DNA of 64,000 nucleotides from Bryobacter aggregatus MPL3 (GTDB taxonomy: Bacteria > Acidobacteriota > Terriglobia > Bryobacterales > Bryobacteraceae), in the NCBI RefSeq assembly GCF_000702445.1, contig NZ_JNIF01000004.1:744001-808000 (forward strand), in the 5' to 3' direction. Positions within the stretch are counted from its first letter, which is position 1, and every line of letters starts with the position of its first letter. Below, piece by piece: positions 1 through 64,000 of this stretch. The notes below the pieces were generated by a model. It ran no database searches and had not been told where the DNA came from. It saw only the letters and a program-made list of their open reading frames with translations. The translations under genes and the position numbers were made by a program.

Positions 1-3000
1 GCGAATCGGAGACTTCGCGGAACGCGGTCTGGATGGTCTTCTCATAGGTGGCCAGCATCTCGCGCTTGGCGGCTTCGCTGTAGCGGACATTCGCGCGGAG
101 CTGGCCGGCATTGAAGATGGGAATGGTCGCTGTGGGCGCGGCATTCCATTGACGGGCGGCTCCGGTGAACAGATCGAGCAGCGGCCTTGCCTGGGCTCCC
201 AGAAGGCCTGTCAGCGTGATCTGCGGAAAGTACTCTGCACGCGCCGCGCCAATGCGTGCGTTTGCTGCAATGAGCACCTGTTCTGCCTGCCGGATGTCCG
301 GACGGCGGGCGAGTAGATCGGAGGGCAGCCCTGGCGGAATCTTCTCCGGCCCATTCAGTTCCGACAATCGCTTACCGCGCTTCACGGGGCCTGGGTTCTT
401 TCCCAGCAGAATGCTCAGCGCATTCTCCTGTTGTTCGATCGCCCGTTCGTTTGCGACAATCTGCGAGGTCGCAGTTCGAAAGAGTTGCTCGGCTTGCTGG
501 ACGTCGAGACCGGTAGAGACGCCGCGCTCGAGCCTCACGTTGGTGAGGCGTAAGCCGTTCTCCGCAATCTCCTTCGTCTTCTTTGAGATCTCGAGTTCGG
601 TGTCGAGTTCCCGGAGAGAAAGGTAGGCGTCCGTGACATCGGCCACGAGCGACGAGATGACGGCGCGGCGAGCTTCTTCCGTGGAGAGATACTGCGCCCG
701 CGCCGCCTCGTTCAGACGGCGGAGCCGGCCCCAGACATCCAGCTCCCAACTCAGCGCGAAGCCAGCCTGGGTATAGGTCACGTCGAGATTCGTTCCTCGG
801 GGGAGAAAGCGATTCTGGCCGATCTGCGAGATGCGGTTGGCGCTCAAGTTGCCGGACGCAGTGACATTCGGATACAGATTAGCTTGCTGTGCGGTGAGCT
901 GGGCGCGCGCCTGGAGCACGCGCTCGGCGGCAATCCGGACGTCGTAATTCTGCTTGAGCGCGGTGTCGACCAGTTCGGTAAGAACTTCGTCTTCAAACAG
1001 TGTCGACCACTTGCGATCGGCAATCGATTCGGTTGCAACCGGGCCGTTATCGGCCCGGAACTGCGGCGGCGCCGGCAAATCCGGACGCTTGTAGTTCGGG
1101 CCAACGGCGCAACTGGAGAAGAACATCACCAGCAGTGACATTGCGGTTGCCAAGGCCGGCCCTTTGCGGAAGCGCTCGGCCCAGGTCTCGGTGACGACAT
1201 AGAGCATCGGCACAAAGAAGATGGCGAGCAAGGTGGCGGCCAACATACCGCCAAACACCGTCGTCCCCAGAGCGCGGCGGGATGCCGCACCGGCGCCGGT
1301 TGCATACACCAGCGGCACCACGCCAAGAATGAAGGCGAAGGAGGTCATGATGATCGGGCGCAAGCGCAGTTGAGCCGCAGCCACCGCGGCGTCAAAGGGC
1401 GACATGCCTTCCTCCCGCCGTAGCTTCGCAAACTCGACAATCAGAATCGCATTCTTCGAGGCGAGTCCAATCAGTGTGACGATGCCAATCTGCGTGTAAA
1501 CGTCGTAGGCATAAGACCGTGCGAGCACCGCCAGCAAGGCTCCTAAAATGCCCAGCGGAACAGCAAGAATGACGGCAAAGGGGATCATCCAGCTCTCATA
1601 CTGCGCGGCGAGGAAGAGGAAGACGAGGATTGAGGCGAAACCAAAGATATAGACTTCCTTGCCCTCCGATAACTTCTGTTGGTACACCGTTCCGGTCCAC
1701 TCATAGCCAAAGCCCTGCGGCAGGACTTCTTTGGCCACCCGCTCCATGGCCTCGACAGCCTGGCCCGAGGTGTAGCCGGGCGCGGCGGATCCAATCAGCT
1801 TCGCACTGCGGAAACGGTTGTAGCGATAGATCACCTCAGGCGAAGTGGTATCGTGCATCGTCACCAGGGTGCTGAGCGGCACCATGTCGTTGGTGGCAGA
1901 ACGGACATAGTAGCGATTGACGTCTTCCGCGCGATCGCGGAAGTCCGGTTCCGCCTGCATGACCACGCGCCAGGTGCGGCCAAAGCGATTAAAGTCGTTG
2001 ATGTACAAACCGCCGAGGAAGGTCTGCAGCGAATCGTAAACATCGGTCGGCGGAATGCCCAACGCCTGAGTCTTATCGTTGTTGAGCTCCACCTGATAGC
2101 CGGGCACCGACACGCGGAAGGTGTTGGCGATCTGGCCGAGCGCCGGTTCCTTGCTGGCCGCAGCAAGGAAAGCATTCGCCGTGTTCGCCAGCTGATTGAC
2201 GTCGCCCCCGGCGCGGTCTTCGAGCAGGAACTCAAAGCCGCCCGCGGTGCCAAGGCCAAGGATTGGCGGCAAACCAAATCCGAACGAGAAGGACTCCTTC
2301 ATCGGGAACAGCGCTCCGTTGACCTTGCCCAGAATGGAGGCAAATTGCAGGTCCTTGCTCTTGCGCTCTTCCCACGGAGTGAGCGTCAAAATGATGGTGG
2401 CGACGTTTGAGTTATTGGTCTGTGTGGTGAGATCGAGGCCACCAAAGACGGTGGTGTTCTCGACACCCGGAATCTTGCCAACCGTGCTCTGAATCTTGTC
2501 CACCACAATCTGGGTCCGCTCGAGAGAGGCGCCGTCGGGCAACCGGACCGCGACGAAAATGACGCCCTGATCCTCATCGGGAAGAAAGCCTCCCGGTAGA
2601 ATGCGGAAGAGTCCTCCGACGCAGAAGTACAGCGCCAACAATGCGACACCGGCAAAGAAGCTGCGGCGGCCAAAGAGCCGGACTCCCGAGAGATAGCCGT
2701 TGGTTGCTTTTTCAAAGCCACGATTGAAGAGCCCGAAGAATCGAGCGAGTGGGCCCGGTTTGCGATCTCTGTCGACCGGCCGCAGAATCATGGCGCTGAG
2801 CGCCGGGCTGAGCGTGAGTGCGCTGAAGGCGGAGATCAACACCGAGGCCGCAATAGTCAGTGCGAACTGGCGATAGATCTGGCCGCTGATGCCACCGAGG
2901 AAGGCGACCGGTACGAACACGGCGGCGAGAATGAAGGCGATGGCGATCACCGGGCCGGACACCTCTTCCATCGCCTTGATCGTCGCGTCATGAGGTGACA

Positions 3001-4273
3001 TCCCGTGATCGATATTGTGTTGCACCGCCTCCACCACCACGATCGCGTCGTCCACCACGATGCCGATTGCCAGCACTAGGCCGAACATGCTCGTCATGTT
3101 GATGGTGAAGCCAAGGATCGGGAACAAGGCAAAGGTGCCGACCACGGCGACAGGCACCGTCAGCAACGGAATCAGGGTGGCCCGCCAATTTTGCAGGAAG
3201 ATGTAGACGACAAAGATCACCAACAGCACGGCGATGAACAAGGTCTCTACGACGTCCGCAATCGCGGTGCGCACAAACTTGGTCGCGTCATAGCTGACGG
3301 TTTGCGCGATGCCGGCAGGGAAATTCTTCTCCGCCTCCGCGAGGAAGTGCCGGACACGATCTGCTGTTTCTACAGCGTTTGCCCCCGGTGCGAGATACGC
3401 AATGATGACCGCGGCCGGCTTGCCGCTCAGTTCGCTAAAGCTCTTATAGTCCTGCGCGCCAAGCTCCACCCGGCCAACGTCTTTCAATCGCAAAAACGAG
3501 CCGTCTGATTGGGCTCTTAAGATGATGTCGCCAAACTGCTGCGCATCAAGAAGCCGGCCGCTGGCGGTAACGGGATACTGGAAGTCCGTTCCTCGCGGGG
3601 CGGGCGCCTGTCCAATCGAGCCTGCCGGATTCTGCCGGTTCTGCGCTTGCACGGCGCGGTTGACGTCGGTTGCCGTCAGGCCGAGCTTCGCCATCTTATC
3701 TGGATTGATCCAGATGCGCATGCCGTAGTCTTGCGTCGCCGCCAGCCGGGTATCGCCAATGCCAGGGATACTGCCGATCTTGTCCAGCATGTTGATCGTG
3801 GCGTAGTTGCTGAGGAATAACGAATCGTAGCGGTTGTCCGAGGCGGTGACGGCAATCGCCATCAGGAAGGCGGAAGAGACTTTCTTCACCGTGACGCCCA
3901 CGCGCTGCACCTCAGGCGGCAGGGAAGGGAGCGCGAGATTCACTTTGTTCTGCGTCTTCACCGTCGCCAGGTCAATGTTGGTGCCCAGCTCATAGGTAAC
4001 GTCGATGGTCAGCACGCCGTCGTTCGAGCTGCGCGAGAAGAAGTACAACATGCCGTCGAGGCCGGTGAGTTGCTGCTCGATTGGTTGCGCGACGGTCTTC
4101 TCCAGATCCTGCGCGTTGCCACCGCGATAGGTCGCGATGATCTGCACCACGGGCGGTACCACTTCGGGATAGGTCGCGATCGGGAGATTGGGAATCGCGA
4201 CGCCACCGAGGATCGTGATGACGATCGCGATGACAATCGCAAAGATTGGCCGGTTGATAAAGAACTTCGCCAT
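1..4273 (-). CDS. RND (HAE1-type) efflux pump fused in frame to a NodT/OprM-type outer membrane factor, C-terminus cut by window
   Basis: The first 1044 codons encode a full-length AcrB/MexB-like proton-driven drug pump of the inner membrane. It begins MAKFFINRPIFAIVIAI, carries the proton-relay pair in GIVVDDAIVVVEAV and the partner lysine in GLASKNAILIVEF, and ends after a twelfth membrane helix (FGGMLAATLLAIFFVP). There is no stop: the same frame continues through ERFRKGPALATAMSLLVMFFSSC, which looks like a lipoprotein signal with its cysteine at residue 1055, and then into an outer membrane factor (GPNYKRPDLPAP, then YEKTIQTAFREVSDS at the window edge). At least 1424 codons are open. The pump starts 6 bp after the membrane-fusion gene, so the three parts form one tripartite efflux operon. 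A separate internal start at 1141 is possible, but no good ribosome site precedes it. The pump identity is very sure; that a single polypeptide is made is inferred. Confidence 0.9.
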   Translation of the reverse strand, partial: MAKFFINRPIFAIVIAIVITILGGVAIPNLPIATYPEVVPPVVQIIATYRGGNAQDLEKTVAQPIEQQLTGLDGMLYFFSRSSNDGVLTIDVTYELGTNIDLATVKTQNKVNLALPSLPPEVQRVGVTVKKVSSAFLMAIAVTASDNRYDSLFLSNYATINMLDKIGSIPGIGDTRLAATQDYGMRIWINPDKMAKLGLTATDVNRAVQAQNRQNPAGSIGQAPAPRGTDFQYPVTASGRLLDAQQFGDIILRAQSDGSFLRLKDVGRVELGAQDYKSFSELSGKPAAVIIAYLAPGANAVETADRVRHFLAEAEKNFPAGIAQTVSYDATKFVRTAIADVVETLFIAVLLVIFVVYIFLQNWRATLIPLLTVPVAVVGTFALFPILGFTINMTSMFGLVLAIGIVVDDAIVVVEAVQHNIDHGMSPHDATIKAMEEVSGPVIAIAFILAAVFVPVAFLGGISGQIYRQFALTIAASVLISAFSALTLSPALSAMILRPVDRDRKPGPLARFFGLFNRGFEKATNGYLSGVRLFGRRSFFAGVALLALYFCVGGLFRILPGGFLPDEDQGVIFVAVRLPDGASLERTQIVVDKIQSTVGKIPGVENTTVFGGLDLTTQTNNSNVATIILTLTPWEERKSKDLQFASILGKVNGALFPMKESFSFGFGLPPILGLGTAGGFEFLLEDRAGGDVNQLANTANAFLAAASKEPALGQIANTFRVSVPGYQVELNNDKTQALGIPPTDVYDSLQTFLGGLYINDFNRFGRTWRVVMQAEPDFRDRAEDVNRYYVRSATNDMVPLSTLVTMHDTTSPEVIYRYNRFRSAKLIGSAAPGYTSGQAVEAMERVAKEVLPQGFGYEWTGTVYQQKLSEGKEVYIFGFASILVFLFLAAQYESWMIPFAVILAVPLGILGALLAVLARSYAYDVYTQIGIVTLIGLASKNAILIVEFAKLRREEGMSPFDAAVAAAQLRLRPIIMTSFAFILGVVPLVYATGAGAASRRALGTTVFGGMLAATLLAIFFVPMLYVVTETWAERFRKGPALATAMSLLVMFFSSCAVGPNYKRPDLPAPPQFRADNGPVATESIADRKWSTLFEDEVLTELVDTALKQNYDVRIAAERVLQARAQLTAQQANLYPNVTASGNLSANRISQIGQNRFLPRGTNLDVTYTQAGFALSWELDVWGRLRRLNEAARAQYLSTEEARRAVISSLVADVTDAYLSLRELDTELEISKKTKEIAENGLRLTNVRLERGVSTGLDVQQAEQLFRTATSQIVANERAIEQQENALSILLGKNPGPVKRGKRLSELNGPEKIPPGLPSDLLARRPDIRQAEQVLIAANARIGAARAEYFPQITLTGLLGAQARPLLDLFTGAARQWNAAPTATIPIFNAGQLRANVRYSEAAKREMLATYEKTIQTAFREVSDS
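1109..1177 (-). other. Internal lipoprotein-type signal at the pump/outer-membrane-factor junction
   Basis: Codons 1033-1055 of the fused frame read as a basic n-region (ERFRKG), a hydrophobic stretch (ALATAMSLLVMFF) and SSC, followed by AVGPNYKRP, the usual start of mature NodT-family lipoproteins. The basic segment is also the expected cytoplasmic tail after the last pump helix, so the topology fits insertion of a thirteenth helix and cleavage by signal peptidase II. The sequence features are seen; the cleavage is inference. Confidence 0.55.
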
Positions 4274-4279
4274 GGATCC

Positions 4280-5581
4280 CTACTTCTTTCCTTTCGCCGC
4301 GGGAGCCTGGTAAGGCTCTGGCGCGACGACGGCGCCGGGCCTGGCCTTCTGGAGGCCTTCGACAATCACTCGATCCCCATCCTTTAAGCCCTGAAGAATG
4401 ATGATCCTGTCGCCCACGCGCTCGGCCGTCACGACACTGCGAACCTGCACTTTGTTGTCGTTTGAAAGAGTCATCACCGATTGCGAACCTTGCAACTCCT
4501 GGAGGGCGCGCTGCGGCACGAGCAAGGCATTCTTACGATCGTCAGCACGCAGACGAATGCGGCCAAACTGACCGGGCAAGAGATTGTGCTTCGGGTTCGG
4601 GAAGGTGGCCTGTAACTCGAGAGTGCCGGTCTTGGGATCTACGGTGTTGACCGTGTTCTGAATCTTGCCAGGGTAAGGATGAATCGAGTTGTCGGCGAGC
4701 ACCAACTCCAGCGGAAGCTTGTTCAACTGTTGCGTATTTCCCTGATTCTGATAGTTGAGATACTCTGCTTCGCTGATCTGAAAACGAACCCAGATCGGAT
4801 CGAGTGGAACGATCGTCGTCAGCGGTTGTGTGGAGTTCCGCGATACCAGACCGCCAACCTGGATCAGGCTGTCGCCGATGCGGCCCGAGATCGGGGCATT
4901 GATCGTGCCATATTCGAGATTCAGCTCGGCCGCCCGCAGCGTTGCTTTGCTGGTCTCCACCTGCGCTTTGGCCGTGTCGGCCTGCGCGGTGGTGGTCAGT
5001 CGCATTTGCTCGACATTGGCCTGGCGGGCTTTCACATTCGCTTCGTTGGCTCGTTGCGAGGCAACGGCGTTATCCAGATCCTGCTGGGAGGCGGCCTTCT
5101 CTTTGACGAGAGGTTCCAAGCGGCGAACATCCTGTTCCGCTTTGACAAGGTTGGCCTGGGCCTGGGCGAGGTCAGCCTGGGCCTGGAGCAAAAGCACCTG
5201 CCGCTTGGTAAATTCCTGATTGGCTTCGCTTTGTGCCAATTCGCCTTTGGCCTTGTCGACTTCGGCGCGATACGGACGGATGTCGAGCAGATAGAGAGGT
5301 TGGCCCGCCCGGACATCGGAGCCCACCTGGAACAGGCGCCTCTCCACATAACCATCGACACGGCCCCGGACTTCTACCATGTCGCGGGCAAAGGTCTGCG
5401 CAGCGTAATCGTTATAGATCGGTACATCTTGGGCTGCAACAGTGATAAAGGAAACAGCGGCGGGAGGCATGGCCGGAGCCGCCTGGGCGCCGGTCGTTTT
5501 CGATTGGCAAGAGTTAAAGGTGAGGATTCCCGTCAGCGTCAGTGTGGCGACCGTTGCCGAACGGTAAATACGTGGATACAT
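4280..5581 (-). CDS. RND efflux membrane-fusion (periplasmic adaptor) lipoprotein, AcrA/MexA family
   Basis: This 433-residue adaptor links the inner-membrane RND pump to the outer-membrane channel. The N-terminus has a signal ending in FNSC, a lipobox, so it is probably anchored by lipid. It is followed by the barrel-sandwich start (VEVRGRVDGYVERRLFQVG), a long coiled-coil hairpin of alanine/glutamine-rich helices (about residues 120-215), the second half of the lipoyl-like domain (INAPISGRIGDSL), and the beta-barrel with FPNPKHNLLPGQFGRI. The length is slightly above the usual 370-400. It lies 6 bp upstream of the pump start and is almost certainly co-transcribed with it. Substrates cannot be read from the sequence. 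Confidence 0.95.
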   Translation of the reverse strand: MYPRIYRSATVATLTLTGILTFNSCQSKTTGAQAAPAMPPAAVSFITVAAQDVPIYNDYAAQTFARDMVEVRGRVDGYVERRLFQVGSDVRAGQPLYLLDIRPYRAEVDKAKGELAQSEANQEFTKRQVLLLQAQADLAQAQANLVKAEQDVRRLEPLVKEKAASQQDLDNAVASQRANEANVKARQANVEQMRLTTTAQADTAKAQVETSKATLRAAELNLEYGTINAPISGRIGDSLIQVGGLVSRNSTQPLTTIVPLDPIWVRFQISEAEYLNYQNQGNTQQLNKLPLELVLADNSIHPYPGKIQNTVNTVDPKTGTLELQATFPNPKHNLLPGQFGRIRLRADDRKNALLVPQRALQELQGSQSVMTLSNDNKVQVRSVVTAERVGDRIIILQGLKDGDRVIVEGLQKARPGAVVAPEPYQAPAAKGKK

Positions 5582-5663
5582 TGCAGTGATTCCCTTTGCA
5601 GTTGGAGGTCCAAATGCCTAAGCTAGTGTTTACTAGGGTTAGAGCAGAATCCAACTGAAAAGT

Positions 5664-5689
5664 TTCGTGAATATTTCGCGAATTCGCGA
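5664..5689. promoter_or_regulatory. Cluster of three TCGYGA elements including a perfect 14-bp palindrome upstream of the efflux operon
   Basis: The 113-bp gap before the membrane-fusion gene contains TCGTGA (5664-5669) and the perfect palindrome TCGCGAATTCGCGA (5676-5689). It sits between the stop of the sigma-54-type activator gene and the efflux genes, where an activator or local repressor would bind. I find no convincing -24/-12 promoter in the gap. Confidence 0.4.
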
Positions 5690-5694
5690 CGGAT

Positions 5695-7296
5695 TCATGA
5701 AGTCTTCTTGTATTGGTACTTGTTGATGCCCAGGTTGCGGATCCGCGATTCGAGCGTGGATGCTGGTACTCCCAGGCGCGCGGCCGCGCCATGGGCACCG
5801 GAGATTCTTCCTTGCGTGGCTTCAAGTGCTCTTAAGATCTCTTCGCGAGGATCTTGCAGTTCCGCCCCGGAGATCGTTTTGGGAAACGAAGCCGGGTCGA
5901 GTTGAAGAATGGGGCCATCGCTGAGAATGACCGCACGCTCCACCACATTCTGCAGTTCGCGGATGTTGCCGGGCCAGGAATAGTTCTGCATGGAGGCAAT
6001 CGCCGATTTCTCGATCCGTTCGATATTCTTATGCATGCTCTTGGCGAAGCGGGAGGCAAAGTACTCGACCAGGGCGGGAATGTCGTCGCGGCGGTTGCGC
6101 AGTGCGGGCGCCTCCATCGGGAAGACGTTTAGCCGGTAGTAGAGATCTCCTCGAAACTGGCCTCCGGCCACCTCGCGCTCCAGATTGCGATTGGTGGCGG
6201 CAATGACCCGCACATCCGTGCGGCGTGTGATGTTGCCACCCACTCGCTCGTATTCCTTCTCCTGCAAGACGCGTAGCAATGCGACCTGCATGTCGGGCGC
6301 CAGTTCGCCGATCTCATCGAGGAAAATGGTGCCGCCGTCAGCCGTTTCAAAGCGTCCGATCCGTTGGTTGAGCGCACCGGTGAAGGCGCCCCTCTCATGG
6401 CCAAACAATTCGCTGGCGATCAGTTCGGCAGGCAGGGCGGCGCAATTCACCTTCACCAGGGCGCGGGAGGCCCGGGGAGAACGGCGGTGAATCGCACGGG
6501 CCAGCAATTCTTTGCCCGTACCGGTCTCGCCGCTGATCAGAACGGTCGAGTCAGTGGGAGCAACTCGATCAATGTCGCGGAGCACCTTCAGTAAGGCTGG
6601 GGAAGATCCGATGATCTCCTCATACATCGAGCGCTGCACGATCTCATCGCGCAGCAGAATGTTCTCCTGCTGGACCCGCTCTTTCAGCGATTGGATCATC
6701 TCGTAGGCCAGTGCATTCTTGACGGCCATCGTGATGACCTCGCCCGCATCTTCTACCAATTGGATCTCGTAGCGGCTGAACTCCCGCTTCTCGTCGAGAT
6801 TGAAGTAAAGGGCGCCGAGCAGGTGATCCCGTTTCCAGAGTGGAAGACAAATGTAGCTCCGCACACCGAATTCATAGAAGAGCTCTTCCTCCACATAGAG
6901 CTTTTGCTGCTCGAGGTCGGAGCAAACATAGGGGCCGTGGTCGCGCGAGATGGCGCAAAGCCTCGATTCGTGCAACGGTAGACCCTTCTGAATGGTCGGG
7001 GCCACAACTTCTTCCGGCACCTTCTGATAACGGGAGATCAGGCCGCTGAGCGATTCGCCAGGAAGGCGAGGGAAGTCTTTGAGGGAAACCGAATGGAGAC
7101 GGAGAAAGTCCTGATCGATCAAATCGACAGCGATGGCATTGAAACGGATGAGTGGGGAGAGTGATTGGGCGAGTGCATCCAGGACATGTCCCAGGTCGAG
7201 GTGCGCATTGGCTGCTTTGGAAATGTCGAGAAGCAACTGCGTCCGGAATCCAGAGGCCTCTGCGCAGTCGTCTGGAGGATAAGGGAATACCGGCAC
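5695..7296 (-). CDS. Sigma-54-dependent transcriptional activator with N-terminal GAF domain (FhlA/NorR-like)
   Basis: The 533-residue protein activates sigma-54 RNA polymerase by ATP hydrolysis. Residues about 20-200 form a GAF-type sensor. The central AAA+ domain has Walker A GETGTGKE (256-262), the sigma-54 contact loop GAFTGA (303-308) and Walker [10 protein letters not shown] (323-331). A Fis-type helix-turn-helix lies at about 495-529 ([20 protein letters not shown]). I place the start at a GTG 31 bp after the Ku stop; the open frame extends upstream, but that part is an alternative frame of the Ku tail. It lies between Ku and the efflux genes on the same strand, so control of the efflux operon is likely but unproven. 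The GAF ligand is unknown. Confidence 0.92.
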
Positions 7297-7327
7297 TTTC
7301 TTATGATCGCAAGAGAAAAGCTCTTGG

Positions 7328-8119
7328 TTATGCCACCCGGGACTTCTTCTTTGCCGCCGGAGCCTTCTTGAGGCTCTTCTGCAGGGCTTCAAGGATGTTG
7401 ATGACGGGCGCCACCTTGGGGGAGGGCGTGGCAACCACTTTCTTCCCCTTGATCTTGCTTTGGATCAGGGCCTCTACCTTCTCGCGATAAGCATCGTGAT
7501 ATTGCGAGGGCTGGAAGCCACCCGATAAGGATTCCACCAGGCTTCGTGCGAGCTTCCGCTCTTTCTCTGAGACTAACTGCTGATCGCTCCGGAACTCCGC
7601 GTTCTCCCGAATCTCCTCGGTGTAAAACATGGTGTGCAGAATCAGACCCCGGCTCGCGGCACGAATCACCACCGGATGCTCACGGTTATGCATCGCCAGC
7701 CGAGCGATGCCGCTGTATCCGGTATCTTTCATGGCGAGGTAAAGAAGACTGTACGGCTTCTCACCTCCTTCAGCGGGCATTAAGTAATAAGAAGTATCAA
7801 GATACACCGGATCAATGGACTTGGCGTCGACAAACTCTAGGACTTCCATGACCTTTGCCGTCTGCGGAGCAACTTTGGCAAGTTCTTCCGGGTCAATAAT
7901 GACGTACTTGTCCTTTTCGTACTCATAGCCCTTTACGATTTCATTGCGGGTGAGAGGCGCATCTTCATTTTTGCAATAAGAAACGTACTTGATGCGCGAG
8001 TGATCTGTTCGGTGAAGAAGATCGAAGTCAATGGTCCGCCGGCGGGCGGCTGTTGCGATTTCAACGGGAAATGACACAAGGCCAAATGTGAGATGTCCAC
8101 TCCAAACAGAGCTTGCCAT
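7328..8119 (-). CDS. ku: Ku protein, non-homologous end joining
   Basis: This 263-residue protein matches bacterial Ku from its first residues ([19 protein letters not shown]) through the conserved [10 protein letters not shown] and [10 protein letters not shown] segments. Ku forms a homodimeric ring on double-strand DNA ends and recruits the ligase LigD. The C-terminal tail is rich in lysine and alanine ([13 protein letters not shown]), as in other bacterial Ku proteins where it adds DNA binding. It is divergent from ligD with only 67 bp between the starts, so both probably share one promoter region. Confidence 0.97.
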
Positions 8120-8186
8120 ATTCTTTTGCCTATCAGACTAGCTCGACTGCGAAATGTTTCTCGCTCCAGCATGGGGGCGGCGCCAG

Positions 8187-10634
8187 ATGCCAAGCAAGCT
8201 GCGTGAATATGCCTCGAAGCGCAATTTTAAGAAGACGGCCGAGCCGAAGCCGGGCCGCGTCGCCAAGAAGCGTGTGCTCCAGCCAGGAGAAGAATCGAAG
8301 TTCTTCATTCAGCGGCATGATGCGAGCCATCTGCACTACGACTTCCGTCTCCTGATCGATGGCACGCTGAAGAGCTGGGCGATTCCCAGGGGTCCGACTC
8401 TCGATCCTGCCGTCAAGCGTCTGGCGGTGGAAGTGGAAGACCATCCTCTGAGTTATGGGGACTTTGAAGGCACCATTCCAGAAGGGGAGTATGGCGGCGG
8501 GAGCGTCATGCTGTGGGATCGCGGCACCTTCGAGCTGCTTGGGGAACTTGATGCTCTTGCCCAATTGGAGAAGGGAGATTTGAAGTTTCGGATGCACGGC
8601 GAGAAGCTCAAAGGGGAGTTCGCTTTGGTGCGCACTCGCATGAGCGCCAAGAAGCCGCAATGGTTGTTGATCAAAAAGAAAGATGCGGAAGCGGCCAGTG
8701 GGTGGGATATCGAGAAGTACGCGGTTAGCGTCCGGTCGAGCCGGAAGCAGGAGGAGATCGCGCAAGGGAAGTCTGTCGGCGGAGGCTTGGGCCGCCGCGC
8801 TATGCCGACGTTTGAGAAGCCGATGTTGGCGACGCTCAGCGCAGAGCTTCCGGCTGAGACCGGCTGGGCCTATGAAGTGAAGTGGGATGGCGTCCGCGTC
8901 TTATGTGCCATCGATGGCGAGGAGGTGATCCTCACCTCACGGAATGGACTCTCCTACAGCGCTCAGTTTCCGGAGCTGCAAGTATTGTCGCAGTGCTTTG
9001 CCGGCCATCAGGTTGTGGTCGATGGCGAGATTGTCGCGCTGGACTTAGCGGGGAAACCTAGCTTCCAGGCACTACAGCCTCGGATTGGGTTGCGAGGGGC
9101 CAGAATGGGAACCTTGCCCAAGCTCCTCTTCGGCACCACAGATCCAGTGCATCTCTTCCTGTTTGATCTGTTGTTTCTCGACGGAAAGGATCTGCGGAAT
9201 CGGCCTTTTGTAGAGCGCAAAGCGGCGCTCACCAAGATCTTTCATCCCGAGTTGACCGTTCATCTCTCCGAGCACTTTGTGACGGGGCGTGAGGAGATTC
9301 TGCGAGCGGCTCGCGAGAATGGGCTGGAAGGGGTGATTGCCAAGAAGCTCGACAGTCCCTACCAAGAGGGACGCTCACGCGATTGGCTCAAGGTGAAGTT
9401 TCATCTCCGCCAGGAATTTGCGATCTGCGGGTGGATTGAGGGAAAGCGGAAGATTGGCTCATTGGTGCTGGGAGTGCGGGAAGGGAAGGAGTGGGTTTGG
9501 TGCGGCAATGTCGGCGCTGGATTCTCCGAAGCTACCATTGGGCCGGTGCTCGAGCAGTTGGAACGTGCGGAACTGAAGCAGAGTGTCTTTAAGGCTTCCG
9601 ATCTCCCAAGTGGCGCGCATTGGGTGCGTCCCGAACTGGTTGCCGAAGTGGAGTTCGCACAATGGACGGAGGAGGGGAAGCTTCGCTCGCCAGTCTTTCT
9701 CGGGATCCGGCCGGATCGAAGACCGGCCGATTGCAGAAGGGAGAAGCCTATCCTGTCTGCGAAGCGCGCCCGGGGCGATCTGAAACTCACGCACCTTGAG
9801 AAGATCTACTTTCCTGAGGATGGCATCACGAAGGGACAACTCCTCGACTACTATGATGCCGTGTCCGAGTATCTCTTGCCCTACCTGAAGGACAGGCCCC
9901 TCTCTCTCCGGCGCTATCCCAACGGGATTCACGGGCAGAGCTTCTTCCAGAAGAATCTGCCGGAGAATACGCCCAGTTGGCTGGAGACGGTTGTAATTGA
10001 TAACAAGGACAGCGCTCGCGAGATCCGTTATGCGGTTGCGCAAGACCGGGACTCGCTGTTGTATCTGGTCAACCTGGGTTGTATCGATCACAATCCGTGG
10101 ATGAGCCGGATTCAGAAACTCGATGAGCCGGACTTCCTCTTGATCGACTTGGACCCATACGAATCAGACTTTCCCCAAGTGGTCGAGGCTGCTCTCTGTA
10201 TCCGGTTGATGCTGGACGAACTGAAGTTGAAATCGTGGGTGAAGACCAGCGGCGGACACGGGATGCACGTCGTGGTGCCCTTGTTGCCGGGACACAGCTA
10301 TCCAGACGTCAGTGAATTTACCGGATTGCTTGCCGGGCAAGCTGTCGAGCGCTGGCCCACAATCTTTACCACCGAGCGCACGCTCAAGAAACGTCCCAAG
10401 CGGCATGTCTATTTCGATCATGTCCAGGTGGGCCGGGGGAAGACAATTGCTGCACCGTATTCCGTTCGGCCCTATCCGGGTGCTCCTGTGGGAACGCCGC
10501 TTGCCTGGGACGAGGTGAGAAAATCCCTCAAACCCAGTAACTTCCACATGGGGAATATTCTCAAGCGGCTCGGAAAAATCGGTGATCTCTATCACGGGGT
10601 TCTGGGACGAGGCCAGAGACTGCCGCTCCTTTAA
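8187..10634 (+). CDS. ligD: Multifunctional ATP-dependent DNA ligase D
   Basis: The 815-residue enzyme seals and processes ends held by Ku. Its domains are in the order phosphoesterase, ligase, polymerase, as in Pseudomonas LigD. The phosphoesterase part has RHDASHLHYDFRL with its metal-binding histidines. The ligase part has the nucleotidyl lysine in YEVKWDGVR (Lys232) and EGVIAKKLDSPY. The polymerase/primase part has LIDLDPYE and SGGHGMHVVVPL. An upstream in-frame ATG at 8154 exists, but MPSKLREYASKRNF at 8187 is the usual family start. Its stop codon overlaps the stop of the convergent aldolase gene. All three domains appear complete. Confidence 0.97.
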   Translation: MPSKLREYASKRNFKKTAEPKPGRVAKKRVLQPGEESKFFIQRHDASHLHYDFRLLIDGTLKSWAIPRGPTLDPAVKRLAVEVEDHPLSYGDFEGTIPEGEYGGGSVMLWDRGTFELLGELDALAQLEKGDLKFRMHGEKLKGEFALVRTRMSAKKPQWLLIKKKDAEAASGWDIEKYAVSVRSSRKQEEIAQGKSVGGGLGRRAMPTFEKPMLATLSAELPAETGWAYEVKWDGVRVLCAIDGEEVILTSRNGLSYSAQFPELQVLSQCFAGHQVVVDGEIVALDLAGKPSFQALQPRIGLRGARMGTLPKLLFGTTDPVHLFLFDLLFLDGKDLRNRPFVERKAALTKIFHPELTVHLSEHFVTGREEILRAARENGLEGVIAKKLDSPYQEGRSRDWLKVKFHLRQEFAICGWIEGKRKIGSLVLGVREGKEWVWCGNVGAGFSEATIGPVLEQLERAELKQSVFKASDLPSGAHWVRPELVAEVEFAQWTEEGKLRSPVFLGIRPDRRPADCRREKPILSAKRARGDLKLTHLEKIYFPEDGITKGQLLDYYDAVSEYLLPYLKDRPLSLRRYPNGIHGQSFFQKNLPENTPSWLETVVIDNKDSAREIRYAVAQDRDSLLYLVNLGCIDHNPWMSRIQKLDEPDFLLIDLDPYESDFPQVVEAALCIRLMLDELKLKSWVKTSGGHGMHVVVPLLPGHSYPDVSEFTGLLAGQAVERWPTIFTTERTLKKRPKRHVYFDHVQVGRGKTIAAPYSVRPYPGAPVGTPLAWDEVRKSLKPSNFHMGNILKRLGKIGDLYHGVLGRGQRLPLL

Positions 10635-11479
10635 TGCTTCTCAGAGCCTTCCATCTGGGCGACGCCCCGCTTGGACTCGCTCAAGGGAGAATCACCAAGA
10701 CTCAGCTTGGCGCCGGTCTTGATCAAGGAGGTTTCGCTTGGTCCCTGATAGAACGCGTATCCCTTGCGGGTGGACTTCCAGGCGAGCGGACCAGCAACCT
10801 TCTTGCCCGCCTTCAGCGTGGCCTCGCGAATGGTGTCCACCATTGCTTCGTACTTTGCATCCCCCTGTTTGAGGCCAGAGAAACTGCTGAGATCGGAGCT
10901 GGCCACAAAGACAACATCGACGCCTGGAATCGAGGCGATCTCTGTCGCGATTTTGACGCCGGCGGGCGATTCAATCATCGCGACGATCATAAGATTTTGA
11001 TTGGCGATGGCGCGATAGTCGTCGCCCCACAGTGCGCCATACTGTCCGCCGCCCTGGCTACGCTTGCCGATTGGCGGATAGTTGGCAAACTTGATGGCAT
11101 TTTTGACCTTCTCCACGTCTTCTACCATCGGAATGATGATGCCCACTGCGCCAATGTCCATCGCCTTCTGGATATCGCCTTCGGTCGCGTCGGGGACGCG
11201 GATGAACGGCATGGCCGGCGCTCCCTTGCAGGCCATGATCATGTGGGCGACATCCTGATAGGTCATGGGGCTGTGCTGCATTTCAATCCAAAGGAAGTCG
11301 TACCCGGAGTGCGCCATCGCGCAATAGGTATCGGGATCGGGAATCTGGACGGTGCCACCGACCACTTGTTTCCCGGCGGCGAGCTTCGACTTTACGGTGT
11401 TGAAGATGCGGCCAGGCTGCTGGGCGGGGGCAAGAGCGATGCTTCCAAGTACGAGGAGAAGGCTGAGGGAGCGTGTCAT
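10631..11479 (-). CDS. HpcH/HpaI aldolase/citrate lyase family protein with signal peptide
   Basis: The 282-residue product begins with a clear Sec signal (MTRSLSLLLVLGSIALAPAQ). The mature part is an HpcH/HpaI-type TIM barrel: DFLWIEMQHSPMT, MPFIRVPDA, AVGIIIPMVEDVEKVKNA and MIVAMIESPAGV, with the glutamate and aspartate positions that bind a divalent metal in class II pyruvate aldolases. Cytosolic members cleave hydroxy-ketoacids to pyruvate and an aldehyde. Export is unusual for this fold and the substrate is not evident. The open frame extends upstream of the chosen ATG, but that extension has no signal or domain. It is convergent with ligD. Confidence 0.88.
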   Translation of the reverse strand: MTRSLSLLLVLGSIALAPAQQPGRIFNTVKSKLAAGKQVVGGTVQIPDPDTYCAMAHSGYDFLWIEMQHSPMTYQDVAHMIMACKGAPAMPFIRVPDATEGDIQKAMDIGAVGIIIPMVEDVEKVKNAIKFANYPPIGKRSQGGGQYGALWGDDYRAIANQNLMIVAMIESPAGVKIATEIASIPGVDVVFVASSDLSSFSGLKQGDAKYEAMVDTIREATLKAGKKVAGPLAWKSTRKGYAFYQGPSETSLIKTGAKLSLGDSPLSESKRGVAQMEGSEKH

Positions 11480-11540
11480 CGCAGGCGATCTTATCAGTTT
11501 CTGGAACAGAGTGTGCTCCACGCACTCTAATGCCTGACAC

Positions 11541-11687
11541 ATGCCTACCAAGTTAAAAACACAAGAGAGCCCGCTCGTGGAAGTTGCCGCTGCGGTCGTG
11601 ACGAAGAAAAAGCGTTTGCCTCGCCTGGAGAAGAAACGCAACCAGAAATCAGCGGCAGCCCGGGCCGCAAAGGCAGGAACTGCGTAG
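11541..11687 (+). CDS. Possible small basic protein, 48 residues
   Basis: An ATG-initiated frame between two minus-strand genes encodes MPTKLKTQESPLVEVAAAVV followed by a Lys/Arg/Ala-rich tail (TKKKRLPRLEKKRNQKSA and so on). The composition resembles a small nucleic-acid-binding protein. It has no recognised domain and no strong ribosome site. It fills the space between the aldolase and the OMP-like gene without overlapping either. It could be spurious. Confidence 0.35.
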   Translation: MPTKLKTQESPLVEVAAAVVTKKKRLPRLEKKRNQKSAAARAAKAGTA

Positions 11688-11689
11688 CC

Positions 11690-12085
11690 TTATCGTTTGA
11701 CGAGACCGCGGAAGCTGACTAGAAACTCCAGTTGATTTGGAGATCTCCCTTCCTTCGTCCATCTTGTATAGCGGAACATCGGTTCGGCAATGAGCCGGGA
11801 ATACTGGAGCTTCAGTCCTGCGCCCACCGTCGCACCGAAATGCGAATTTGTGTCTGGTGCTCCACGGAACACGCGCCGACTGGGATCTGGGCCAACGACA
11901 AATCGCGAAGCGGTGTTGGATTCCGGAATTATGAAGGGGTTGGAGGTGGGGATTGCCATGGCGCGGTTGCCCGAGGGAGAGCCGGTAAGGCAATTCGCTC
12001 CGGTCGTGATTCCGGCAGAGATCTGTTGCGCTGCTAGGGTCGATGAGAATAAGAGGGGTAGGAAACCGAAATAGCAGAAACGCAT
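11690..12085 (-). CDS. Short outer-membrane beta-barrel-like protein with signal peptide
   Basis: The 131-residue product has a signal peptide (MRFCYFGFLPLLFSSTLAAQ). The mature part has alternating strands near the C-terminus (HFGATVGAGLKLQYSRL, EPMFRYTRW, NQLEFLVSF), which fits an outer-membrane barrel or the end of one. It is shorter than usual eight-strand barrels, so it may be a degenerate or shortened family member. No function can be assigned. It is divergent from the oxidoreductase gene with 66 bp between starts. Confidence 0.6.
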   Translation of the reverse strand: MRFCYFGFLPLLFSSTLAAQQISAGITTGANCLTGSPSGNRAMAIPTSNPFIIPESNTASRFVVGPDPSRRVFRGAPDTNSHFGATVGAGLKLQYSRLIAEPMFRYTRWTKEGRSPNQLEFLVSFRGLVKR

Positions 12086-12151
12086 GATCTTCCTGACCCT
12101 ACCATGAGGACTGGCCGCCACGGTCCTGGCAACCTCGATTAAGATAGTCGA

Positions 12152-13393
12152 GTGAATCGACGTCTCTTTTTAGCTTCCACCGGCGCTGCGCTCGCCGCTC
12201 CCAACGATCGAATCAACATGGGTTTCATCGGACTCGGGGGGATGGGCACCAGCCGTCTGAATGGCTTTCTCAAGCATCCTGATGTGAACGTGGTCGCTGT
12301 TTGCGATCTCGATACGCTTCGCCTTGAAAAGGCCGCTGCTGTGGTCCGGACGGCGCGTGGCTCGGCTCCCGACACCGTGAAGGAGTTCCGGCGGCTCCTG
12401 GACCGCAAAGATATTGATGCTGTCTGTATTGCCACTCCCGATCATTGGCATGCCCTCCCCACCGTGCAGGCGTGCCAGGCCGGGAAAGATGTGTTTGTGG
12501 AGAAGCCACTCAGTTTCTCGATTGGCGAGGGCCGCGCCATGGTGAAGGCTGCGCGCAAATACAATCGCGTCACCCAGATGGGCAATCACATCCACAATGA
12601 CCTGCCGAACTATCGCCGTGTCGTGGAACTGGTGCGTTCCGGGTTGATCGGCAAAGTTGAGCATGTGAACATCTGGAGAACATCCGAGACTAAGGGTCTT
12701 GGAACTCCTCCTGACTCGCAAGCTCCTGCGACCTTAGACTATGAGACCTGGCTCGGCCCCGCGCCCAAGCGTCCTTATAATCCAAACCGTTCCCATTTCA
12801 ACTATCGCTACTTCTGGGATTATTCTGGCGGCATGTTTATCGACTTCTGGTGCCACATCACCGACGTTGCTTATTGGGCGCTGGATCTCCAGGCTCCCAA
12901 GAGCGTAGTGGCCACGGGACGCCGCGAACTCACCGATGACAATGGCGAAACGCCCAACCACATGGACCTGATCTATGAGTATCCGGGGCTCAATCTCACC
13001 TGGTCGCTCAGTCCTTTCGCGCCTGCGGGCTTTGAGAACCGCGGAATTGGTTGTGTGTTCCAAGGCAGCGCCGGCAGTCTCTTTGTCGATTACGGCTCGC
13101 ATGAACTGTATGTCAAAGGGAAGCAGGTGACAGACTTCAAGCGTCCGGAGCCGAGCATTCCCGATTCTCCCGGGCACTTGCGCGAGTTTCTCGATTCGAC
13201 GAAATCCCGCAAGCTGACCACCTGCGATGTTGATTACGGACATCGATTGACCAAGGCTGGCCTGCTGGGAAATATCGCCTACCGGACAGGCCGCCGCATT
13301 GTCTGGGATGATGCGAACGAAACAATTGTCGGCGACTCCAAAGCGAACCAGATGGTGACGCGGCATTACCGCAAACCCTGGAAGCTCAGCTAG
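12152..13393 (+). CDS. Gfo/Idh/MocA family oxidoreductase with Tat-type leader
   Basis: The 413-residue protein begins at a GTG with MNRRLFLAS, a short twin-arginine leader typical of exported members in Acidobacteria and Planctomycetes. The NAD(P)-binding Rossmann domain follows (NMGFIGLGGMGTSRL, VVAVCDLD), then the family signature CIATPDHWH and KDVFVEKPLS, which carries the conserved EKP lysine. The C-terminal alpha/beta domain contains the H-I-T-D motif typical of the family (GGMFIDFWCHITDVAYW). Members oxidise or rearrange sugars and inositols. The cofactor sits in the protein, which explains Tat export. A strong terminator follows. Confidence 0.92.
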   Translation: MNRRLFLASTGAALAAPNDRINMGFIGLGGMGTSRLNGFLKHPDVNVVAVCDLDTLRLEKAAAVVRTARGSAPDTVKEFRRLLDRKDIDAVCIATPDHWHALPTVQACQAGKDVFVEKPLSFSIGEGRAMVKAARKYNRVTQMGNHIHNDLPNYRRVVELVRSGLIGKVEHVNIWRTSETKGLGTPPDSQAPATLDYETWLGPAPKRPYNPNRSHFNYRYFWDYSGGMFIDFWCHITDVAYWALDLQAPKSVVATGRRELTDDNGETPNHMDLIYEYPGLNLTWSLSPFAPAGFENRGIGCVFQGSAGSLFVDYGSHELYVKGKQVTDFKRPEPSIPDSPGHLREFLDSTKSRKLTTCDVDYGHRLTKAGLLGNIAYRTGRRIVWDDANETIVGDSKANQMVTRHYRKPWKLS

Positions 13394-13419
13394 AACCGAC
13401 TGGATTGCGAAATCAAAAG

Positions 13420-13449
13420 ACCGGAGCCCATGAGGCCTCCGGTTTTTTT
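13420..13449 (+). terminator. Rho-independent terminator after the oxidoreductase gene
   Basis: A 7-bp stem ACCGGAG/CTCCGGT with a 10-nt loop is followed by a run of T. It lies 27 bp after the stop. Confidence 0.85.
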
Positions 13450-13525
13450 CTTTTACAGTGCTGTGACAGAAAGGACATTCAGTTGAAATCGGAAATTCAT
13501 ACTGGTGTGGTCTTCTGAGTTCGTA

Positions 13526-13554
13526 GCAGCCGAAAGACTTTGTTGTGCGGCTGC
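13526..13554 (+). promoter_or_regulatory. 5' leader hairpin of the TonB receptor gene
   Basis: GCAGCCG (13526-13532) pairs perfectly with CGGCTGC (13548-13554) across a 15-nt loop. The stem ends 6 nt before the GGAGG ribosome site (13561-13565), so it could affect translation start. Confidence 0.35.
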
Positions 13555-13569
13555 AGATTCGGAGGATTT

Positions 13570-16500
13570 GTGCGCACGTTTGCGAGATTGCTGTTGATGG
13601 TGCTAGCCATGATGAGTGTGGCCCTGGCACAGAATAATGGTCGCTTTACTGGAACGGTGGTCGACGTTTCCGGAGGCTTGATTCCGGGTGCGACGGTGAA
13701 GGTTCGGAATGAGAAAAACGGAGCCGAGCGGAGCGCCACCACGAATGAAAAAGGGCTCTTTTTTATTACTAATTTGAGCTCATCCAGTTATATTGTGACT
13801 GCGAGCAGTCCCGGCATGGCCGAAACCGTCTATAAAGACGTCAACCTCACCCTCGACCAGGAACGCACGCTGAATATTGTCATGAAGCCGGTCTCGGTTT
13901 CGACGGAAGTCACTGTTTCCGGTGGGGAACTGGCCGTGATCGACACGAGTTCCGCGACGGTCGGCGCGAATGTCAACGCACGTGAAGTGGCTGAGATGCC
14001 AATCAACGGCCGTCAGATCTCACAACTTTATCTGTTGGCTCCTGGTGCGCAGACGGCGGGTGGTGGCACCTATGACAACATCCGTTTCTCAGGCCGCGCG
14101 AACCAGCAAAATGCCGTTCGCTTCGATGGTGTCGAGGCGTCTTCGATCGTAGATGCTTCGCCAGGCAATCTGAATGGCCAGACCTCTTCGAGCTTCCGCT
14201 TGCAGGCAAGCCTCGAGACGGTGCAGGAGTTCCGGGTGGAGTCCAGTAACTATCCGGCTGAGTATGGCACCGGCACCGGCGGACAGATCAGTATCATCAC
14301 CAAGTCGGGTGGCAACCAGCTCCATGGCAGCGTTTTTGAATACCTCCGTAACGATGCCTTGGACGCGCGGAACTTCTTCGATGGCACGGATAAGTCTCCT
14401 CTGCGCCTGAACCAGTTTGGCGCCTCGCTCGGTGGCGCGATCCTCAAGGACAAGCTCTTTGCTTTCGGTCACTATGAAGGGCTTCGCCAGCGCGCGGGCT
14501 TTCCGCTTGTCGGGCAGACTCCTAGCCTGGCGGTGCGCAATCTTCCGGTCTGTGGCGCGAGCGTCACCGGGCGCTGCGTCGATGCAGCGATTAAGCCTCT
14601 CTTTGGCGCCTTTCCGATCGGCAATCGCGGCCCCACTTCCAATCCGGATTTCGATCTTGCGCAGTTGGACGGACGAGCGGTTGTCAACGAAAATTCAGGC
14701 AGCTTGCGCCTCGACTATCGCCAGAGCGACAAGAACTCCTTCTATGTCCGCTGGTTCCGCGATGACGGTACCTCTACTTCTCCCTTTGACGTCTCTGGCA
14801 GCGCCTTCGAGCAGAAGGCCGTGGCCCAGAATGGTGTGCTCCAATGGCAGCGGATCATTTCGCCCAACCTCATCAATGAGGCGAAGATCGGATACAACGG
14901 CCCCAAGACCCGTACCAACGGCGTTGCGCCCACGGTGCCTGGAGTTGACCTCTCTGGCGTCACACTGAACATTACCGGCGCTACGGTGCTGGTTGGGATC
15001 GGTGGTCAGGGCGCGAGTGCGGGTGTCTCCATTCCCAGCGGACAGGTTCGCGCCAATAGCTCGACGAATGGCCGTGGCCAGCCTTATACGAATTACTCTC
15101 TCAGCTATGTCGATAGCCTGAGCTGGATCAAGGGTTCCCACAATATCAAGATGGGCGGCGAGTTCCGCCAGGTCCGGATGTACACCGACCGTCTGGGCGG
15201 CGTGAGTTATGCCTTCAGTAATCTCAACGCGTTTCTTGCGAATACACCAACCATCAGCATCAACGGCGATCTCAGCGCACCGAGTCCGTTCAACAATGGC
15301 GCGACCGGCAACCGCCTGGCTAAGACCGAGATGTTCAGCACCTACATTCAGGACGAATACAAGATGCGTCCGAACCTGACGATCAACTACGGCCTGCGCT
15401 ACGAATACTACACGCCCATGCGGGAGGATCGGAATCTGGTGGTGCTCTACAACATCGTCACCGGCAAGCTGGATGCTCCTGGCAGCCGGCCCTTCTATGA
15501 GACCTCGAAGCTTGGCTTTGGCCCTCGTCTCGGCATCAGTTGGTCGCCTACTGCGCTGCAGGGGAAAACGGTCTTCCGTGTCGGCGGTGGTTATTATTAT
15601 GGTCCCGGTCAGGGCGAGGATCTCATTCAGCCGATCGAGAGCGATCGCGTGAGCACCACGGCCAGCGGAAAGTATCCGATCGACGCACTGAGTGTCATCA
15701 AGAACTTCAACGTCAATACTGCGACCGGCATCGGGGTTCGCGCTTATGCCCCCGGCTATCGCATTCCGGAGAAGGTTCTTTCTTATACCGCTTCGATGCA
15801 GCATGCTCTGCCGGGCGGCGTCATTCTCCAATTGGCTTATGTCGGAAGCCAGGGGCGCAATCTGTTCCTGCGCAGCATCGCGAACAAGGTGACCGGCTTT
15901 ACGATGAATCCGACGACCGGTGTGGCTAGCGCCGTCCGGCAGTTCGGTTCGCAGTTTGGGGAAATCGACTATAAGACGACTGGTGGCACCGATCATTACG
16001 ATTCGCTTCAGACCTCCGTCAACCGGCGCTATTCCCATGGCTTCACGCTGGGCGCGCAGTGGACTTACGGTCATAGCATCGGCAACACGGGCGGTTCCAA
16101 TGAAGCGAACACTGCTTCCAACAACTACAGCTTTGCCGCAGATCGCGGGAATAACGCCTTCGACGTACGGCATAGCATGAACATCTCGGCGATGTATGAA
16201 CTGCCTTTTGGCAAAGGACGCCGTTATGCTTCGAGCTTGGGCCGCACGGCTGACCTGATTGCGGGTGGCTGGCAGTTGGGCGGCATCGTGAATGCGCGCA
16301 CAGGGCTCCCGCTCGACATTCGCATCACGCGCCCCGATATTGTTTATCGGGACACTCGGAACAACACGATTGTGAACTCTCCGATTGTTCTTGGAGATGG
16401 CACGATTGCGACTGTGCCGGTGATCAACGTGCCCGGTGGCGGTAACTCACGTGACGTTCGCTTTCCGGATGTCGTTGCCGGTGTGAACCCTTTCCTGACG

Positions 16501-16884
16501 GGCGGCGACAAGCGGATGATGATCAATCCGGCAGCGTTCACCACTCCGGCTCCTGGTACCTTCGGGAACCTTGGTCGAGGGGCGCTGCATGGTCCTGGAC
16601 TTTCGCAGTTTGACTTGACGCTGCACAAGAAGTTCACGATTACAGAGCGCATCAACACCGAGTTCCGCTTTGAGGCCTATAACCTGTTCAACCGGGCCAA
16701 TTTTGCCAATCCGGTGGTGCGTCTCAACAACGTACTCGGAACTGGAACCAATCAGTTGCAACCGGGCCAGGCGTATAACGCGACAACCGGCGGTAGCTTT
16801 GGAAGCGCTCTCCAGACTGTAGAGTCTGCTGTTGGGCTGGGCGCGCAGCGTCAGATCCAGTTGTCTTTACGGCTGAGCTTCTAA
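13570..16884 (+). CDS. TonB-dependent receptor, Oar-like, with N-terminal carboxypeptidase-regulatory-like domain
   Basis: The 1104-residue outer-membrane protein starts at a GTG four nt after a perfect GGAGG. It has a signal peptide (RTFARLLLMVLAMMSVALAQ), a beta-sandwich domain of the CarboxypepD_reg type (GRFTGTVVDVSGGLIPGATV), a plug (MPINGRQISQLYLL, FRVESSNYPAEYGTGTGGQI) and a large barrel ending in the strand QRQIQLSLRLSF with a terminal phenylalanine. Such receptors are very numerous in Solibacter-type acidobacteria and probably import polymer fragments, using TonB energy. No partner SusD-like gene is adjacent. The ligand is unknown. The gene is flanked by terminators on both sides, so it is monocistronic. 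Confidence 0.95.
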   Translation: MRTFARLLLMVLAMMSVALAQNNGRFTGTVVDVSGGLIPGATVKVRNEKNGAERSATTNEKGLFFITNLSSSSYIVTASSPGMAETVYKDVNLTLDQERTLNIVMKPVSVSTEVTVSGGELAVIDTSSATVGANVNAREVAEMPINGRQISQLYLLAPGAQTAGGGTYDNIRFSGRANQQNAVRFDGVEASSIVDASPGNLNGQTSSSFRLQASLETVQEFRVESSNYPAEYGTGTGGQISIITKSGGNQLHGSVFEYLRNDALDARNFFDGTDKSPLRLNQFGASLGGAILKDKLFAFGHYEGLRQRAGFPLVGQTPSLAVRNLPVCGASVTGRCVDAAIKPLFGAFPIGNRGPTSNPDFDLAQLDGRAVVNENSGSLRLDYRQSDKNSFYVRWFRDDGTSTSPFDVSGSAFEQKAVAQNGVLQWQRIISPNLINEAKIGYNGPKTRTNGVAPTVPGVDLSGVTLNITGATVLVGIGGQGASAGVSIPSGQVRANSSTNGRGQPYTNYSLSYVDSLSWIKGSHNIKMGGEFRQVRMYTDRLGGVSYAFSNLNAFLANTPTISINGDLSAPSPFNNGATGNRLAKTEMFSTYIQDEYKMRPNLTINYGLRYEYYTPMREDRNLVVLYNIVTGKLDAPGSRPFYETSKLGFGPRLGISWSPTALQGKTVFRVGGGYYYGPGQGEDLIQPIESDRVSTTASGKYPIDALSVIKNFNVNTATGIGVRAYAPGYRIPEKVLSYTASMQHALPGGVILQLAYVGSQGRNLFLRSIANKVTGFTMNPTTGVASAVRQFGSQFGEIDYKTTGGTDHYDSLQTSVNRRYSHGFTLGAQWTYGHSIGNTGGSNEANTASNNYSFAADRGNNAFDVRHSMNISAMYELPFGKGRRYASSLGRTADLIAGGWQLGGIVNARTGLPLDIRITRPDIVYRDTRNNTIVNSPIVLGDGTIATVPVINVPGGGNSRDVRFPDVVAGVNPFLTGGDKRMMINPAAFTTPAPGTFGNLGRGALHGPGLSQFDLTLHKKFTITERINTEFRFEAYNLFNRANFANPVVRLNNVLGTGTNQLQPGQAYNATTGGSFGSALQTVESAVGLGAQRQIQLSLRLSF

Positions 16885-16910
16885 GCGGAAACGCTCTCGA
16901 TTCCTAACTT

Positions 16911-16947
16911 CCAAAGGGCTGCCCGCAAGGCGGCCCTTTGGTGTTTT
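16911..16947 (+). terminator. Rho-independent terminator after the TonB receptor gene
   Basis: A perfect 9-bp outer stem CCAAAGGGC/GCCCTTTGG is extended by about four inner pairs around a short CGCAA loop, followed by GTGTTTT. Confidence 0.85.
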
Positions 16948-17133
16948 GACCCGCATCTTTGCGCGCAGGGTCATGATTCGTCGGGAGCCTCGTTGCAATG
17001 GACATCCAGGCTGTTACAGGGGCATTTGGGCCCCACAATACCCAAGAGACCTGAGTGATGAAATGTGGCCTGGCGTTGTGTTCGGGATGGCCTACGAGGC
17101 GGACACGGTAGCGATCTGCAGACGTGGAGTCCG

Positions 17134-18087
17134 CTACTTGCGTGTTTTGGCGTTTGGCCAAACGGAATATTCGACGCTCTCGGCGAGGGTGGGGCCATTC
17201 GCAACCAGTTTCAGCGGCGTTTGCTGTTTGGATTCAAGGTGAAAGCACGGGATTCCTGTGGATTTTGACAGGATGACTTCTGTGGGCTGCGGAACCGGAA
17301 GGTCCTCCATGGGCTGTGCGAGCCGCTCCGTGGCAACTTCCAGAAAAAACTCTGGCGTAATCGACCACACAGGCTGCCCCACCACCTCATGAAACTGGCG
17401 GCGCAAGTCTGGACGGATCAAGATCTCTTTGCCGTGGGAACGCCAGATCCAGTCTCTCTTGTCATCGGTGGTGACAAGGATCACGGCGCGCTTGGCTTCT
17501 CTACCGTGACTCAGAATCTCTTGCCAAACAATGTGGTCCGTACGCTCGCCCTCATTTTTAAGAGGAATGAACTCGAGTTCTTCCTCGGAGAGTGGGGGAC
17601 CAATGCGCCCTTCGATGAGTTCATGAACGGCATTCAGAACCGGATCGTCGCTGAAGGTTGCATCATGTTGTTGGGCTCCAAGAACAACTGTTTCGCGGAG
17701 AGCAATCAGTTGATTCTGAAATGCAGCGAGTAAGTCGGATTTTTCCGTAGAAGAGTGTTGCTTGTGAGTGAGAATTTCCTCAATTGCATTCTTCACCTCC
17801 ACTAATTTTTCATCCAGAGTGCGGATTGCCTGATCTCCCAGCGCCTGGAGTTCTGCAATGACATCCACTCGATTGCGGTGAAAATCTAAAGCAACTTGAT
17901 ACGGAATAAAAAGATTGTGTCGAAGCTGCTTGAGAACAGAAATAAATTCATCGCGAACCGAGCGTGAATAACGGTAAAACTCCAACAGAGCATTTGAATC
18001 GAAGACATATAACGGCGAGCTCAGAGCAACCATCTCGTCCGCCGTGAGCGGACAATATTCGCGAAACTCATCGAGTAACGGGTTCAT
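17134..18087 (-). CDS. PIN-like domain protein (DUF4935/PIN_8 type)
   Basis: The 317-residue product has the start of a PIN-like nuclease fold: YVFDSNALLEFYRYS with the first acidic residue, FIPYQVALDFHRNR, a coiled region about residues 90-140, and then DDPVLNAVHELIEGRIG, NEGERTDHIVWQEIL and VILVTTDDKRDWIW with later acidic positions. This pattern matches the family that Pfam calls PIN-like (DUF4935), thought to be RNA-cutting enzymes often found in defence contexts. I chose ATG at 18087; a TTG 15 nt upstream is possible. The gene and its upstream region are AT-richer than the neighbours, suggesting transfer. It stands alone, and no antitoxin-like partner was seen. Confidence 0.75.
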   Translation of the reverse strand: MNPLLDEFREYCPLTADEMVALSSPLYVFDSNALLEFYRYSRSVRDEFISVLKQLRHNLFIPYQVALDFHRNRVDVIAELQALGDQAIRTLDEKLVEVKNAIEEILTHKQHSSTEKSDLLAAFQNQLIALRETVVLGAQQHDATFSDDPVLNAVHELIEGRIGPPLSEEELEFIPLKNEGERTDHIVWQEILSHGREAKRAVILVTTDDKRDWIWRSHGKEILIRPDLRRQFHEVVGQPVWSITPEFFLEVATERLAQPMEDLPVPQPTEVILSKSTGIPCFHLESKQQTPLKLVANGPTLAESVEYSVWPNAKTRK

Positions 18088-18169
18088 GATGAATTGTGCC
18101 AATAGATGACGACAAGGAGACTACCCAACGCGTGGTGATCGATTCAGTGCTGGAGAGAGATTTGAACAA

Positions 18170-18187
18170 GTGTGAAATATTTCACAC
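18170..18187. promoter_or_regulatory. Perfect 18-bp palindrome of CRP/FNR type upstream of the PIN-like gene
   Basis: GTGTGAAATATTTCACAC is a perfect palindrome containing TGTGA-N6-TCACA, the classical CRP half-site arrangement. On the minus strand it lies just after an AT-rich TATATATAG segment that could be a -10 region and about 83 bp before the PIN-like start. A repressor-type position over the transcription start is plausible. The palindrome is seen; the binding protein is unknown. Confidence 0.6.
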
Positions 18188-18241
18188 GGAATCTATATAT
18201 ATCACTAATGATAGGTATGACACAACCATTGCCGCGCTGGA

Positions 18242-20275
18242 TCATTGTTGTGGCAGCGCGAATGCAACATATTTTGAGCCGGACGGTGCTCCGCTCTTTC
18301 CTCCCCCACAGGCAATGACCAGATACTGCCGCCCTTGCCATTCATAGACTTCAGGCGTTGCGTTTCCTGAAGCGGGAAGCGCAGACTGCCAAAGCAATTT
18401 GCCATTGCGTTTGTCAAAGGCTCGGATCTTCTGATCGAAATTGGTAGCGGCGATAAACACTAATCCACTCGCCGTCACAATGGGACCGCCATAGTTCTCG
18501 CTTCCGGTGTTGGGTTGATTGAGTTTGGGGTGCTCGCCCAGTGGAACTTGCCACGCGATGGTTCCTTTGTTGAGGTCGATGGCGCTGAGCGTTCCCCAAG
18601 GGGGTTGGATAGCGGGATAACCTTCGGAGTCGAGGAACTTGTTATAGCCATCGGTAGTATATGGAAGCTGCGGGTTGAGGCTCCGGTCGGTGCTTGCGAT
18701 GGCTTCATTGGCACCTGTGGCGATATAGTTTGTGAGGGCTCGCAGTTCAATGGCGGTTAGTTTTGAAAAGGCTGGCATGCGGCCGGCTCCTTCACGAATG
18801 ATGCGGCGGATGTCATCGGTTGGGAGTTTGGTGGCGATCCCGATGAGGCTTGGGAATTCGGGAGGCGTTCCGGCGAGGTCGGGCCGATGGCAACTGGCAC
18901 AATTGCGGTCATAGAGCGCCTTTGCATCGGCACTGGAATTGACTCTCGGCACGATACGGAGTATCCAGGCCATCTCGTTCGCATTGACATAAAACAAACC
19001 CGTTTTGGGGTCGAATGCCTGGCCTCCCCATTCGGCTCCACCATCAAAGCCAGGGAATACAAAGGTTCCTTCCGTAGAGGGCGGGGTGAATTGCGGGCCA
19101 GTCTTCAGCTTCCGGAAGCGTGCGAGCGCGGCCTGGTGTGCTTCCGGGGTCCGGGTGGTGAGAATCTCTTCGGTCACCTGCTGGCGTGCGAAAGGCGGTG
19201 GTTTCAGCGGGAGCACCTGCTTGGTGGCGAGTTTTTCGCCAGGGATGGCGGAGGCTTCCACCTCGACTTCCTTCAGATCGAAAAGCGGCTTGCCGGAGTC
19301 GCGATCAAACACAAAAACGAAGCCGGATTTTGTGGCCTGGGCGACTGCTTCCACCTTGCGTCCATTCCGCTTGACTGTCACCAGCACAGGGGCCGTGGGG
19401 AGGTCGCGGTCCCAGACGTCGTGCTTGACAAATTGGAAGTGCCACTTTAATTTTCCGGAGCTAGCATCTAGAGCTAAAAGACAATTTGCGTACAGGTTGT
19501 CGCCCACACGATTTGCGCCATAAAAGTCGAAACTCGCGCTTCCCGTCGGAACAAAGACCGTTCCGCGTGCCGCATCGAGTGTCATTCCGGACCAGTTGTT
19601 TGCGCCGCCAGTCCATTCGTGAGCACCTGCCGGCCAAGTCTCCGCGCCCGGTTCGCCAGGCTGGGGGATGGTGTGAAAGGTCCAGCGAAGAGCGCCGGTA
19701 TGAACGTCGTAGGCCCGGATGAAACCGGGAGCCGCAGGCAGGTCTTCACTCACGATACTGCCGAGGATCAGTAAATCCTTGTAGATGGCCCCAGGACTGG
19801 TGTTCGATACGGAGAGCGTCGCGGCGGGCCTGCCCAGACCCTCACGCAGATCGATCTTTCCGCCCGCTCCAAAACTGGGCACCGGCTTGCCTGTCGCTCC
19901 GTCAATGGCATAGAGATGCTGCCGGATGCTGTAGAAGATCCGTGTGGTGGTGCCTGATTCGTACAGTGTGACGCCGCGATTGCGGAACTTGGTGGCTCGC
20001 TGGTTGGCTGGATTCGGATCAAAGGCCCAACGCTGCTGGCCGCTGGCCGCATCGAGGGCAAGGAGCCGCCCTTTCGGGCTGGTGACATAGAGGATGCCTT
20101 TTGAGAACACGGGGCGGCACTGCATCTCGGAGCCTTGGAATGCATCGTTTGTATCAAATTCCCAGGCTTTGGCAAGCTTCGCGACATTCGCTGGCGTAAT
20201 TTGTTTGAGCGGGGAGTATTGCGGCTCTGCGGCGAGCAGGGAAAGGCTCAGGAGAAGAAGGGACGGAAAACGCAT
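18242..20275 (-). CDS. PQQ-dependent dehydrogenase with a cytochrome c domain inserted in the propeller
   Basis: The 677-residue exported quinoprotein has a signal peptide (MRFPSLLLLSLSLLAAEP) and repeated propeller-blade motifs of the type LYVTSPKGRLLALDAASGQQRW. A c-type haem site CASCH (residues 459-463) and its likely axial methionine in GRMPAF (Met500) sit between blades, and propeller sequence resumes after it (WGTLSAIDLNKGTIAW, RAFDKRNGKLLWQ). The enzyme should oxidise a sugar or alcohol in the periplasm and pass electrons through its own haem. It is related to membrane glucose-dehydrogenase-like quinoproteins, but the substrate is unknown. I used the second in-frame ATG because the signal peptide begins there. 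Confidence 0.9.
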   Translation of the reverse strand: MRFPSLLLLSLSLLAAEPQYSPLKQITPANVAKLAKAWEFDTNDAFQGSEMQCRPVFSKGILYVTSPKGRLLALDAASGQQRWAFDPNPANQRATKFRNRGVTLYESGTTTRIFYSIRQHLYAIDGATGKPVPSFGAGGKIDLREGLGRPAATLSVSNTSPGAIYKDLLILGSIVSEDLPAAPGFIRAYDVHTGALRWTFHTIPQPGEPGAETWPAGAHEWTGGANNWSGMTLDAARGTVFVPTGSASFDFYGANRVGDNLYANCLLALDASSGKLKWHFQFVKHDVWDRDLPTAPVLVTVKRNGRKVEAVAQATKSGFVFVFDRDSGKPLFDLKEVEVEASAIPGEKLATKQVLPLKPPPFARQQVTEEILTTRTPEAHQAALARFRKLKTGPQFTPPSTEGTFVFPGFDGGAEWGGQAFDPKTGLFYVNANEMAWILRIVPRVNSSADAKALYDRNCASCHRPDLAGTPPEFPSLIGIATKLPTDDIRRIIREGAGRMPAFSKLTAIELRALTNYIATGANEAIASTDRSLNPQLPYTTDGYNKFLDSEGYPAIQPPWGTLSAIDLNKGTIAWQVPLGEHPKLNQPNTGSENYGGPIVTASGLVFIAATNFDQKIRAFDKRNGKLLWQSALPASGNATPEVYEWQGRQYLVIACGGGKSGAPSGSKYVAFALPQQ

Positions 20276-20310
20276 TCCTAGCAAGCATATCCGGGTGCAA
20301 GGCGATTGTG

Positions 20311-20350
20311 GGTAAGAAAAGAGGCAGCTCTCTGCGGTGGGAGCTGCCTC
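20311..20350 (-). terminator. Rho-independent terminator for the membrane protein gene
   Basis: Ten-bp inverted repeat GAGGCAGCTC (20321-20330) and GAGCTGCCTC (20341-20350). Read on the minus strand it is followed by TTTTCTTACC, just after the stop of the gene at 20357. Confidence 0.8.
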
Positions 20351-20356
20351 TGATCC

Positions 20357-21133
20357 TCAGAATGCGAAATTGGTTGCGGTTGTGTCTGGGCGTGCCGGGA
20401 GCGAAGTACGGCTTGCCAGCCACTTGGTGAACCAGATGACTGCCCAGGGGATGGTGACGATTAGACAGCAGAAAAGGAGGAAGCCCATCATCATCGCAAC
20501 ATAAGTGAAGGGATCGGCTTGAAAAGAAGGGATGCGGGAGCCTCCCTGGACTTTCGAGGCAAACCATTTGCAGTACAGGGAAAGTGCAATGCCGCGAAGA
20601 ACGAATGTAAATACCAGCGAGACGAGTGACATGAGCACTCCAAGGAGAAGTCCAAATGGCAGGATTAGTAGGAACAACGAGGGAATCACGCCAGCTCCCA
20701 GAATGACGAGCAGCCAGGCCAGGTACTCTTCCTGCGAGGCTGCGAAATTCAGACGGCTGCCGTGATTGGTGACGATATTGGGGAAGATCACCTTGAGCAA
20801 CTGGTAGACGAAATAAGCTTGTGCGAGTCCGACGGCTAATCCGATGATGAGGCTGAGAAGGGCAGAGTCGAAGAAGCGTGGGAGCAGGATTTGTGCCCAA
20901 ATGCTGCCTGTGACGCCAATAAGAGGTTGTTTCAGCGCTTCCTCGGTTCCCACATAGCTGGCGGTTGTGCCGTCGGCAAAACGAAAATTGCTGATGACGT
21001 ACTTCAGCAAGTCTGTGAGCTGGGCCGGCGCAGGTACGTAAATGAGCATACAGAGGCCCGCGATAATACTTTTGATGAAGAACGGAATGGGTTCAGCCGT
21101 AAACTCCATCTGGTTCGGGGAAGCATTTGCCAT
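20357..21133 (-). CDS. Polytopic membrane protein of unknown function
   Basis: The 258-residue product has about five hydrophobic segments: near residues 17-37, 84-118, 137-160, 160-185 and 214-240. The N-terminus is soluble, and a charged stretch with RLNFAASQEEYL separates helices two and three. The fourth and fifth helices are joined by SKVQGGSRIPSFQADPF. The end, IPWAVIWFTKWLASRT, recalls DUF898-like proteins but is too short a match to name it. It is divergent from the M23 peptidase gene and has its own terminator. Confidence 0.75.
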   Translation of the reverse strand: MANASPNQMEFTAEPIPFFIKSIIAGLCMLIYVPAPAQLTDLLKYVISNFRFADGTTASYVGTEEALKQPLIGVTGSIWAQILLPRFFDSALLSLIIGLAVGLAQAYFVYQLLKVIFPNIVTNHGSRLNFAASQEEYLAWLLVILGAGVIPSLFLLILPFGLLLGVLMSLVSLVFTFVLRGIALSLYCKWFASKVQGGSRIPSFQADPFTYVAMMMGFLLFCCLIVTIPWAVIWFTKWLASRTSLPARPDTTATNFAF

Positions 21134-21252
21134 GAGTGGGATTGTAGTGGAAAAGGACTTTTGTTGGAAGGATTAGTTGCTCTACCGGGCTTCTTGTCCC
21201 TTGGTGCTCCCACGAGTCTGAAGTTCAGGACACCTGGTGCCGATATGCTGAT

Positions 21253-22830
21253 TTGGGCCGTATTTTCCAGCTTTCCGTCTTCCTGCTGTTATGGGGTAGC
21301 TTGGCTTTTGCTCAGAGAGTGACCGAATCCTCGATCTCACTGAGTGCCAGTGAGGATCGATGTTCTGTCGGGAAGGCGGTGCAGAAGGTGGACAACACGG
21401 AGCGGCAGGTCTTTTTCCGCTTCTTGCTGAGCCGGCCGAATGGCTTGCGTGGATTGAGCGTGGAGTGGCTCGCCCCAGGAGCGCAGGTGATGGAGTTTCT
21501 CAATTATGAGCAGTTGCCTGCTGCTCCTCTACTTTGTTTTGTCACCCAGATGCCACTGGCAGGCTTTGAGCAGGCAACTAAACCAGGAGAGTGGACCGTG
21601 CGGGTGGTTGCAGGAGGGAAGGTTCTGCATGAGACGAAGTTTGTGCTCAGAGGAGATCCCGGCGCTGCGAGAGGGTTGGTGGTGCGGCGCGTGACAAAGC
21701 TGGATCTCAGTGCGGCAGAAACCAGTATCGTGCTCGATGGCGCGGGCATGAGTGGTGATAGCGTGGTCCATCTGGCAACCTACAGTGGCGCCAATGCGTG
21801 GCAGTTTATTGCTTCCATGAATCCGGCTTCCGTTGAGTCCGGCCGTCTCACGGTGAAGTATGCCGGGACTCTGACACCGGGTGAATATTGGCTGGTGGTG
21901 AAGAATCCGGATGGCGCGCAGAGTGCCCCCGCGCGTCTGGTAGTTGCCAGCTCCGTCGGCTATTCTCTTCCGATCGCCGCAGGTGAGCAATGGATGATCA
22001 CCCAGGCAAACTACGGTGGGACTTCTCATTGGGGGCGGAGCCTCCATGCTTGGGATATTGCGCCCTTAAGTCTGCGCAGTGGCGGTTGCGTCACTGCGAT
22101 GCGGGCAGGGATTGTGCATGCTTTTGACCGGGGAGAATATCAGAACTCACGTGGACACAGCTTTGGAAACTTCATCACGATTCAGCATGAGGATGGCGAG
22201 TTTAGCCACTATGCGCATCTGAGTACCGGAAGCTTTGTCGTCAAGACCGGGCAACGTGTCGAGGCGGGACAGGCACTGGCTCGAGTGGGCAATAGTGGAC
22301 ATACGGTGGGGCAGGGAGGCGGATACCACGTGCATGCCCATGTGACGAGGAGTTTTCCCGCTTCCGCACAGAGCATTCCTTTCACCTTTGCGACCATGCC
22401 CGATGCCGCACGAGGCAAGGTGGTGAGTAACTCTGTTCCCCTGCTAGGAAGCTGCGGAGTGCTTTTCGATGGAGCGACAGAGGTGTCACGAATGAATCCC
22501 GTTCCGGCACTGACTACGAAGAAACTGGAACCGCCAGGAACCAAGTGGAGTGCGAAAGTCGGGTTGACCGAATGGTGGAGCCAGACTCTCACCGTGCCCA
22601 AAGGTGCCAAGGCGCTTGACGTACTGGTGGCATGGACTCGGAAGGAGACGGAGAAGGTGGATGTCTATCTCACCAGCCCGTCGGGTGGGCAGTATGGAGG
22701 ACCGTATCAGAATCCGGAGCGTCTGCGCGTGGAGCAGCCGGAAAGTGGCCATTGGCGGATCAGCGTGCAAGGCGTGAAAGGAACCGGAGACCCGATTGAG
22801 TTTGAGGTGCGTGGAAATATTGCCAGATAG
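21253..22830 (+). CDS. Secreted M23-family peptidase with C-terminal P/PPC-like domain
   Basis: The 525-residue product starts at a TTG with a good signal peptide (MGRIFQLSVFLLLWGSLAFA). Residues about 150-230 look like an IPT/Ig-like fold. The LytM/M23 metallopeptidase domain follows: HWGRSLHAWDIAPL supplies the first zinc histidine and aspartate, GNFITIQHEDGEFSHYAHLS is the usual core, and YHVHAHV is the second HxH zinc motif. The last 100 residues resemble a pre-peptidase C-terminal or proprotein-convertase P domain. M23 enzymes cut peptidoglycan cross-links, but free-standing forms with such C-terminal domains may act on other peptides. No strong ribosome site precedes the TTG, so the exact start is uncertain. 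Confidence 0.85.
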   Translation: MGRIFQLSVFLLLWGSLAFAQRVTESSISLSASEDRCSVGKAVQKVDNTERQVFFRFLLSRPNGLRGLSVEWLAPGAQVMEFLNYEQLPAAPLLCFVTQMPLAGFEQATKPGEWTVRVVAGGKVLHETKFVLRGDPGAARGLVVRRVTKLDLSAAETSIVLDGAGMSGDSVVHLATYSGANAWQFIASMNPASVESGRLTVKYAGTLTPGEYWLVVKNPDGAQSAPARLVVASSVGYSLPIAAGEQWMITQANYGGTSHWGRSLHAWDIAPLSLRSGGCVTAMRAGIVHAFDRGEYQNSRGHSFGNFITIQHEDGEFSHYAHLSTGSFVVKTGQRVEAGQALARVGNSGHTVGQGGGYHVHAHVTRSFPASAQSIPFTFATMPDAARGKVVSNSVPLLGSCGVLFDGATEVSRMNPVPALTTKKLEPPGTKWSAKVGLTEWWSQTLTVPKGAKALDVLVAWTRKETEKVDVYLTSPSGGQYGGPYQNPERLRVEQPESGHWRISVQGVKGTGDPIEFEVRGNIAR

Positions 22831-23249
22831 TAGGGGAGAATGCTCGTAGGACCTAAGAGCAAGAAACTATAGATTACCTCCCAATTAGTTTTGCGAGGCG
22901 TCTTGCAAGTTGTTCGCAATAAAAAAGATTTTCATATTTTTGTAATTTACAACTTGCAACATCGTGCCGTCGGGACGAGAATGAACCTAGAGGTGGTGGT
23001 TCTGTGCGACCACTTTGACCTGTCGAGTGCTGGAGTGCTTTTTCCCTCCACGCATTCCAGCGCTCCGGGTTCTCCTTGAAGTCCTTGCGATTTGCTTTTG
23101 AATTTTCAGGAAATTCCGGCTCTGTTGTGAGTGAATTTCGGCGCGAGACTTTCTCAGATCCAGTTGTTGTTCTAAGTCGGGCTAACTGCTTCTCTGCTTA
23201 GTGGTGCCGTTCAGAGCTAGGCACAACGTTCTGGGGCATTGCGTGGCAC
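22831..23249. other. 419-bp intergenic stretch with an imperfect 14-bp hairpin
   Basis: No convincing gene is present. The first part is AT-rich (around 22915-22960), and an imperfect 14-bp inverted repeat with a 13-nt loop lies at 23025-23065. The repeat lacks a T tail directly after it, so it is not a standard terminator. Confidence 0.5.
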
Positions 23250-24713
23250 TTGCCGGCCTGGAGTAAAAGATGCGAGATTGGGTGGAGCCTTTCGCATCCC
23301 TTTGTGTCCAATCCCTTCCGGTTTCTCCTGATCCCCTTCGCACTTTACGTGTGGCAGTTTATCGTTCTGAGCCTTCTGCGTTTCTCCCTCAATTCCAATT
23401 CCTTCCTTCTGATGGAAGAGGCAGGTAGTTCTTTTCTGGATGTTCTGTACTTCGAGAACCGCTTGCAAGTGTGTCAGGTGACCACGAATATCGCTTCGTA
23501 TCTGGTCTTCTGGCTCGGACTGCAGGCGATTCCTGACCCAGGCATCTTTTACGGGCGTCTGGTGAAAAGCGTTGTCATGGCCGGAATTCCGGCGCTGGTG
23601 TATCTCATTCTCCATCGGCGCTTGCAACTGAATTGGATTTTTGCCGCGCTGGCTGCTGTGGTGGTAGGTCTCTTGCCGGGCGTCTTCTACTATTCGGTTC
23701 TCGCGCTGGACATGGCGATGGATGTTCCGTTTGGCCTGTTGGCGATCTATCTGGCTTTCGGGACGACTGCGTGGAGCGCGATTGGCGCAGGGTTCTTCCT
23801 GTCCTTTGCGGCGTTGTCCTATGGTTCGGGGTTAGCCTTCGTGTTTCCTGTCGCCTATTTGCTCTGGCGCCGGCCGCAGCGGTGGCAATCTCTCAGTGTG
23901 GCGGCCTGTAGTGGCCTCGCGTTGGTGCTGGCCTCGATCTTTTACTGGACCAACACGCAAGTGCTGTTTCTGGGAGGGGGCAGCGGCGGATCTTCACTCT
24001 GGAATGGAGCGAGGGGGCTTTATTTTGAGCTCACACGCTCTGGTTACAGTTATTACTTCACGATGCCGGCGATGTCAGCGCTCGGCTATTTTCCAATTGG
24101 ATTTTTAGGCCTGCTTGGAGGGATCTATGGGGTTGCCCGGTTTCGCCGCTATGGCGTCTGGGTCTTGCTGGCAATCGGGTCTGCCGGGATTGGAATCGCG
24201 AGCGGATTGCCCTTCGGAGTGAGGCGTTCGATTCCCCTGGTTCTCTCGCTGGGGGTGCTGGGGTGTGGACTGGTGTGGGAATTGCTGCAGCGGCTGGAGG
24301 TGAGGCGCTTGTCGATTCTGACGGCGATCCTGTTTCTCGGCATTCTGCTCGGCGGGATGCTGCAGGTGGCGATGCGATGGCAACATGGAGACTGGATTCG
24401 GGCCGACTATGCCTTCCCCTTCACGCAGGCAAGCCTTGACGCCTCAATCGAAGACTACCGTCTGCGGCTCGTTCCCGTACCGAAAGCGGAGCCGAAATTC
24501 GGAATCAGGATGACCTACGCCATCCTCGGTTTGCTGACTCCGCAAGACCCGCTTGTCCGCTTGGATGAGGTGCATGCGGCGCCCGATACCATGGACGCAG
24601 GCATGCCACTGTTTCCCCGTGATGCGGCGCGATTCAGTTTGTGGCGCGAGCAGTGGAAACGTCTTAGAACGCCCAGCTACTCGCCCCAGTCCTCTACTTC
24701 TTTGCGGCCGTAA
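23250..24713 (+). CDS. Polytopic membrane protein, possibly a GT-C-type glycosyltransferase
   Basis: The 487-residue protein has about ten hydrophobic helices. An early loop contains LLMEEAGSSFLDVLYFENRL, which is in the place where GT-C enzymes keep their acidic catalytic residue, and a C-terminal soluble tail follows the last helix. Proteins of this shape transfer sugars from lipid carriers, but no family signature is clear enough to be sure. The start is a TTG without a good ribosome site; a GTG at 23304 is an alternative. The last 20 nt overlap the convergent ABC-F gene. Confidence 0.7.
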   Translation: MPAWSKRCEIGWSLSHPFVSNPFRFLLIPFALYVWQFIVLSLLRFSLNSNSFLLMEEAGSSFLDVLYFENRLQVCQVTTNIASYLVFWLGLQAIPDPGIFYGRLVKSVVMAGIPALVYLILHRRLQLNWIFAALAAVVVGLLPGVFYYSVLALDMAMDVPFGLLAIYLAFGTTAWSAIGAGFFLSFAALSYGSGLAFVFPVAYLLWRRPQRWQSLSVAACSGLALVLASIFYWTNTQVLFLGGGSGGSSLWNGARGLYFELTRSGYSYYFTMPAMSALGYFPIGFLGLLGGIYGVARFRRYGVWVLLAIGSAGIGIASGLPFGVRRSIPLVLSLGVLGCGLVWELLQRLEVRRLSILTAILFLGILLGGMLQVAMRWQHGDWIRADYAFPFTQASLDASIEDYRLRLVPVPKAEPKFGIRMTYAILGLLTPQDPLVRLDEVHAAPDTMDAGMPLFPRDAARFSLWREQWKRLRTPSYSPQSSTSLRP

Positions 24714-26322
24714 ATTCGGAGTACGGACCCTTGAAGTCGTCGATCCGGCCTTCGTGAACATGCCAGATGCGGGTGGCCGATTCATCGAGCAGGTCCTCAT
24801 CGTGAGTGACGAAGATGACCGTGCCGTCAAATTTCTGGATCGCGATATTAAGCGCGTTGATCGATTCGAGGTCCAAGTGGTTGGTGGGTTCGTCGAAGAT
24901 CAGGATATTGGGCTTCATCAACATCAGACGGCAGAAGATGAGGCGTGCGGCCTCGCCTCCAGACAGCGCCTTTGTTGGCTTCTGGCCGTCTTCTCCGGAA
25001 AACAGCATCTGGCCCAAAAGCCCACGCAACTCTTCATTGGAAGACTGCTCGTCGTACTGCCGCAGCCAATCAATGCAGGTGAGGCCGTGCTCGATCGTTT
25101 CGGAATGATCCTGGGCGAAGTAGCCGACGCTGGTCTCGTGGCCCCAGATCACCTCTCCGGAATCGAACTCAAACTCGTTCTCTTTGTGCGGCGCCAGAAT
25201 GGGAGCGTTACGCAGTAGCGTGCGCAGGAGCGTGGTTTTACCGGCGCCGTTTCTGCCCATGATGGCGATCTTTTCGCCGCGGGTGATGAGGCCCTCAAAG
25301 TTCTGGAATACCTTCAGGCCATCGTAGGTCTTCGAGAGATTCTTGAACTCGAGCGGCGTGCGGCCCGAGGGACGCTTCATCTGGAAGCGGATGAAGGGAC
25401 GTGCGATGTTCGAACGGGCCAGATCGGAAGTTTGCAGGCGCTCCACTTCCTTCTTGCGCGAGGTCACCTGCGAGGAGCGGGTACCTGCTCCGAAACGGGC
25501 GATGAACTCGTTCAACTGGGTGATCTTCTTCTGGCGTTCGGCATTGTCCGCCTCGATGCGCGAGCGGATCTGCGTCTTGGCCAGCACCATGTCGTCGTAG
25601 CCGCCGGTGTAGGTGATGATCGTGTTGTAGTCGATGTCGGCGGTGTGGGTGCAGACGTTGTTGAGGAAGTGACGGTCGTGCGAGATGGTGATCAGCGTAC
25701 CGGTGAACTTGTTCAGGTAGTCCTCGAGCCAATGGACGCTGTCGAGATCGAGATGGTTCGTCGGTTCGTCGAGGAGCATCGCTGTGGGATTGCCGAACAA
25801 GGCTTGCGCGAGCAGTACGCGGACCTTCTGGCCACCCTGCAATTCGCCCATCTTCCGCTCGTGAACCTCGTCTGAGACGCCCAATCCGTCGAGCAGAATC
25901 GCCGCATCGGACTCGGCTTCATAGCCGCCTTCTTCGCCCACGATGCCTTCGAGCTCGCCGAGACGCATGCCGTCTTCGTCGGTGAGCGCCGCGGGATCTT
26001 TCTCATAGAGCGCATCGCGCTCGGTCAGGGCAGCCCAAAGCGGCGCATTGCCCATGATGACGACGTCGAGCACGCGATACGAGTCAAAGGCAAACTGGTC
26101 CTGCCGCAGGACGCCCATCTTGGCCGGCCGCGAGACCGAACCTTTGGTGGGTTCGAGATCGCCGGTGAGAATTTTGACAAAAGTCGACTTACCCGCACCG
26201 TTCGGACCCGTTAATCCGTAACGGCGACCGGGCTGGAAGGAGACGCTGACATCTTCAAACAGAATTTTGGCGCCGAAGCGCATGGATACAGAATTTACTT
26301 GGATCAAGGGGGAAGCTTTCAT
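24694..26322 (-). CDS. ABC-F family ATPase, YbiT-like
   Basis: This 542-residue protein has two ABC cassettes and no membrane helices. Cassette one has GPNGAGKS, the signature GELQGGQKVR and MLLDEPTNHLDLDS. Cassette two has GRNGAGKT, ALSGGEAAR and LIFDEPTNHLDLES. The linker between them (QKKITQLNEFIARFGAG) is the P-site tRNA-interaction motif region. ABC-F proteins bind the ribosomal E site and rescue or pace translation; the architecture is closest to YbiT. It lies 12 bp after the secreted hydrolase gene on the same strand and may be read through from the polysaccharide operon. Confidence 0.93.
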   Translation of the reverse strand: MKASPLIQVNSVSMRFGAKILFEDVSVSFQPGRRYGLTGPNGAGKSTFVKILTGDLEPTKGSVSRPAKMGVLRQDQFAFDSYRVLDVVIMGNAPLWAALTERDALYEKDPAALTDEDGMRLGELEGIVGEEGGYEAESDAAILLDGLGVSDEVHERKMGELQGGQKVRVLLAQALFGNPTAMLLDEPTNHLDLDSVHWLEDYLNKFTGTLITISHDRHFLNNVCTHTADIDYNTIITYTGGYDDMVLAKTQIRSRIEADNAERQKKITQLNEFIARFGAGTRSSQVTSRKKEVERLQTSDLARSNIARPFIRFQMKRPSGRTPLEFKNLSKTYDGLKVFQNFEGLITRGEKIAIMGRNGAGKTTLLRTLLRNAPILAPHKENEFEFDSGEVIWGHETSVGYFAQDHSETIEHGLTCIDWLRQYDEQSSNEELRGLLGQMLFSGEDGQKPTKALSGGEAARLIFCRLMLMKPNILIFDEPTNHLDLESINALNIAIQKFDGTVIFVTHDEDLLDESATRIWHVHEGRIDDFKGPYSEFTAAKK

Positions 26323-26334
26323 TGTAGCGTGAAG

Positions 26335-27906
26335 CTACCGGACGGGTAAGAGACCGCCATTACTGGCGCGGCCTGCCATCTCGATCCAGACCGCATAATT
26401 GCCCGGGGAGAGGCCGGGCGGCAGTTTCGCATTCACTTGATAGACGCCTGCGAAACCCGGGGCGGCACCCGCGTAGAGGACCGTCGCCGCCACCCCTCCC
26501 ACCTTGACGCTCAACGGGGTGGTGATCGAAGCCGCTTCGAGGAAGGGCTCTCCCGAGGGCGGATTGGTCGATTGCAGGGCTCCGAGGCCACTGGCAAAGA
26601 GCGCGACGATGCTCTCGGTCTTCGCCGGCGTATCGGTGGTGATCACCGCATTGGTGATTGCGTTGAGCGCTGCGGCCAGTTCGAGGGTCTTGTATGGAAA
26701 GGTGAAGAGGCTGGGATAGGAGTCCACTACCAGGAGGCTCAGCGCATTGCTTTCTACCCCACTGCTGAGGACCTGGAGCAGCAGACTGCCGGTGCGATTT
26801 TCCCAAGGCACCTGGACGTTGATCTGTGTGGGAGATACATAGTAGAGCGGTGCTGCAATCCCATTGATCATCACCACCACTTCGGCAAGGGTGCGAGGGA
26901 GCGGATAGCCGCCGGTGCTGGCCGTCTGTGTCGAGAAGTTGGTTCCGTACAGACTGAGGATGGCTCCGGGCGCACTGGTGTTTTCAATCAAACTCTCCCC
27001 CGCGATGCTGGCCTTGATCTGTGGCGTTGTGGCGCCTGGGCAGACGCTGGCGCTGGTGGAGGTCCAGTGGCTTGGATGGAGTTTCAGATAGTCTGCATAG
27101 ATCTCTTGTTGCCAGACATACCAACTGAGGCTCTCTGGTTTCAGGGTCCGGAGGGCGCAGTTCCAATCCTGGAGCTCCGCGACGCTCGGAAAGCGGGTGG
27201 CCTCTCCACAATTCGGGCAGAGAAAACTCTGGCCGAGCAGGACGGGTTCGGCCTTCATCTGCGTCCGCGTGTAGCTGGTCTCGATGCGTAGTGTTTCGAG
27301 CGACTCGGTCTTGTTGTACTGACCGTTCTTATCGAAGGGATAAGCCCAGATGCCAACGAAATCAGCCACGCCGGTCTGGTCGGCGTATTTGTCTCCGATA
27401 CAGGCATACTGCCTGCGGAGCGTACCGCCGGGAGCCCAGGCGGATGGGTTGCCGATGTCGTGATAGACCTTGGCTTCGGGCCAGACCTGCCGGATGGCGT
27501 TGCGTAAGGAGCGCAATTCGGTTGCGCTGAGATTGCCGCAGTAGCTTGTTGTGCCGGTAAAGGGATTCGTCCAATAGGGCTCATTGAAGCCGAAGATGGC
27601 CTTCACCGTGGTGGAGCGGGTGGCGGCATAGCTGAGGAAACGCTGCCCGGCGGAACTGATGGTCCAACTCCCGTTGGACAGGGTGTAGGGCGGCGGATAG
27701 ACTCCCGCAACCAGCCGGATTCCTGCTGCATCTGCAGCGTCGAAGGTGGATTTCCATTCGGATTCCCGGGTAGAGAAGGAGACTACGGCGTATTGATAGC
27801 CGAGCTTCCGCAGCTGCACAAAATCAGCCGGGTTCGCCCAATGTGTGCCCGTCTCGACCGCCAGGAGCGGGCTGAGCAGGCCCAAGAGTGCGATCCACTT
27901 ACGCAT
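26335..27906 (-). CDS. Secreted glycoside-hydrolase-like protein with TIGR03437-type C-terminal domain
   Basis: The 523-residue product has a signal peptide (MRKWIALLGLLSPLLAVE). Residues about 20-300 form a likely TIM barrel with AIFGFNEPYW, the NEP motif of the glycosyl hydrolase catalytic-core family in which the glutamate is the acid/base. Residues about 310-523 match the Solibacter-type C-terminal domain: GAILSLYGTNFS, LPRTLAEVVVMINGIAAPLYYVSPTQINVQVPWE and ESIVALFASGLG, here quoted in parts. That domain is believed to serve in cell-surface or secreted proteins of this lineage. The gene overlaps the upstream GT4 gene by 8 nt, so it belongs to the glycan operon and may trim the product. 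The polymer cut is unknown. Confidence 0.82.
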   Translation of the reverse strand: MRKWIALLGLLSPLLAVETGTHWANPADFVQLRKLGYQYAVVSFSTRESEWKSTFDAADAAGIRLVAGVYPPPYTLSNGSWTISSAGQRFLSYAATRSTTVKAIFGFNEPYWTNPFTGTTSYCGNLSATELRSLRNAIRQVWPEAKVYHDIGNPSAWAPGGTLRRQYACIGDKYADQTGVADFVGIWAYPFDKNGQYNKTESLETLRIETSYTRTQMKAEPVLLGQSFLCPNCGEATRFPSVAELQDWNCALRTLKPESLSWYVWQQEIYADYLKLHPSHWTSTSASVCPGATTPQIKASIAGESLIENTSAPGAILSLYGTNFSTQTASTGGYPLPRTLAEVVVMINGIAAPLYYVSPTQINVQVPWENRTGSLLLQVLSSGVESNALSLLVVDSYPSLFTFPYKTLELAAALNAITNAVITTDTPAKTESIVALFASGLGALQSTNPPSGEPFLEAASITTPLSVKVGGVAATVLYAGAAPGFAGVYQVNAKLPPGLSPGNYAVWIEMAGRASNGGLLPVR

Positions 27907-29059
27907 TGACGGTCCGGGTCTCCGATGCGACGGGCGATTTTCCACAGAGCCTGTCATAGACCGCCAGATTCTCGGTCACCATCCGTTCGACGGTGAAGAA
28001 CTCCCGGGCATCCCGGGCTGCCTGCTTGCCAAGGGAGATCGCCCAGGCCGGGTCGTCTAACATGCGGAGGACGGTGGCGGCGATGTTCTTTGGGTCACGG
28101 GGTTCCATGAGCAAGCCGTTTTCGGCATGGCGGATCATCTCGATATTCCCGGGGATGCGCGAGCTTGCAATCGGTGTCGCCGAGCCCATTGCTTCCATCA
28201 GCGAGATCGAAAGACCTTCCCAAAGTGAGGGGTGGACAAAGATGTCACAGCCCACCATGAACTCGCGGGCGTCGGGGCGAAAGCCGAGGAACTGCACCTG
28301 CTTTTCGATCCGCAGCGCAACCGCCTGCTGCTTGAGGCTTTCTTCAAGTTCTCCCGTTCCGCAAATCGCAAGCTTGGCGCGAGGATGTTTGGCCAGGATC
28401 GCCGGCATCGCCGAGAGCATGTACTCAAAGCCCTTTTGTGTAGCCAGGCGCCCGGCGCTGCCGAGGATCAGGTCCGCCGGTCCAAAGCCGAAACTCTTGC
28501 GTGCCTCGTTGCGGTCGATGCGATCAAAGGGACTCAGATCCACGCCATTCAAAACGGTGACGACCTTCTCCGGGGGACAGATCTCTTCCTCAATTGCGAT
28601 GATGCGGTGCATATCCCCCACCGCTACGTGCATGTCGGCAAAGCGGGCCGCCAGTTTCTCAAGACTGATATAGAAGCTGCGCTGCCGGGGCGGCGTGAAG
28701 GTATGGAAGCCAAAGCCATGGATATAGTGAACAACCTTTGGTACTCCGGCCAGACGGGCGGCAATGCGCCCCAGGAATCCCCCCTTGGAGGTGTGAGTAA
28801 TCGCCAGGTCGATCCGTTTGCTGCAGCAGAACCAGAAGAACTTGAGAAACGGAAGGATGTCGAGAGGCGTGATGGGGCCGCGCCAGCACGGGATGGAGAT
28901 GGTTTGCGCTCCAGCTTCGCGCAGCAGACGGCAGGATTCGCCATCATTGGCAAACACCCAAACCTGATCGCCCCGCTGGGCCTGGGCGCGCACGATGGGA
29001 AGGACGACCAGCGTCCCACCGCCGAAGTTGCCGCCACCGAGAAAATGAACGACTTTCAT
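27899..29059 (-). CDS. Glycosyltransferase family 4
   Basis: The 386-residue protein has two Rossmann-like halves. The N-terminal half begins MKVVHFLGGGNFGGGTLVV; the C-terminal half has GSAGRLATQKGFEYML and the donor-binding motif HPSLWEGLSISLMEAMGSATPI, with its E-x7-E pattern. GT4 enzymes transfer a sugar from a nucleotide donor with retention. It overlaps the FemAB-like gene before it by 4 nt, which makes it a translation-coupled member of the polysaccharide operon. The donor sugar cannot be read. Confidence 0.93.
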   Translation of the reverse strand: MKVVHFLGGGNFGGGTLVVLPIVRAQAQRGDQVWVFANDGESCRLLREAGAQTISIPCWRGPITPLDILPFLKFFWFCCSKRIDLAITHTSKGGFLGRIAARLAGVPKVVHYIHGFGFHTFTPPRQRSFYISLEKLAARFADMHVAVGDMHRIIAIEEEICPPEKVVTVLNGVDLSPFDRIDRNEARKSFGFGPADLILGSAGRLATQKGFEYMLSAMPAILAKHPRAKLAICGTGELEESLKQQAVALRIEKQVQFLGFRPDAREFMVGCDIFVHPSLWEGLSISLMEAMGSATPIASSRIPGNIEMIRHAENGLLMEPRDPKNIAATVLRMLDDPAWAISLGKQAARDAREFFTVERMVTENLAVYDRLCGKSPVASETRTVNA

Positions 29060-29967
29060 TGTGCTCCGAACTCCTCGACTGTCATGGGTTGTTTGGCGGC
29101 GCGGGCGGCCTCGACAATGCTCAGCACGCGGCTGATGCGCTGGTCTTCCGGATGCTTAGCCTGCCATCGACCGAGCAGCGCTTTGCCGGCAGAACTGGCC
29201 AGGGTGTGGTCGAGGACGGGATGCAAGTGGCTGACGGTATTGCGTGCTTCCAATTGGAACAGTTGATTCTTCTTAAAGTGGTCCAGCCCATCGAGCGGCA
29301 CCAAGGGCGTGAAGCCATCGCAGAAGGCCTCGACATCGGGACGGGCCATTTCGCGGCGTGTCATCTCAAAGCACAGCGCATGGTTGCAGTAGTGCGGAAG
29401 CAACTCGAGTGCGGAGAATTGATGCAGATGATGGAGCCAGCCGTCTTCGCGGGCACAAACCGCATACGCGCCGAGACGGCCTTCGACAAAGGCTCCCAAG
29501 GCAAAAATGCCGTCGCTGTCCGCAATGGCGCGCACCAGGCGTTCAAACTGCTTGGCGTCGCCGTATTCGGCTTCCCAGCGTTTCTGCCGCTGCATGGTTT
29601 CGATATTCATCTGCAGCCCTTCACGGAGCAGCGTGTCGCCGTCGACCTCACGGATCTCACAGCGTTCGAGCCCGATGCGCACATCCCGGCGGTACTTCTT
29701 CGGCAGTTTCTCGATGCTGTACTCTTTGTCTCGAATCGTGTAAATGCCGCTGGGCGTTCCGGGCTGCGTGGAAGATCCGTAACGCAACCCCGCACTGTTG
29801 GTGCTCCAGAGAAACCCAGCCGTTTGCGCTTGTTCAAAACTCAGGTCCAGATGGTAGGGAAGCGCAATGAGCATGCGTTTCTCCACTGCGTGCCAAAGGA
29901 CGCCGCCAAACTCCTCGATACGCCGTCCGCGGCGTTCAAAGAACTTCGCTGTCTTAACTCCCTGCAT
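29056..29967 (-). CDS. FemAB-like/GNAT aminoacyl- or acyltransferase, second copy
   Basis: This 303-residue protein looks like the FemAB-type GNAT fold found in exopolysaccharide clusters. It has YRRDVRIGLERCEIREV (a basic helix before the acceptor), GIFALGAFVEGRLGAYAV (the characteristic beta strand) and a C-terminal GFTPLVPLDGLDHFKKNQLF segment that repeats the FKxxMGF pattern in variant form. It shares its start, TAKFFERRGRR, with the neighbouring paralogue. The start overlaps that gene by 14 nt and the stop overlaps the GT4 gene by 4 nt. It probably decorates the glycan repeat unit with an acyl or aminoacyl group. The donor is unknown. Confidence 0.75.
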   Translation of the reverse strand: MQGVKTAKFFERRGRRIEEFGGVLWHAVEKRMLIALPYHLDLSFEQAQTAGFLWSTNSAGLRYGSSTQPGTPSGIYTIRDKEYSIEKLPKKYRRDVRIGLERCEIREVDGDTLLREGLQMNIETMQRQKRWEAEYGDAKQFERLVRAIADSDGIFALGAFVEGRLGAYAVCAREDGWLHHLHQFSALELLPHYCNHALCFEMTRREMARPDVEAFCDGFTPLVPLDGLDHFKKNQLFQLEARNTVSHLHPVLDHTLASSAGKALLGRWQAKHPEDQRISRVLSIVEAARAAKQPMTVEEFGAQ

Positions 29968-30934
29968 GTTCTGTGGCCTCCGTACTCGCTTCCACTAACG
30001 GCTGCGTGTTGTATCCACGTCCCAGCTTGAGAAGCTTTGCATGATATTCCAATCTGGCGCCGATCTTCGGAAGCTTCGACGCATGATTGGCCAGGAAGCT
30101 CAGCAGACCGGGGTGTGCGAACGGCTCAAGCACAGGATGCAATTGAATGCGCATCTTGTAGGGGTGGAGTTCAAAGCCCATCCGGGTCTTAAAGTGATGC
30201 AGATTGGGGGAGTTCAGAAAAGGAACCGTGCCGAGCGAGATCGCCCGCACCTGGCCGCTGGCAAAGGCAGCGCGGCAGGTCTCAAACAGCAGTGCTGGGT
30301 TGGCGTGCAATTCGAGCGCGGTATTTGTCGATTTCTGGACCATCAGAAAGAGGATGCCGTCATCGATGACGCCATAAACATAACCTACGAGCAGGCCGTC
30401 CTGGTAGGCGCCCATGCAGACGGTGCCTTCCATGCCGTAGATCGCTTCGACGTTGCGGTTCCAAAGTTCTGGGTCGGAAAACTCATCCCGGAACACCTGA
30501 TGGCGGCTCATTGTGTCGGTATTGATCTCAATCCCGCGCAAGGATAAGTCCGCTTTCTCCACCGGCCGGATGGTGAAGTGCTGCAGCCCTTTGCGGATGA
30601 AGTTGCGCATCCGCTTTTGGACATGCTCGAAGTTGTAAGTGCGGTCCGGTTGTAGATACACACCGCTGTCAGCGCCAGAATCCTGGTTCGCATACTGTGC
30701 GGCGACACCGTTGTGGCGGCGGAGGATGGAACTGACTTCCTCGGGCTGCAAGGGCAGCACGAGATGCTCGGAACAACTGAGAAACGAGCGGCTGCCGGCA
30801 TCAATGCTGGCCCACCAATAGCCGGAATCGGCAAAAACAGTTCTGCCGCGGCGTTCGAGAAACTCTGCGGTGCGTTCCCCGCGGGGACGGCTGGCCAAGG
30901 TTGGGATGGGGAGCGAAGCTTCCATCGAGGTCAT
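29954..30934 (-). CDS. FemAB-like/GNAT aminoacyl- or acyltransferase, first copy
   Basis: The 326-residue product starts at an ATG overlapping the flippase stop by 4 nt; the open frame extends upstream, but that part lies inside the flippase. RTAEFLERRGRTV near the N-terminus matches the paralogue. MRNFIRKGLQHFTIRPV, GTVCMGAYQDGLLVGYVYG and LHHFKTRMGFELHPYKM are typical of the FemAB/GNAT group (the last is the FKxxMGF signature). The family makes peptide bonds from aminoacyl-tRNA or acylates amino sugars. Two such genes side by side in a glycan operon suggest two modifications of one repeat unit. Confidence 0.78.
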   Translation of the reverse strand: MTSMEASLPIPTLASRPRGERTAEFLERRGRTVFADSGYWWASIDAGSRSFLSCSEHLVLPLQPEEVSSILRRHNGVAAQYANQDSGADSGVYLQPDRTYNFEHVQKRMRNFIRKGLQHFTIRPVEKADLSLRGIEINTDTMSRHQVFRDEFSDPELWNRNVEAIYGMEGTVCMGAYQDGLLVGYVYGVIDDGILFLMVQKSTNTALELHANPALLFETCRAAFASGQVRAISLGTVPFLNSPNLHHFKTRMGFELHPYKMRIQLHPVLEPFAHPGLLSFLANHASKLPKIGARLEYHAKLLKLGRGYNTQPLVEASTEATEHAGS

Positions 30935-32328
30935 TGCGATTGCTCCAATTGAAGTCGTAAAGGGCGCCACCAGAAGGCGACGCAAGGTGTAATACAGAGA
31001 ACCACGAGCGTGATCGCCGGGTTCGGTAAAAGTTGACAGGCCGCAAAGGAGACGGCAAAGGGCAGACACAGGCGGCTGAAGCGTAGGATGCTCTCGAAAT
31101 GAGATTCGCCGAGGATTCTCCGGATCGACAGATACTCGGCCGCTGCCGCCACAAAGAGAGTGGCCGCGCCGGTGAGGGCGGCGCCATCGAGACCGCCCGC
31201 ATGATTCCAGGAGATCCATTGCGCCAGGAGCCCAGCTGGTGCGATCCAGGCAAAGATGCGGAAGAGCCGGGGGAATTGTCCAGAAGCTTGGAAAAAGGCG
31301 ACCTGCGCGGCATGGAGCGCCAGGAAAAAAACGCTCCACAGTGAGTATTGCAGCGCATCGAGTCCCGGTGCATACGCAGGCAGCAGCCATTCGACGATGG
31401 GCGGGCCGACCAGGGTGCCCAAGCCCAGAATGGGGGGCAGCAGCAATGAGATCCAACGCAAGGGACCATCCATCACTTCGGCGGCGCGGGCCAGTGACCC
31501 CGTCTCGCCATAGACTCGCATCAGATGGGGTGTCACCACCTGGCCCACGGCCGCGAGAATGATGAACATCGAGAAGTCATGTGAAAGCTGGCTGAGCGTA
31601 TAGAGTCCGACAACATGGCTTCCTCCGAGAAAGGCAAGCGCCGCGACATCGGAGAAGCGCAGACAGGAGTACAGCGCATCCATGATGCTGAAACGGAAGC
31701 CTTCACGCGCCAAACTGATCCAATCGGGCCATGCGGGACGGAGCGAGATCGCCTGACGGTTGGCGGCAAAGAGATAGAGGGCCGGGATGGCGATGCAGGC
31801 GATGGTTCCGATTCCGATTCCTACCAGCCCAAACCAGGAACCGAGCCCCAGGATGGCGGCAAAGTCGATGGTGGAGGAGAACAGGGTCTCGAGGGCGCGG
31901 TTGCCAAAGCGATGACGCGCGACCGTCACCTCGCGGATGAGGATATGGAACTGGGCCGAGAAGAGAACTCCCGCCATCAAGAGGAAACCCATTCCGTACT
32001 GGGAGCCACGATTCAGCAGGCTGAGCAGGAGACAGACTGCCACCATCAGAAGTCCTGAGTAGAACGCGAAGGAGGTAACGGATCTCGTGATGCGGTCTGC
32101 TTCGTCGGTCTTTCCCTCTCCGAGCAGCAGCGGCAAGCGGGCGCTCAGCCCGCGCTGGACTCCGAAACGGAGGATTTCGGCGAAGACATAAAGCATCATC
32201 ACCGACTTCCAGACGCCAATCGTATCCGGGCCGACGAAACGCAGCAGCAAGATTGAGCGGGCCGCGGTCAGCAACACGCCGATTGCCGCGGCCATGCTCA
32301 TTTTGCGAACGTCGGAGACAACAGTCAT
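30931..32328 (-). CDS. Polysaccharide flippase, Wzx/MATE-like
   Basis: The 465-residue membrane protein has twelve or more hydrophobic helices and the first-helix pattern of polysaccharide transport proteins (MSMAAAIGVLLTAARSILLLR, followed by GPDTIGVWKSVMMLY). It should move lipid-linked repeat units across the inner membrane for polymerisation outside. The start is an ATG after a strong GGAGGGA ribosome site; the longer open frame upstream is inside the ligase gene. The first 4 nt overlap the ligase stop, showing translational coupling. Confidence 0.88.
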   Translation of the reverse strand: MTVVSDVRKMSMAAAIGVLLTAARSILLLRFVGPDTIGVWKSVMMLYVFAEILRFGVQRGLSARLPLLLGEGKTDEADRITRSVTSFAFYSGLLMVAVCLLLSLLNRGSQYGMGFLLMAGVLFSAQFHILIREVTVARHRFGNRALETLFSSTIDFAAILGLGSWFGLVGIGIGTIACIAIPALYLFAANRQAISLRPAWPDWISLAREGFRFSIMDALYSCLRFSDVAALAFLGGSHVVGLYTLSQLSHDFSMFIILAAVGQVVTPHLMRVYGETGSLARAAEVMDGPLRWISLLLPPILGLGTLVGPPIVEWLLPAYAPGLDALQYSLWSVFFLALHAAQVAFFQASGQFPRLFRIFAWIAPAGLLAQWISWNHAGGLDGAALTGAATLFVAAAAEYLSIRRILGESHFESILRFSRLCLPFAVSFAACQLLPNPAITLVVLCITPCVAFWWRPLRLQLEQSQ

Positions 32329-33605
32329 CGGTCCCTCCAAACGCCGAGGATCTCTCGCCTGTTTTGGGTGAACACTGTGCAGATGGCAAAGAGCACCCAC
32401 AGCGCACGGCAGTTCTCGAGGTTGATCGTCATTCCGTTCAGCGCAAACATCAGCAGGCTGGTGATGAGCAGGGCAGGGGAGAAACGGTCGATTGTACCCG
32501 TTGTCCAGAGCAACGGGTAGGCGATTGCGGCCACCAGGACGGCGAGGCTGAGAAAGCCAAAGACGCCCAGTTCCGCAAGAAGGCCGAGGTACGTATTATG
32601 CGCCGCCGGAATCTCGATCTTTCCTCCCGGTAGTTTGGGGCCATGGTTACCGCGTCCGGCGCCAAAGAACGGATGCTCTTTCCAGGTTTGGATCGCTTCG
32701 CTCCAAAGCCACTTGCGCTGTTCTGCTTCCGGATTATTGACATTCACCGTCGTTGTGGCGAGGCGTTGGGTGATCGGGTTCGATGCGAGAAATTCTTTTT
32801 GCCCCGGCGAGGCAAGGGCGAGCAAGATCACGATTCCGGCAAGACTCGCAATCGCGATTTTCATGCGCAGCGACGTGAAGAAGAGCCACAGAAAGCCGAA
32901 GCCGAGGGTGAGCGCGAGCAGCGCCCCGCGGGATGCCGATAGGACCACGGCGCAGAGATCCAGACCGATGATGAGCCAGATCCAGGAGGCACGATAGCCG
33001 GAGATGCGGCGGTAGAGGATTGCGAGGAGCATCGAGGCGCTGACATAGGTTGCGAACAAGTTCGAATCCTCGAAGGTGCCCTGTGCGCGGTAATGCAGGC
33101 TGAATGGATTCTGGATGCCGGTGAGCTGATAGAACAGCGAACCACCCACGCCAAGCGCTGCCACCGCAGCACTCGAAAGCACCCAGGATAAGAGCCCCAG
33201 CCGAAAGTCCCGCGCCTGCGGCATCAGATTGATAGCAGCGTAGAAATAGGCCCAGAGAACGAACCATTTGATGAGCTCGACCAGGTTACTGGTCTGGCCG
33301 CGGGTGAGCAGCCCGGTCTCCATGTTGAGCAATGCGCTGGCGAGTACAAGGCCGCAATTCAGCAGACTGATTGTGAGGAAGGGCAGCTTCAGATTTCCGG
33401 TGATGCTCAGGCAGGCAAGCAACCCGAAGACCGGCGGCAGCAGCAGATCGGCAAAGGAGAAGTTGATCGCCTTGCCGCTCATCAGCACTACTTTGCTCAA
33501 GGGCAGCGCGGCAAAGAAGAGCACGAGCAGGACACGGCGCAAGCGCGGAAAGTCGCCCGCGATCACGGTCAACATCTGCGGATGAGGATGGACGATGCTG
33601 CTCAT
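32325..33605 (-). CDS. O-antigen ligase/Wzy-type polymerase membrane protein
   Basis: The 426-residue protein has eleven or so helices and the large periplasmic loop of the Wzy_C/WaaL family after the central helices. The loop has FFGAGRGNHGPKLP and AHNTYLGLLAELGVFGF, which matches the HNxxLxxLxExGxxG signature common to these enzymes. It either polymerises the exported repeat units or transfers the finished chain to an acceptor. In this cluster with a flippase and Wzz, a polymerase role is more likely. Start and stop overlap both neighbours by 4 nt. Confidence 0.9.
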   Translation of the reverse strand: MSSIVHPHPQMLTVIAGDFPRLRRVLLVLFFAALPLSKVVLMSGKAINFSFADLLLPPVFGLLACLSITGNLKLPFLTISLLNCGLVLASALLNMETGLLTRGQTSNLVELIKWFVLWAYFYAAINLMPQARDFRLGLLSWVLSSAAVAALGVGGSLFYQLTGIQNPFSLHYRAQGTFEDSNLFATYVSASMLLAILYRRISGYRASWIWLIIGLDLCAVVLSASRGALLALTLGFGFLWLFFTSLRMKIAIASLAGIVILLALASPGQKEFLASNPITQRLATTTVNVNNPEAEQRKWLWSEAIQTWKEHPFFGAGRGNHGPKLPGGKIEIPAAHNTYLGLLAELGVFGFLSLAVLVAAIAYPLLWTTGTIDRFSPALLITSLLMFALNGMTINLENCRALWVLFAICTVFTQNRREILGVWRDR

Positions 33606-34252
33606 GCGGGAATTTCAACACGCGGCATCCGGCCGGTGACTAAGATCCAGGGAGCCCGGAAAGCGATGAGATAGGCGGTGCGAAAAATGAGGCCAAGGTC
33701 ATACAGGAAGCTCTGCTTCTCGATGTATTCCAGGTCCATGGCAAGACGCATGGGGAGAATGATCTTGCGGTAGTGCTCTTGCGGATCCATGCCGCCGGTG
33801 TCGATGATCGACAGGTCCGGGAAAAAGCGCACTTGCGGCAATCCGGTCAGTCCCGGCGTCGCCTCCAGAACGCGGAGTTGCTCCTGCGTGTAGCAGGTTG
33901 CAACGGTTTCCCAGTCCTCCGGACGCGGGCCCACGATCGACATCTCTCCCTTGAGGACATTGAGCAACTGTGGGAGCTCATCCACCTTCAACATCCGCAG
34001 AATCTTGCCTACGGCAAAGATCCGGGTGTCGTTCTTCGCGGTGAATGCTCCGGCCCGATCCGCGTGGAGATGCATTGTCCGAAACTTCAGCTGGCCGAAC
34101 AGCGTTTTGCCCCGTCCGGCTCGCGGGGCCACATAGAAGAGCGGCCCGGGGCTTGAGATCTTGATTGCGAGTGCGATCAGACCGAACAGCGGCGCCAGCA
34201 CCAGTAGCGCGACGCCACTGGTGAGTACGTCGAATGTCCGTTTGAGAGACAT
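33602..34252 (-). CDS. PglC-like phosphoglycosyltransferase (bacterial sugar transferase)
   Basis: The 216-residue protein is a small monotopic enzyme with one N-terminal reentrant helix (DVLTSGVALLVLAPLFGLIALAI). It has the family motifs SPGPLFY, GRGKTLFGQLKFRTM, DELPQLLNVLKGEMSIVGPRPE and PGLTGLPQV. The DE pair in VDELPQ is the catalytic pair of this fold. It attaches a sugar phosphate from a UDP donor to the undecaprenyl carrier and so starts each repeat unit. It lies 2 bp after the aminotransferase and next to the PglF-like gene, so the first sugar is probably an amino sugar such as bacillosamine or a relative. Confidence 0.92.
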   Translation of the reverse strand: MSLKRTFDVLTSGVALLVLAPLFGLIALAIKISSPGPLFYVAPRAGRGKTLFGQLKFRTMHLHADRAGAFTAKNDTRIFAVGKILRMLKVDELPQLLNVLKGEMSIVGPRPEDWETVATCYTQEQLRVLEATPGLTGLPQVRFFPDLSIIDTGGMDPQEHYRKIILPMRLAMDLEYIEKQSFLYDLGLIFRTAYLIAFRAPWILVTGRMPRVEIPA

Positions 34253-34254
34253 AG

Positions 34255-35463
34255 TTAAGCGCGGTTCTCCGCGCAGATCGTGCGTACGGCGCTCACTACA
34301 ATTTCCACTTCTTCGTCGGTCATCGAAGGAAAGATGGGAAGAGAAACCAGGCGCGGCCACAGCGCGTTTGCCACCGGATACTCTTCCGGTGCAAAGCCGT
34401 AGGTCTCGCGATAGTAGGGATGGAGATGCAAGGGCATCCAGTGCACCGAGCAAGTGATGCCATGCTCCTTCATCTCCTCGATGAAGCGGGCCCGGTCGAT
34501 CGTCAAGCGATCGAGATGCAGCCGCGTTGAAAAGAGATGCCACGAACTTTGACAGTCTTCCCGTTCGGCGGGGACTTCGATTTCAGCCACCTCACTGAGC
34601 TGCTCCCGATAGAGCGAGGCAATGCGGCGGCGAGCCTGCCAGAATTCTTCACTGCGTCCCAACTGCGCAACGCCCAGCGCTCCGGCGACATCGGTGAGGT
34701 TGTACTTGAAGCCGGGGGCGACAATTTCGTAATACCAGCTCCCCTTGCTCTCGAACCGATTCCAGGCCGAGCGCGACAGGCCATGCAAACTCATCATGCG
34801 CATGCGGTCGGCCAGGGCCTCGTCATTGGTGGTCGCCATGCCCCCCTCGCCGGTGGTGATGCATTTGTTTGCATAGAAAGAGAAACAGGCGGCGCTCGAG
34901 CCATGTCCGACCGGACGCCATTCCCCTGCCGCATCCCGGCGATAGGCCGGCAAGGTGTGAGCCGCATCCTCGATCACCGGGATTCCGAACTCCGCACCCA
35001 AGGCATGCATAGCGTCCATATCGGCCATCTGCCCGCCATAATGCATCGGAAGAATTGCCTTCAGCGGGCCGCTGGCTTGGGCCCGCCGCGCGGCGCTGTA
35101 GGCCTGCTGCGGATCGAGGCAGAGCGTCTCGGCTTCGCAATCCACCAGCACCGGCTTGGCTCCAAAGTAGCGAACCACTTCTGCGGTTGCGGCGAACGTC
35201 ATATTCGGCACCAGCACCTGATCGCCAGGGGCGAGTCCGATCGCCTCGAGGGCTAAGTGCAGCGCAGCGGTGCAGGAATTTAAGGCAACCGCGTACTTGG
35301 CGCCGACGCTGGCCGCGAAACGTTCTTCAAACTCTTTGGTCTTCTTGCCGGTGGTGAGCCAGCCTCCTTCGAGGACCTTGAGGACGGCGGTCTTTTCCGC
35401 CTCTCCTACAGAGGGCCGAAAGAAAGGAACGCTGCGCTGTGCAGCGACTGTAGCATTGTTCAT
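34255..35463 (-). CDS. DegT/DnrJ/EryC1/StrS aminotransferase (PglE-like)
   Basis: This 402-residue PLP enzyme has the family layout: NSCTAALHLALEAIG for cofactor phosphate binding, VIEDAAHTLPA with the aspartate that binds the pyridine nitrogen, and FSFYANKCITTGEGG with the PLP lysine Lys200. In glycan clusters it converts a 4-keto-6-deoxy UDP-sugar made by a PglF-type dehydratase into a 4-amino sugar. Both steps are encoded here side by side, with 4-nt overlap. No separate PglD acetyltransferase is adjacent. Confidence 0.93.
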   Translation of the reverse strand: MNNATVAAQRSVPFFRPSVGEAEKTAVLKVLEGGWLTTGKKTKEFEERFAASVGAKYAVALNSCTAALHLALEAIGLAPGDQVLVPNMTFAATAEVVRYFGAKPVLVDCEAETLCLDPQQAYSAARRAQASGPLKAILPMHYGGQMADMDAMHALGAEFGIPVIEDAAHTLPAYRRDAAGEWRPVGHGSSAACFSFYANKCITTGEGGMATTNDEALADRMRMMSLHGLSRSAWNRFESKGSWYYEIVAPGFKYNLTDVAGALGVAQLGRSEEFWQARRRIASLYREQLSEVAEIEVPAEREDCQSSWHLFSTRLHLDRLTIDRARFIEEMKEHGITCSVHWMPLHLHPYYRETYGFAPEEYPVANALWPRLVSLPIFPSMTDEEVEIVVSAVRTICAENRA

Positions 35464-37319
35464 CGAGTTCCTCCCCGGGCAAGCTTCTGTGCCGGGATTG
35501 TGATTTGTGTGGTCGCCGGCCAGTAGCCCGGCAGTTCCTCAAATACCTGCAGGTGTTTACCAGCTGCGAGTAAGTGGCGCCAGCGGGGCAACTGCTCCAC
35601 CAGTTCGCTTTTTCGCGAGGGCGCTGTGGGCTGGATTCCGAGAATGCGAGGATGTGCGGTCGCGGTCGGAATCTCGCCATCGTCATTCAATTCTTCATTC
35701 ATCTTTTCGGCTGCGGTGAGCCCAGTCAGATGGATTTTGATGTCCTTCCCCGGGCGCTGGCCGCTGAGACGGATCATCGTGTGAGCGAGCTCATAGATAT
35801 TCACGGGTGCGCCCATCTCAAGCATGAAGATGCCGCCTGTTTCGGCAAACGCTCCTGCCTGCAGCACCAGGCGAACGGCCTCGGGAATCGACATAAAGAA
35901 GCGGGTGGCCTTGCGGTCGGTGACGTGGAGATGCCGGCTCTGGCGGAGTTCCTGATCAAAGAGCTGGACCACGCTGCCATTGGATCCGGCAACATTGCCG
36001 AAGCGGACCGTGACAAAGTGCGTTCCATGGCGCTCATTCAACTCCGAGATCACCATCTCGGCCAGGCGCTTGGACAAGCCCATAAAGGAGGTGGGGCGCA
36101 CGGCTTTATCGGTGGAAATGTTGATCATCCGGTCTACTCCGACGGCTGCCGCTGCCAGCGCGACATTGGTGGTGCCGATCAAGTTATTCCGCAACGCAGC
36201 CTGCGGGCGGGCTTCCATCATGCCCACATGCTTATGGGCGGCGGCATGAAAGACCAGCTCGGGCCGCGCCAGTTCAAACTCTTCCCGCAAGGTGTGCTCA
36301 TCGGTAATATCAACCAGCAACGGCACCAGATGCAGCTTGGGGAACTTCTCTTTGAGTTCCCGCAGGATGAAGAAGAGGCAGTTCTCCGAATGGTCTAAAA
36401 GGTAAAGGTGGCTCGGTTCGAGCGCCGCCAACTGCCGGCTCAACTCGCCTCCGATCGAGCCACCCGCGCCGGTCACCAGCACCGGACGATGCTCAATAAA
36501 ATGTTTCAGCTGGTCATAGTGGATGCCCACTTCTTCCCGCTGCAGGAGCACTTCGATGCCCACTTCATCCACCAGCGGAATACTGGTATAGCGGTTTCTA
36601 CGGCCGCTGCGCAGCAGGACATATTCCAGACCTGCATCAATCGTCTTCCGGGTGAGGTGCAGCAACTCGCGGTGCTGGAGCGACGGATAGGCAATGACGA
36701 CGATGCCGCAGCGATGGCGCTTGGCCAGTTCCAAAACTTCCTGGATCGCCCCCAGATAAGGAACGCCAAAGATGAGGCTGGACGGCGGCATCGTCTTCGT
36801 ACTCACGAAACCAACAGGCAGAAAGCGGGGATCGTCAAAGACGGCCTTCAACGATTCAATCGGCTCCTCGCCCAGGACGACGATGGCGCGTTCGCGGGTC
36901 TGGTCCAGGTCGCCTTTCACCCGGCTGGTCACCCGGGCCAGGCTGAAGTAGGTGATGCCCGTGAGGATGCTCAGAAGCGCTTCGATGAGGATCACGGCGC
37001 GGGAGATGCCCAACGGTTGGAGCAGGAGCAGCACGACCAGGCTGAAGCCAAGCGAAGACAGTGCGATCGAGGAGACCAGCGGTGCGAAATCGGCGAAGCT
37101 TCCCGTCGATGCCGGGCGGCGGTTGATATCGAAGGTGACAAAACCAAGAAGGCGCAAAACGACAAGCACGGGCAGAGTGATGGCAATGCTCGCCCAGTCG
37201 GAGGTACTGAGGTGGAACTCAAAGCGCAGCTCAAAAGCCAGGAGGTAGGAGACTGCAGAGAGGAAAATCAGAAACGACAGGGCGAGGCGTTGGGTAGTTT
37301 TTGTCGTTTTCATTTTCAT
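35460..37319 (-). CDS. Membrane-anchored nucleotide-sugar 4,6-dehydratase (CapD/WbpM/PglF family)
   Basis: The 619-residue enzyme has four N-terminal membrane helices, a small Rossmann-like intermediate domain (about residues 145-240), and the catalytic SDR domain. That domain has the NAD motif GAGGSIG (284-290), HAAAHKHVGMME, and STDKAV (402-407), the form in which threonine and aspartate replace the usual active-site tyrosine, as in PglF. It turns UDP-GlcNAc-type sugars into 4-keto-6-deoxy forms. It overlaps both neighbours by 4 nt. Confidence 0.93.
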   Translation of the reverse strand: MKMKTTKTTQRLALSFLIFLSAVSYLLAFELRFEFHLSTSDWASIAITLPVLVVLRLLGFVTFDINRRPASTGSFADFAPLVSSIALSSLGFSLVVLLLLQPLGISRAVILIEALLSILTGITYFSLARVTSRVKGDLDQTRERAIVVLGEEPIESLKAVFDDPRFLPVGFVSTKTMPPSSLIFGVPYLGAIQEVLELAKRHRCGIVVIAYPSLQHRELLHLTRKTIDAGLEYVLLRSGRRNRYTSIPLVDEVGIEVLLQREEVGIHYDQLKHFIEHRPVLVTGAGGSIGGELSRQLAALEPSHLYLLDHSENCLFFILRELKEKFPKLHLVPLLVDITDEHTLREEFELARPELVFHAAAHKHVGMMEARPQAALRNNLIGTTNVALAAAAVGVDRMINISTDKAVRPTSFMGLSKRLAEMVISELNERHGTHFVTVRFGNVAGSNGSVVQLFDQELRQSRHLHVTDRKATRFFMSIPEAVRLVLQAGAFAETGGIFMLEMGAPVNIYELAHTMIRLSGQRPGKDIKIHLTGLTAAEKMNEELNDDGEIPTATAHPRILGIQPTAPSRKSELVEQLPRWRHLLAAGKHLQVFEELPGYWPATTQITIPAQKLARGGTR

Positions 37320-38887
37320 TGCACGGGTTCGCTTTCCGTAGTGGAGATCACTTCCTGGTGCAGCGGAACGGGCAGCGAACTGAGGTTCGTTGGATCGAGC
37401 CGTTTGCGGTGGAAGGCGGCCGCATCTCCCGGTCCGGCCAGGGGCACCCGGATCGGGGCGGATTGTACGATGCGCGCTGCCGCAATCGCATGAGGGAGCG
37501 CATAGACCACATATTCCGTAATCAGGCTGGCTGCTGCGGCAAAGAAGCAGGCTGCCAGAAAGCCCAGTGCGAGAACGAAGCTGCGATGATTGCTGACCGG
37601 GGCCAGCGGTACCGCCGCCGCTTCGAGGATCGAGGCTTGCATTCCGCTGATGCCGGCTGCCAGATCGGCCGCTTGCGCCTCTTGTTCCTTCTTGAGAAAG
37701 AGCAGATAGGTGTCTTCTGCAATCTTTGCCTTCCGGGTCAGTTCCTCCAACCGGATCGAGAACTCTTCCATCTGGGCGCTGGCCCCACGCACACGGCTGG
37801 CGGCACCGGTCAATGCGACTTCCCGGGCCCGCAGCCCGGCCAGCGAGGACTCGAGCCGCAGCTTTTCTGCCGAGAGGCTCTGGTGGAGCGGATTCAGGCT
37901 TTCGGTTCGTTCAACCACTCGAAAGCTCTGTTCGCGTTCGAGCATCTCTTTGACGGTTGCAATCTGTTTTTCCAGCTGTTTCACATTCCGGTTGGACGGA
38001 TCATATTTGCTGAGCAGGTCGGTGCGCTGGACTTCGAGTTGCAGCAACTGGCTCTTCAGCCCTTCCACCAGTCCGGTGCTGGCAGCCGTTCTGCGGTTGC
38101 TCTCGATTGCCGAAGGTTGTTGCGCCAGTTGTGCCTGGATGGCGGCCAGTTTGTCGCGTGCTTCGGCGATCTGGCTGCGGACCTCTTCGAGTCCACTTTC
38201 GAGGTCGCTGCCGCGGCGCACGGCAGACTGCCGTTGTTCGAGCAGCATCGGCGTGCTCGATTCCTGGCGGAGCAGATCAAGCTCTTCTTGCGCGGCGGCC
38301 CACTGGGCCTCCACTTCCTGCAACTTGGCTGTGTACAGGGTGGCAGTGGCAGGGTGTTGGTTCAGTTGTTTCTGCTTGGACAGATAGATCTCCCCGAGCA
38401 GATTCAAAATGCGCGCGCTGTTTTCTGCGCTCCGGTCGCGGTATTTCACCTGGATTAGATTCGTTCCGGTCAAGCCTGTGGCCTTGATGTCGTTTTCGAG
38501 TGTCTCGACGCCCTTGGCTCCCATCCCTGTCTTCCGGGCCAACTCTTCAAGCACGCTGCGGGACTTCAGGATCTCGACTTCGGCAACCCCGGAATCGTGG
38601 TTCGGCGTCCCGGCTGTTTCTGGCTGGCCGGAAAGGCGGATGCGCATTTCGGCTTCATAGAGGGGTGGTTTGAAAAACGTATATCCAACGGCGGATCCAA
38701 ACACTCCCAGAAAGGTGAGGAGAATGGGCCAGCGGCGGCGTAGGATCAGGGCCAGAATGGTGCCGACCTCGGCCGTACCGGCGACGCGTAGATCCTGCGA
38801 ATCCGTTCTGCGATGCTGCGCTCCTCTGCTAGGAGTCCGGCGTGCGGTGCGATTGGAGGGGAGTTGGGGCAGGCTGTTCATCTCCAT
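37316..38887 (-). CDS. Polysaccharide co-polymerase/chain-length protein, Wzz/GumC family without kinase domain
   Basis: The 523-residue protein has a first membrane helix (WPILLTFLGVFGSAVGYTF), a Wzz-type periplasmic head (YEAEMRIRLSG), a coiled coil of about 200 residues with many Gln/Leu/Glu heptads, and a second helix near the end (FVLALGFLAACFFAAAASLI). It stops after a short cytoplasmic tail; no Walker A kinase domain follows. Proteins of this kind control polymer length and connect to the outer membrane export protein. The ATG chosen is 4 bp after the export-gene stop with GGAG in front; another start 21 nt upstream would overlap. Confidence 0.9.
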   Translation of the reverse strand: MEMNSLPQLPSNRTARRTPSRGAQHRRTDSQDLRVAGTAEVGTILALILRRRWPILLTFLGVFGSAVGYTFFKPPLYEAEMRIRLSGQPETAGTPNHDSGVAEVEILKSRSVLEELARKTGMGAKGVETLENDIKATGLTGTNLIQVKYRDRSAENSARILNLLGEIYLSKQKQLNQHPATATLYTAKLQEVEAQWAAAQEELDLLRQESSTPMLLEQRQSAVRRGSDLESGLEEVRSQIAEARDKLAAIQAQLAQQPSAIESNRRTAASTGLVEGLKSQLLQLEVQRTDLLSKYDPSNRNVKQLEKQIATVKEMLEREQSFRVVERTESLNPLHQSLSAEKLRLESSLAGLRAREVALTGAASRVRGASAQMEEFSIRLEELTRKAKIAEDTYLLFLKKEQEAQAADLAAGISGMQASILEAAAVPLAPVSNHRSFVLALGFLAACFFAAAASLITEYVVYALPHAIAAARIVQSAPIRVPLAGPGDAAAFHRKRLDPTNLSSLPVPLHQEVISTTESEPVQ

Positions 38888-38891
38888 GTTG

Positions 38892-39521
38892 CTATCTCCA
38901 GAGAACACCCGAACTTAAGATAAAGCCCAGTTGCGTGGCACTCAGAATACGTTCGACATTGGCAAAGGGCGAACGGGAAACGTAAACGGCATCCCCACTT
39001 CGCAACGCAAGATCTTCCTCAAAATGACCCTTCTCGAGAATCTCCCGGGTCCGGATCCGCTTGGTCTCGTACTGGGCACTCGAGATCCGGCGCACCAGCA
39101 AAACCTCGCCCCGTTTGGCGTCGCGGGTAAATCCACCGGCAATGGCAAGGGCGTCGGTCAGCGAGACATTGCCCTTAAGATCAAAGCGGCCTGGCTTGGA
39201 GACTTCTCCATTGACGACAAACCAGGGCTTTTCGAATTCCTTGAGAACGATGCTGATCTCCGGTTCGACGAGAATCTTTGCATACACCTTTGCGATGGCG
39301 TCACGAGCTTCGGCAACAGACAGGCCGGACAGTTTGAGATCTTCGACGCTCTTGAGCTGGACAAAACCGTCGGGGTGGATGGTGAGGGTCTGCGTGAATT
39401 CTGGAGTGAGCCGGAACTGCACTTCCATGACATCGCCGACTTGGAGTTGGTACCGGGGTTGGCGATCGGCAAACTGGCCAAAGCATAGAGTGGCTGCCAG
39501 CAGAAGAAATGCACGTATCAT
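38892..39521 (-). CDS. Polysaccharide export protein (OPX/Wza family)
   Basis: The 209-residue exported protein has a signal peptide (MIRAFLLLAATLCFGQ), then the polysaccharide export domain (YQLQVGDVMEVQFRLTPEF and PDGFVQLKSVEDLKLSG) and an SLBB-like segment (WFVVNGEVSKPGRFDLKGN). It is shorter than E. coli Wza and has no lipobox cysteine, so it may work with a separate outer-membrane channel. It is the first gene of the glycan operon and its start lies beside the long divergent leader region. Confidence 0.9.
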   Translation of the reverse strand: MIRAFLLLAATLCFGQFADRQPRYQLQVGDVMEVQFRLTPEFTQTLTIHPDGFVQLKSVEDLKLSGLSVAEARDAIAKVYAKILVEPEISIVLKEFEKPWFVVNGEVSKPGRFDLKGNVSLTDALAIAGGFTRDAKRGEVLLVRRISSAQYETKRIRTREILEKGHFEEDLALRSGDAVYVSRSPFANVERILSATQLGFILSSGVLWR

Positions 39522-39873
39522 TGCGTATTGGCATCGTAGAATCTGAACCTAAGGTCTTCAATGGGCCTCTAGTACTGAGACCGTTTCGATCGCGCCAGAC
39601 CTAGGGCTCTTTCTGGCCGCCCCACGCACCCTCCCTCCAATACCCGGACAAAGAGAAGTGTGTTGAAAATAATGGCAATTGGGATTGTCATACCCCTAAA
39701 GCACTTAGGAGAAAAGACTTAGATTGAATCCGTGTAGGCAGGACGAAAGTTCCGGGGAAATAGTTCTAAGTGGGTACCATAGAACTGATGGATCTTCCCG
39801 GTGATCCACATTAAAAAAAAACGAAGTGGATTCAATCCGCTACACTGCAAGCAAAAGCGTGTTTGGAGCCTCT
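39522..39873. promoter_or_regulatory. Divergent regulatory region of the glycan operon and the GT4 gene
   Basis: This 352-bp gap holds a quasi-palindrome R-GATTSAATCC twice (39721-39731 and 39828-39838), which also makes a 10-bp inverted repeat around a central part with two hairpins: GTTCTA/TAGAAC (39763-39785) and TGGATC/GATCCA (39789-39808). A GGAC-GAAA-GTTC element at 39741-39752 could form a GNRA-type loop. The sequence CCTAA-AGCAC-TTAGG occurs at 39695-39709. It could be a pair of operators or a structured leader RNA for the GT4 gene. Confidence 0.45.
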
Positions 39874-41025
39874 GTGAACTGGGTCATTCTTACGGGATCC
39901 TATCCGCCGGATGAAGGCGGAATTGCCGACTATACGCTGGTTTTAGCCAAGCGTCTGGCGGAGGCAGGTGACCGGGTCTGGTTGTGGAGCGGACCTGAAA
40001 CAAGAGTTGGGGAACGGCCCTTAGTTGAAGGGGTCGAGGTTCTTCGTCTGGGGAGTCACTTCACTCCGCGTGGGCTTCTCGAACTGGAGCGGCAACTCCG
40101 GAAAGTGCCCCCACCTTACCGGATCCTGGTGCAATATGTTCCTCAGGCCTTTGGGCCCAGGGTACACAGCCGTTTTCGGGGATTACCGGCCTGGTTTTGT
40201 CTCTGGCTGCTGTTGCGCAAGCCTGCCAATACCACGGTCATGATGCATGAAACGTTGGTGAGTGCCGAGGCCGGGTCGGACTGGCGCGCGCGCCTTCTGC
40301 ACTATGTGACGCGCTTGATGTTACGCTGGCTCGCCAAGGCGGCGGACCGGATCTTTCTCTCCACCGAGGCCTGGCTGCCGCAGGTACTTCCTTTGGCCCG
40401 GCCGGGTGTGCCGGTGACGGCCTTGCCAGTTCCGAGCAATGTCGCGGAATCTTATGATGCAGACCTTGCCAGCCAATTACGTGCAGAAGTCTTGGGTGAT
40501 GGGACTCTTCTTTTGGGTCACTTTGGTACTTATCGCGAACCGGTTTCCGATCTAATCGCCAAGTTAGTTCCTCATCTTCTGGCAAATGACCGGGGACGGC
40601 ACTTTCTTCTCATTGGTTCTGGGAGTGAACAATTTCGAGCGGCGCTGATTGCGCAGTATCCGGAACTGGCGGCACGTGTCACTGCAACCGGCGCGTTGAG
40701 TGGAGATGCGATCGCGACGCGCATTGGCGCCTGTGACTTGATGGTGCAACCTTATCCGGACGGCGTCACTTCGCGGCGGGGAACCCTGATGGCTGCCGTG
40801 GCCCTGGCCAAAGCCGTGATTTCTAATGACGGGGACATTACCGAACAACGCTGGCGGGACGCAGGATGCATCGCCATGGTGGATCGCTATGATCCGGCCC
40901 TGTATCTGGAACGAGTGGATTCTCTGATTGCCCGGGGTGCGATGCAGGATCTAGGCCGTGCTGGCTATGCGTTCTATACACGCTATTGCTCTAGCCAGTG
41001 CAGCGCAGACGCGATCCGTAGATAA
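39874..41025 (+). CDS. Glycosyltransferase family 4, divergent from the glycan operon
   Basis: The 383-residue protein begins with VNWVILTGSYPPDEGGIADYT, a typical GT-B N-terminus whose GG loop contacts the acceptor. The C-terminal half has LLGHFGTYREP, LIGSGSEQF and GACDLMVQPYPDGVTSRRGTL in place of the usual GT4 donor site. I place the start at GTG 39874, five nt after GGAG; an in-frame GTG at 39826 would add 16 residues that are not family-like. It should add a sugar to the same polysaccharide, but it is on the other strand and has its own leader. Confidence 0.88.
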   Translation: MNWVILTGSYPPDEGGIADYTLVLAKRLAEAGDRVWLWSGPETRVGERPLVEGVEVLRLGSHFTPRGLLELERQLRKVPPPYRILVQYVPQAFGPRVHSRFRGLPAWFCLWLLLRKPANTTVMMHETLVSAEAGSDWRARLLHYVTRLMLRWLAKAADRIFLSTEAWLPQVLPLARPGVPVTALPVPSNVAESYDADLASQLRAEVLGDGTLLLGHFGTYREPVSDLIAKLVPHLLANDRGRHFLLIGSGSEQFRAALIAQYPELAARVTATGALSGDAIATRIGACDLMVQPYPDGVTSRRGTLMAAVALAKAVISNDGDITEQRWRDAGCIAMVDRYDPALYLERVDSLIARGAMQDLGRAGYAFYTRYCSSQCSADAIRR

Positions 41026-41246
41026 GACTCTGCGGCCCAGCAGGTTCCATAGGTTCTGAGAGTAATTTGCGCTGTAGCATAGCACGGCGAAAATCGCGGT
41101 GCAATGCACTCTTCTTTGGAATGACTTCCTTCGATTAGAATTGATTAGAGTGTGAAACGCACGCCGTAGGCTTCTTCTCTAGCAGTTTGGAACATTACGA
41201 GGTTGCTTGCCCGTGCCGGAAACATTCCTACAGATTTCTGGGAAAC

Positions 41247-44200
41247 ATGGAAAAAGATATGCCGTTTCTCCCCATCGACGGAGAACTTTCCGTCTTGGTG
41301 CGAGAGAAGGACTGGTCCAAAACGCCACTGGGTCCGCTTGAGAAGTGGCCGCAAAGTCTGAAGACAGCGGTAAGCATTCTCTTGAGTTCCCGTTATGCCA
41401 TGTGGCTGTGCTGGGGCCCGGAACTCACGTTTCTTTATAACGATACCTATCGCCCGACACTGGGTTTGAAGCATCCGGGTGCCTTGGGAATGCACACCGA
41501 CGAGGTATGGTCTGAAATCTGGTCCGAGGTTGGCTCGCTTGTTCTCGAAGTGTTGCGCACCGGGGAATCGACATACGTTGCCGAACTGCTGCTCCTTCTG
41601 GAGCGAAACGGCTTCAAGGAAGAGACCTATCACACCTTCTCTTATTGCCCTTTGTTTGGGGATGACGGCAACGTGATGGGGCTCTTCTGTGTGGTCAACG
41701 AGGAGACGGAGCGGATTGTCGGGGATCGTCGGATGACGACACTGCGGCAACTGGGCGCCTCCTTAGCGGGAACGACGACCCAACGCAATGTTCTGGCAGC
41801 GGTTGAGGGAAGCCTGGGCGCCAATAAGAAAGACTTCCCGTTTTCTCTCCTGTATCTTTATGACCCGGAGGGGATCCCGCGGCTGGCCTGTAGTACAGGT
41901 TTTCCAGAGGGCCATCCCGCCATCTGCGGTGTCGCCGATGCATGGCTGGCGGGCGATATGGATACGAATCCTCAGACGCGCATTGTCAGCGGCTTTGCTT
42001 CCCGCTGGCAACCGGCTGCGGTGCCTACGGGCGATTGGGACCGGGAGCCGGATCAACTCGTGTTCGTGCCCATCCCCCGCCAAGGCCAGGCACAGCCGGC
42101 TGGTTTTCTGGCAGCGGCGATGAATCCCTACCGGCAATGGGATGAGTCGTATCAGAACTCGATCCAGTTGATGGTGAGCCAGATTGCCGCCAGCCTGGCG
42201 GGCTCCAGAGCCTATGAAGAGGAACAACGCCGCTCCGCAGGGTTGGCTGAGCTGGACCGAGCCAAGACGGCGTTCTTCTCAAATGTGAGTCACGAATTCC
42301 GCACCCCTTTGACCTTGATGCTTGGTCCGGTGGAGGACATTCTTTGGGGGGCCGGGCCCATTGACCTGACGGCGCACCGGGAGCAACTGCATCTGGTGTA
42401 TCGCAACGGCAAACGCCTGCAACGGCTGGTGAATTCGCTGTTGGAGTTTTCACGGCTGGAAGCGGGGCGGGCGCAAGCCAACTATGAGGCCACCGATTTG
42501 GCCTCCTTCACTGCCGATCTCGCCTCCAGCTTTCGATCGGCGATGGACCGTGCGGGTCTCCGCTATGTCGTGGATTGCAGCAGCCTGACAGAATCTGTCT
42601 ATGTCGACAGGCAGATGTGGGAAAAGGTGGTGCTGAATCTGATCTCGAATGCCTTCAAGTACACGCTGAGCGGCACAGTCACGGTTCGCTTGACGAAGGA
42701 GGAGGGCTCGGCGGTGCTGGTCGTCTCGGACACGGGAAGCGGCATTCCCTCCTCGGAACTGAGCCATATTTTCGAACGCTTTCATCGCGTTGCAGGAGCT
42801 TTGGGCCGCACCAGCGAAGGGACAGGAATCGGGCTGACGATCGTGCAGGAGCTGGTCCGGCTTCATGGAGGTGAAATTTCGGTCCAGAGCGAAGAGGGAA
42901 CGGGGAGCAGCTTTCGAGTTGCGATCCCCTTGGGTACCGCACATCTGCCGGTAGAGCAAAGCCAATCGCTGCGGCCGCTTTTTTCTCATACGGTGCAAGA
43001 GAACTCGTTTGTGGAAGAAGCTCTGATGTGGCTGGATCTGTCTGAGACTTCCATTCCTTCCAGCCGGCCCAGCGCAGCCGAAGGGCTCCCCAGGGTTTTG
43101 GTAGCCGATGATAACGCGGATACACGGAGTTACATCGTGAGGATTCTCGGTGCGAACTATGCCGTGGAAGCAGTCTCCAATGGAAAGCTCGCGCTGGCGG
43201 CTGCCACGGAGAATCTCCCGGAACTGATTCTGGCGGACGTGATGATGCCGGAGATGGACGGCTTTGGGTTGTTAAGTGCGCTTCGAGCTTCACCCAAAAC
43301 CCGTGCTGTGCCGGTCATGCTTTTGTCGGCTCGTGCGGGAGAAGAGGCAAGCGTAGAGGGCCTGGAAGCAGGTGCGGATGATTATCTGGTCAAGCCCTTT
43401 ACCTCAAGGGAACTGTTGGCGCGCGTTGCCGCCCATGTCTCCTTGGGGAGAGCGCGCAAAGAGATGAACGACCAGATGACCCGTACTTTTGAACAGGCTC
43501 CGGTTCCGATCTGTGTGTTGCGTGGACCAGAGCTGCGCTACGAACTAGCCAATGCTCCCTATCTGGATCTGCTCTCCACGTCCGATGTACTGGGCCACAC
43601 TTTTCTTGAGGTGATTCCGGAGTTGAGTGGGGCTCCTGTGTATGAGACGCTCCGCCGTGTCCGGGAAACTGGAGAGTCCTACGTGGGGATCGAGGAGTTG
43701 GTGAAGTACGATCGGGACCGGGATGGAAATGTTGAGGATCACTGGTTCAATGTCCTCTATCACCCGTTGCGTGACGATGACGAATCTGTCAGTGGCGTGA
43801 TTGTTGTTGCCAGCGATGTCACTGCGCAACGTACTGCCCGGCTGGAGCTTGAGGCTGCGAACCGGGAGTTGGAGGAATTTGCCTATGTGGCGAGCCACGA
43901 TCTCCAGGAACCTTTGCGGGCGATCAATATCTTTACGCAGCAACTGATTCGGAAGTGCGTACCTGCGGAGAACATCCAGGCAAAGCAATATGCAGCATTT
44001 ATTCATCAGGGCGTCACACGGATGGAGGAATTGATCAAGGATTTGCTTTCCTATTCGAGAACGATCACTTCCGAAAAACAGGTGGTTGGATCGGTCAATC
44101 TCAGCGAGGCACTGGAAAAAGCAAAGCTGAGTCTGGCCACGCAGATTGAGGAATGTGGGGTGACGATCAAAAACGAAAAGCTTCCCTGTGTATACGGCGA

Positions 44201-44540
44201 TGAGCTGCAAATGACACAGGTATTCCAGAATCTGATTTCCAACTCGATCAAATATCGACGTGCCGATGTGGCGCCGATGATTCACATCCGCGCGGCAAGC
44301 CAGGGCGGGGAATGGCTAGTGAGCGTCGAAGACAACGGGATTGGCTTTGATTCCCAATATGCCGAGCGGATCTTTGGACTCTTCAAGCGGCTCCACAACG
44401 AGGACTATCCCGGTACCGGTCTAGGACTGGCCATCTGTAAGCGGATCATCGAACGCTTTGGGGGGAAGATCTGGGCGGAAGGGCACCCCGGCGTCGGGGC
44501 GAGTGTCTACTTCAAGCTTCAAACCTCTTCGGAATGTTAG
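41247..44540 (+). CDS. Hybrid sensor kinase with two histidine kinase modules and a central receiver
   Basis: The 1097-residue protein has an N-terminal PAS-like domain, a GAF-like domain (about residues 165-325), and a first HisKA/HATPase unit with the phospho-acceptor in SNVSHEFRTPL (His349). A receiver follows with Asp664 in ILADVMMPEMDG. After it come a second PAS domain and a second kinase unit with YVASHDLQEPL (His884) and an N-box FQNLISNSIKY. There is no membrane segment, so the sensing is cytosolic. The start is set at MEKDMPFLPIDG; the open frame extends 20 codons upstream. No cognate regulator is adjacent. Signal and output are unknown. Confidence 0.92.
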   Translation: MEKDMPFLPIDGELSVLVREKDWSKTPLGPLEKWPQSLKTAVSILLSSRYAMWLCWGPELTFLYNDTYRPTLGLKHPGALGMHTDEVWSEIWSEVGSLVLEVLRTGESTYVAELLLLLERNGFKEETYHTFSYCPLFGDDGNVMGLFCVVNEETERIVGDRRMTTLRQLGASLAGTTTQRNVLAAVEGSLGANKKDFPFSLLYLYDPEGIPRLACSTGFPEGHPAICGVADAWLAGDMDTNPQTRIVSGFASRWQPAAVPTGDWDREPDQLVFVPIPRQGQAQPAGFLAAAMNPYRQWDESYQNSIQLMVSQIAASLAGSRAYEEEQRRSAGLAELDRAKTAFFSNVSHEFRTPLTLMLGPVEDILWGAGPIDLTAHREQLHLVYRNGKRLQRLVNSLLEFSRLEAGRAQANYEATDLASFTADLASSFRSAMDRAGLRYVVDCSSLTESVYVDRQMWEKVVLNLISNAFKYTLSGTVTVRLTKEEGSAVLVVSDTGSGIPSSELSHIFERFHRVAGALGRTSEGTGIGLTIVQELVRLHGGEISVQSEEGTGSSFRVAIPLGTAHLPVEQSQSLRPLFSHTVQENSFVEEALMWLDLSETSIPSSRPSAAEGLPRVLVADDNADTRSYIVRILGANYAVEAVSNGKLALAAATENLPELILADVMMPEMDGFGLLSALRASPKTRAVPVMLLSARAGEEASVEGLEAGADDYLVKPFTSRELLARVAAHVSLGRARKEMNDQMTRTFEQAPVPICVLRGPELRYELANAPYLDLLSTSDVLGHTFLEVIPELSGAPVYETLRRVRETGESYVGIEELVKYDRDRDGNVEDHWFNVLYHPLRDDDESVSGVIVVASDVTAQRTARLELEAANRELEEFAYVASHDLQEPLRAINIFTQQLIRKCVPAENIQAKQYAAFIHQGVTRMEELIKDLLSYSRTITSEKQVVGSVNLSEALEKAKLSLATQIEECGVTIKNEKLPCVYGDELQMTQVFQNLISNSIKYRRADVAPMIHIRAASQGGEWLVSVEDNGIGFDSQYAERIFGLFKRLHNEDYPGTGLGLAICKRIIERFGGKIWAEGHPGVGASVYFKLQTSSEC

Positions 44541-44549
44541 CCTGAACGA

Positions 44550-45371
44550 GTGATTTCTTCTTCGATCCTATTGCTTTCCGTACTGGCACAGGCTCCTGCG
44601 GCCAAGACTCCCGCAGCGGCGCCCAAGACCGCGAGTACCGCAAAAACATCTCCGACTCCCGCTCCGGCCAAGCCAGCGGCGCCGGGAACTCCCGCAGCAA
44701 GACCGGCAACTGCTAGAGTGGCCGTAGTGAAGCCAAAACCTGTCGCCGCTGCGGCGTTGAACACCGATGAAGACAAGACAATTTACTCGCTTGGTCTTTC
44801 GATCGCACGATCTCTCGGCACCTTTGATCTGACCCCTTCTGAGTTGGAACTGGTCAAGCGCGCCTTAAGCGATGCTGCTGAAAAGAAGCCGGCCGTCGAA
44901 CTCTCCGAATGGGGCCCGAAGATCCAAGCACTCGCGCAAACCCGCCAGTCGGCGCGTGCTGCCAAGGAGAAGGTGGTTTCGGCTGCTTATCTCACCAAAG
45001 CGGCGGCCGAGCTTGGCGCCTTGAAGACGGATTCCGGGATCATCTACAAGCAGTTGAAACCCGGCACTGGAGCCTCGCCGAAAGCGACGGATACGGTCAA
45101 AGTGCACTATCGCGGCACCCTGGTGGATGGAACCGAATTCGATAGTTCCTACAAACGGAACGAGCCTGCGTCGTTTGGCCTGAATCAAGTGATCCCTTGC
45201 TGGACCGAAGGCGTGCAGAAAATGAAGGTGGGCGAGAAAGCCCAACTCGTTTGCCCGTCCAATCTTGCTTACGGTGACGAGGGGCGTCCTACCATTCCCG
45301 GTGGCGCTACGTTGATCTTTGAGATCGAGCTTCTTGAGATTGTCGGCGGCGGTACTACTCCGCAGCAATAA
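44550..45371 (+). CDS. FKBP-type peptidyl-prolyl isomerase, exported
   Basis: The 273-residue product starts at a GTG with a signal-like segment (MISSSILLLSVLAQAP). An Ala/Pro-rich linker of about 55 residues is followed by an FkpA-like N-domain (DEDKTIYSLGLSIARSLG). The FKBP fold starts near VKVHYRGTLVDGTEFDSSY and ends with IPGGATLIFEIELLEI. It helps fold periplasmic or outer-membrane proteins by proline isomerisation. A strong terminator lies 17 bp after the stop. Confidence 0.93.
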   Translation: MISSSILLLSVLAQAPAAKTPAAAPKTASTAKTSPTPAPAKPAAPGTPAARPATARVAVVKPKPVAAAALNTDEDKTIYSLGLSIARSLGTFDLTPSELELVKRALSDAAEKKPAVELSEWGPKIQALAQTRQSARAAKEKVVSAAYLTKAAAELGALKTDSGIIYKQLKPGTGASPKATDTVKVHYRGTLVDGTEFDSSYKRNEPASFGLNQVIPCWTEGVQKMKVGEKAQLVCPSNLAYGDEGRPTIPGGATLIFEIELLEIVGGGTTPQQ

Positions 45372-45387
45372 GAATCCAACGCATCGT

Positions 45388-45439
45388 CAAAGGGCGGCTT
45401 CGGGAGCTAACCGATGCCGCCCTTTGTGTTTTGTTTCTT
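45388..45439 (+). terminator. Rho-independent terminator of the FKBP gene, overlapping the YfhO gene end
   Basis: Perfect 11-bp stem CAAAGGGCGGC (45388-45398)/GCCGCCCTTTG (45416-45426) followed by TGTTTTGTTTC. The 3' half of the stem and the T tail lie inside the last codons of the opposite-strand gene. Confidence 0.85.
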
Positions 45440-47602
45440 GCGGCGATAACTGCTCCACAGTGGAATGAGCAAGCCGGCGGCTGCGAGCGCCAGGCCCGGC
45501 CGGAAGCCAGGAGCACTATAGCGCCACTCGACCGTATGACTGCCTTTGGGAACTTGCACGGCGCGGAGGGCATGGAAGGCGTTGATCCGCTGGGCGGGTT
45601 TTCCGTCGACGGTGACACTCCAGCCGGCATCGTCGGAATCCGAGATCACCAGCAGATTGTTGCAATTGGCGTGGGTCCGGATCAGGACGCGTCCCGGGTT
45701 GTGGAGGAGGACGGCGGTGTCACCGGGTGGGCAGCTCTCGAGGCCGGCCACCGGGTTGTGGGTGAGCGTGACCTGGCGCAAGTCGATCGACTGGTTATCG
45801 ATATAAGCGTCAGCTTCGTCCCGATTGCGGTACGAGATCGTAGAAGAACTGAGCCAGGCGCGCGGAAATGGAGGCAGGGGATTCTGCCAGAGGTTGATGC
45901 CGTGCTCACCTTGGAATAGGAGTTGGGAGCCTTCGGTTCGCGGCGTGGGGCCGATGTGATAACCAACTCCGATCAGTTGCGCGGCTCGGGGATTGGACCA
46001 GTTGAGGTCGACATGAGCCGAATCGAGGCTGGCCAGATAGCCTCCCATGACGTCGACCCCTTGCCAGTCCCCGAAGTTATAAGGGATCGCCTTCTCATCG
46101 ATCGTGACGCGTAGTGGCTGCGGCAAGGTGAGAAGGAACTCACGGATGTCCATATGGCGGGACATCGGAGTCAGCAGGCTGGTGACGTATTTGTCATGGC
46201 GATTCCCCATATTGAAGTAATTCATATTGGCGCTTTCGATCAGGATGGCGCAGAGCAGCAGTGGATACAGGGTGCGTTGCGACATTTGTCCCTTCGCCAC
46301 GGCATAGTAGGCGAGACCAACCAGCAGACTAACGAAGGCAACCGCAAACCAGCGTTCTTCCAATCGGGTTTGATTCGCCGGCAGTAGCTTGGCAAACGAA
46401 AAGAGCAGAATCACCAAGGCGCCAAAGCCCCAGTGGATTCTCCAGGAAATCGGGTGTGCGGGCTTGGAGCGATGGAGTTCCATGCCCAGGGCGGCAAGTA
46501 CGGCAAAAGACATCGTAAAGATGGCGCCTGCCATGGAAGGACTGCGCGCCTTCTCAATCATTGGCAAGAGGCTGTAGAGCAGCGGCTCCAATCCCCCAAA
46601 GCGGCCGAGGCCATAGAGTAAGGCGCCGATGCCGAGGCCGGTGAAGAGCTTGACTTCGCGGCGGATCCAGTTGGTACGGATGGCCCAGATGGCCAACACC
46701 AGCGCGGTGCAGCCGAGGAAGAGACTGGTGTGCAACTCCGCGCCGGGCAGCAGGATCGAGAAGAGTGCGCTGGGGCCGTTCGCATACTGTTCGTGAACAA
46801 AGTAGGCCACCTTATCCTGCCATCCAACGGGCATGTCCATGCCAACCCAACGGCGTGCGGTCCGGCCATAAGCGAGACCGGGCAGGAGTTGGGGGGCTGC
46901 CAAAAGCCCCGCGACGATGAAGGTGAGGATGGCAGGGTAGAGGCGGAATGCGATGGCGGTTGCCGCAACTGCCAGACTGACAAAGATCGGAAGCTGGTGG
47001 TGCCCGCTGAGCCAACACAAACCCAGGAAGAAGCCTGCCCAGGCGTAGTTGGCCTGGAGCAGGAAGCGGAAAACGAGCGGAGCCCAAACCAGGCCGCAGA
47101 TCATTTGCGGCCAGTCGTTGGACCCGAGAAAACCGAGCAACCCGAAGGCGAGACCACCGAAAATGGCTGGCAGGCGAGAGGTGCCGAGAGACCGGGCGAG
47201 CGCGTAGAGATTGAGCGCCGCAACATAGTGGATGAAGAAGAACCACCAGTTCAGTGCCCCTTCCCGCAGCCAACCTCTGCGTAGGGGCATCGCGAACAGA
47301 AGCCAGTTCAAGGGATTGACGACGCCTGGTTGTCCCTGTCCGATCAGATTTTGCCCGCCCCATTCGTAGGGACTCCAAAGGGGGAAGCGTCCAGCGTGGA
47401 GTTCGCCTGCCTGGAACTGGAGCCAGGGCAGGACCTGGCTACTCAGATCCTGCCCATTTAACCAGGAGTATTGGTCGGTCAGAAGGATGCGCCAGTAAGC
47501 AAGAACCATCAGGGCAAACAGGAGAAGCGGGCCTCCGAAGCGGTTGGCCTGAACCAAGAGTGGTTGAAATGCACCAGCGATGGGCCTGAAACGAGTGGTC
47601 AT
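45407..47602 (-). CDS. YfhO family membrane protein
   Basis: The 731-residue protein has about twelve helices and the family N-terminus: the first-loop segment SWLNGQDLSSQVLPWL, GRFPLWSPYEWGGQNLIGQ and NPLNWLLFAMPLR. A periplasmic C-terminal part has the SDDAGWSVTVDGKPAQ motif used by the Firmicute members. YfhO proteins are thought to be GT-C-type enzymes that glycosylate cell-wall polymers. ATG 47602 is preferred over an upstream TTG. The 5' end is divergent from the FecR-domain gene. Confidence 0.85.
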   Translation of the reverse strand: MTTRFRPIAGAFQPLLVQANRFGGPLLLFALMVLAYWRILLTDQYSWLNGQDLSSQVLPWLQFQAGELHAGRFPLWSPYEWGGQNLIGQGQPGVVNPLNWLLFAMPLRRGWLREGALNWWFFFIHYVAALNLYALARSLGTSRLPAIFGGLAFGLLGFLGSNDWPQMICGLVWAPLVFRFLLQANYAWAGFFLGLCWLSGHHQLPIFVSLAVAATAIAFRLYPAILTFIVAGLLAAPQLLPGLAYGRTARRWVGMDMPVGWQDKVAYFVHEQYANGPSALFSILLPGAELHTSLFLGCTALVLAIWAIRTNWIRREVKLFTGLGIGALLYGLGRFGGLEPLLYSLLPMIEKARSPSMAGAIFTMSFAVLAALGMELHRSKPAHPISWRIHWGFGALVILLFSFAKLLPANQTRLEERWFAVAFVSLLVGLAYYAVAKGQMSQRTLYPLLLCAILIESANMNYFNMGNRHDKYVTSLLTPMSRHMDIREFLLTLPQPLRVTIDEKAIPYNFGDWQGVDVMGGYLASLDSAHVDLNWSNPRAAQLIGVGYHIGPTPRTEGSQLLFQGEHGINLWQNPLPPFPRAWLSSSTISYRNRDEADAYIDNQSIDLRQVTLTHNPVAGLESCPPGDTAVLLHNPGRVLIRTHANCNNLLVISDSDDAGWSVTVDGKPAQRINAFHALRAVQVPKGSHTVEWRYSAPGFRPGLALAAAGLLIPLWSSYRRKKQNTKGGIG

Positions 47603-47687
47603 GGCAAGGGTAAAGTCTAGTATCTCCAATGAGTTAGGCGTTTGGCAAAGGAAGTGTATAGAGAACCCACGAAGGGAAATTGAGGAT

Positions 47688-50054
47688 ATGCGCCGCTTTA
47701 TCTATTCGCTGAGCATGTTAGCTGGGTTGGTCCTGCCTGCTTTAGGGCAGCAGGATGACGACGCCGCGCGCGGCGTTGCACGAGTGAGCGTGATCGCCGG
47801 AGATGTTTCCGTGCGAAGAGGAGACAGTGGCGATCAAGTTGCTGCCACTGTGAACGCGCCGTTGATGGCGCAGGACAGTTTGATGACTGGTGTGGGGGCG
47901 CGGGCCGAGATGCAGTTTGATGCTGCGAATCTGGTGCGCTTGTCGGGCAATACGGAGGTCCGCATTGCCGAGCTGCAGAGCCAACGCGTGCAGTTGAACA
48001 TTGCTGGCGGACTGGTGACTTTCCGCATGCTGCAGAATTCGCAGTCAGAAGTCGATCTCAATACGCCGAGCGTGAGTGTCCGGCCGTTGCGGCAGGGCCA
48101 ATATCGCATTCAGGTGAATGAGGATGGCACAACCGAGGTGACAGTTCGCGAAGGAGAAGTCGACCTCTATACGCCGCAGGGTTCCCGCCGTCTGGGACAA
48201 GGCAAGACTTTGATTGTGCGCGCCGCTGCGGAGGGTACTGACGGCACCTTCCAGATTGTCAACGCGCAGAGCATCGATGGCTGGGACCAGTGGAACCGGT
48301 CGCGCGACCAGGAACTGCTTACGTCGCGAAGCCAGCAGTACTTGCCACAGGGCGCCTATGGTGCTGAGCAACTGGATAATTCCGGAGACTGGACCTATTC
48401 GGAACCCTATGGCTATGTGTGGCAACCTCGCGTCGATGCTGATTGGGCTCCTTATCGCGACGGCCGCTGGAGCTGGCTGGACTGGTATGGATGGAGCTGG
48501 GTGAGCTACGATCCCTGGGGCTGGGCTCCCTATCACTATGGCCGTTGGTTTAACAACGGAGGCCGCTGGTGCTGGTGGCCTGGAGCGCGTGGCTCACGGA
48601 GCTACTGGTCGCCCGCGCTGGTCAGCTTCTTCGGGTTCGGTAGTGGCCGTGGCGGCGGATTCGGAATTGGCTTCAATTTCGGCAATGTCGGCTGGGTGCC
48701 TCTTGCTCCCTATGAAACCTACAACCGGTGGTGGGGACGCGGCTATTACGGTGGCCGTGGCTTTGGAAACACGACCATCATCAACAACACGAACATCACG
48801 AACATCTACCGGAATGCCCGGGTCAAGGGTGGGGCGAGTTTCGTCGATGCGAACAATTTCAATCGTGGGGTGAGCCATCTCGGTGGGAAGGGCTATCAGG
48901 CGGCAAACTTGCATGACATCCGCAATGCCGGAGAAGTGCGCGGACAGCTAGGAATCGTTCCTGGACGGGAGAGTCTCGGATTCTCGCGGCAGGATGGAGT
49001 CCGGGGTGGTGGCTCGATTGCCAACCGTCCGGACCAGCGCTTCCAGTCCCGTCGTGAAGTGAGTTCTGTCGAACGAGTGCCGTTTGAGCAGCAGCGGCAG
49101 AACTTTGTTGGCGCCTCGCGCGGCAATGGGCAGACGGGTATGGTGGATCGCGGCGGCAATGCCTCGAGTCCGAATGAAGGATTCCGGAGGCTGGGCGGCG
49201 ATTCGAATGCAGCCACTCGTGGCGGCCAGCAGGGCAGCGATGGCTTCGTTCAGCGCGGCGGACGCGGTGCGGAAAGCGGCGCCGGTCGTGGTGGCGGACA
49301 AACGAGTGAGGGCTTCGTGCAACGCGGCGAACGCGGGGCTGAAGCTGGCACCCGCGGCGGCGGACAGACAAGCGATGGCTTCGTGCAACGCGGTAATAGC
49401 AGCGGATCGGGCAACGATAACGTTCGTGGTGGATGGCAGCGCTTTGGAGATGCAGGGGTGAACTCTGGAGTCCGGGGTGGCGGCCAGAACAACAATGGCT
49501 TCGTTCAGCGCGATCGCTCGGCGAGTGCGCCGGTCTCGGGGTCAGATCCCTCCTCGATGCGTGGACGCGGTGTGGGTGCGGTGGATGTGAGTCCGCGCAT
49601 CGTGCAGAATGGCGGACGCGCTTGGGGTTCTGAGTCGCAGAACATCGGACAGCAGCCACGCCAAAATCAGGGATCGAGTGACCCCTATGGTGGCGGCAGC
49701 CGTGGGAATGCCAATAGCAATTCCGGTTGGAGCGGCTTTGGTGGCGTTCGTGGCGGTGGGAGCTCTGGACCCGCCGTCCAGCAATCGGCTCCCCGGACTT
49801 CGCCTTCCTACGGCGGCGGTGGTGGAGGCTATTCGCCATCTCCGCGGATGAGTGCCCCTTCGGCACCCTCCTATGGCGGCGGTGGCTCCGCTCCCAGGAT
49901 GAGTGCTCCTTCGGCGCCCTCTGGTGGTGGCGGATTCCGCGGAGGCGGGGGTGCCCCGTCTGGTGGAGGCGGCGGAGGCCACAGCGGTGGCGGTGGTGGT
50001 TCCTCTGCTGGCCGGAGTGGTGGAGGCGGCGGCCACAGTGGCGGCCGTCGCTAG
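47688..50054 (+). CDS. FecR/DUF6600-type exported protein with long glycine-rich C-terminal half
   Basis: The 788-residue product starts at MRRFIYSLSMLAGLVLP, a signal peptide. Residues about 30-200 are a FecR-like sensor domain (RVSVIAGDVSVRRG, LMTGVGARAEMQFD). Next comes a tryptophan- and tyrosine-rich DUF6600 part (YGYVWQPRVDADWAPYRDG, WGWAPYHYGRW). The second half is low in complexity, with four copies of GFVQR(G/D) at 49243, 49311, 49377 and 49497, and then Gly/Ser/Pro repeats to the end. Such proteins occur widely in acidobacteria without known function; cell-surface location is likely. No sigma/anti-sigma gene is adjacent. Confidence 0.85.
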   Translation: MRRFIYSLSMLAGLVLPALGQQDDDAARGVARVSVIAGDVSVRRGDSGDQVAATVNAPLMAQDSLMTGVGARAEMQFDAANLVRLSGNTEVRIAELQSQRVQLNIAGGLVTFRMLQNSQSEVDLNTPSVSVRPLRQGQYRIQVNEDGTTEVTVREGEVDLYTPQGSRRLGQGKTLIVRAAAEGTDGTFQIVNAQSIDGWDQWNRSRDQELLTSRSQQYLPQGAYGAEQLDNSGDWTYSEPYGYVWQPRVDADWAPYRDGRWSWLDWYGWSWVSYDPWGWAPYHYGRWFNNGGRWCWWPGARGSRSYWSPALVSFFGFGSGRGGGFGIGFNFGNVGWVPLAPYETYNRWWGRGYYGGRGFGNTTIINNTNITNIYRNARVKGGASFVDANNFNRGVSHLGGKGYQAANLHDIRNAGEVRGQLGIVPGRESLGFSRQDGVRGGGSIANRPDQRFQSRREVSSVERVPFEQQRQNFVGASRGNGQTGMVDRGGNASSPNEGFRRLGGDSNAATRGGQQGSDGFVQRGGRGAESGAGRGGGQTSEGFVQRGERGAEAGTRGGGQTSDGFVQRGNSSGSGNDNVRGGWQRFGDAGVNSGVRGGGQNNNGFVQRDRSASAPVSGSDPSSMRGRGVGAVDVSPRIVQNGGRAWGSESQNIGQQPRQNQGSSDPYGGGSRGNANSNSGWSGFGGVRGGGSSGPAVQQSAPRTSPSYGGGGGGYSPSPRMSAPSAPSYGGGGSAPRMSAPSAPSGGGGFRGGGGAPSGGGGGGHSGGGGGSSAGRSGGGGGHSGGRR

Positions 50055-50076
50055 AACAACAATTTTTCCCTCAACA

Positions 50077-50116
50077 CCCGCCGGGATGGCCTCATCCTTC
50101 CCGGCGGGATTTTTTT
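50077..50116 (+). terminator. Rho-independent terminator after the FecR/DUF6600 gene
   Basis: Ten-bp stem CCCGCCGGGA (50077-50086)/TCCCGGCGGG (50099-50108) with a 12-nt loop, followed by a run of seven T. Confidence 0.9.
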
Positions 50117-50120
50117 GCTC

Positions 50121-51050
50121 TCAAGCGGCCTGTTCGTCGTCGATCAAGGAGAACGGAATTGCGAGTTCGCCGCTCCGCCGGAAACGGTGCCGTGGGGCGG
50201 AGATGGGCATCACATGAGACAACGCGGCGGCTTCGGGACTGCGCTCCGGATTTCCAGTCAGCACGAGCGAGCGGCTATCGGGCCGGCCAATCTGTAGATC
50301 GAGCGCGCCCACGGCTTCGATTTCAAAAATCGGTGCGAGGTGGGCCAGGGGATCGCCCCGGCGGAAGAGGCCTTGTAGGGCAGCGGCGGTTGCCTCACGT
50401 GACTTGCGCAGGCGATCAGGACCCATCGGCTGCCCAATGTGGGGAGCCCAGGCGTTGATGATGCGGGCCTCACGCGCCAGGATCTCAAAGAAGAACTTCC
50501 CATCGCGATTGGTTTCCTCAAGGAACCATGTGGCATGGGTGGGAAGGTAAAAGTCGGCAAGATCATGCTTTCCGAGGATGCGGAGGAGGCCTGCGGCTCT
50601 TGACAGCGAATCCGGCAGGTCTCCCCGAATACTGCGTTCCATCGAAGTCATCGACCAGTCATCGAGAGGATCATACGCATAGGCATTTTTTGCCTTCGGA
50701 TGATAAGGCCTGCAGGCCAGATAGGTGAGGAGTTGTGACGATTTGGCTGTGTTGACAAAGTTTTCCGGGTTTGCAAACCAATACATCTGCAACCAACAGC
50801 GCATCGCCTTCTGAATCTGAAGCGAGACCCGGGCGGCGCACTTCATGAAGCCATATTGCCCGTCTGAGGGCACGGCATTCCACACAGCATCGGCATCGGC
50901 GCGGTAGGCCAGTTCGAGTTCCAGTTGAATCCGGTCGGCCAGAACGGCTTGATCGAGTCCTGTCCGGTAGTGATGCAGAATCGGCATCAGAACAGAGGTA
51001 AGCGAGAGCGAGTCCAGCGCAACCGAATGCTTGAACGGAAGGGGTTTCAT
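50121..51050 (-). CDS. Uncharacterised protein
   Basis: The 309-residue product is probably cytosolic, with no signal or membrane helix. It is largely helical and rich in aromatic residues (AMRCWLQMYWF, HATWFLEETNRDGKFFFEIL). I do not recognise a domain. The ATG chosen (MKPLPFKHS) leaves a 16-residue upstream extension without support. It stands between a convergent terminator and the Rrf2-type regulator gene, which is divergent. Confidence 0.65.
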   Translation of the reverse strand: MKPLPFKHSVALDSLSLTSVLMPILHHYRTGLDQAVLADRIQLELELAYRADADAVWNAVPSDGQYGFMKCAARVSLQIQKAMRCWLQMYWFANPENFVNTAKSSQLLTYLACRPYHPKAKNAYAYDPLDDWSMTSMERSIRGDLPDSLSRAAGLLRILGKHDLADFYLPTHATWFLEETNRDGKFFFEILAREARIINAWAPHIGQPMGPDRLRKSREATAAALQGLFRRGDPLAHLAPIFEIEAVGALDLQIGRPDSRSLVLTGNPERSPEAAALSHVMPISAPRHRFRRSGELAIPFSLIDDEQAA

Positions 51051-51213
51051 GACGAATTGAAGGTACCAGCAGGTGTGGCGATAACGAACTTTCGGCAAAG
51101 AAAATGAGAGCTTATTGGAGAAGCTAAGGCTTTCAGTACAAAGCAGTTAACAATTCAGGGAAAGAATTTACTTTTTCTGTGACTGTGTTTGCTCGCTCGA
51201 ATCCAGTGGCTGC

Positions 51214-51240
51214 TTATGTAACAATAGCGATTACGTAACA
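51214..51240. promoter_or_regulatory. Direct repeat TTAYGTAACA, probable Rrf2 operator
   Basis: TTATGTAACA (51214-51223) and TTACGTAACA (51231-51240) are separated by 7 bp, a 17-bp period, and end 19 bp before the regulator start. The second copy contains the palindrome TTACGTAA. The position fits autoregulation. Confidence 0.5.
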
Positions 51241-51259
51241 GAGTTGGTTGCAATTCACG

Positions 51260-51679
51260 ATGGCGACGAATACCCGATTTGCGGTTGCGGTACACAGTGC
51301 AGGCATGATTGCGCTGGGGGACCGCATGGTGGTGACCTCAGAGACGATCGCGAAGAGTGTCGGCACTCATCCGGTGGTGGTGCGGCGAGTATTTGGAATG
51401 TTGGTGCGGGCTGGTCTTGTGCAGGTGCGCAAAGGGCAGAATGGGGGAGCTCTGCTGACGCGGCCCCCGGATCGGATTACGCTCGGGGACATCTATCGCG
51501 CGGTGGAACACAGTCCGGTTCTTGCTGTGCCACAAGCCAGCCATAAGTGTGAATGCAAGGTGGGAATGGTAGTGGGTAAGGTATTGCGGCGTTTCTTCTC
51601 CACCGCGGAAGACGATATGTTGCGACGACTGGATCGAACGAAATTAGCTGATGTGATCAAGGCAGTTGATCGCGAGTAG
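51260..51679 (+). CDS. Rrf2 family transcriptional regulator
   Basis: The 139-residue protein has a winged helix with the Rrf2 pattern (TRFAVAVHSAGMIAL, SETIAKSVGTHPVVVRRVFGML, GLVQVRKGQNGGALL). The C-terminal half has CEC (SHKCECKVG) in the place where other members hold two or three cysteines for an iron-sulphur cluster or thiol sensing. It is only 53 bp before the ABC exporter start chosen here, so both are one operon. A direct repeat upstream is the likely operator. Confidence 0.88.
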   Translation: MATNTRFAVAVHSAGMIALGDRMVVTSETIAKSVGTHPVVVRRVFGMLVRAGLVQVRKGQNGGALLTRPPDRITLGDIYRAVEHSPVLAVPQASHKCECKVGMVVGKVLRRFFSTAEDDMLRRLDRTKLADVIKAVDRE

Positions 51680-51732
51680 CTATGAATGATTTGGACGAAT
51701 GCCATGCCTGTAGTGGAACTGGAGCCAAGAAA

Positions 51733-53550
51733 ATGAGCGCTAAGCCGCCTAAGAAAAAGATTAACTATTCGAAAGCGTTTGCAGAAGCGCGCACTCTCGT
51801 GCATGCGCATCGCTGGCGGCTTGTTCTGGGTCTGACCTTGATGTTGATTACCCGAGGCGTGGGGCTTGTGCTTCCGGCATCGACCAAGTACGTGATCGAC
51901 GAAGTGATCGGGAAGGGCCGGAGCGACATGCTCTGGAAGGTGGCTGTCGTTGCGCTCGGGGCAACGATTGTCCAAGCCTTGTCGTCCTTTGCGGTGTCGC
52001 AGGTGCTGGGCGTTGCGGCGCAACGGGCCATTACGGAGATGCGGAAGCGGGTGCAGGCGCATATCGAGCGTCTGCCGGTAAGCTATTTCGATTCGATGAA
52101 AACCGGCCAACTGATTTCGCGCATTATGCAGGATGCCGAGGGGGTGCGAAATCTGGTGGGGACCGGGTTGGTGCAACTGACCGGCGGCATCGTGACCGCT
52201 GTACTTTGCCTGGGTGTGTTGTGTTACCTGAACTGGAAAATGACGTTGCTGACCATTGGGGTGCTGGGCGTGTTCGGTAGCGTGATGTCATTTGCCTTTA
52301 AGAAGCTCAGGCCACTGTTCCGGTTGCGGGGCGAGATTACGGCGCAGGTGACGGGCCGGCTGACGGAGAGTCTTGGTGGGATTCGGGTTGTAAAAGCCTA
52401 TACCGCAGAACGGCGCGAGCGGCTTGTATTCTCGAAAGGCGTGCACCGCCTCTTCCGCAATATTGCCGAATCGATGACTGGTGTGTCGTTTGTGATGGCT
52501 TTCTCCTCGATGATTGTGGGCGCCATTGGCATGGTGATCTTCCTGTTTGGCGGGAGTGCCGTGATCCGCGGCGAGATGACCTTGGGCGACCTCTTTATGT
52601 ACGCCGCATTCACCGGCCTGATGGCCATGCCGGTGGTGGAGCTTGCTTCCATCGGGACGCAGCTTACGGAAGCATTTGCGGGGCTGGATCGCATTCGCGA
52701 AGTGCTGGACGTCAAGACGGAGGATGCCGAAGATGGATCGAAAGAAAATGTCGGGCCACTCCGCGGTGAGATTGTGTTTGATCACATTAATTTCGAATAC
52801 ACCCCAGGGGCGCTCGTGCTGAAGGATGTCAGTTTCACGGCGCCAGCGGGAAGTACGACTGCGTTGGTGGGCTCCAGCGGTTCTGGAAAGAGCACGATGA
52901 TCAGCCTGGTGATGAACTTCAATCAACCCAAGAGTGGCCGCGTGCTGGTGGATGGCCGGGATCTGCAGAGTTTGAAGATGCGAGAGTATCGATCGAATCT
53001 CGGTGTTGTTTTTCAGGACAACTTTCTGTTTGATGGGACCATCGCCGAGAATGTCTCCTTCGCGCAGCCGGGGGCGACACGGGCGGAAATCGAAGAAGCC
53101 TGCCGAGTGGCGCATTGCGCCGAGTTTATTGAACGCTTTGAAAAGGGCTATGACACGATTGTCGGGGAGCGTGGCGTGAAGCTCTCCGGCGGACAGCGGC
53201 AGCGCGTGGCGATTGCGCGTGCCATCCTGGCGGACCCGAAGATTCTGATTCTGGATGAGGCGACTTCGAGCCTGGACAGCGAAAGTGAAGCCTTGATTCA
53301 GGATGCGCTGCGATCTTTGCGCCATGGCCGGACGACCTTTGTGATTGCGCATCGCCTTTCGACGATTCGCGCTGCCAATCAAATTCTGGTGATCGAAGAT
53401 GGCGAGATTGTGGAGCGGGGCACCCATGCGGAACTGATGGCAATGGCGGGCCGGTATCGTGAGTTGCACGATCGGCAGCACGAGTTCGAGAAGAACCAGT
53501 TCATCAATCCTGGGGAAGATTTTACGTCTCTATTGGCTGTAGGAAAGTAA
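51733..53550 (+). CDS. ABC exporter, MsbA/LmrA-like half-transporter
   Basis: This 605-residue protein has six membrane helices (about residues 30-310) and a C-terminal ATPase with Walker A GSSGSGKS, Q-loop VFQDNFLF, signature KLSGGQRQR and Walker B ILILDEATSSLD. Half-transporters of this type work as dimers to move lipids or drugs outward. The start has GGAG eight nt before the ATG at 51733; an upstream ATG at 51682, 2 bp after the regulator stop, would add 17 residues with CHACSGTG. It is probably under the control of the Rrf2 protein. Confidence 0.93.
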   Translation: MSAKPPKKKINYSKAFAEARTLVHAHRWRLVLGLTLMLITRGVGLVLPASTKYVIDEVIGKGRSDMLWKVAVVALGATIVQALSSFAVSQVLGVAAQRAITEMRKRVQAHIERLPVSYFDSMKTGQLISRIMQDAEGVRNLVGTGLVQLTGGIVTAVLCLGVLCYLNWKMTLLTIGVLGVFGSVMSFAFKKLRPLFRLRGEITAQVTGRLTESLGGIRVVKAYTAERRERLVFSKGVHRLFRNIAESMTGVSFVMAFSSMIVGAIGMVIFLFGGSAVIRGEMTLGDLFMYAAFTGLMAMPVVELASIGTQLTEAFAGLDRIREVLDVKTEDAEDGSKENVGPLRGEIVFDHINFEYTPGALVLKDVSFTAPAGSTTALVGSSGSGKSTMISLVMNFNQPKSGRVLVDGRDLQSLKMREYRSNLGVVFQDNFLFDGTIAENVSFAQPGATRAEIEEACRVAHCAEFIERFEKGYDTIVGERGVKLSGGQRQRVAIARAILADPKILILDEATSSLDSESEALIQDALRSLRHGRTTFVIAHRLSTIRAANQILVIEDGEIVERGTHAELMAMAGRYRELHDRQHEFEKNQFINPGEDFTSLLAVGK

Positions 53551-53559
53551 AGGTACGAT

Positions 53560-53997
53560 ATGTCTGAAGCTGGACAGAACTTCAAGAATCATGCGCGGTT
53601 TCATCCGCCATTTCACTACGTCGTGGCTCCTATCTTTGTGTTCCATTTTGTATGGACGGCAAGGGGGATGTGGCGTCAACCCAGCTGGAACAGTGCAGAA
53701 GCGCTGTTGGTCGCCATCGGACTGCTGGCGCTGGCGGTTGTCTCGCGCACTTCCGCACTCAAGGCGCAAGACCGGACGATTCGCCTGGAGGAACGTTTGC
53801 GCTATGCTGCGGTTCTTCCTCCCGACCTTGCTGCGCGGGCCAGCGAGTTGCCTGTCGGCAAGATTGTAGCGCTTCGATTTGCCTCGGATGGAGAACTGGC
53901 TGGTTTGGTGGGACAGGTGCTGTCGGGACAACTGAAGAGTGGCAAGGAAATCAAAAAGTCGATTAAAAATTGGAGAGCGGACACTTGCAGAGTGTGA
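53560..53997 (+). CDS. DUF6526 family membrane protein
   Basis: The 145-residue protein has two membrane helices (PPFHYVVAPIFVFHFVWTA and ALLVAIGLLALAVVSRTSAL). The family-typical cytoplasmic part follows: QDRTIRLEERLRYA, VALRFASDGELAGLV, and KEIKKSIKNWRAD near the end. Function is unknown. It is 9 bp after the ABC exporter and likely in its operon. Confidence 0.8.
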   Translation: MSEAGQNFKNHARFHPPFHYVVAPIFVFHFVWTARGMWRQPSWNSAEALLVAIGLLALAVVSRTSALKAQDRTIRLEERLRYAAVLPPDLAARASELPVGKIVALRFASDGELAGLVGQVLSGQLKSGKEIKKSIKNWRADTCRV

Positions 53998-54023
53998 TTT
54001 AACCTATACAATCAGTTCCGGAT

Positions 54024-55022
54024 ATGAAGACAACGCTCCGGGATATTGCGCGTGAAAGCGGTCTCGACATCAGCACCGTTTCCCGATGTTTATCGGGCGC
54101 CTATGGCATCAATAAAGACACTCGAGCGATGGTGGTGGAGACTGCCCGGAAACTGAACTATATCCCCAATAGCCTGGCTCGCGGGCTGGCCACGGGACTC
54201 TCGAGAACCATCGCGCTGCTGGTGAACGACATCCGCAACCCCTATTATGCCGAGCTGGCGCGTGGCGTTGAAGATACAGCATTTGAAGCGGGTTTCGATC
54301 TGGTACTGGGGAACTCCGATCTGAAATGGGAGCGGCAGATGCACCACGTGCATGCCATGGCTTCCAAGCAAATCGACGGGTTGATTCTGAATCCGGCCGG
54401 TGTGATGGGCGCCAAAGCAACGGATGAATTGGCCCGTTACCGCTTGCCCGTTGTCGTGCTGGCGGCGACCGAGCGGAAGAGTCCGTTCAGTAGCGTTCGC
54501 GTTGACAATCGCGGGGGAGGGCGTCTGGTGGGCCAGCACCTGCGCGAGCTAGGGCACACGAAGGTTGTTGTACTCGGATCGAATTTGAAGCAAAGGAATT
54601 TGACGGAGCGGCTGAAAGGCTTCGAAGAGAGCTTTGGATCGGGCTATCGGGTGGTGTTGGGGGAAAACAGTCACGCCGGGGCGAAGGCGATGATGGAAGA
54701 GCTGCTGGCAGCTCCTCTGGACTTTAGCGCGGTATTTGCGGTGAACGACTCAATGGCAATCGGTGCGTTGGAGGCAATGAAATTCGCTGGCATCTTGGTG
54801 CCGCAGGATGTGAGCCTGATTGGATTCGATGACATTCCGATTGCCGCGCTTCTCGATCCGCCGCTGACGACGATTGCGCAACCGAAGTATGAGACCGGCG
54901 TTGTGGCGACGGAGATTCTGCTGGCGAAGATCCGGGGGAGTGGCAAGGAGTACGTGCCGGCGGTGGAGAATCGTGAACTGGATGTTCACTTGGTAGCGCG
55001 GAAGTCAACCGCTACGCGATGA
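54024..55022 (+). CDS. LacI family transcriptional regulator
   Basis: The 332-residue protein has an N-terminal helix-turn-helix with the hinge helix (TLRDIARESGLDISTVSRCL and NYIPNSLARGLATG). The sugar-binding type core follows (IALLVNDIRNPYYAELARGVED, DGLILNPAGV, SLIGFDDIPIA). It should repress a sugar or glycogen-related gene. Its last 11 nt overlap the convergent glgC gene. It lies 26 bp after the DUF6526 gene and may have its own promoter. Confidence 0.93.
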   Translation: MKTTLRDIARESGLDISTVSRCLSGAYGINKDTRAMVVETARKLNYIPNSLARGLATGLSRTIALLVNDIRNPYYAELARGVEDTAFEAGFDLVLGNSDLKWERQMHHVHAMASKQIDGLILNPAGVMGAKATDELARYRLPVVVLAATERKSPFSSVRVDNRGGGRLVGQHLRELGHTKVVVLGSNLKQRNLTERLKGFEESFGSGYRVVLGENSHAGAKAMMEELLAAPLDFSAVFAVNDSMAIGALEAMKFAGILVPQDVSLIGFDDIPIAALLDPPLTTIAQPKYETGVVATEILLAKIRGSGKEYVPAVENRELDVHLVARKSTATR

Positions 55023-56217
55023 CGGTGATGCCGCTCTCGGTGACGGTATAACCCCGGGCGAGGTCTTCTGTCCGGTCGAACCCGGAACGAGTTCCTTCTG
55101 GAATCCGCACGTTCGGACATACGATGGTACGGCGCAAGTGGCAATGGCGGCCGATCTCTGCATTGGAGAGCAGAATCGAATCGTCAATGGCGGTATACGA
55201 ATTCACGCGCACGCCTGGGGAGAGGACAGAACGCTGGACGCGGGCTCCTGAGACAATCACCCCCGGTGCAACGACGGAATCGATCGCAACCCCCATGCGC
55301 GTCCCCTCGTAGGCGAGCACAAACTTTGCGGGCGGGTACATCGGCGGATTCGTCCGGATAGGCCAAGCCTTGTCGTACAAATTGAACTCCGGAATGACCG
55401 AGACCAGATCGATGTTCGCATCGTAGTAGGCATCGAGGGTGCCGACATCGCGCCAGTAGCGCACCCGCTTGGCGTTTAAGTCGTGAAAGTCATAGGCGCT
55501 CACTTTGTGCTGGTGGATGAGCTTGGGGAGGATGTCTTTGCCGAAGTCGTGGGAGGAATGGGGATCAGCGGCGTCGGTGCGCAGGGCGTCGAGCAGAATC
55601 TTTGTATTGAAAAGGTAAATGCCCATCGAGGCCGAGACCATGCTGGGGTCAAAGGGGGAGCGCGCCGGATGTCCATGCGCCGGTTTCTCTTCAAACCCGA
55701 TGATGCGGTAACTCGGATTGATCTGGGCGACACCGAAACGTCCTGCCTCTTCGGGCGCGATCTGGATGGTGGCAATGGTAATGTCGGCTTGCTGCCGGCG
55801 ATGCCAGTCTCTCATCTCGCTGTAATTCATCTTGTAGATGTGATCGGCAGAGAGGATCAGAACAGATTCCGGAGCTTCTGCTTCGATTGATTCGATGTTC
55901 TGGTAGACGGCATCGGCGGTGCCGAGATACCAGTCGTCGTGCATGCGCTTCATGGGCGGCATGGTCTCAATGAACTCACCGATTTCGCCGGAGAAGATTG
56001 CCCAACCGTCTCGAATGTGCCGTGTGAGATCGAGGCTCTTGTACTGCGTCATGATGTAGATCTGACGGAGTCCGGAGTTCAGGCAGTTCGACAGGGTGAA
56101 GTCGATAATGCGATAGATCCCGCCAAAAGGAACAGCTGGTTTCGCTGTATTGCGGGTGAGCGGAGAGAGCCGCTCTCCAGCGCCGCCAGCGAGAAGGATG
56201 GCAAGGATCTTATCCAT
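55012..56217 (-). CDS. glgC: Glucose-1-phosphate adenylyltransferase
   Basis: The 401-residue enzyme makes ADP-glucose for glycogen. It has LLAGGAGERLSPLT at the nucleotide site, AKPAVPFGG, DWYLGTADAVYQN, and the left-handed helix region at the end (SVLSPGVRVNSYTAIDDSIL). It is 6 bp after the motif-repeat protein gene on the same strand, so both are probably co-transcribed. No other glycogen gene is in the window. Confidence 0.96.
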   Translation of the reverse strand: MDKILAILLAGGAGERLSPLTRNTAKPAVPFGGIYRIIDFTLSNCLNSGLRQIYIMTQYKSLDLTRHIRDGWAIFSGEIGEFIETMPPMKRMHDDWYLGTADAVYQNIESIEAEAPESVLILSADHIYKMNYSEMRDWHRRQQADITIATIQIAPEEAGRFGVAQINPSYRIIGFEEKPAHGHPARSPFDPSMVSASMGIYLFNTKILLDALRTDAADPHSSHDFGKDILPKLIHQHKVSAYDFHDLNAKRVRYWRDVGTLDAYYDANIDLVSVIPEFNLYDKAWPIRTNPPMYPPAKFVLAYEGTRMGVAIDSVVAPGVIVSGARVQRSVLSPGVRVNSYTAIDDSILLSNAEIGRHCHLRRTIVCPNVRIPEGTRSGFDRTEDLARGYTVTESGITVIA

Positions 56218-56223
56218 GGGTGC

Positions 56224-58068
56224 CTAATGGCTCGTGCGAATGATGACGAAGAGGAGTGCGGCGATCATGAGTACGACCACCACGCAGGCGACGAGCAGCA
56301 TGGGGCTCATTCCCTTGAGGAAGCCAGGAGCGGCGGCAGGCGCCGGGGCAGCAACCGGCGGTGGTGCGGGTACGCCACTGGGTTGCGAGAAAATCGGGGC
56401 CGCCGCAGCGGCAGGTTGATTCTGTTGCGGCACCGGGACGCCGATGGCTGGCGCTGAGGCCGGCTTTGGAGACTGCATCATCCTGGTGAAGTCGCCAGGG
56501 CCCTGATGGACCGGGGCTTGTGCTGCAGGAGCCGAGGAGGCTTGCGGCGCCTTGAAGAAGCTGGTGGCTCCATCGGGGCTGGAAAGCGCGTTCGGATTCA
56601 TGGGCGCGTTGCCTGAGGACAGTGGTCCCGCGGCTGGCGGCGCAACATTAGGCGGGGGCGCCCCAGAGCCGGCGCCGAACCCAGGCAGATTGTCGAGAGA
56701 GAAGCTTCCGCCGCCCAGAGAATTTGAAGACAGGGATGGGCCGCTCATGGACGGCGTGGATAAGGACGGGCCGTAAGCGCTGCCCGCATTGAAGGACGGC
56801 GTTCCAATATGAGGGCCGCTGATCTGTCCGGAACTGGAGATGGAGGGGCCGCTCAAGCTGGGGATGCTGACGGAGGGAGCAGAGATGCGGGGGCCGCTTA
56901 GCGAGGGGGAAGGCGTTGAAATGTTCAGGCCGGGTAAGGACGAACCGCCCGACGCGGAGGGCGGAGGGGCCTGGGGCTGGCCGTAAGCCGGAGGTGGCGC
57001 TCCGAAAGGAGGAGGCGCGGGAGTGGGTTGCCCCATTGGAAAGGGCGGAGGTGCTGCTGCACTCCCTCCACTATTGTGCCCGCCAGTCTGCGAAGGAGTC
57101 TGGAGGAGGCGGGTGAAGTCTCCGGGGCCGGACGCTGGTGCTGCGGAGGGCGGGGGCGCTGAAGGCAGGACGCTCGGCGTCTCGACTGCCTTGAACATGC
57201 GCGTAAACTCGCCAGCCTGCTGGGACGGCGGTGGCGCAATGGGATTGGTGATCGGATTGACAGGCGCAGGCGTGTGGTTCACCAGTGGAGACTGGAACAT
57301 GCGTGTGAACTCGCCCGGTTCCTGGGAAGCCGTGGGAGGGGGCACGGGCGGAAAGAGCGGTGCTGGCTGGGGAGGAGGCGGTGCAGAGAAGGTTGGGAAC
57401 TGCGCAGTAGGCTGTGCAGAGGCCGGAGGTGGGGTGACAGGAGGAGGAGGCGGGGCAGGTTTTGCCACCGGTTGCGGCTGTGCCTGGAACATGCGTGTGA
57501 ATTCACCGGGGCCTTGCTCGACGGGCGCCGGCGGGACGGGTGCGGATGGCGCTGGTGTGGGTGGAACTGGGGTCCAGGCCGGTGGAGGCGGCGGTGGCGC
57601 GGGCGCAGGAACTGGCGCAGGAGGCGTTGGCATTGGCGCGACGGGCATCAGTCTGGTGGCTTCTTCAGCAGGTGCGGGAGGAGGCGGACGGAAGGCTGGG
57701 ATCTCCTGCGTTGCGGGCTCCACTGGAGCGGAGGGATTGAATTTGAAGGCTCCAGCCTGTGTGAGCGGATCGGGAGTCTTCGCATGTCCGAGCGTCTTGA
57801 GCCAGTCGCTCAGAGTAGCTCCTGCGGGGAGGGGACGCGTGACGATATAAGCCTTGGCTCCATCCTGCACCACTTCGAGGATCGGCTTTTCGCCAAAGCT
57901 TGCCGCGGCAAACTGCTTCTTGGCGATTTCGAAAAGGTTATGGGCATCCGGGCGAATGATGTGAATCCACACCTCTTCGCCGGTCATTTTAATTACAGCG
58001 CGATAAGAGAGTGCCTCTGCGGAGTCGGCGACGGGGGAAATGAGTTGGTATGTGGATTCGAAGGACAT
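56224..58068 (-). CDS. Tail-anchored proline-rich protein with five PG(E/D)FTR motifs and a kinase N-lobe-like head
   Basis: The 614-residue protein has three parts. Residues 1-95 look like a degenerate Ser/Thr kinase N-lobe (YRAVIKMTGEEVWIHIIRP, then AYIVTRPLPAGATLSDWL) without the glycine loop or the catalytic lysine. Residues 100-580 are disordered and rich in Pro, Ser and Ala, with GPGEFTRMFQ (186-195), EPGEFTRMFQ (250), QAGEFTRMFK (284), GPGDFTRLLQ (314) and GPGDFTRMMQ (523). The last 25 residues are a single membrane helix (LLVACVVVVLMIAALLFVII). It lies 55 bp from the divergent tssK. The motif codons vary synonymously, which argues for selection on the protein. A role as substrate or scaffold for the T6SS kinase is inference. 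Confidence 0.75.
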   Translation of the reverse strand: MSFESTYQLISPVADSAEALSYRAVIKMTGEEVWIHIIRPDAHNLFEIAKKQFAAASFGEKPILEVVQDGAKAYIVTRPLPAGATLSDWLKTLGHAKTPDPLTQAGAFKFNPSAPVEPATQEIPAFRPPPPAPAEEATRLMPVAPMPTPPAPVPAPAPPPPPPAWTPVPPTPAPSAPVPPAPVEQGPGEFTRMFQAQPQPVAKPAPPPPPVTPPPASAQPTAQFPTFSAPPPPQPAPLFPPVPPPTASQEPGEFTRMFQSPLVNHTPAPVNPITNPIAPPPSQQAGEFTRMFKAVETPSVLPSAPPPSAAPASGPGDFTRLLQTPSQTGGHNSGGSAAAPPPFPMGQPTPAPPPFGAPPPAYGQPQAPPPSASGGSSLPGLNISTPSPSLSGPRISAPSVSIPSLSGPSISSSGQISGPHIGTPSFNAGSAYGPSLSTPSMSGPSLSSNSLGGGSFSLDNLPGFGAGSGAPPPNVAPPAAGPLSSGNAPMNPNALSSPDGATSFFKAPQASSAPAAQAPVHQGPGDFTRMMQSPKPASAPAIGVPVPQQNQPAAAAAPIFSQPSGVPAPPPVAAPAPAAAPGFLKGMSPMLLVACVVVVLMIAALLFVIIRTSH

Positions 58069-58123
58069 CGTAGTAAAAACCTAGGAAATCGTGCCTTTAT
58101 GATAGCCTGAGATCTCATTGGCG

Positions 58124-59455
58124 ATGAAGCAACTCTCTCGTGTCGTTTGGTCCGAAGGAATGCATCTTGCGCCTCATCATTTTCAGGCGCAAAAACGGTA
58201 TTTCGAAGACCTGATCGATTTCACCTCACAATCCCTTTATTACGCGGCTTATGGCTTTGCCGGTATCGAATGGAGTGAGGAGGCACTACGCAACGGGCGC
58301 GTAGAGCTTTTGCATGCCCGTGGTTTCATGCCGGATGGGCTCGCATTTGTGATGCCTGAATCCGATGGCTTACCGGAAAGCCGTCCGATTGCCGACCTGA
58401 TCAGTCCCGTGGCACGTTACTCCACCATTTATCTTGTGGTGCCGCCCTACAATCCTGGCGGGGCAAACTGCAGCGACGAAACGACGCGCTTTGCTCCCGG
58501 CGAGCAGAAGATTGTCGACGAAAACGGTGGCACCGAAGAACGTCCAGTCGTCTTAGGGCATAAGAATTTTCGATTGCTGCTCGAGCAGGAACTGACGCCC
58601 GAGCTGACGAGCATGCCGATCGGCCGTGTGATGCGCGATGGGGCGGGGAATCTGGTGTTTGATCCGGACTTCATTCCCCCCCTCGTGACTATCTCCGGTT
58701 CCCGTCGCCTGATGGTGATGTTGAATCGCCTGGTGGAGATTCTGGGCTCCAAGGGGACGGCTTTGCGTCCCGAACGGGCGAGTGCCAAGCTGGGCGGTAT
58801 GAGCCAGCGCGATGTGGCCAGCTTCTGGTATCTGCATTGCATTAATTCTGCAATTGCAGATCTGAAACATACCGCTGCAGTGAAGAAAGGGCATCCGGAA
58901 GAACTCTACCGGCAATTGCTGAAGTTGGGAGGGGCTCTCTGTACCTTCAATTTGAAGCGTGACCCCGCTGATCTTCCGCTCTACAACCACGCCGAGCCGG
59001 AACGCTGTTTTCCGCAACTGGATGCCCATATCCGCGAAGCGCTCGAAACGATTCTGCCGTCGAGTGCGATGCAGATTCCACTGACTCCCTACGCCCCTTA
59101 TCTACAGGAAGGCAGCATTGCAGACGATCGATGTCTTGCGAAGGCCAGATGGATTCTGGGCGTACGGGCGCAAGCCGCGGAAAGCGTTGTCATTCTGCGG
59201 ACACCCCAACTGATCAAGGTTTGCTCGCGTGACTTTATCGAGCGGCTGGTGCAGACTGCTTATCCGGGTTTGGAGTTGATCCACATGCCGATTCCTCCAA
59301 CGGAGATTCAGATCAAAACCGAAATGCAGTATTTCTCCATCTCGCGCGTTGGTCCTTGTTGGCAGCAGATTGCGCGTTTGAAACAGGTAGGTGTTTACGT
59401 GCCGGGAGAATTTCCCTCGGCCGAAGTGGAATTGATCGTGATCCTGGAAGCATAA
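58124..59455 (+). CDS. tssK: Type VI secretion baseplate protein TssK
   Basis: The 443-residue protein shows the TssK (ImpJ/VasE) N-terminus VVWSEGMHLAPHHFQAQKRY, the conserved RLMVMLNRL segment, and the C-terminal part ILRTPQLIKVCSRDFIERLVQ. TssK trimers link the baseplate to the membrane complex. The ATG at 58124 is chosen over a TTG two codons upstream because family members start with MKxxSRVVWSEG. It is the first gene of a tssK-tssL-tssM-kinase operon. Confidence 0.94.
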   Translation: MKQLSRVVWSEGMHLAPHHFQAQKRYFEDLIDFTSQSLYYAAYGFAGIEWSEEALRNGRVELLHARGFMPDGLAFVMPESDGLPESRPIADLISPVARYSTIYLVVPPYNPGGANCSDETTRFAPGEQKIVDENGGTEERPVVLGHKNFRLLLEQELTPELTSMPIGRVMRDGAGNLVFDPDFIPPLVTISGSRRLMVMLNRLVEILGSKGTALRPERASAKLGGMSQRDVASFWYLHCINSAIADLKHTAAVKKGHPEELYRQLLKLGGALCTFNLKRDPADLPLYNHAEPERCFPQLDAHIREALETILPSSAMQIPLTPYAPYLQEGSIADDRCLAKARWILGVRAQAAESVVILRTPQLIKVCSRDFIERLVQTAYPGLELIHMPIPPTEIQIKTEMQYFSISRVGPCWQQIARLKQVGVYVPGEFPSAEVELIVILEA

Positions 59456-59464
59456 GGGGGACAG

Positions 59465-60172
59465 ATGCAGGCACCGAGTTTGATGGAGCGAGAGACGCTC
59501 GCGGTGATTTTTCAAGAACCGATGACGGCGGTGGTGCGCGTCTGGTCGAATCCGCAGATGACGCAGGATCCCTACGGACTGCGGGAGCATATGAAGTCGT
59601 CGCTGAAGGCTTCGATAGAAGATGCGCGGCGCAAGAGTTTTTCAGAAGAAGAGACAAAGCTGGCGATGTTCGCGATTGTCGCTTATCTGGATGAGACGAT
59701 TCTGACCCAGAATCAGCCTGCGTTTGCCGATTGGCGCCGCAAGCCGCTCCAGGAAGAACTGTTTGGGGTACATATCGCCGGTGAGATTTTTTTCCAGAAT
59801 CTTGAGAACATCATCCGGCAACCGGACAGCCTGCCGAATTCCGATCTTCTGGAAATCTATGCCTTGGCGATCAGCCTGGGCTTTCAGGGCCGCTATAGTG
59901 CTGGAGGGAAAGCGGAACTGAAGCGGATTGTCGATGCCTGCATGGATAAGTGCCGCCGCATTCGTGGGGCGATGCCGCCCTTGTCGCCGTCCGGGGAACT
60001 GCCTCCGACCGATGCGGTGCTGGCGAGCCGGGACCCCTGGTTCCAGCGCATGGTTCTGATTGGTGGAGGCTTGTGTGTCATGGCAGTGCTGGCCTTTGTC
60101 GTTTATAAAGTGCTCCTCGGTTCGGGCGCCGATGAATTGCGCTCGCTGGCGCAAGAATTGACTCGTAGGTAA
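59465..60172 (+). CDS. tssL: Type VI secretion inner-membrane protein TssL (DotU/ImpK)
   Basis: The 235-residue protein has the DotU helical bundle (EEETKLAMFAIVAYLDETIL, GEIFFQNLENIIR, LLEIYALAISLGFQGRY) and one C-terminal membrane helix (MVLIGGGLCVMAVLAFVVYKV). It lacks a peptidoglycan-binding domain after the helix. It joins TssM and TssJ in the membrane complex. Nine bp separate it from tssK. Confidence 0.94.
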   Translation: MQAPSLMERETLAVIFQEPMTAVVRVWSNPQMTQDPYGLREHMKSSLKASIEDARRKSFSEEETKLAMFAIVAYLDETILTQNQPAFADWRRKPLQEELFGVHIAGEIFFQNLENIIRQPDSLPNSDLLEIYALAISLGFQGRYSAGGKAELKRIVDACMDKCRRIRGAMPPLSPSGELPPTDAVLASRDPWFQRMVLIGGGLCVMAVLAFVVYKVLLGSGADELRSLAQELTRR

Positions 60173-60190
60173 GCCAGGAGAATACCCAGA

Positions 60191-63100
60191 ATGCTCTTCT
60201 ACGGAATTACCGCAATACTTTGGATTGGTTGGATGGTCCTCGGCTGGTTTATGCCGGACTGGGTGAGTTTAAAAGGCAAAGATGTCTGGTTTGTCCGCAT
60301 CCTGTTTTGGCTGATTGGCACCGCATTTGCCGGGTTTGCGATTTATTGGAAGCTGATGGCCGATCGCCGCAAAAAGGCGCTCGCCCTGGCTGGAGAACAA
60401 GGCGCGGAACTGGAATTTGTCCTGGCGGAAGCGGACAAGAAGTTGCAGGCGAGCGGCAAGAGTCTGGCCACGATGCCAGTGGTTTTTGTCATGGGCGCCA
60501 GAGGCTCGGCTAAGACGACTTTGATCACACGCAGTGGCGTGGAGCCGGAGTTGCTCGCTGGGTTGGTATACCAGGAAGGCAACCAGCTCGTCCAGACGCG
60601 CACAGCGAATGTCTGGCTGGCCAAGCAGACCGTCTTTGTCGAAGCGGCGCCGACCTTGCTCGAGAGCGACAAGCTTTGGAATGCCTTTGCGCAGCGCTTT
60701 GCCCCGACCGGCATGACGGCGCTGAAGGCAAATGCCGCACCGGCTCCGCGTAGCGTGCTGATGTTTGTTGGCATGGAAGAGTTCTTCCAACAAAACGCGG
60801 GTGAGGCGATGGCGGCGAAGGCCCGCATCCTGAACCAGCGCCTGATTGAGATGTCGAAGATGCTGGGGGCACGCATCCCGGTCTACGTGATGTTCACGAA
60901 GGCAGACCAGATGCCGCACTTCCCGCCGTATGTCGCCTACATGAGCAATGAGGAAGCGACGCAGATTTTGGGCGCGACGGTTCCGATTGCGGATATGGCC
61001 TCGCAGGGAGTCTATGCCGAGACGGCAGCGAAGAAGTTTTCCGATCTGCTCGAAGAACTGTTCCGCAGCCTGGCTGAGCGCCGGGTGAGTTTGCAGGAGC
61101 GCGATGCGAATCAGCAGGGGCGCCCGCCGGTCTATGAGTTTCCGCGTGAGTTTCGCAAGCTGAAGCAGGCCGCAACCACCTTTCTGGTTGATCTTTGCCG
61201 GCCGAGCCAATTGGCCGTATCACCCTTTGTGCGCGGTTTCTATTTCACCGGCGTGCGTCCGGTGCTGACGACCGACGCGGCGGGCACACAGCGCCGCGTG
61301 CCGCAGTGGCTGTTTGTCACGCGCTTCTTTAGTGAAGTGTTGCTGAAGGACCGGGCCGCGCTGGGCGCTGCCTCCTCCAGCATGAAGACGAACACAACCC
61401 GGCGCTTGCTGCTGGGTGTGGCCGGCGCGCTGGGCGTGATTGCAACCACACTGTTTACCGTGAGTTACTTCAATAACCGGTCGCTCGAGAACGAACTGGG
61501 AGAAGCGTCGAAGGCTTTGCGTGGCGTGCAAGTGGCCCCGGGCGAGGTGCCGAGTCTCGATAGTCTGACCAAGCTCGATCGATTGCGCGCTGTTCTCGAA
61601 CGGCTGCGCAGCTACCAGCGCGATGGCGCGCCGATGATGATGCGCTTTGGTTTGTATACGGGCGACACGATTCTCCCGACCTCGCGCAAGTTGTATTTCG
61701 AGAGTTTCCGCAATGTCATGTTTGGCGAGACGCAGACGGCTGTTCTCGACTCCATGAAGCGCCTGCCGGCAGCACCGACGCCGCAGGACGATTACATGAC
61801 GACCTACAACGCGCTGAAGGCTTATCTGATCACGACCTCGAACCCGGACAAGAGCACGAAGAGCTTTCTCACTCCGGTGTTGCTGAAGTACTGGCAAGGG
61901 GCCAAGCAAGTGGAGCCACAGCGCTATGGCTTGATCGGCAAGCAGTTTGATTTCTATGCCGAGGAGTTGAAGGAATCGAACCCCTTCTCGCGGGAGAACG
62001 ACACGAATACGATCGATCGCACACGGAGCTTCCTCAAGCAGTTCTCCGGGGAAGAGCGCTTGTACAACGCGATTCTTGCCGAAGCGAATCGGGCCAATCC
62101 GCCGATCAACTACAACAAGTTGTATCCAGATGGATATAAGGCCGTCCGGGTGGATAAGGAAGTACAAGGATCCTTCTCGAAGGAAGGCTTTGCCTGGATG
62201 CAGGATGCGTTCAAGAATCTTCCGAAGTACTTTGGCGGCGAAGCCTGGGTGCTGGGGGAAGAGGTCAAGATCAGCGTCAATTTGAGTGAGCTGGAGCAGC
62301 GCTTGCGTGCGCGCTACAACAAGGACTTTGCTGAGCAGTGGAAGGCTTATCTGAAAAGCGTGACGGTGCTGCGCTATGCGAGCTTGAAGGACGCTGCGGA
62401 TAAGTTGAAGATGCATTCGAGCAACCAGAGTCCGTTGCTGGCGGCGATCTATCTCGCCTCGAAGAATACGGCTGTTTCGGAGAAGACCATTGCAGACCTG
62501 TTCCAGCCGACGCAGTTGCTGGTGGCGCCCGGGAGTGCCGGTCAACTGATCGGCGGGGAGAATCAGCCCTACATGGGCGGTCTGTTGCAGTTGCAGGGTT
62601 CGATCGAGCAGATCTCGACGATGCCGGCGAGCCAGGCGGCTCAGGATCCTGCTGCCGCTCAGAGTTTGAATCTGGCGACGACCGCCAAGATGACGGCGCG
62701 CAATGTTGCGCAGAAGTTCCGGCCCGATCCGCTCGAGAAGATCGACGGGCAAGTGCTGAAGCTGATGGAAGACCCGATTACTTATGTCGAGACTTTCTTG
62801 CGTGGCCTGGGCCCGGCGGAATTGAATGGCGCCGGCGCCGGCTTCTGCAAAGCGTTCAGCGACCTGATCTCGAAGTATCCCTTCAACCCGGCCGCAAAGA
62901 ATCAGGCCACGATCGCCGAGTTCAATTCGATCTTCGCCCCGCAGACCGGCTCGCTGTGGAGCTTCTATGAAACCAAGCTGAAGGCGATGCTGGTGCACCA
63001 GGGCGGGGAATACCGTGCCGTGCCCACACCGTCGATGGCATTGACGCCGCAGTTTGTGGCCTCCTTCAATCGCTTTGCGGCGGTGACGGCGACGGCCTAC

Positions 63101-63526
63101 GGGATGAACCCGAGTCCGAGCTTCCGCTACTCCGTGAAGCTGAATCCGGAGATGAAGCGGGAAGTGAAACTCTCCATCGACGGCCAGAGTGGCGAGTTCA
63201 AGGACGCCAGTAGCCCGGCGAAAGCTTTCGTTTGGAATGGCCAGGGGGCCGGTGTCCGCACAACAATTGTGGGTGGGGGGACGGTGAGTTTCGATGGACC
63301 TTTGGGCGTGTTCCAATGGTTTAACGATGCAGAACGCTGGAACCAGAATACGGCAACCTCACACACGGTTCTCTGGTATCAGCGCTCTGGGACCAAGATC
63401 ATGACGGATGACCAAGGCAAGCCACTCTCGATGATCCTCGATCTCGAGATGCCCATCCCGTTATTCCGGAAAGGTTATCTGGCGGGGTTGCAGTGTACCA
63501 GCAACGTCGCCCGCTCTGGCAACTGA
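60191..63526 (+). CDS. tssM: Type VI secretion inner-membrane protein TssM (IcmF)
   Basis: The 1111-residue protein has two N-terminal helices and a cytoplasmic GTPase-like domain with Walker A GARGSAKTT (102-110). A third helix lies at about 404-426 (LLLGVAGALGVIATTLFTV), with a large periplasmic part after it that ends in VAFWW-type family sequence. It forms the trans-periplasmic channel of the secretion system. The Walker A is intact, so it may bind nucleotide. Its stop overlaps the kinase start by 1 nt. Confidence 0.94.
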   Translation: MLFYGITAILWIGWMVLGWFMPDWVSLKGKDVWFVRILFWLIGTAFAGFAIYWKLMADRRKKALALAGEQGAELEFVLAEADKKLQASGKSLATMPVVFVMGARGSAKTTLITRSGVEPELLAGLVYQEGNQLVQTRTANVWLAKQTVFVEAAPTLLESDKLWNAFAQRFAPTGMTALKANAAPAPRSVLMFVGMEEFFQQNAGEAMAAKARILNQRLIEMSKMLGARIPVYVMFTKADQMPHFPPYVAYMSNEEATQILGATVPIADMASQGVYAETAAKKFSDLLEELFRSLAERRVSLQERDANQQGRPPVYEFPREFRKLKQAATTFLVDLCRPSQLAVSPFVRGFYFTGVRPVLTTDAAGTQRRVPQWLFVTRFFSEVLLKDRAALGAASSSMKTNTTRRLLLGVAGALGVIATTLFTVSYFNNRSLENELGEASKALRGVQVAPGEVPSLDSLTKLDRLRAVLERLRSYQRDGAPMMMRFGLYTGDTILPTSRKLYFESFRNVMFGETQTAVLDSMKRLPAAPTPQDDYMTTYNALKAYLITTSNPDKSTKSFLTPVLLKYWQGAKQVEPQRYGLIGKQFDFYAEELKESNPFSRENDTNTIDRTRSFLKQFSGEERLYNAILAEANRANPPINYNKLYPDGYKAVRVDKEVQGSFSKEGFAWMQDAFKNLPKYFGGEAWVLGEEVKISVNLSELEQRLRARYNKDFAEQWKAYLKSVTVLRYASLKDAADKLKMHSSNQSPLLAAIYLASKNTAVSEKTIADLFQPTQLLVAPGSAGQLIGGENQPYMGGLLQLQGSIEQISTMPASQAAQDPAAAQSLNLATTAKMTARNVAQKFRPDPLEKIDGQVLKLMEDPITYVETFLRGLGPAELNGAGAGFCKAFSDLISKYPFNPAAKNQATIAEFNSIFAPQTGSLWSFYETKLKAMLVHQGGEYRAVPTPSMALTPQFVASFNRFAAVTATAYGMNPSPSFRYSVKLNPEMKREVKLSIDGQSGEFKDASSPAKAFVWNGQGAGVRTTIVGGGTVSFDGPLGVFQWFNDAERWNQNTATSHTVLWYQRSGTKIMTDDQGKPLSMILDLEMPIPLFRKGYLAGLQCTSNVARSGN

Positions 63527-64000
63527 TGCAACAGCAGCAACTTGGCAAGTACAAGTTCGAGCAGTTTCTCGGTGGCGGCATGTCGCATGTTTATAAGGCG
63601 CGCGACACGCTGATCAACCGGATCGTTGTGGTCAAAATTCTGACCGACAGCGGGATGCACGACGACGATACCAAGAAGCGTTTTCTTCGCGAGGCGCAGA
63701 CGGCGGGGGCAATCTCGCACGAGAACATCATTCGTGTTTATGATTTCGGTGAACACGAAGGCCGTCCCTATATGGTGATGGAGTATCTGCAGGGCCATGA
63801 TCTGCGCGCTTCCATCCAGCAGGGGCAACTGACGACGGTTGTCGAAAAGCTGAAGGTACTCGTGCAGTTGGCGCGCGGGATGAAGCACATCCATGGGTTG
63901 GGCATCGTCCATCGCGATCTCAAGCCCGACAACGTCTTCATGAGCGACACCGGCCAGGTGAAGCTGATGGATTTTGGCATTGCAAAGACCAAAGATCTGT
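63526..64000 (+). CDS. Ser/Thr protein kinase of the T6SS operon, C-terminus cut by window
   Basis: The 158 visible codons hold a Hanks-type kinase N-terminal half: LGGGMSHVYKARD (glycine loop), VVVKIL (catalytic lysine), HRDLKPDNV (catalytic loop) and DFGIAKT. The PpkA kinase of the T6SS threonine-phosphorylation pathway is encoded in the same kind of place in Pseudomonas. The overlap with tssM (TGATG) shows coupling. The rest of the protein, where an FHA or other domain could lie, is outside the window. Confidence 0.92.
   Translation, partial: MQQQQLGKYKFEQFLGGGMSHVYKARDTLINRIVVVKILTDSGMHDDDTKKRFLREAQTAGAISHENIIRVYDFGEHEGRPYMVMEYLQGHDLRASIQQGQLTTVVEKLKVLVQLARGMKHIHGLGIVHRDLKPDNVFMSDTGQVKLMDFGIAKTKDL

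What the first reader, a model, noticed from the sequence alone, without database searches (positions are those of the whole stretch)
56224..58068. PG(E/D)FTR motif-repeat protein next to T6SS genes: candidate new scaffold
Five copies of a ten-residue motif with an invariant Phe-Thr-Arg core are strung on a disordered proline-rich chain fixed to the membrane by a tail anchor, 55 bp from tssK. The synonymous codon changes show selection for the peptide. The threonine could be the phosphorylation site of the kinase at the end of the T6SS operon and be read by an FHA protein. This would be a multi-site switch for secretion. A degenerate sixth copy may be present at residues 500-508.
Basis: partly seen in the sequence, partly recalled or inferred. 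Interest (0 to 1): 0.75.

Follow-up and report, generated by a model that had tools for sequence, protein, structure and literature searches.

The report
Membrane-anchored peptide-repeat arm of T6SS
Soil Acidobacteria encode, beside a set of type VI secretion genes, a long flexible membrane-anchored protein that repeats the same short peptide up to about eighteen times; it looks like an undescribed multi-site docking part of that weapon.

Summary
It belongs to an unnamed family (no Pfam or NCBIfam hit) with 2-18 motif copies, common in the window's family and present in two other Acidobacteriota families (variant PGSFTQMFQ). Its gene is bound to T6SS: at 27 of 37 array loci it is divergent to a duplicated tssK (tssK1-tssL-tssM). 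The threonine is conserved (277 of 297 copies). The kinase/FHA part is only half borne out. A Ser/Thr kinase (in another family a PP2C phosphatase) often follows tssM, but kinase presence does not track the array, and the threonine is kept where no kinase follows. The own genome's two FHA hits lie far from T6SS, and array loci are poor in FHA genes. Best reading: a membrane-tethered multivalent docking arm for a dual-TssK T6SS, possibly tuned by threonine phosphorylation, perhaps standing in for Fha. The 'degenerate sixth copy' is better read as a separate conserved ATxxF element.

The parts
56224..58068 (-). FTR-array protein, 614 aa: kinase-N-lobe-like domain, Pro-rich linker with five FTR motifs, C-terminal membrane helix
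   Evidence: no Pfam or NCBIfam family
57784..58068 (-). N-terminal domain (residues 1-95): truncated protein-kinase N-lobe with His where the ATP lysine would be, and no C-lobe
   Evidence: alignment of 35; profile finds kinases among PDB sequences, best E 1.8e-4; model pLDDT 84.5; the 50 rows shown by Foldseek and by VIA are kinases
57481..57510 (-). motif copy 1, PGEFTRMFQA (residues 187-196)
57289..57318 (-). motif copy 2, PGEFTRMFQS (251-260)
57187..57216 (-). motif copy 3, AGEFTRMFKA (285-294)
57097..57126 (-). motif copy 4, PGDFTRLLQT (315-324)
56545..56574 (-). DGATSFFKAP (499-508), counterpart of a distinct conserved ATxxF element rather than a decayed FTR copy
56470..56499 (-). motif copy 5, PGDFTRMMQS (524-533)
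56230..56304 (-). C-terminal membrane helix (589-613), tail anchor
   Evidence: (C-terminal hydrophobic stretch in 42 of 42 family members tested)
58124..59455 (+). tssK1, the duplicated TssK, divergent to the array gene
   Evidence: Pfam PF05936 E 1.3e-125, TIGR03353, tree
59465..60172 (+). tssL (DotU)
60191..63526 (+). tssM (IcmF)
63493..64000 (+). Ser/Thr kinase (576 aa, runs past the window): kinase domain, then an FGE-sulfatase-like domain

Best explanation
An accessory part of a dual-TssK type VI secretion system. The protein is held in the inner membrane by its tail. Its flexible Pro-rich arm in the cytoplasm carries 2-18 near-identical short docking peptides, about G-[DES]-F-T-[RQ]-[ML]-F. 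Each peptide binds the same pocket on one partner, most likely the neighbouring TssK1 or another cytoplasmic part of the TssK1-TssL-TssM module, so that many copies of the partner gather at the membrane complex and baseplates dock efficiently. The kinase-N-lobe relic is an optional extra interaction domain. Threonine phosphorylation may weaken or strengthen the docking. Shown: architecture, repeats, selection on the motif, T6SS linkage, duplication of tssK. Inferred: the side of the membrane, the partner, the docking role, the direction of any phospho-control.
For: Array gene divergent to tssK1 at 27 of 37 array loci, with tssK2 on its other side in 13 of these 27; 6 more loci have tssK2 only. 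In a second collection 59 of 76 tssK1 loci with upstream sequence carry it, median 7 copies; 20 of the 80 loci there repeat first-set loci, and of 56 new ones 40 carry it. Genome level: three or more hits on one strand in 64 of 118 tssK+ versus 1 of 82 tssK- genomes. TssK1 and TssK2 are sister clades, 100/99 each; in 12 fetched T6SS loci whose TssK lies outside these clades (L162-L172, L174) no array was seen. G(-3), F or Y (-1), T and the +3 hydrophobic residue are the most constant positions: the form of a short linear binding motif. Copy number varies while the core stays: 237 core motifs seen, 0.0 expected. Disordered linker and C-terminal hydrophobic stretch in 42 of 42. One family keeps array and tail without the N-lobe, so array plus anchor is the constant part.
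Against: No partner has been shown; the motif is not helical in the single-chain model. The strong T over S bias (277 against 4) fits a phosphothreonine role at least as well. 15 of 76 tssK1 loci with upstream sequence show no array next to tssK1 and 2 show a single hit; one of the 15 (L227, same contig as L152) has its array on another contig (L122). At 4 of 37 loci no tssK lies in the stretch (L105, L111, L114, L120). 54 of 118 tssK+ genomes have fewer than three strict hits.
Confidence: 0.5

Rival explanations
1. One reading: the FTR threonines are the phosphorylation sites of the T6SS kinase and the array is a multi-site phospho-switch, read by an FHA protein or acting by charge.
For: T 277 of 297, S 4. 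A kinase follows tssM in the own genome and at 22 of 38 array loci with room; a PP2C phosphatase follows tssM at 3 of 3 loci of family f2. Some copies carry D or E for T. A hydrophobic residue at +3 is also enriched around PknA-dependent sites (PMC7164672, passages). In Agrobacterium a phosphothreonine of TssL binds Fha (PMC3953482, passages).
Against: The kinase does not track the array (22 of 38 with, 10 of 13 with fewer than two copies). T is kept in 65 of 67 copies where no kinase follows tssM, against 85 of 98 where it does. The acidic residue stands at -2, which is not among the positions reported for PknA (-1, -3 to -6), and becomes Ser in f2 (13 of 18) and f29 (7 of 13). No FHA by the own T6SS; FHA in 2 of 37 array loci. 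T becomes N in some copies.
Confidence: 0.3
2. The motif docks in cis or trans on the protein's own kinase-N-lobe domain (as AGC-kinase hydrophobic motifs dock on N-lobes; recalled), so the protein self-assembles into a membrane-bound network.
For: N-lobe fold; F-x-x-[ML]-F recalls hydrophobic docking motifs (recalled, not tested).
Against: Family f2 keeps the array without the N-lobe; in the full-length model the motif stretches are low-confidence and without helix or strand (contacts were not examined).
Confidence: 0.08
3. The gene is a T6SS bystander, for instance an envelope protein or a cargo that merely sits there.
For: Four of 37 array loci have no tssK in the stretch; in the own genome tssK2 and the sheath, tube and other baseplate genes lie 93-105 kb away.
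Against: Conserved divergent pairing with tssK1 over three families and the genome-level association.
Confidence: 0.06

Closest known systems
Fha / TagH of the T6SS threonine phosphorylation pathway
   Same: T6SS accessory protein; possible link to Thr phosphorylation and to recruiting T6SS parts (PMC3953482 and PMC12607579: passages seen)
   Different: No FHA domain; membrane tail; peptide repeats; array loci are poor in FHA genes
TssL of Agrobacterium (phosphothreonine 14 read by Fha)
   Same: Inner-membrane T6SS protein with a cytoplasmic threonine in a system with a Ser/Thr kinase (PMC3953482, passages)
   Different: Not DotU; many sites instead of one; tssL is a separate neighbouring gene here
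PpkA-type T6SS kinases
   Same: The N-terminal domain has the kinase N-lobe fold
   Different: No C-lobe and His at the place of the ATP lysine, so not a kinase; the real kinase is a separate gene
Multivalent short-linear-motif scaffolds (general concept, recalled)
   Same: Disordered chain with many copies of one short motif
   Different: This motif, anchoring and T6SS linkage were not described in the papers that searches listed

Membership tests
Fha/TagH | FHA domain | tested here: not met
   no Pfam hit for the protein and no FHA among the families listed for 35 N-terminal domains
Protein kinase (PF00069) | kinase N-lobe fold | tested here: met
Protein kinase (PF00069) | ATP-anchoring Lys of the VAIK motif | tested here: not met
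   His36 in at least 90% of A1; that this column is the VAIK place is my reading of the alignment
Protein kinase (PF00069) | C-lobe with HRD and DFG | tested here: not met
   ordered domain ends near residue 95; the linker follows
T6SS threonine phosphorylation pathway substrate | Ser/Thr kinase in the T6SS cluster | tested here: met
   own genome; elsewhere only in part: 22 of 38 array loci with room
T6SS threonine phosphorylation pathway substrate | FHA reader in the T6SS cluster | tested here: not met
   own genome; 2 of 37 array loci have one, and L150 beside tssK2 of an array-bearing genome
T6SS threonine phosphorylation pathway substrate | the threonine is phosphorylated | not testable with these tools
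   needs phosphoproteomics or a kinase assay
Tail-anchored membrane protein | single C-terminal membrane helix, no other | tested here: met
   (prediction only)
T6SS core component (TssA-TssM) | present in T6SS in general | tested here: not met
   not seen in 12 fetched loci with a TssK outside the TssK1/TssK2 clades

The most novel reading that the evidence does not exclude
A lineage of Acidobacteriota T6SS duplicated its TssK and replaced the FHA-domain scaffold Fha by a new kind of part: a membrane-tethered arm with up to 18 copies of a threonine-centred docking peptide, often on a relic of a kinase, which collects TssK1 baseplates at the membrane complex and is set by the kinase or PP2C phosphatase encoded after tssM.
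Probability: 0.2. Interest if true: 0.85.

Novelty: new variant of a known kind. Interest (0 to 1): 0.68.

Why it matters
If true, it adds an undescribed, widespread accessory component to the type VI secretion system of soil Acidobacteriota, in a lineage with two TssK proteins. It would show a bacterial secretion machine organised by a eukaryote-like multivalent peptide scaffold, and it offers a short, testable peptide (FTRMF) whose partner and phosphorylation can be measured directly.

Tried and rejected
Pfam and NCBIfam gave no family for the whole protein (array proteins from the window and L112, L160, L157). Pfam on 35 N-terminal domains gave no PF00069 hit, only matches that look like chance (best BRK at E 0.0082 in 1, DUF7736 at 0.015 in 4, a pseudokinase model, Pan3_PK, at 0.071 in 1); the kinase relation came from the profile against PDB sequences (60 of 91 rows shown, all kinases but one DUF442 protein at E 0.59) and from the fold. 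Considered that the motif needs the local kinase: rejected as the only reason. Considered the ATxxF element as a decayed FTR copy: rejected because it recurs as such in many members. The strict DNA pattern found, outside the own genome, only single or scattered hits in the phylum sample (65 of 396 genomes have any hit, own included); this proved too narrow, as families f2 and f29 use PGSFTQMFQ. Papers: searches for PGEFTRMF (0 papers), FTRMF (4 papers, listing only, none on bacteria as far as the listing shows), a tail-anchored Pro-rich T6SS repeat protein (0), Acidobacteria T6SS with TssK and kinase (1 review, listing only), 'two TssK' (7, listing only) and Acidobacteria T6SS clusters (17, 8 listed, none read) gave no description of this protein; some searches were searches on kinase motifs and the T6SS phosphorylation pathway, of which only passages of PMC7164672, PMC4389566 (nothing useful), PMC3953482 and PMC12607579 were seen.

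Limits: genes of other genomes were called by a simple home-made rule; FHA counts rest on a home-made profile from four seeds, kinase and PP2C counts on similarity to one or two seeds; stretch lengths differ; rows are related by descent and not weighted. The 40 first-round loci were chosen because of motif or N-terminal hits, so their array rate (37 of 40 by a two-copy rule) is no frequency; L123, L133 and L135 failed that rule, but L123 (same contig as L189) shows three looser copies cut by the contig end. L104 was left out of alignment A1 by an error in choosing its start; L125 and L126 lack their N-terminus. L155 and L156 count as two proteins but are probably two ends of one gene. Four of the 80 loci were dropped from the 76 for lack of upstream sequence; 20 of the 80 repeat first-set loci. 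Only the best 80 of 548 relatives were returned, and FHA and TssK match lists were cut, though the per-genome counts were not. Genome-level counts were copied by hand, those. Eleven loci hold runs of N; one of them cuts an array protein, which was left out of the tail count.

Full report
What is there. The ORF at 56224-58068 (minus strand) is intact and codes for 614 aa. It has five [DE]FTR copies written with different synonymous codons; shuffling the protein 100,000 times never gave even two. The chain has three parts: an ordered N-terminal domain (1-95), a Pro/Ala-rich linker with pLDDT mostly under 50, and a C-terminal membrane helix (589-613). Neither Pfam nor NCBIfam knows it.

The N-terminal domain. 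Matches to it at E 0.01 or better are found in 36 of 200 genomes of the order sample. An alignment of 35 used as a profile against PDB sequences finds protein kinases, aligned to their N-terminal lobe, best E 1.8e-4. The model (pLDDT 84.5) matches kinases in all 50 rows shown by Foldseek (best E 7.4e-5) and by VIA (Z about 10, a second look at Foldseek's list). Single members give no Pfam kinase hit. The place of the ATP-binding lysine holds His by my reading of the alignment, and no C-lobe follows, so it is a truncated kinase relic and not a kinase.

How far the array spreads. The genus belongs to the Bryobacter group: three of the five genus-mate stretches carry 'Bryobacter sp.' titles and two 'Acidobacteria bacterium' (L177-L181; same contigs as L096-L100). 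Arrays of 2-18 copies were read at 37 of 40 first-round loci, which had been chosen for motif or N-terminal hits. Genome by genome, 64 of 118 tssK-bearing genomes of the order sample have three or more hits of the strict pattern on one strand, against 1 of 82 without tssK; with two or more hits it is 81 of 118 against 7 of 82. In two other families of the phylum (handles f2 and f29) the same gene stands beside tssK1 with the variant PGSFTQMFQ, in L157, L160 and L161 with tssK2 on the other side. In f2 the N-lobe is missing.

Link to T6SS. Of 37 array loci, 33 have a tssK in the fetched stretch; in 27 the divergent neighbour is tssK1 (followed by tssL and tssM where the stretch reaches), 13 of these 27 with tssK2 on the other side; 6 have only tssK2, in L122 and L131 at 1.5-3.3 kb; L105, L111, L114 and L120 have none, though L111 has tssK2 some 19 kb off on its contig (L149). 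In the GTDB-based collection, 59 of 76 tssK1 loci with at least 900 bp upstream carry an array of two or more copies (range 2-16, median 7), 2 show one hit and 15 none; leaving out loci already in the first set, it is 40, 2 and 14 of 56. TssK1 and TssK2 form sister clades with 100/99 support each, so this T6SS lineage duplicated its TssK; the f29 copies nest inside the window's family, which suggests transfer. In twelve fetched loci whose TssK lies outside both clades (L162-L172, L174) no array was seen. In the window's own genome the cluster is split: tssK2, tssC, hcp, impE, tssA, tssE, tssF, tssG and a ClpV-like ATPase lie 93-105 kb away (Pfam).

The motif. Leaving one position free at a time over 44 proteins, T stands in 277 of 297 copies (E 5, D 4, S 4, N 3, M 2, Q 1, A 1), F or Y at -1 in 277 of 295, F at +3 in 244 of 284. 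In 38 linkers the core motif occurs 237 times against 0.0 expected; 31 copies keep the frame without T or S (0.8 expected), mostly with E, D or N; the separate [AG]T[QRG]xF element occurs 28 times against 2.3 expected. Among six Bryobacter-group species motif columns are 0.89 identical to the window protein and linker columns 0.48 (p=1.5e-12); at copy 2 the T is N in one species and D in another.

Kinase, phosphatase, FHA. The gene after tssM in the own genome is a kinase with an FGE-sulfatase-like domain. A kinase follows tssM at 22 of 38 array loci with room, and at 10 of 13 tssK1 loci with fewer than two copies, so it does not track the array (p=0.32). T is kept in 65 of 67 copies (8 proteins) where no kinase follows, and in 85 of 98 (13 proteins) where it does (p=0.03, in the direction against the model, rows not independent). 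In f2, 3 of 3 loci have a PP2C phosphatase in the slot after tssM (Pfam), which speaks for reversible phosphorylation somewhere in this system; in f29 (L160, L161) neither was found there. The own genome has two FHA hits at E 1e-5, both FHA-GAF-SpoIIE proteins on contig C3. FHA genes were found in 2 of 37 array loci (L127, L129) and 6 of 12 loci with other TssK (p=0.0014). Against a strict exclusion: array-bearing genome G401 has an FHA-DUF4123 protein beside its tssK2 (L150), and L152 of G574 has an FHA regulator of sigma-54 type near tssK1; L220 has one about 3.6 kb past tssM. So the array and a T6SS FHA gene tend to avoid each other, no more.

Reading. The constant core is anchor plus repeats plus tssK1-L-M. 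That is the form of a membrane-tethered multivalent docking arm. The partner is unknown; TssK1 is the natural candidate because it duplicated in the same lineage and is the divergent neighbour. Fha and PpkA gather T6SS parts in other bacteria, PpkA through condensates (PMC12607579, passages; PMC3953482, passages). An array that stands in for Fha is the boldest reading left.

Noticed in passing
L101:4838-6262, L113, L116, L117:2058-3431: A TssC-like protein only about 28% identical to the own TssC lies near tssK2 or just past tssM; the one tested (L101) matches both VipB and VipA models, so it may be a fused or second sheath protein.
   Followed up: partly
L117:11048-12544, L105:6694-8166, L112:6651-8114: A methyltransferase (MTS domain, with DUF7059/DUF7782-like parts) recurs beside the array gene or tssK2.
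   Followed up: partly
window 63493 to the end, and L136:2745-6160: After the T6SS kinase follow an SPFH/Band-7 protein with zinc ribbon and two DUF4178 proteins; the SPFH gene follows the kinase in four of five genus-mate stretches (L097-L100).
   Followed up: partly
L155, L157, L159: In family f2 a PP2C phosphatase takes the slot after tssM that a kinase often takes in the window's family.
   Followed up: yes
L105, L114: Array proteins away from tssK in genus g212 carry many EFNxLF-like copies, that is N in place of T; in one of these genomes the T6SS cluster elsewhere has an FHA-DUF4123 protein beside tssK2 (L150).
   Followed up: partly
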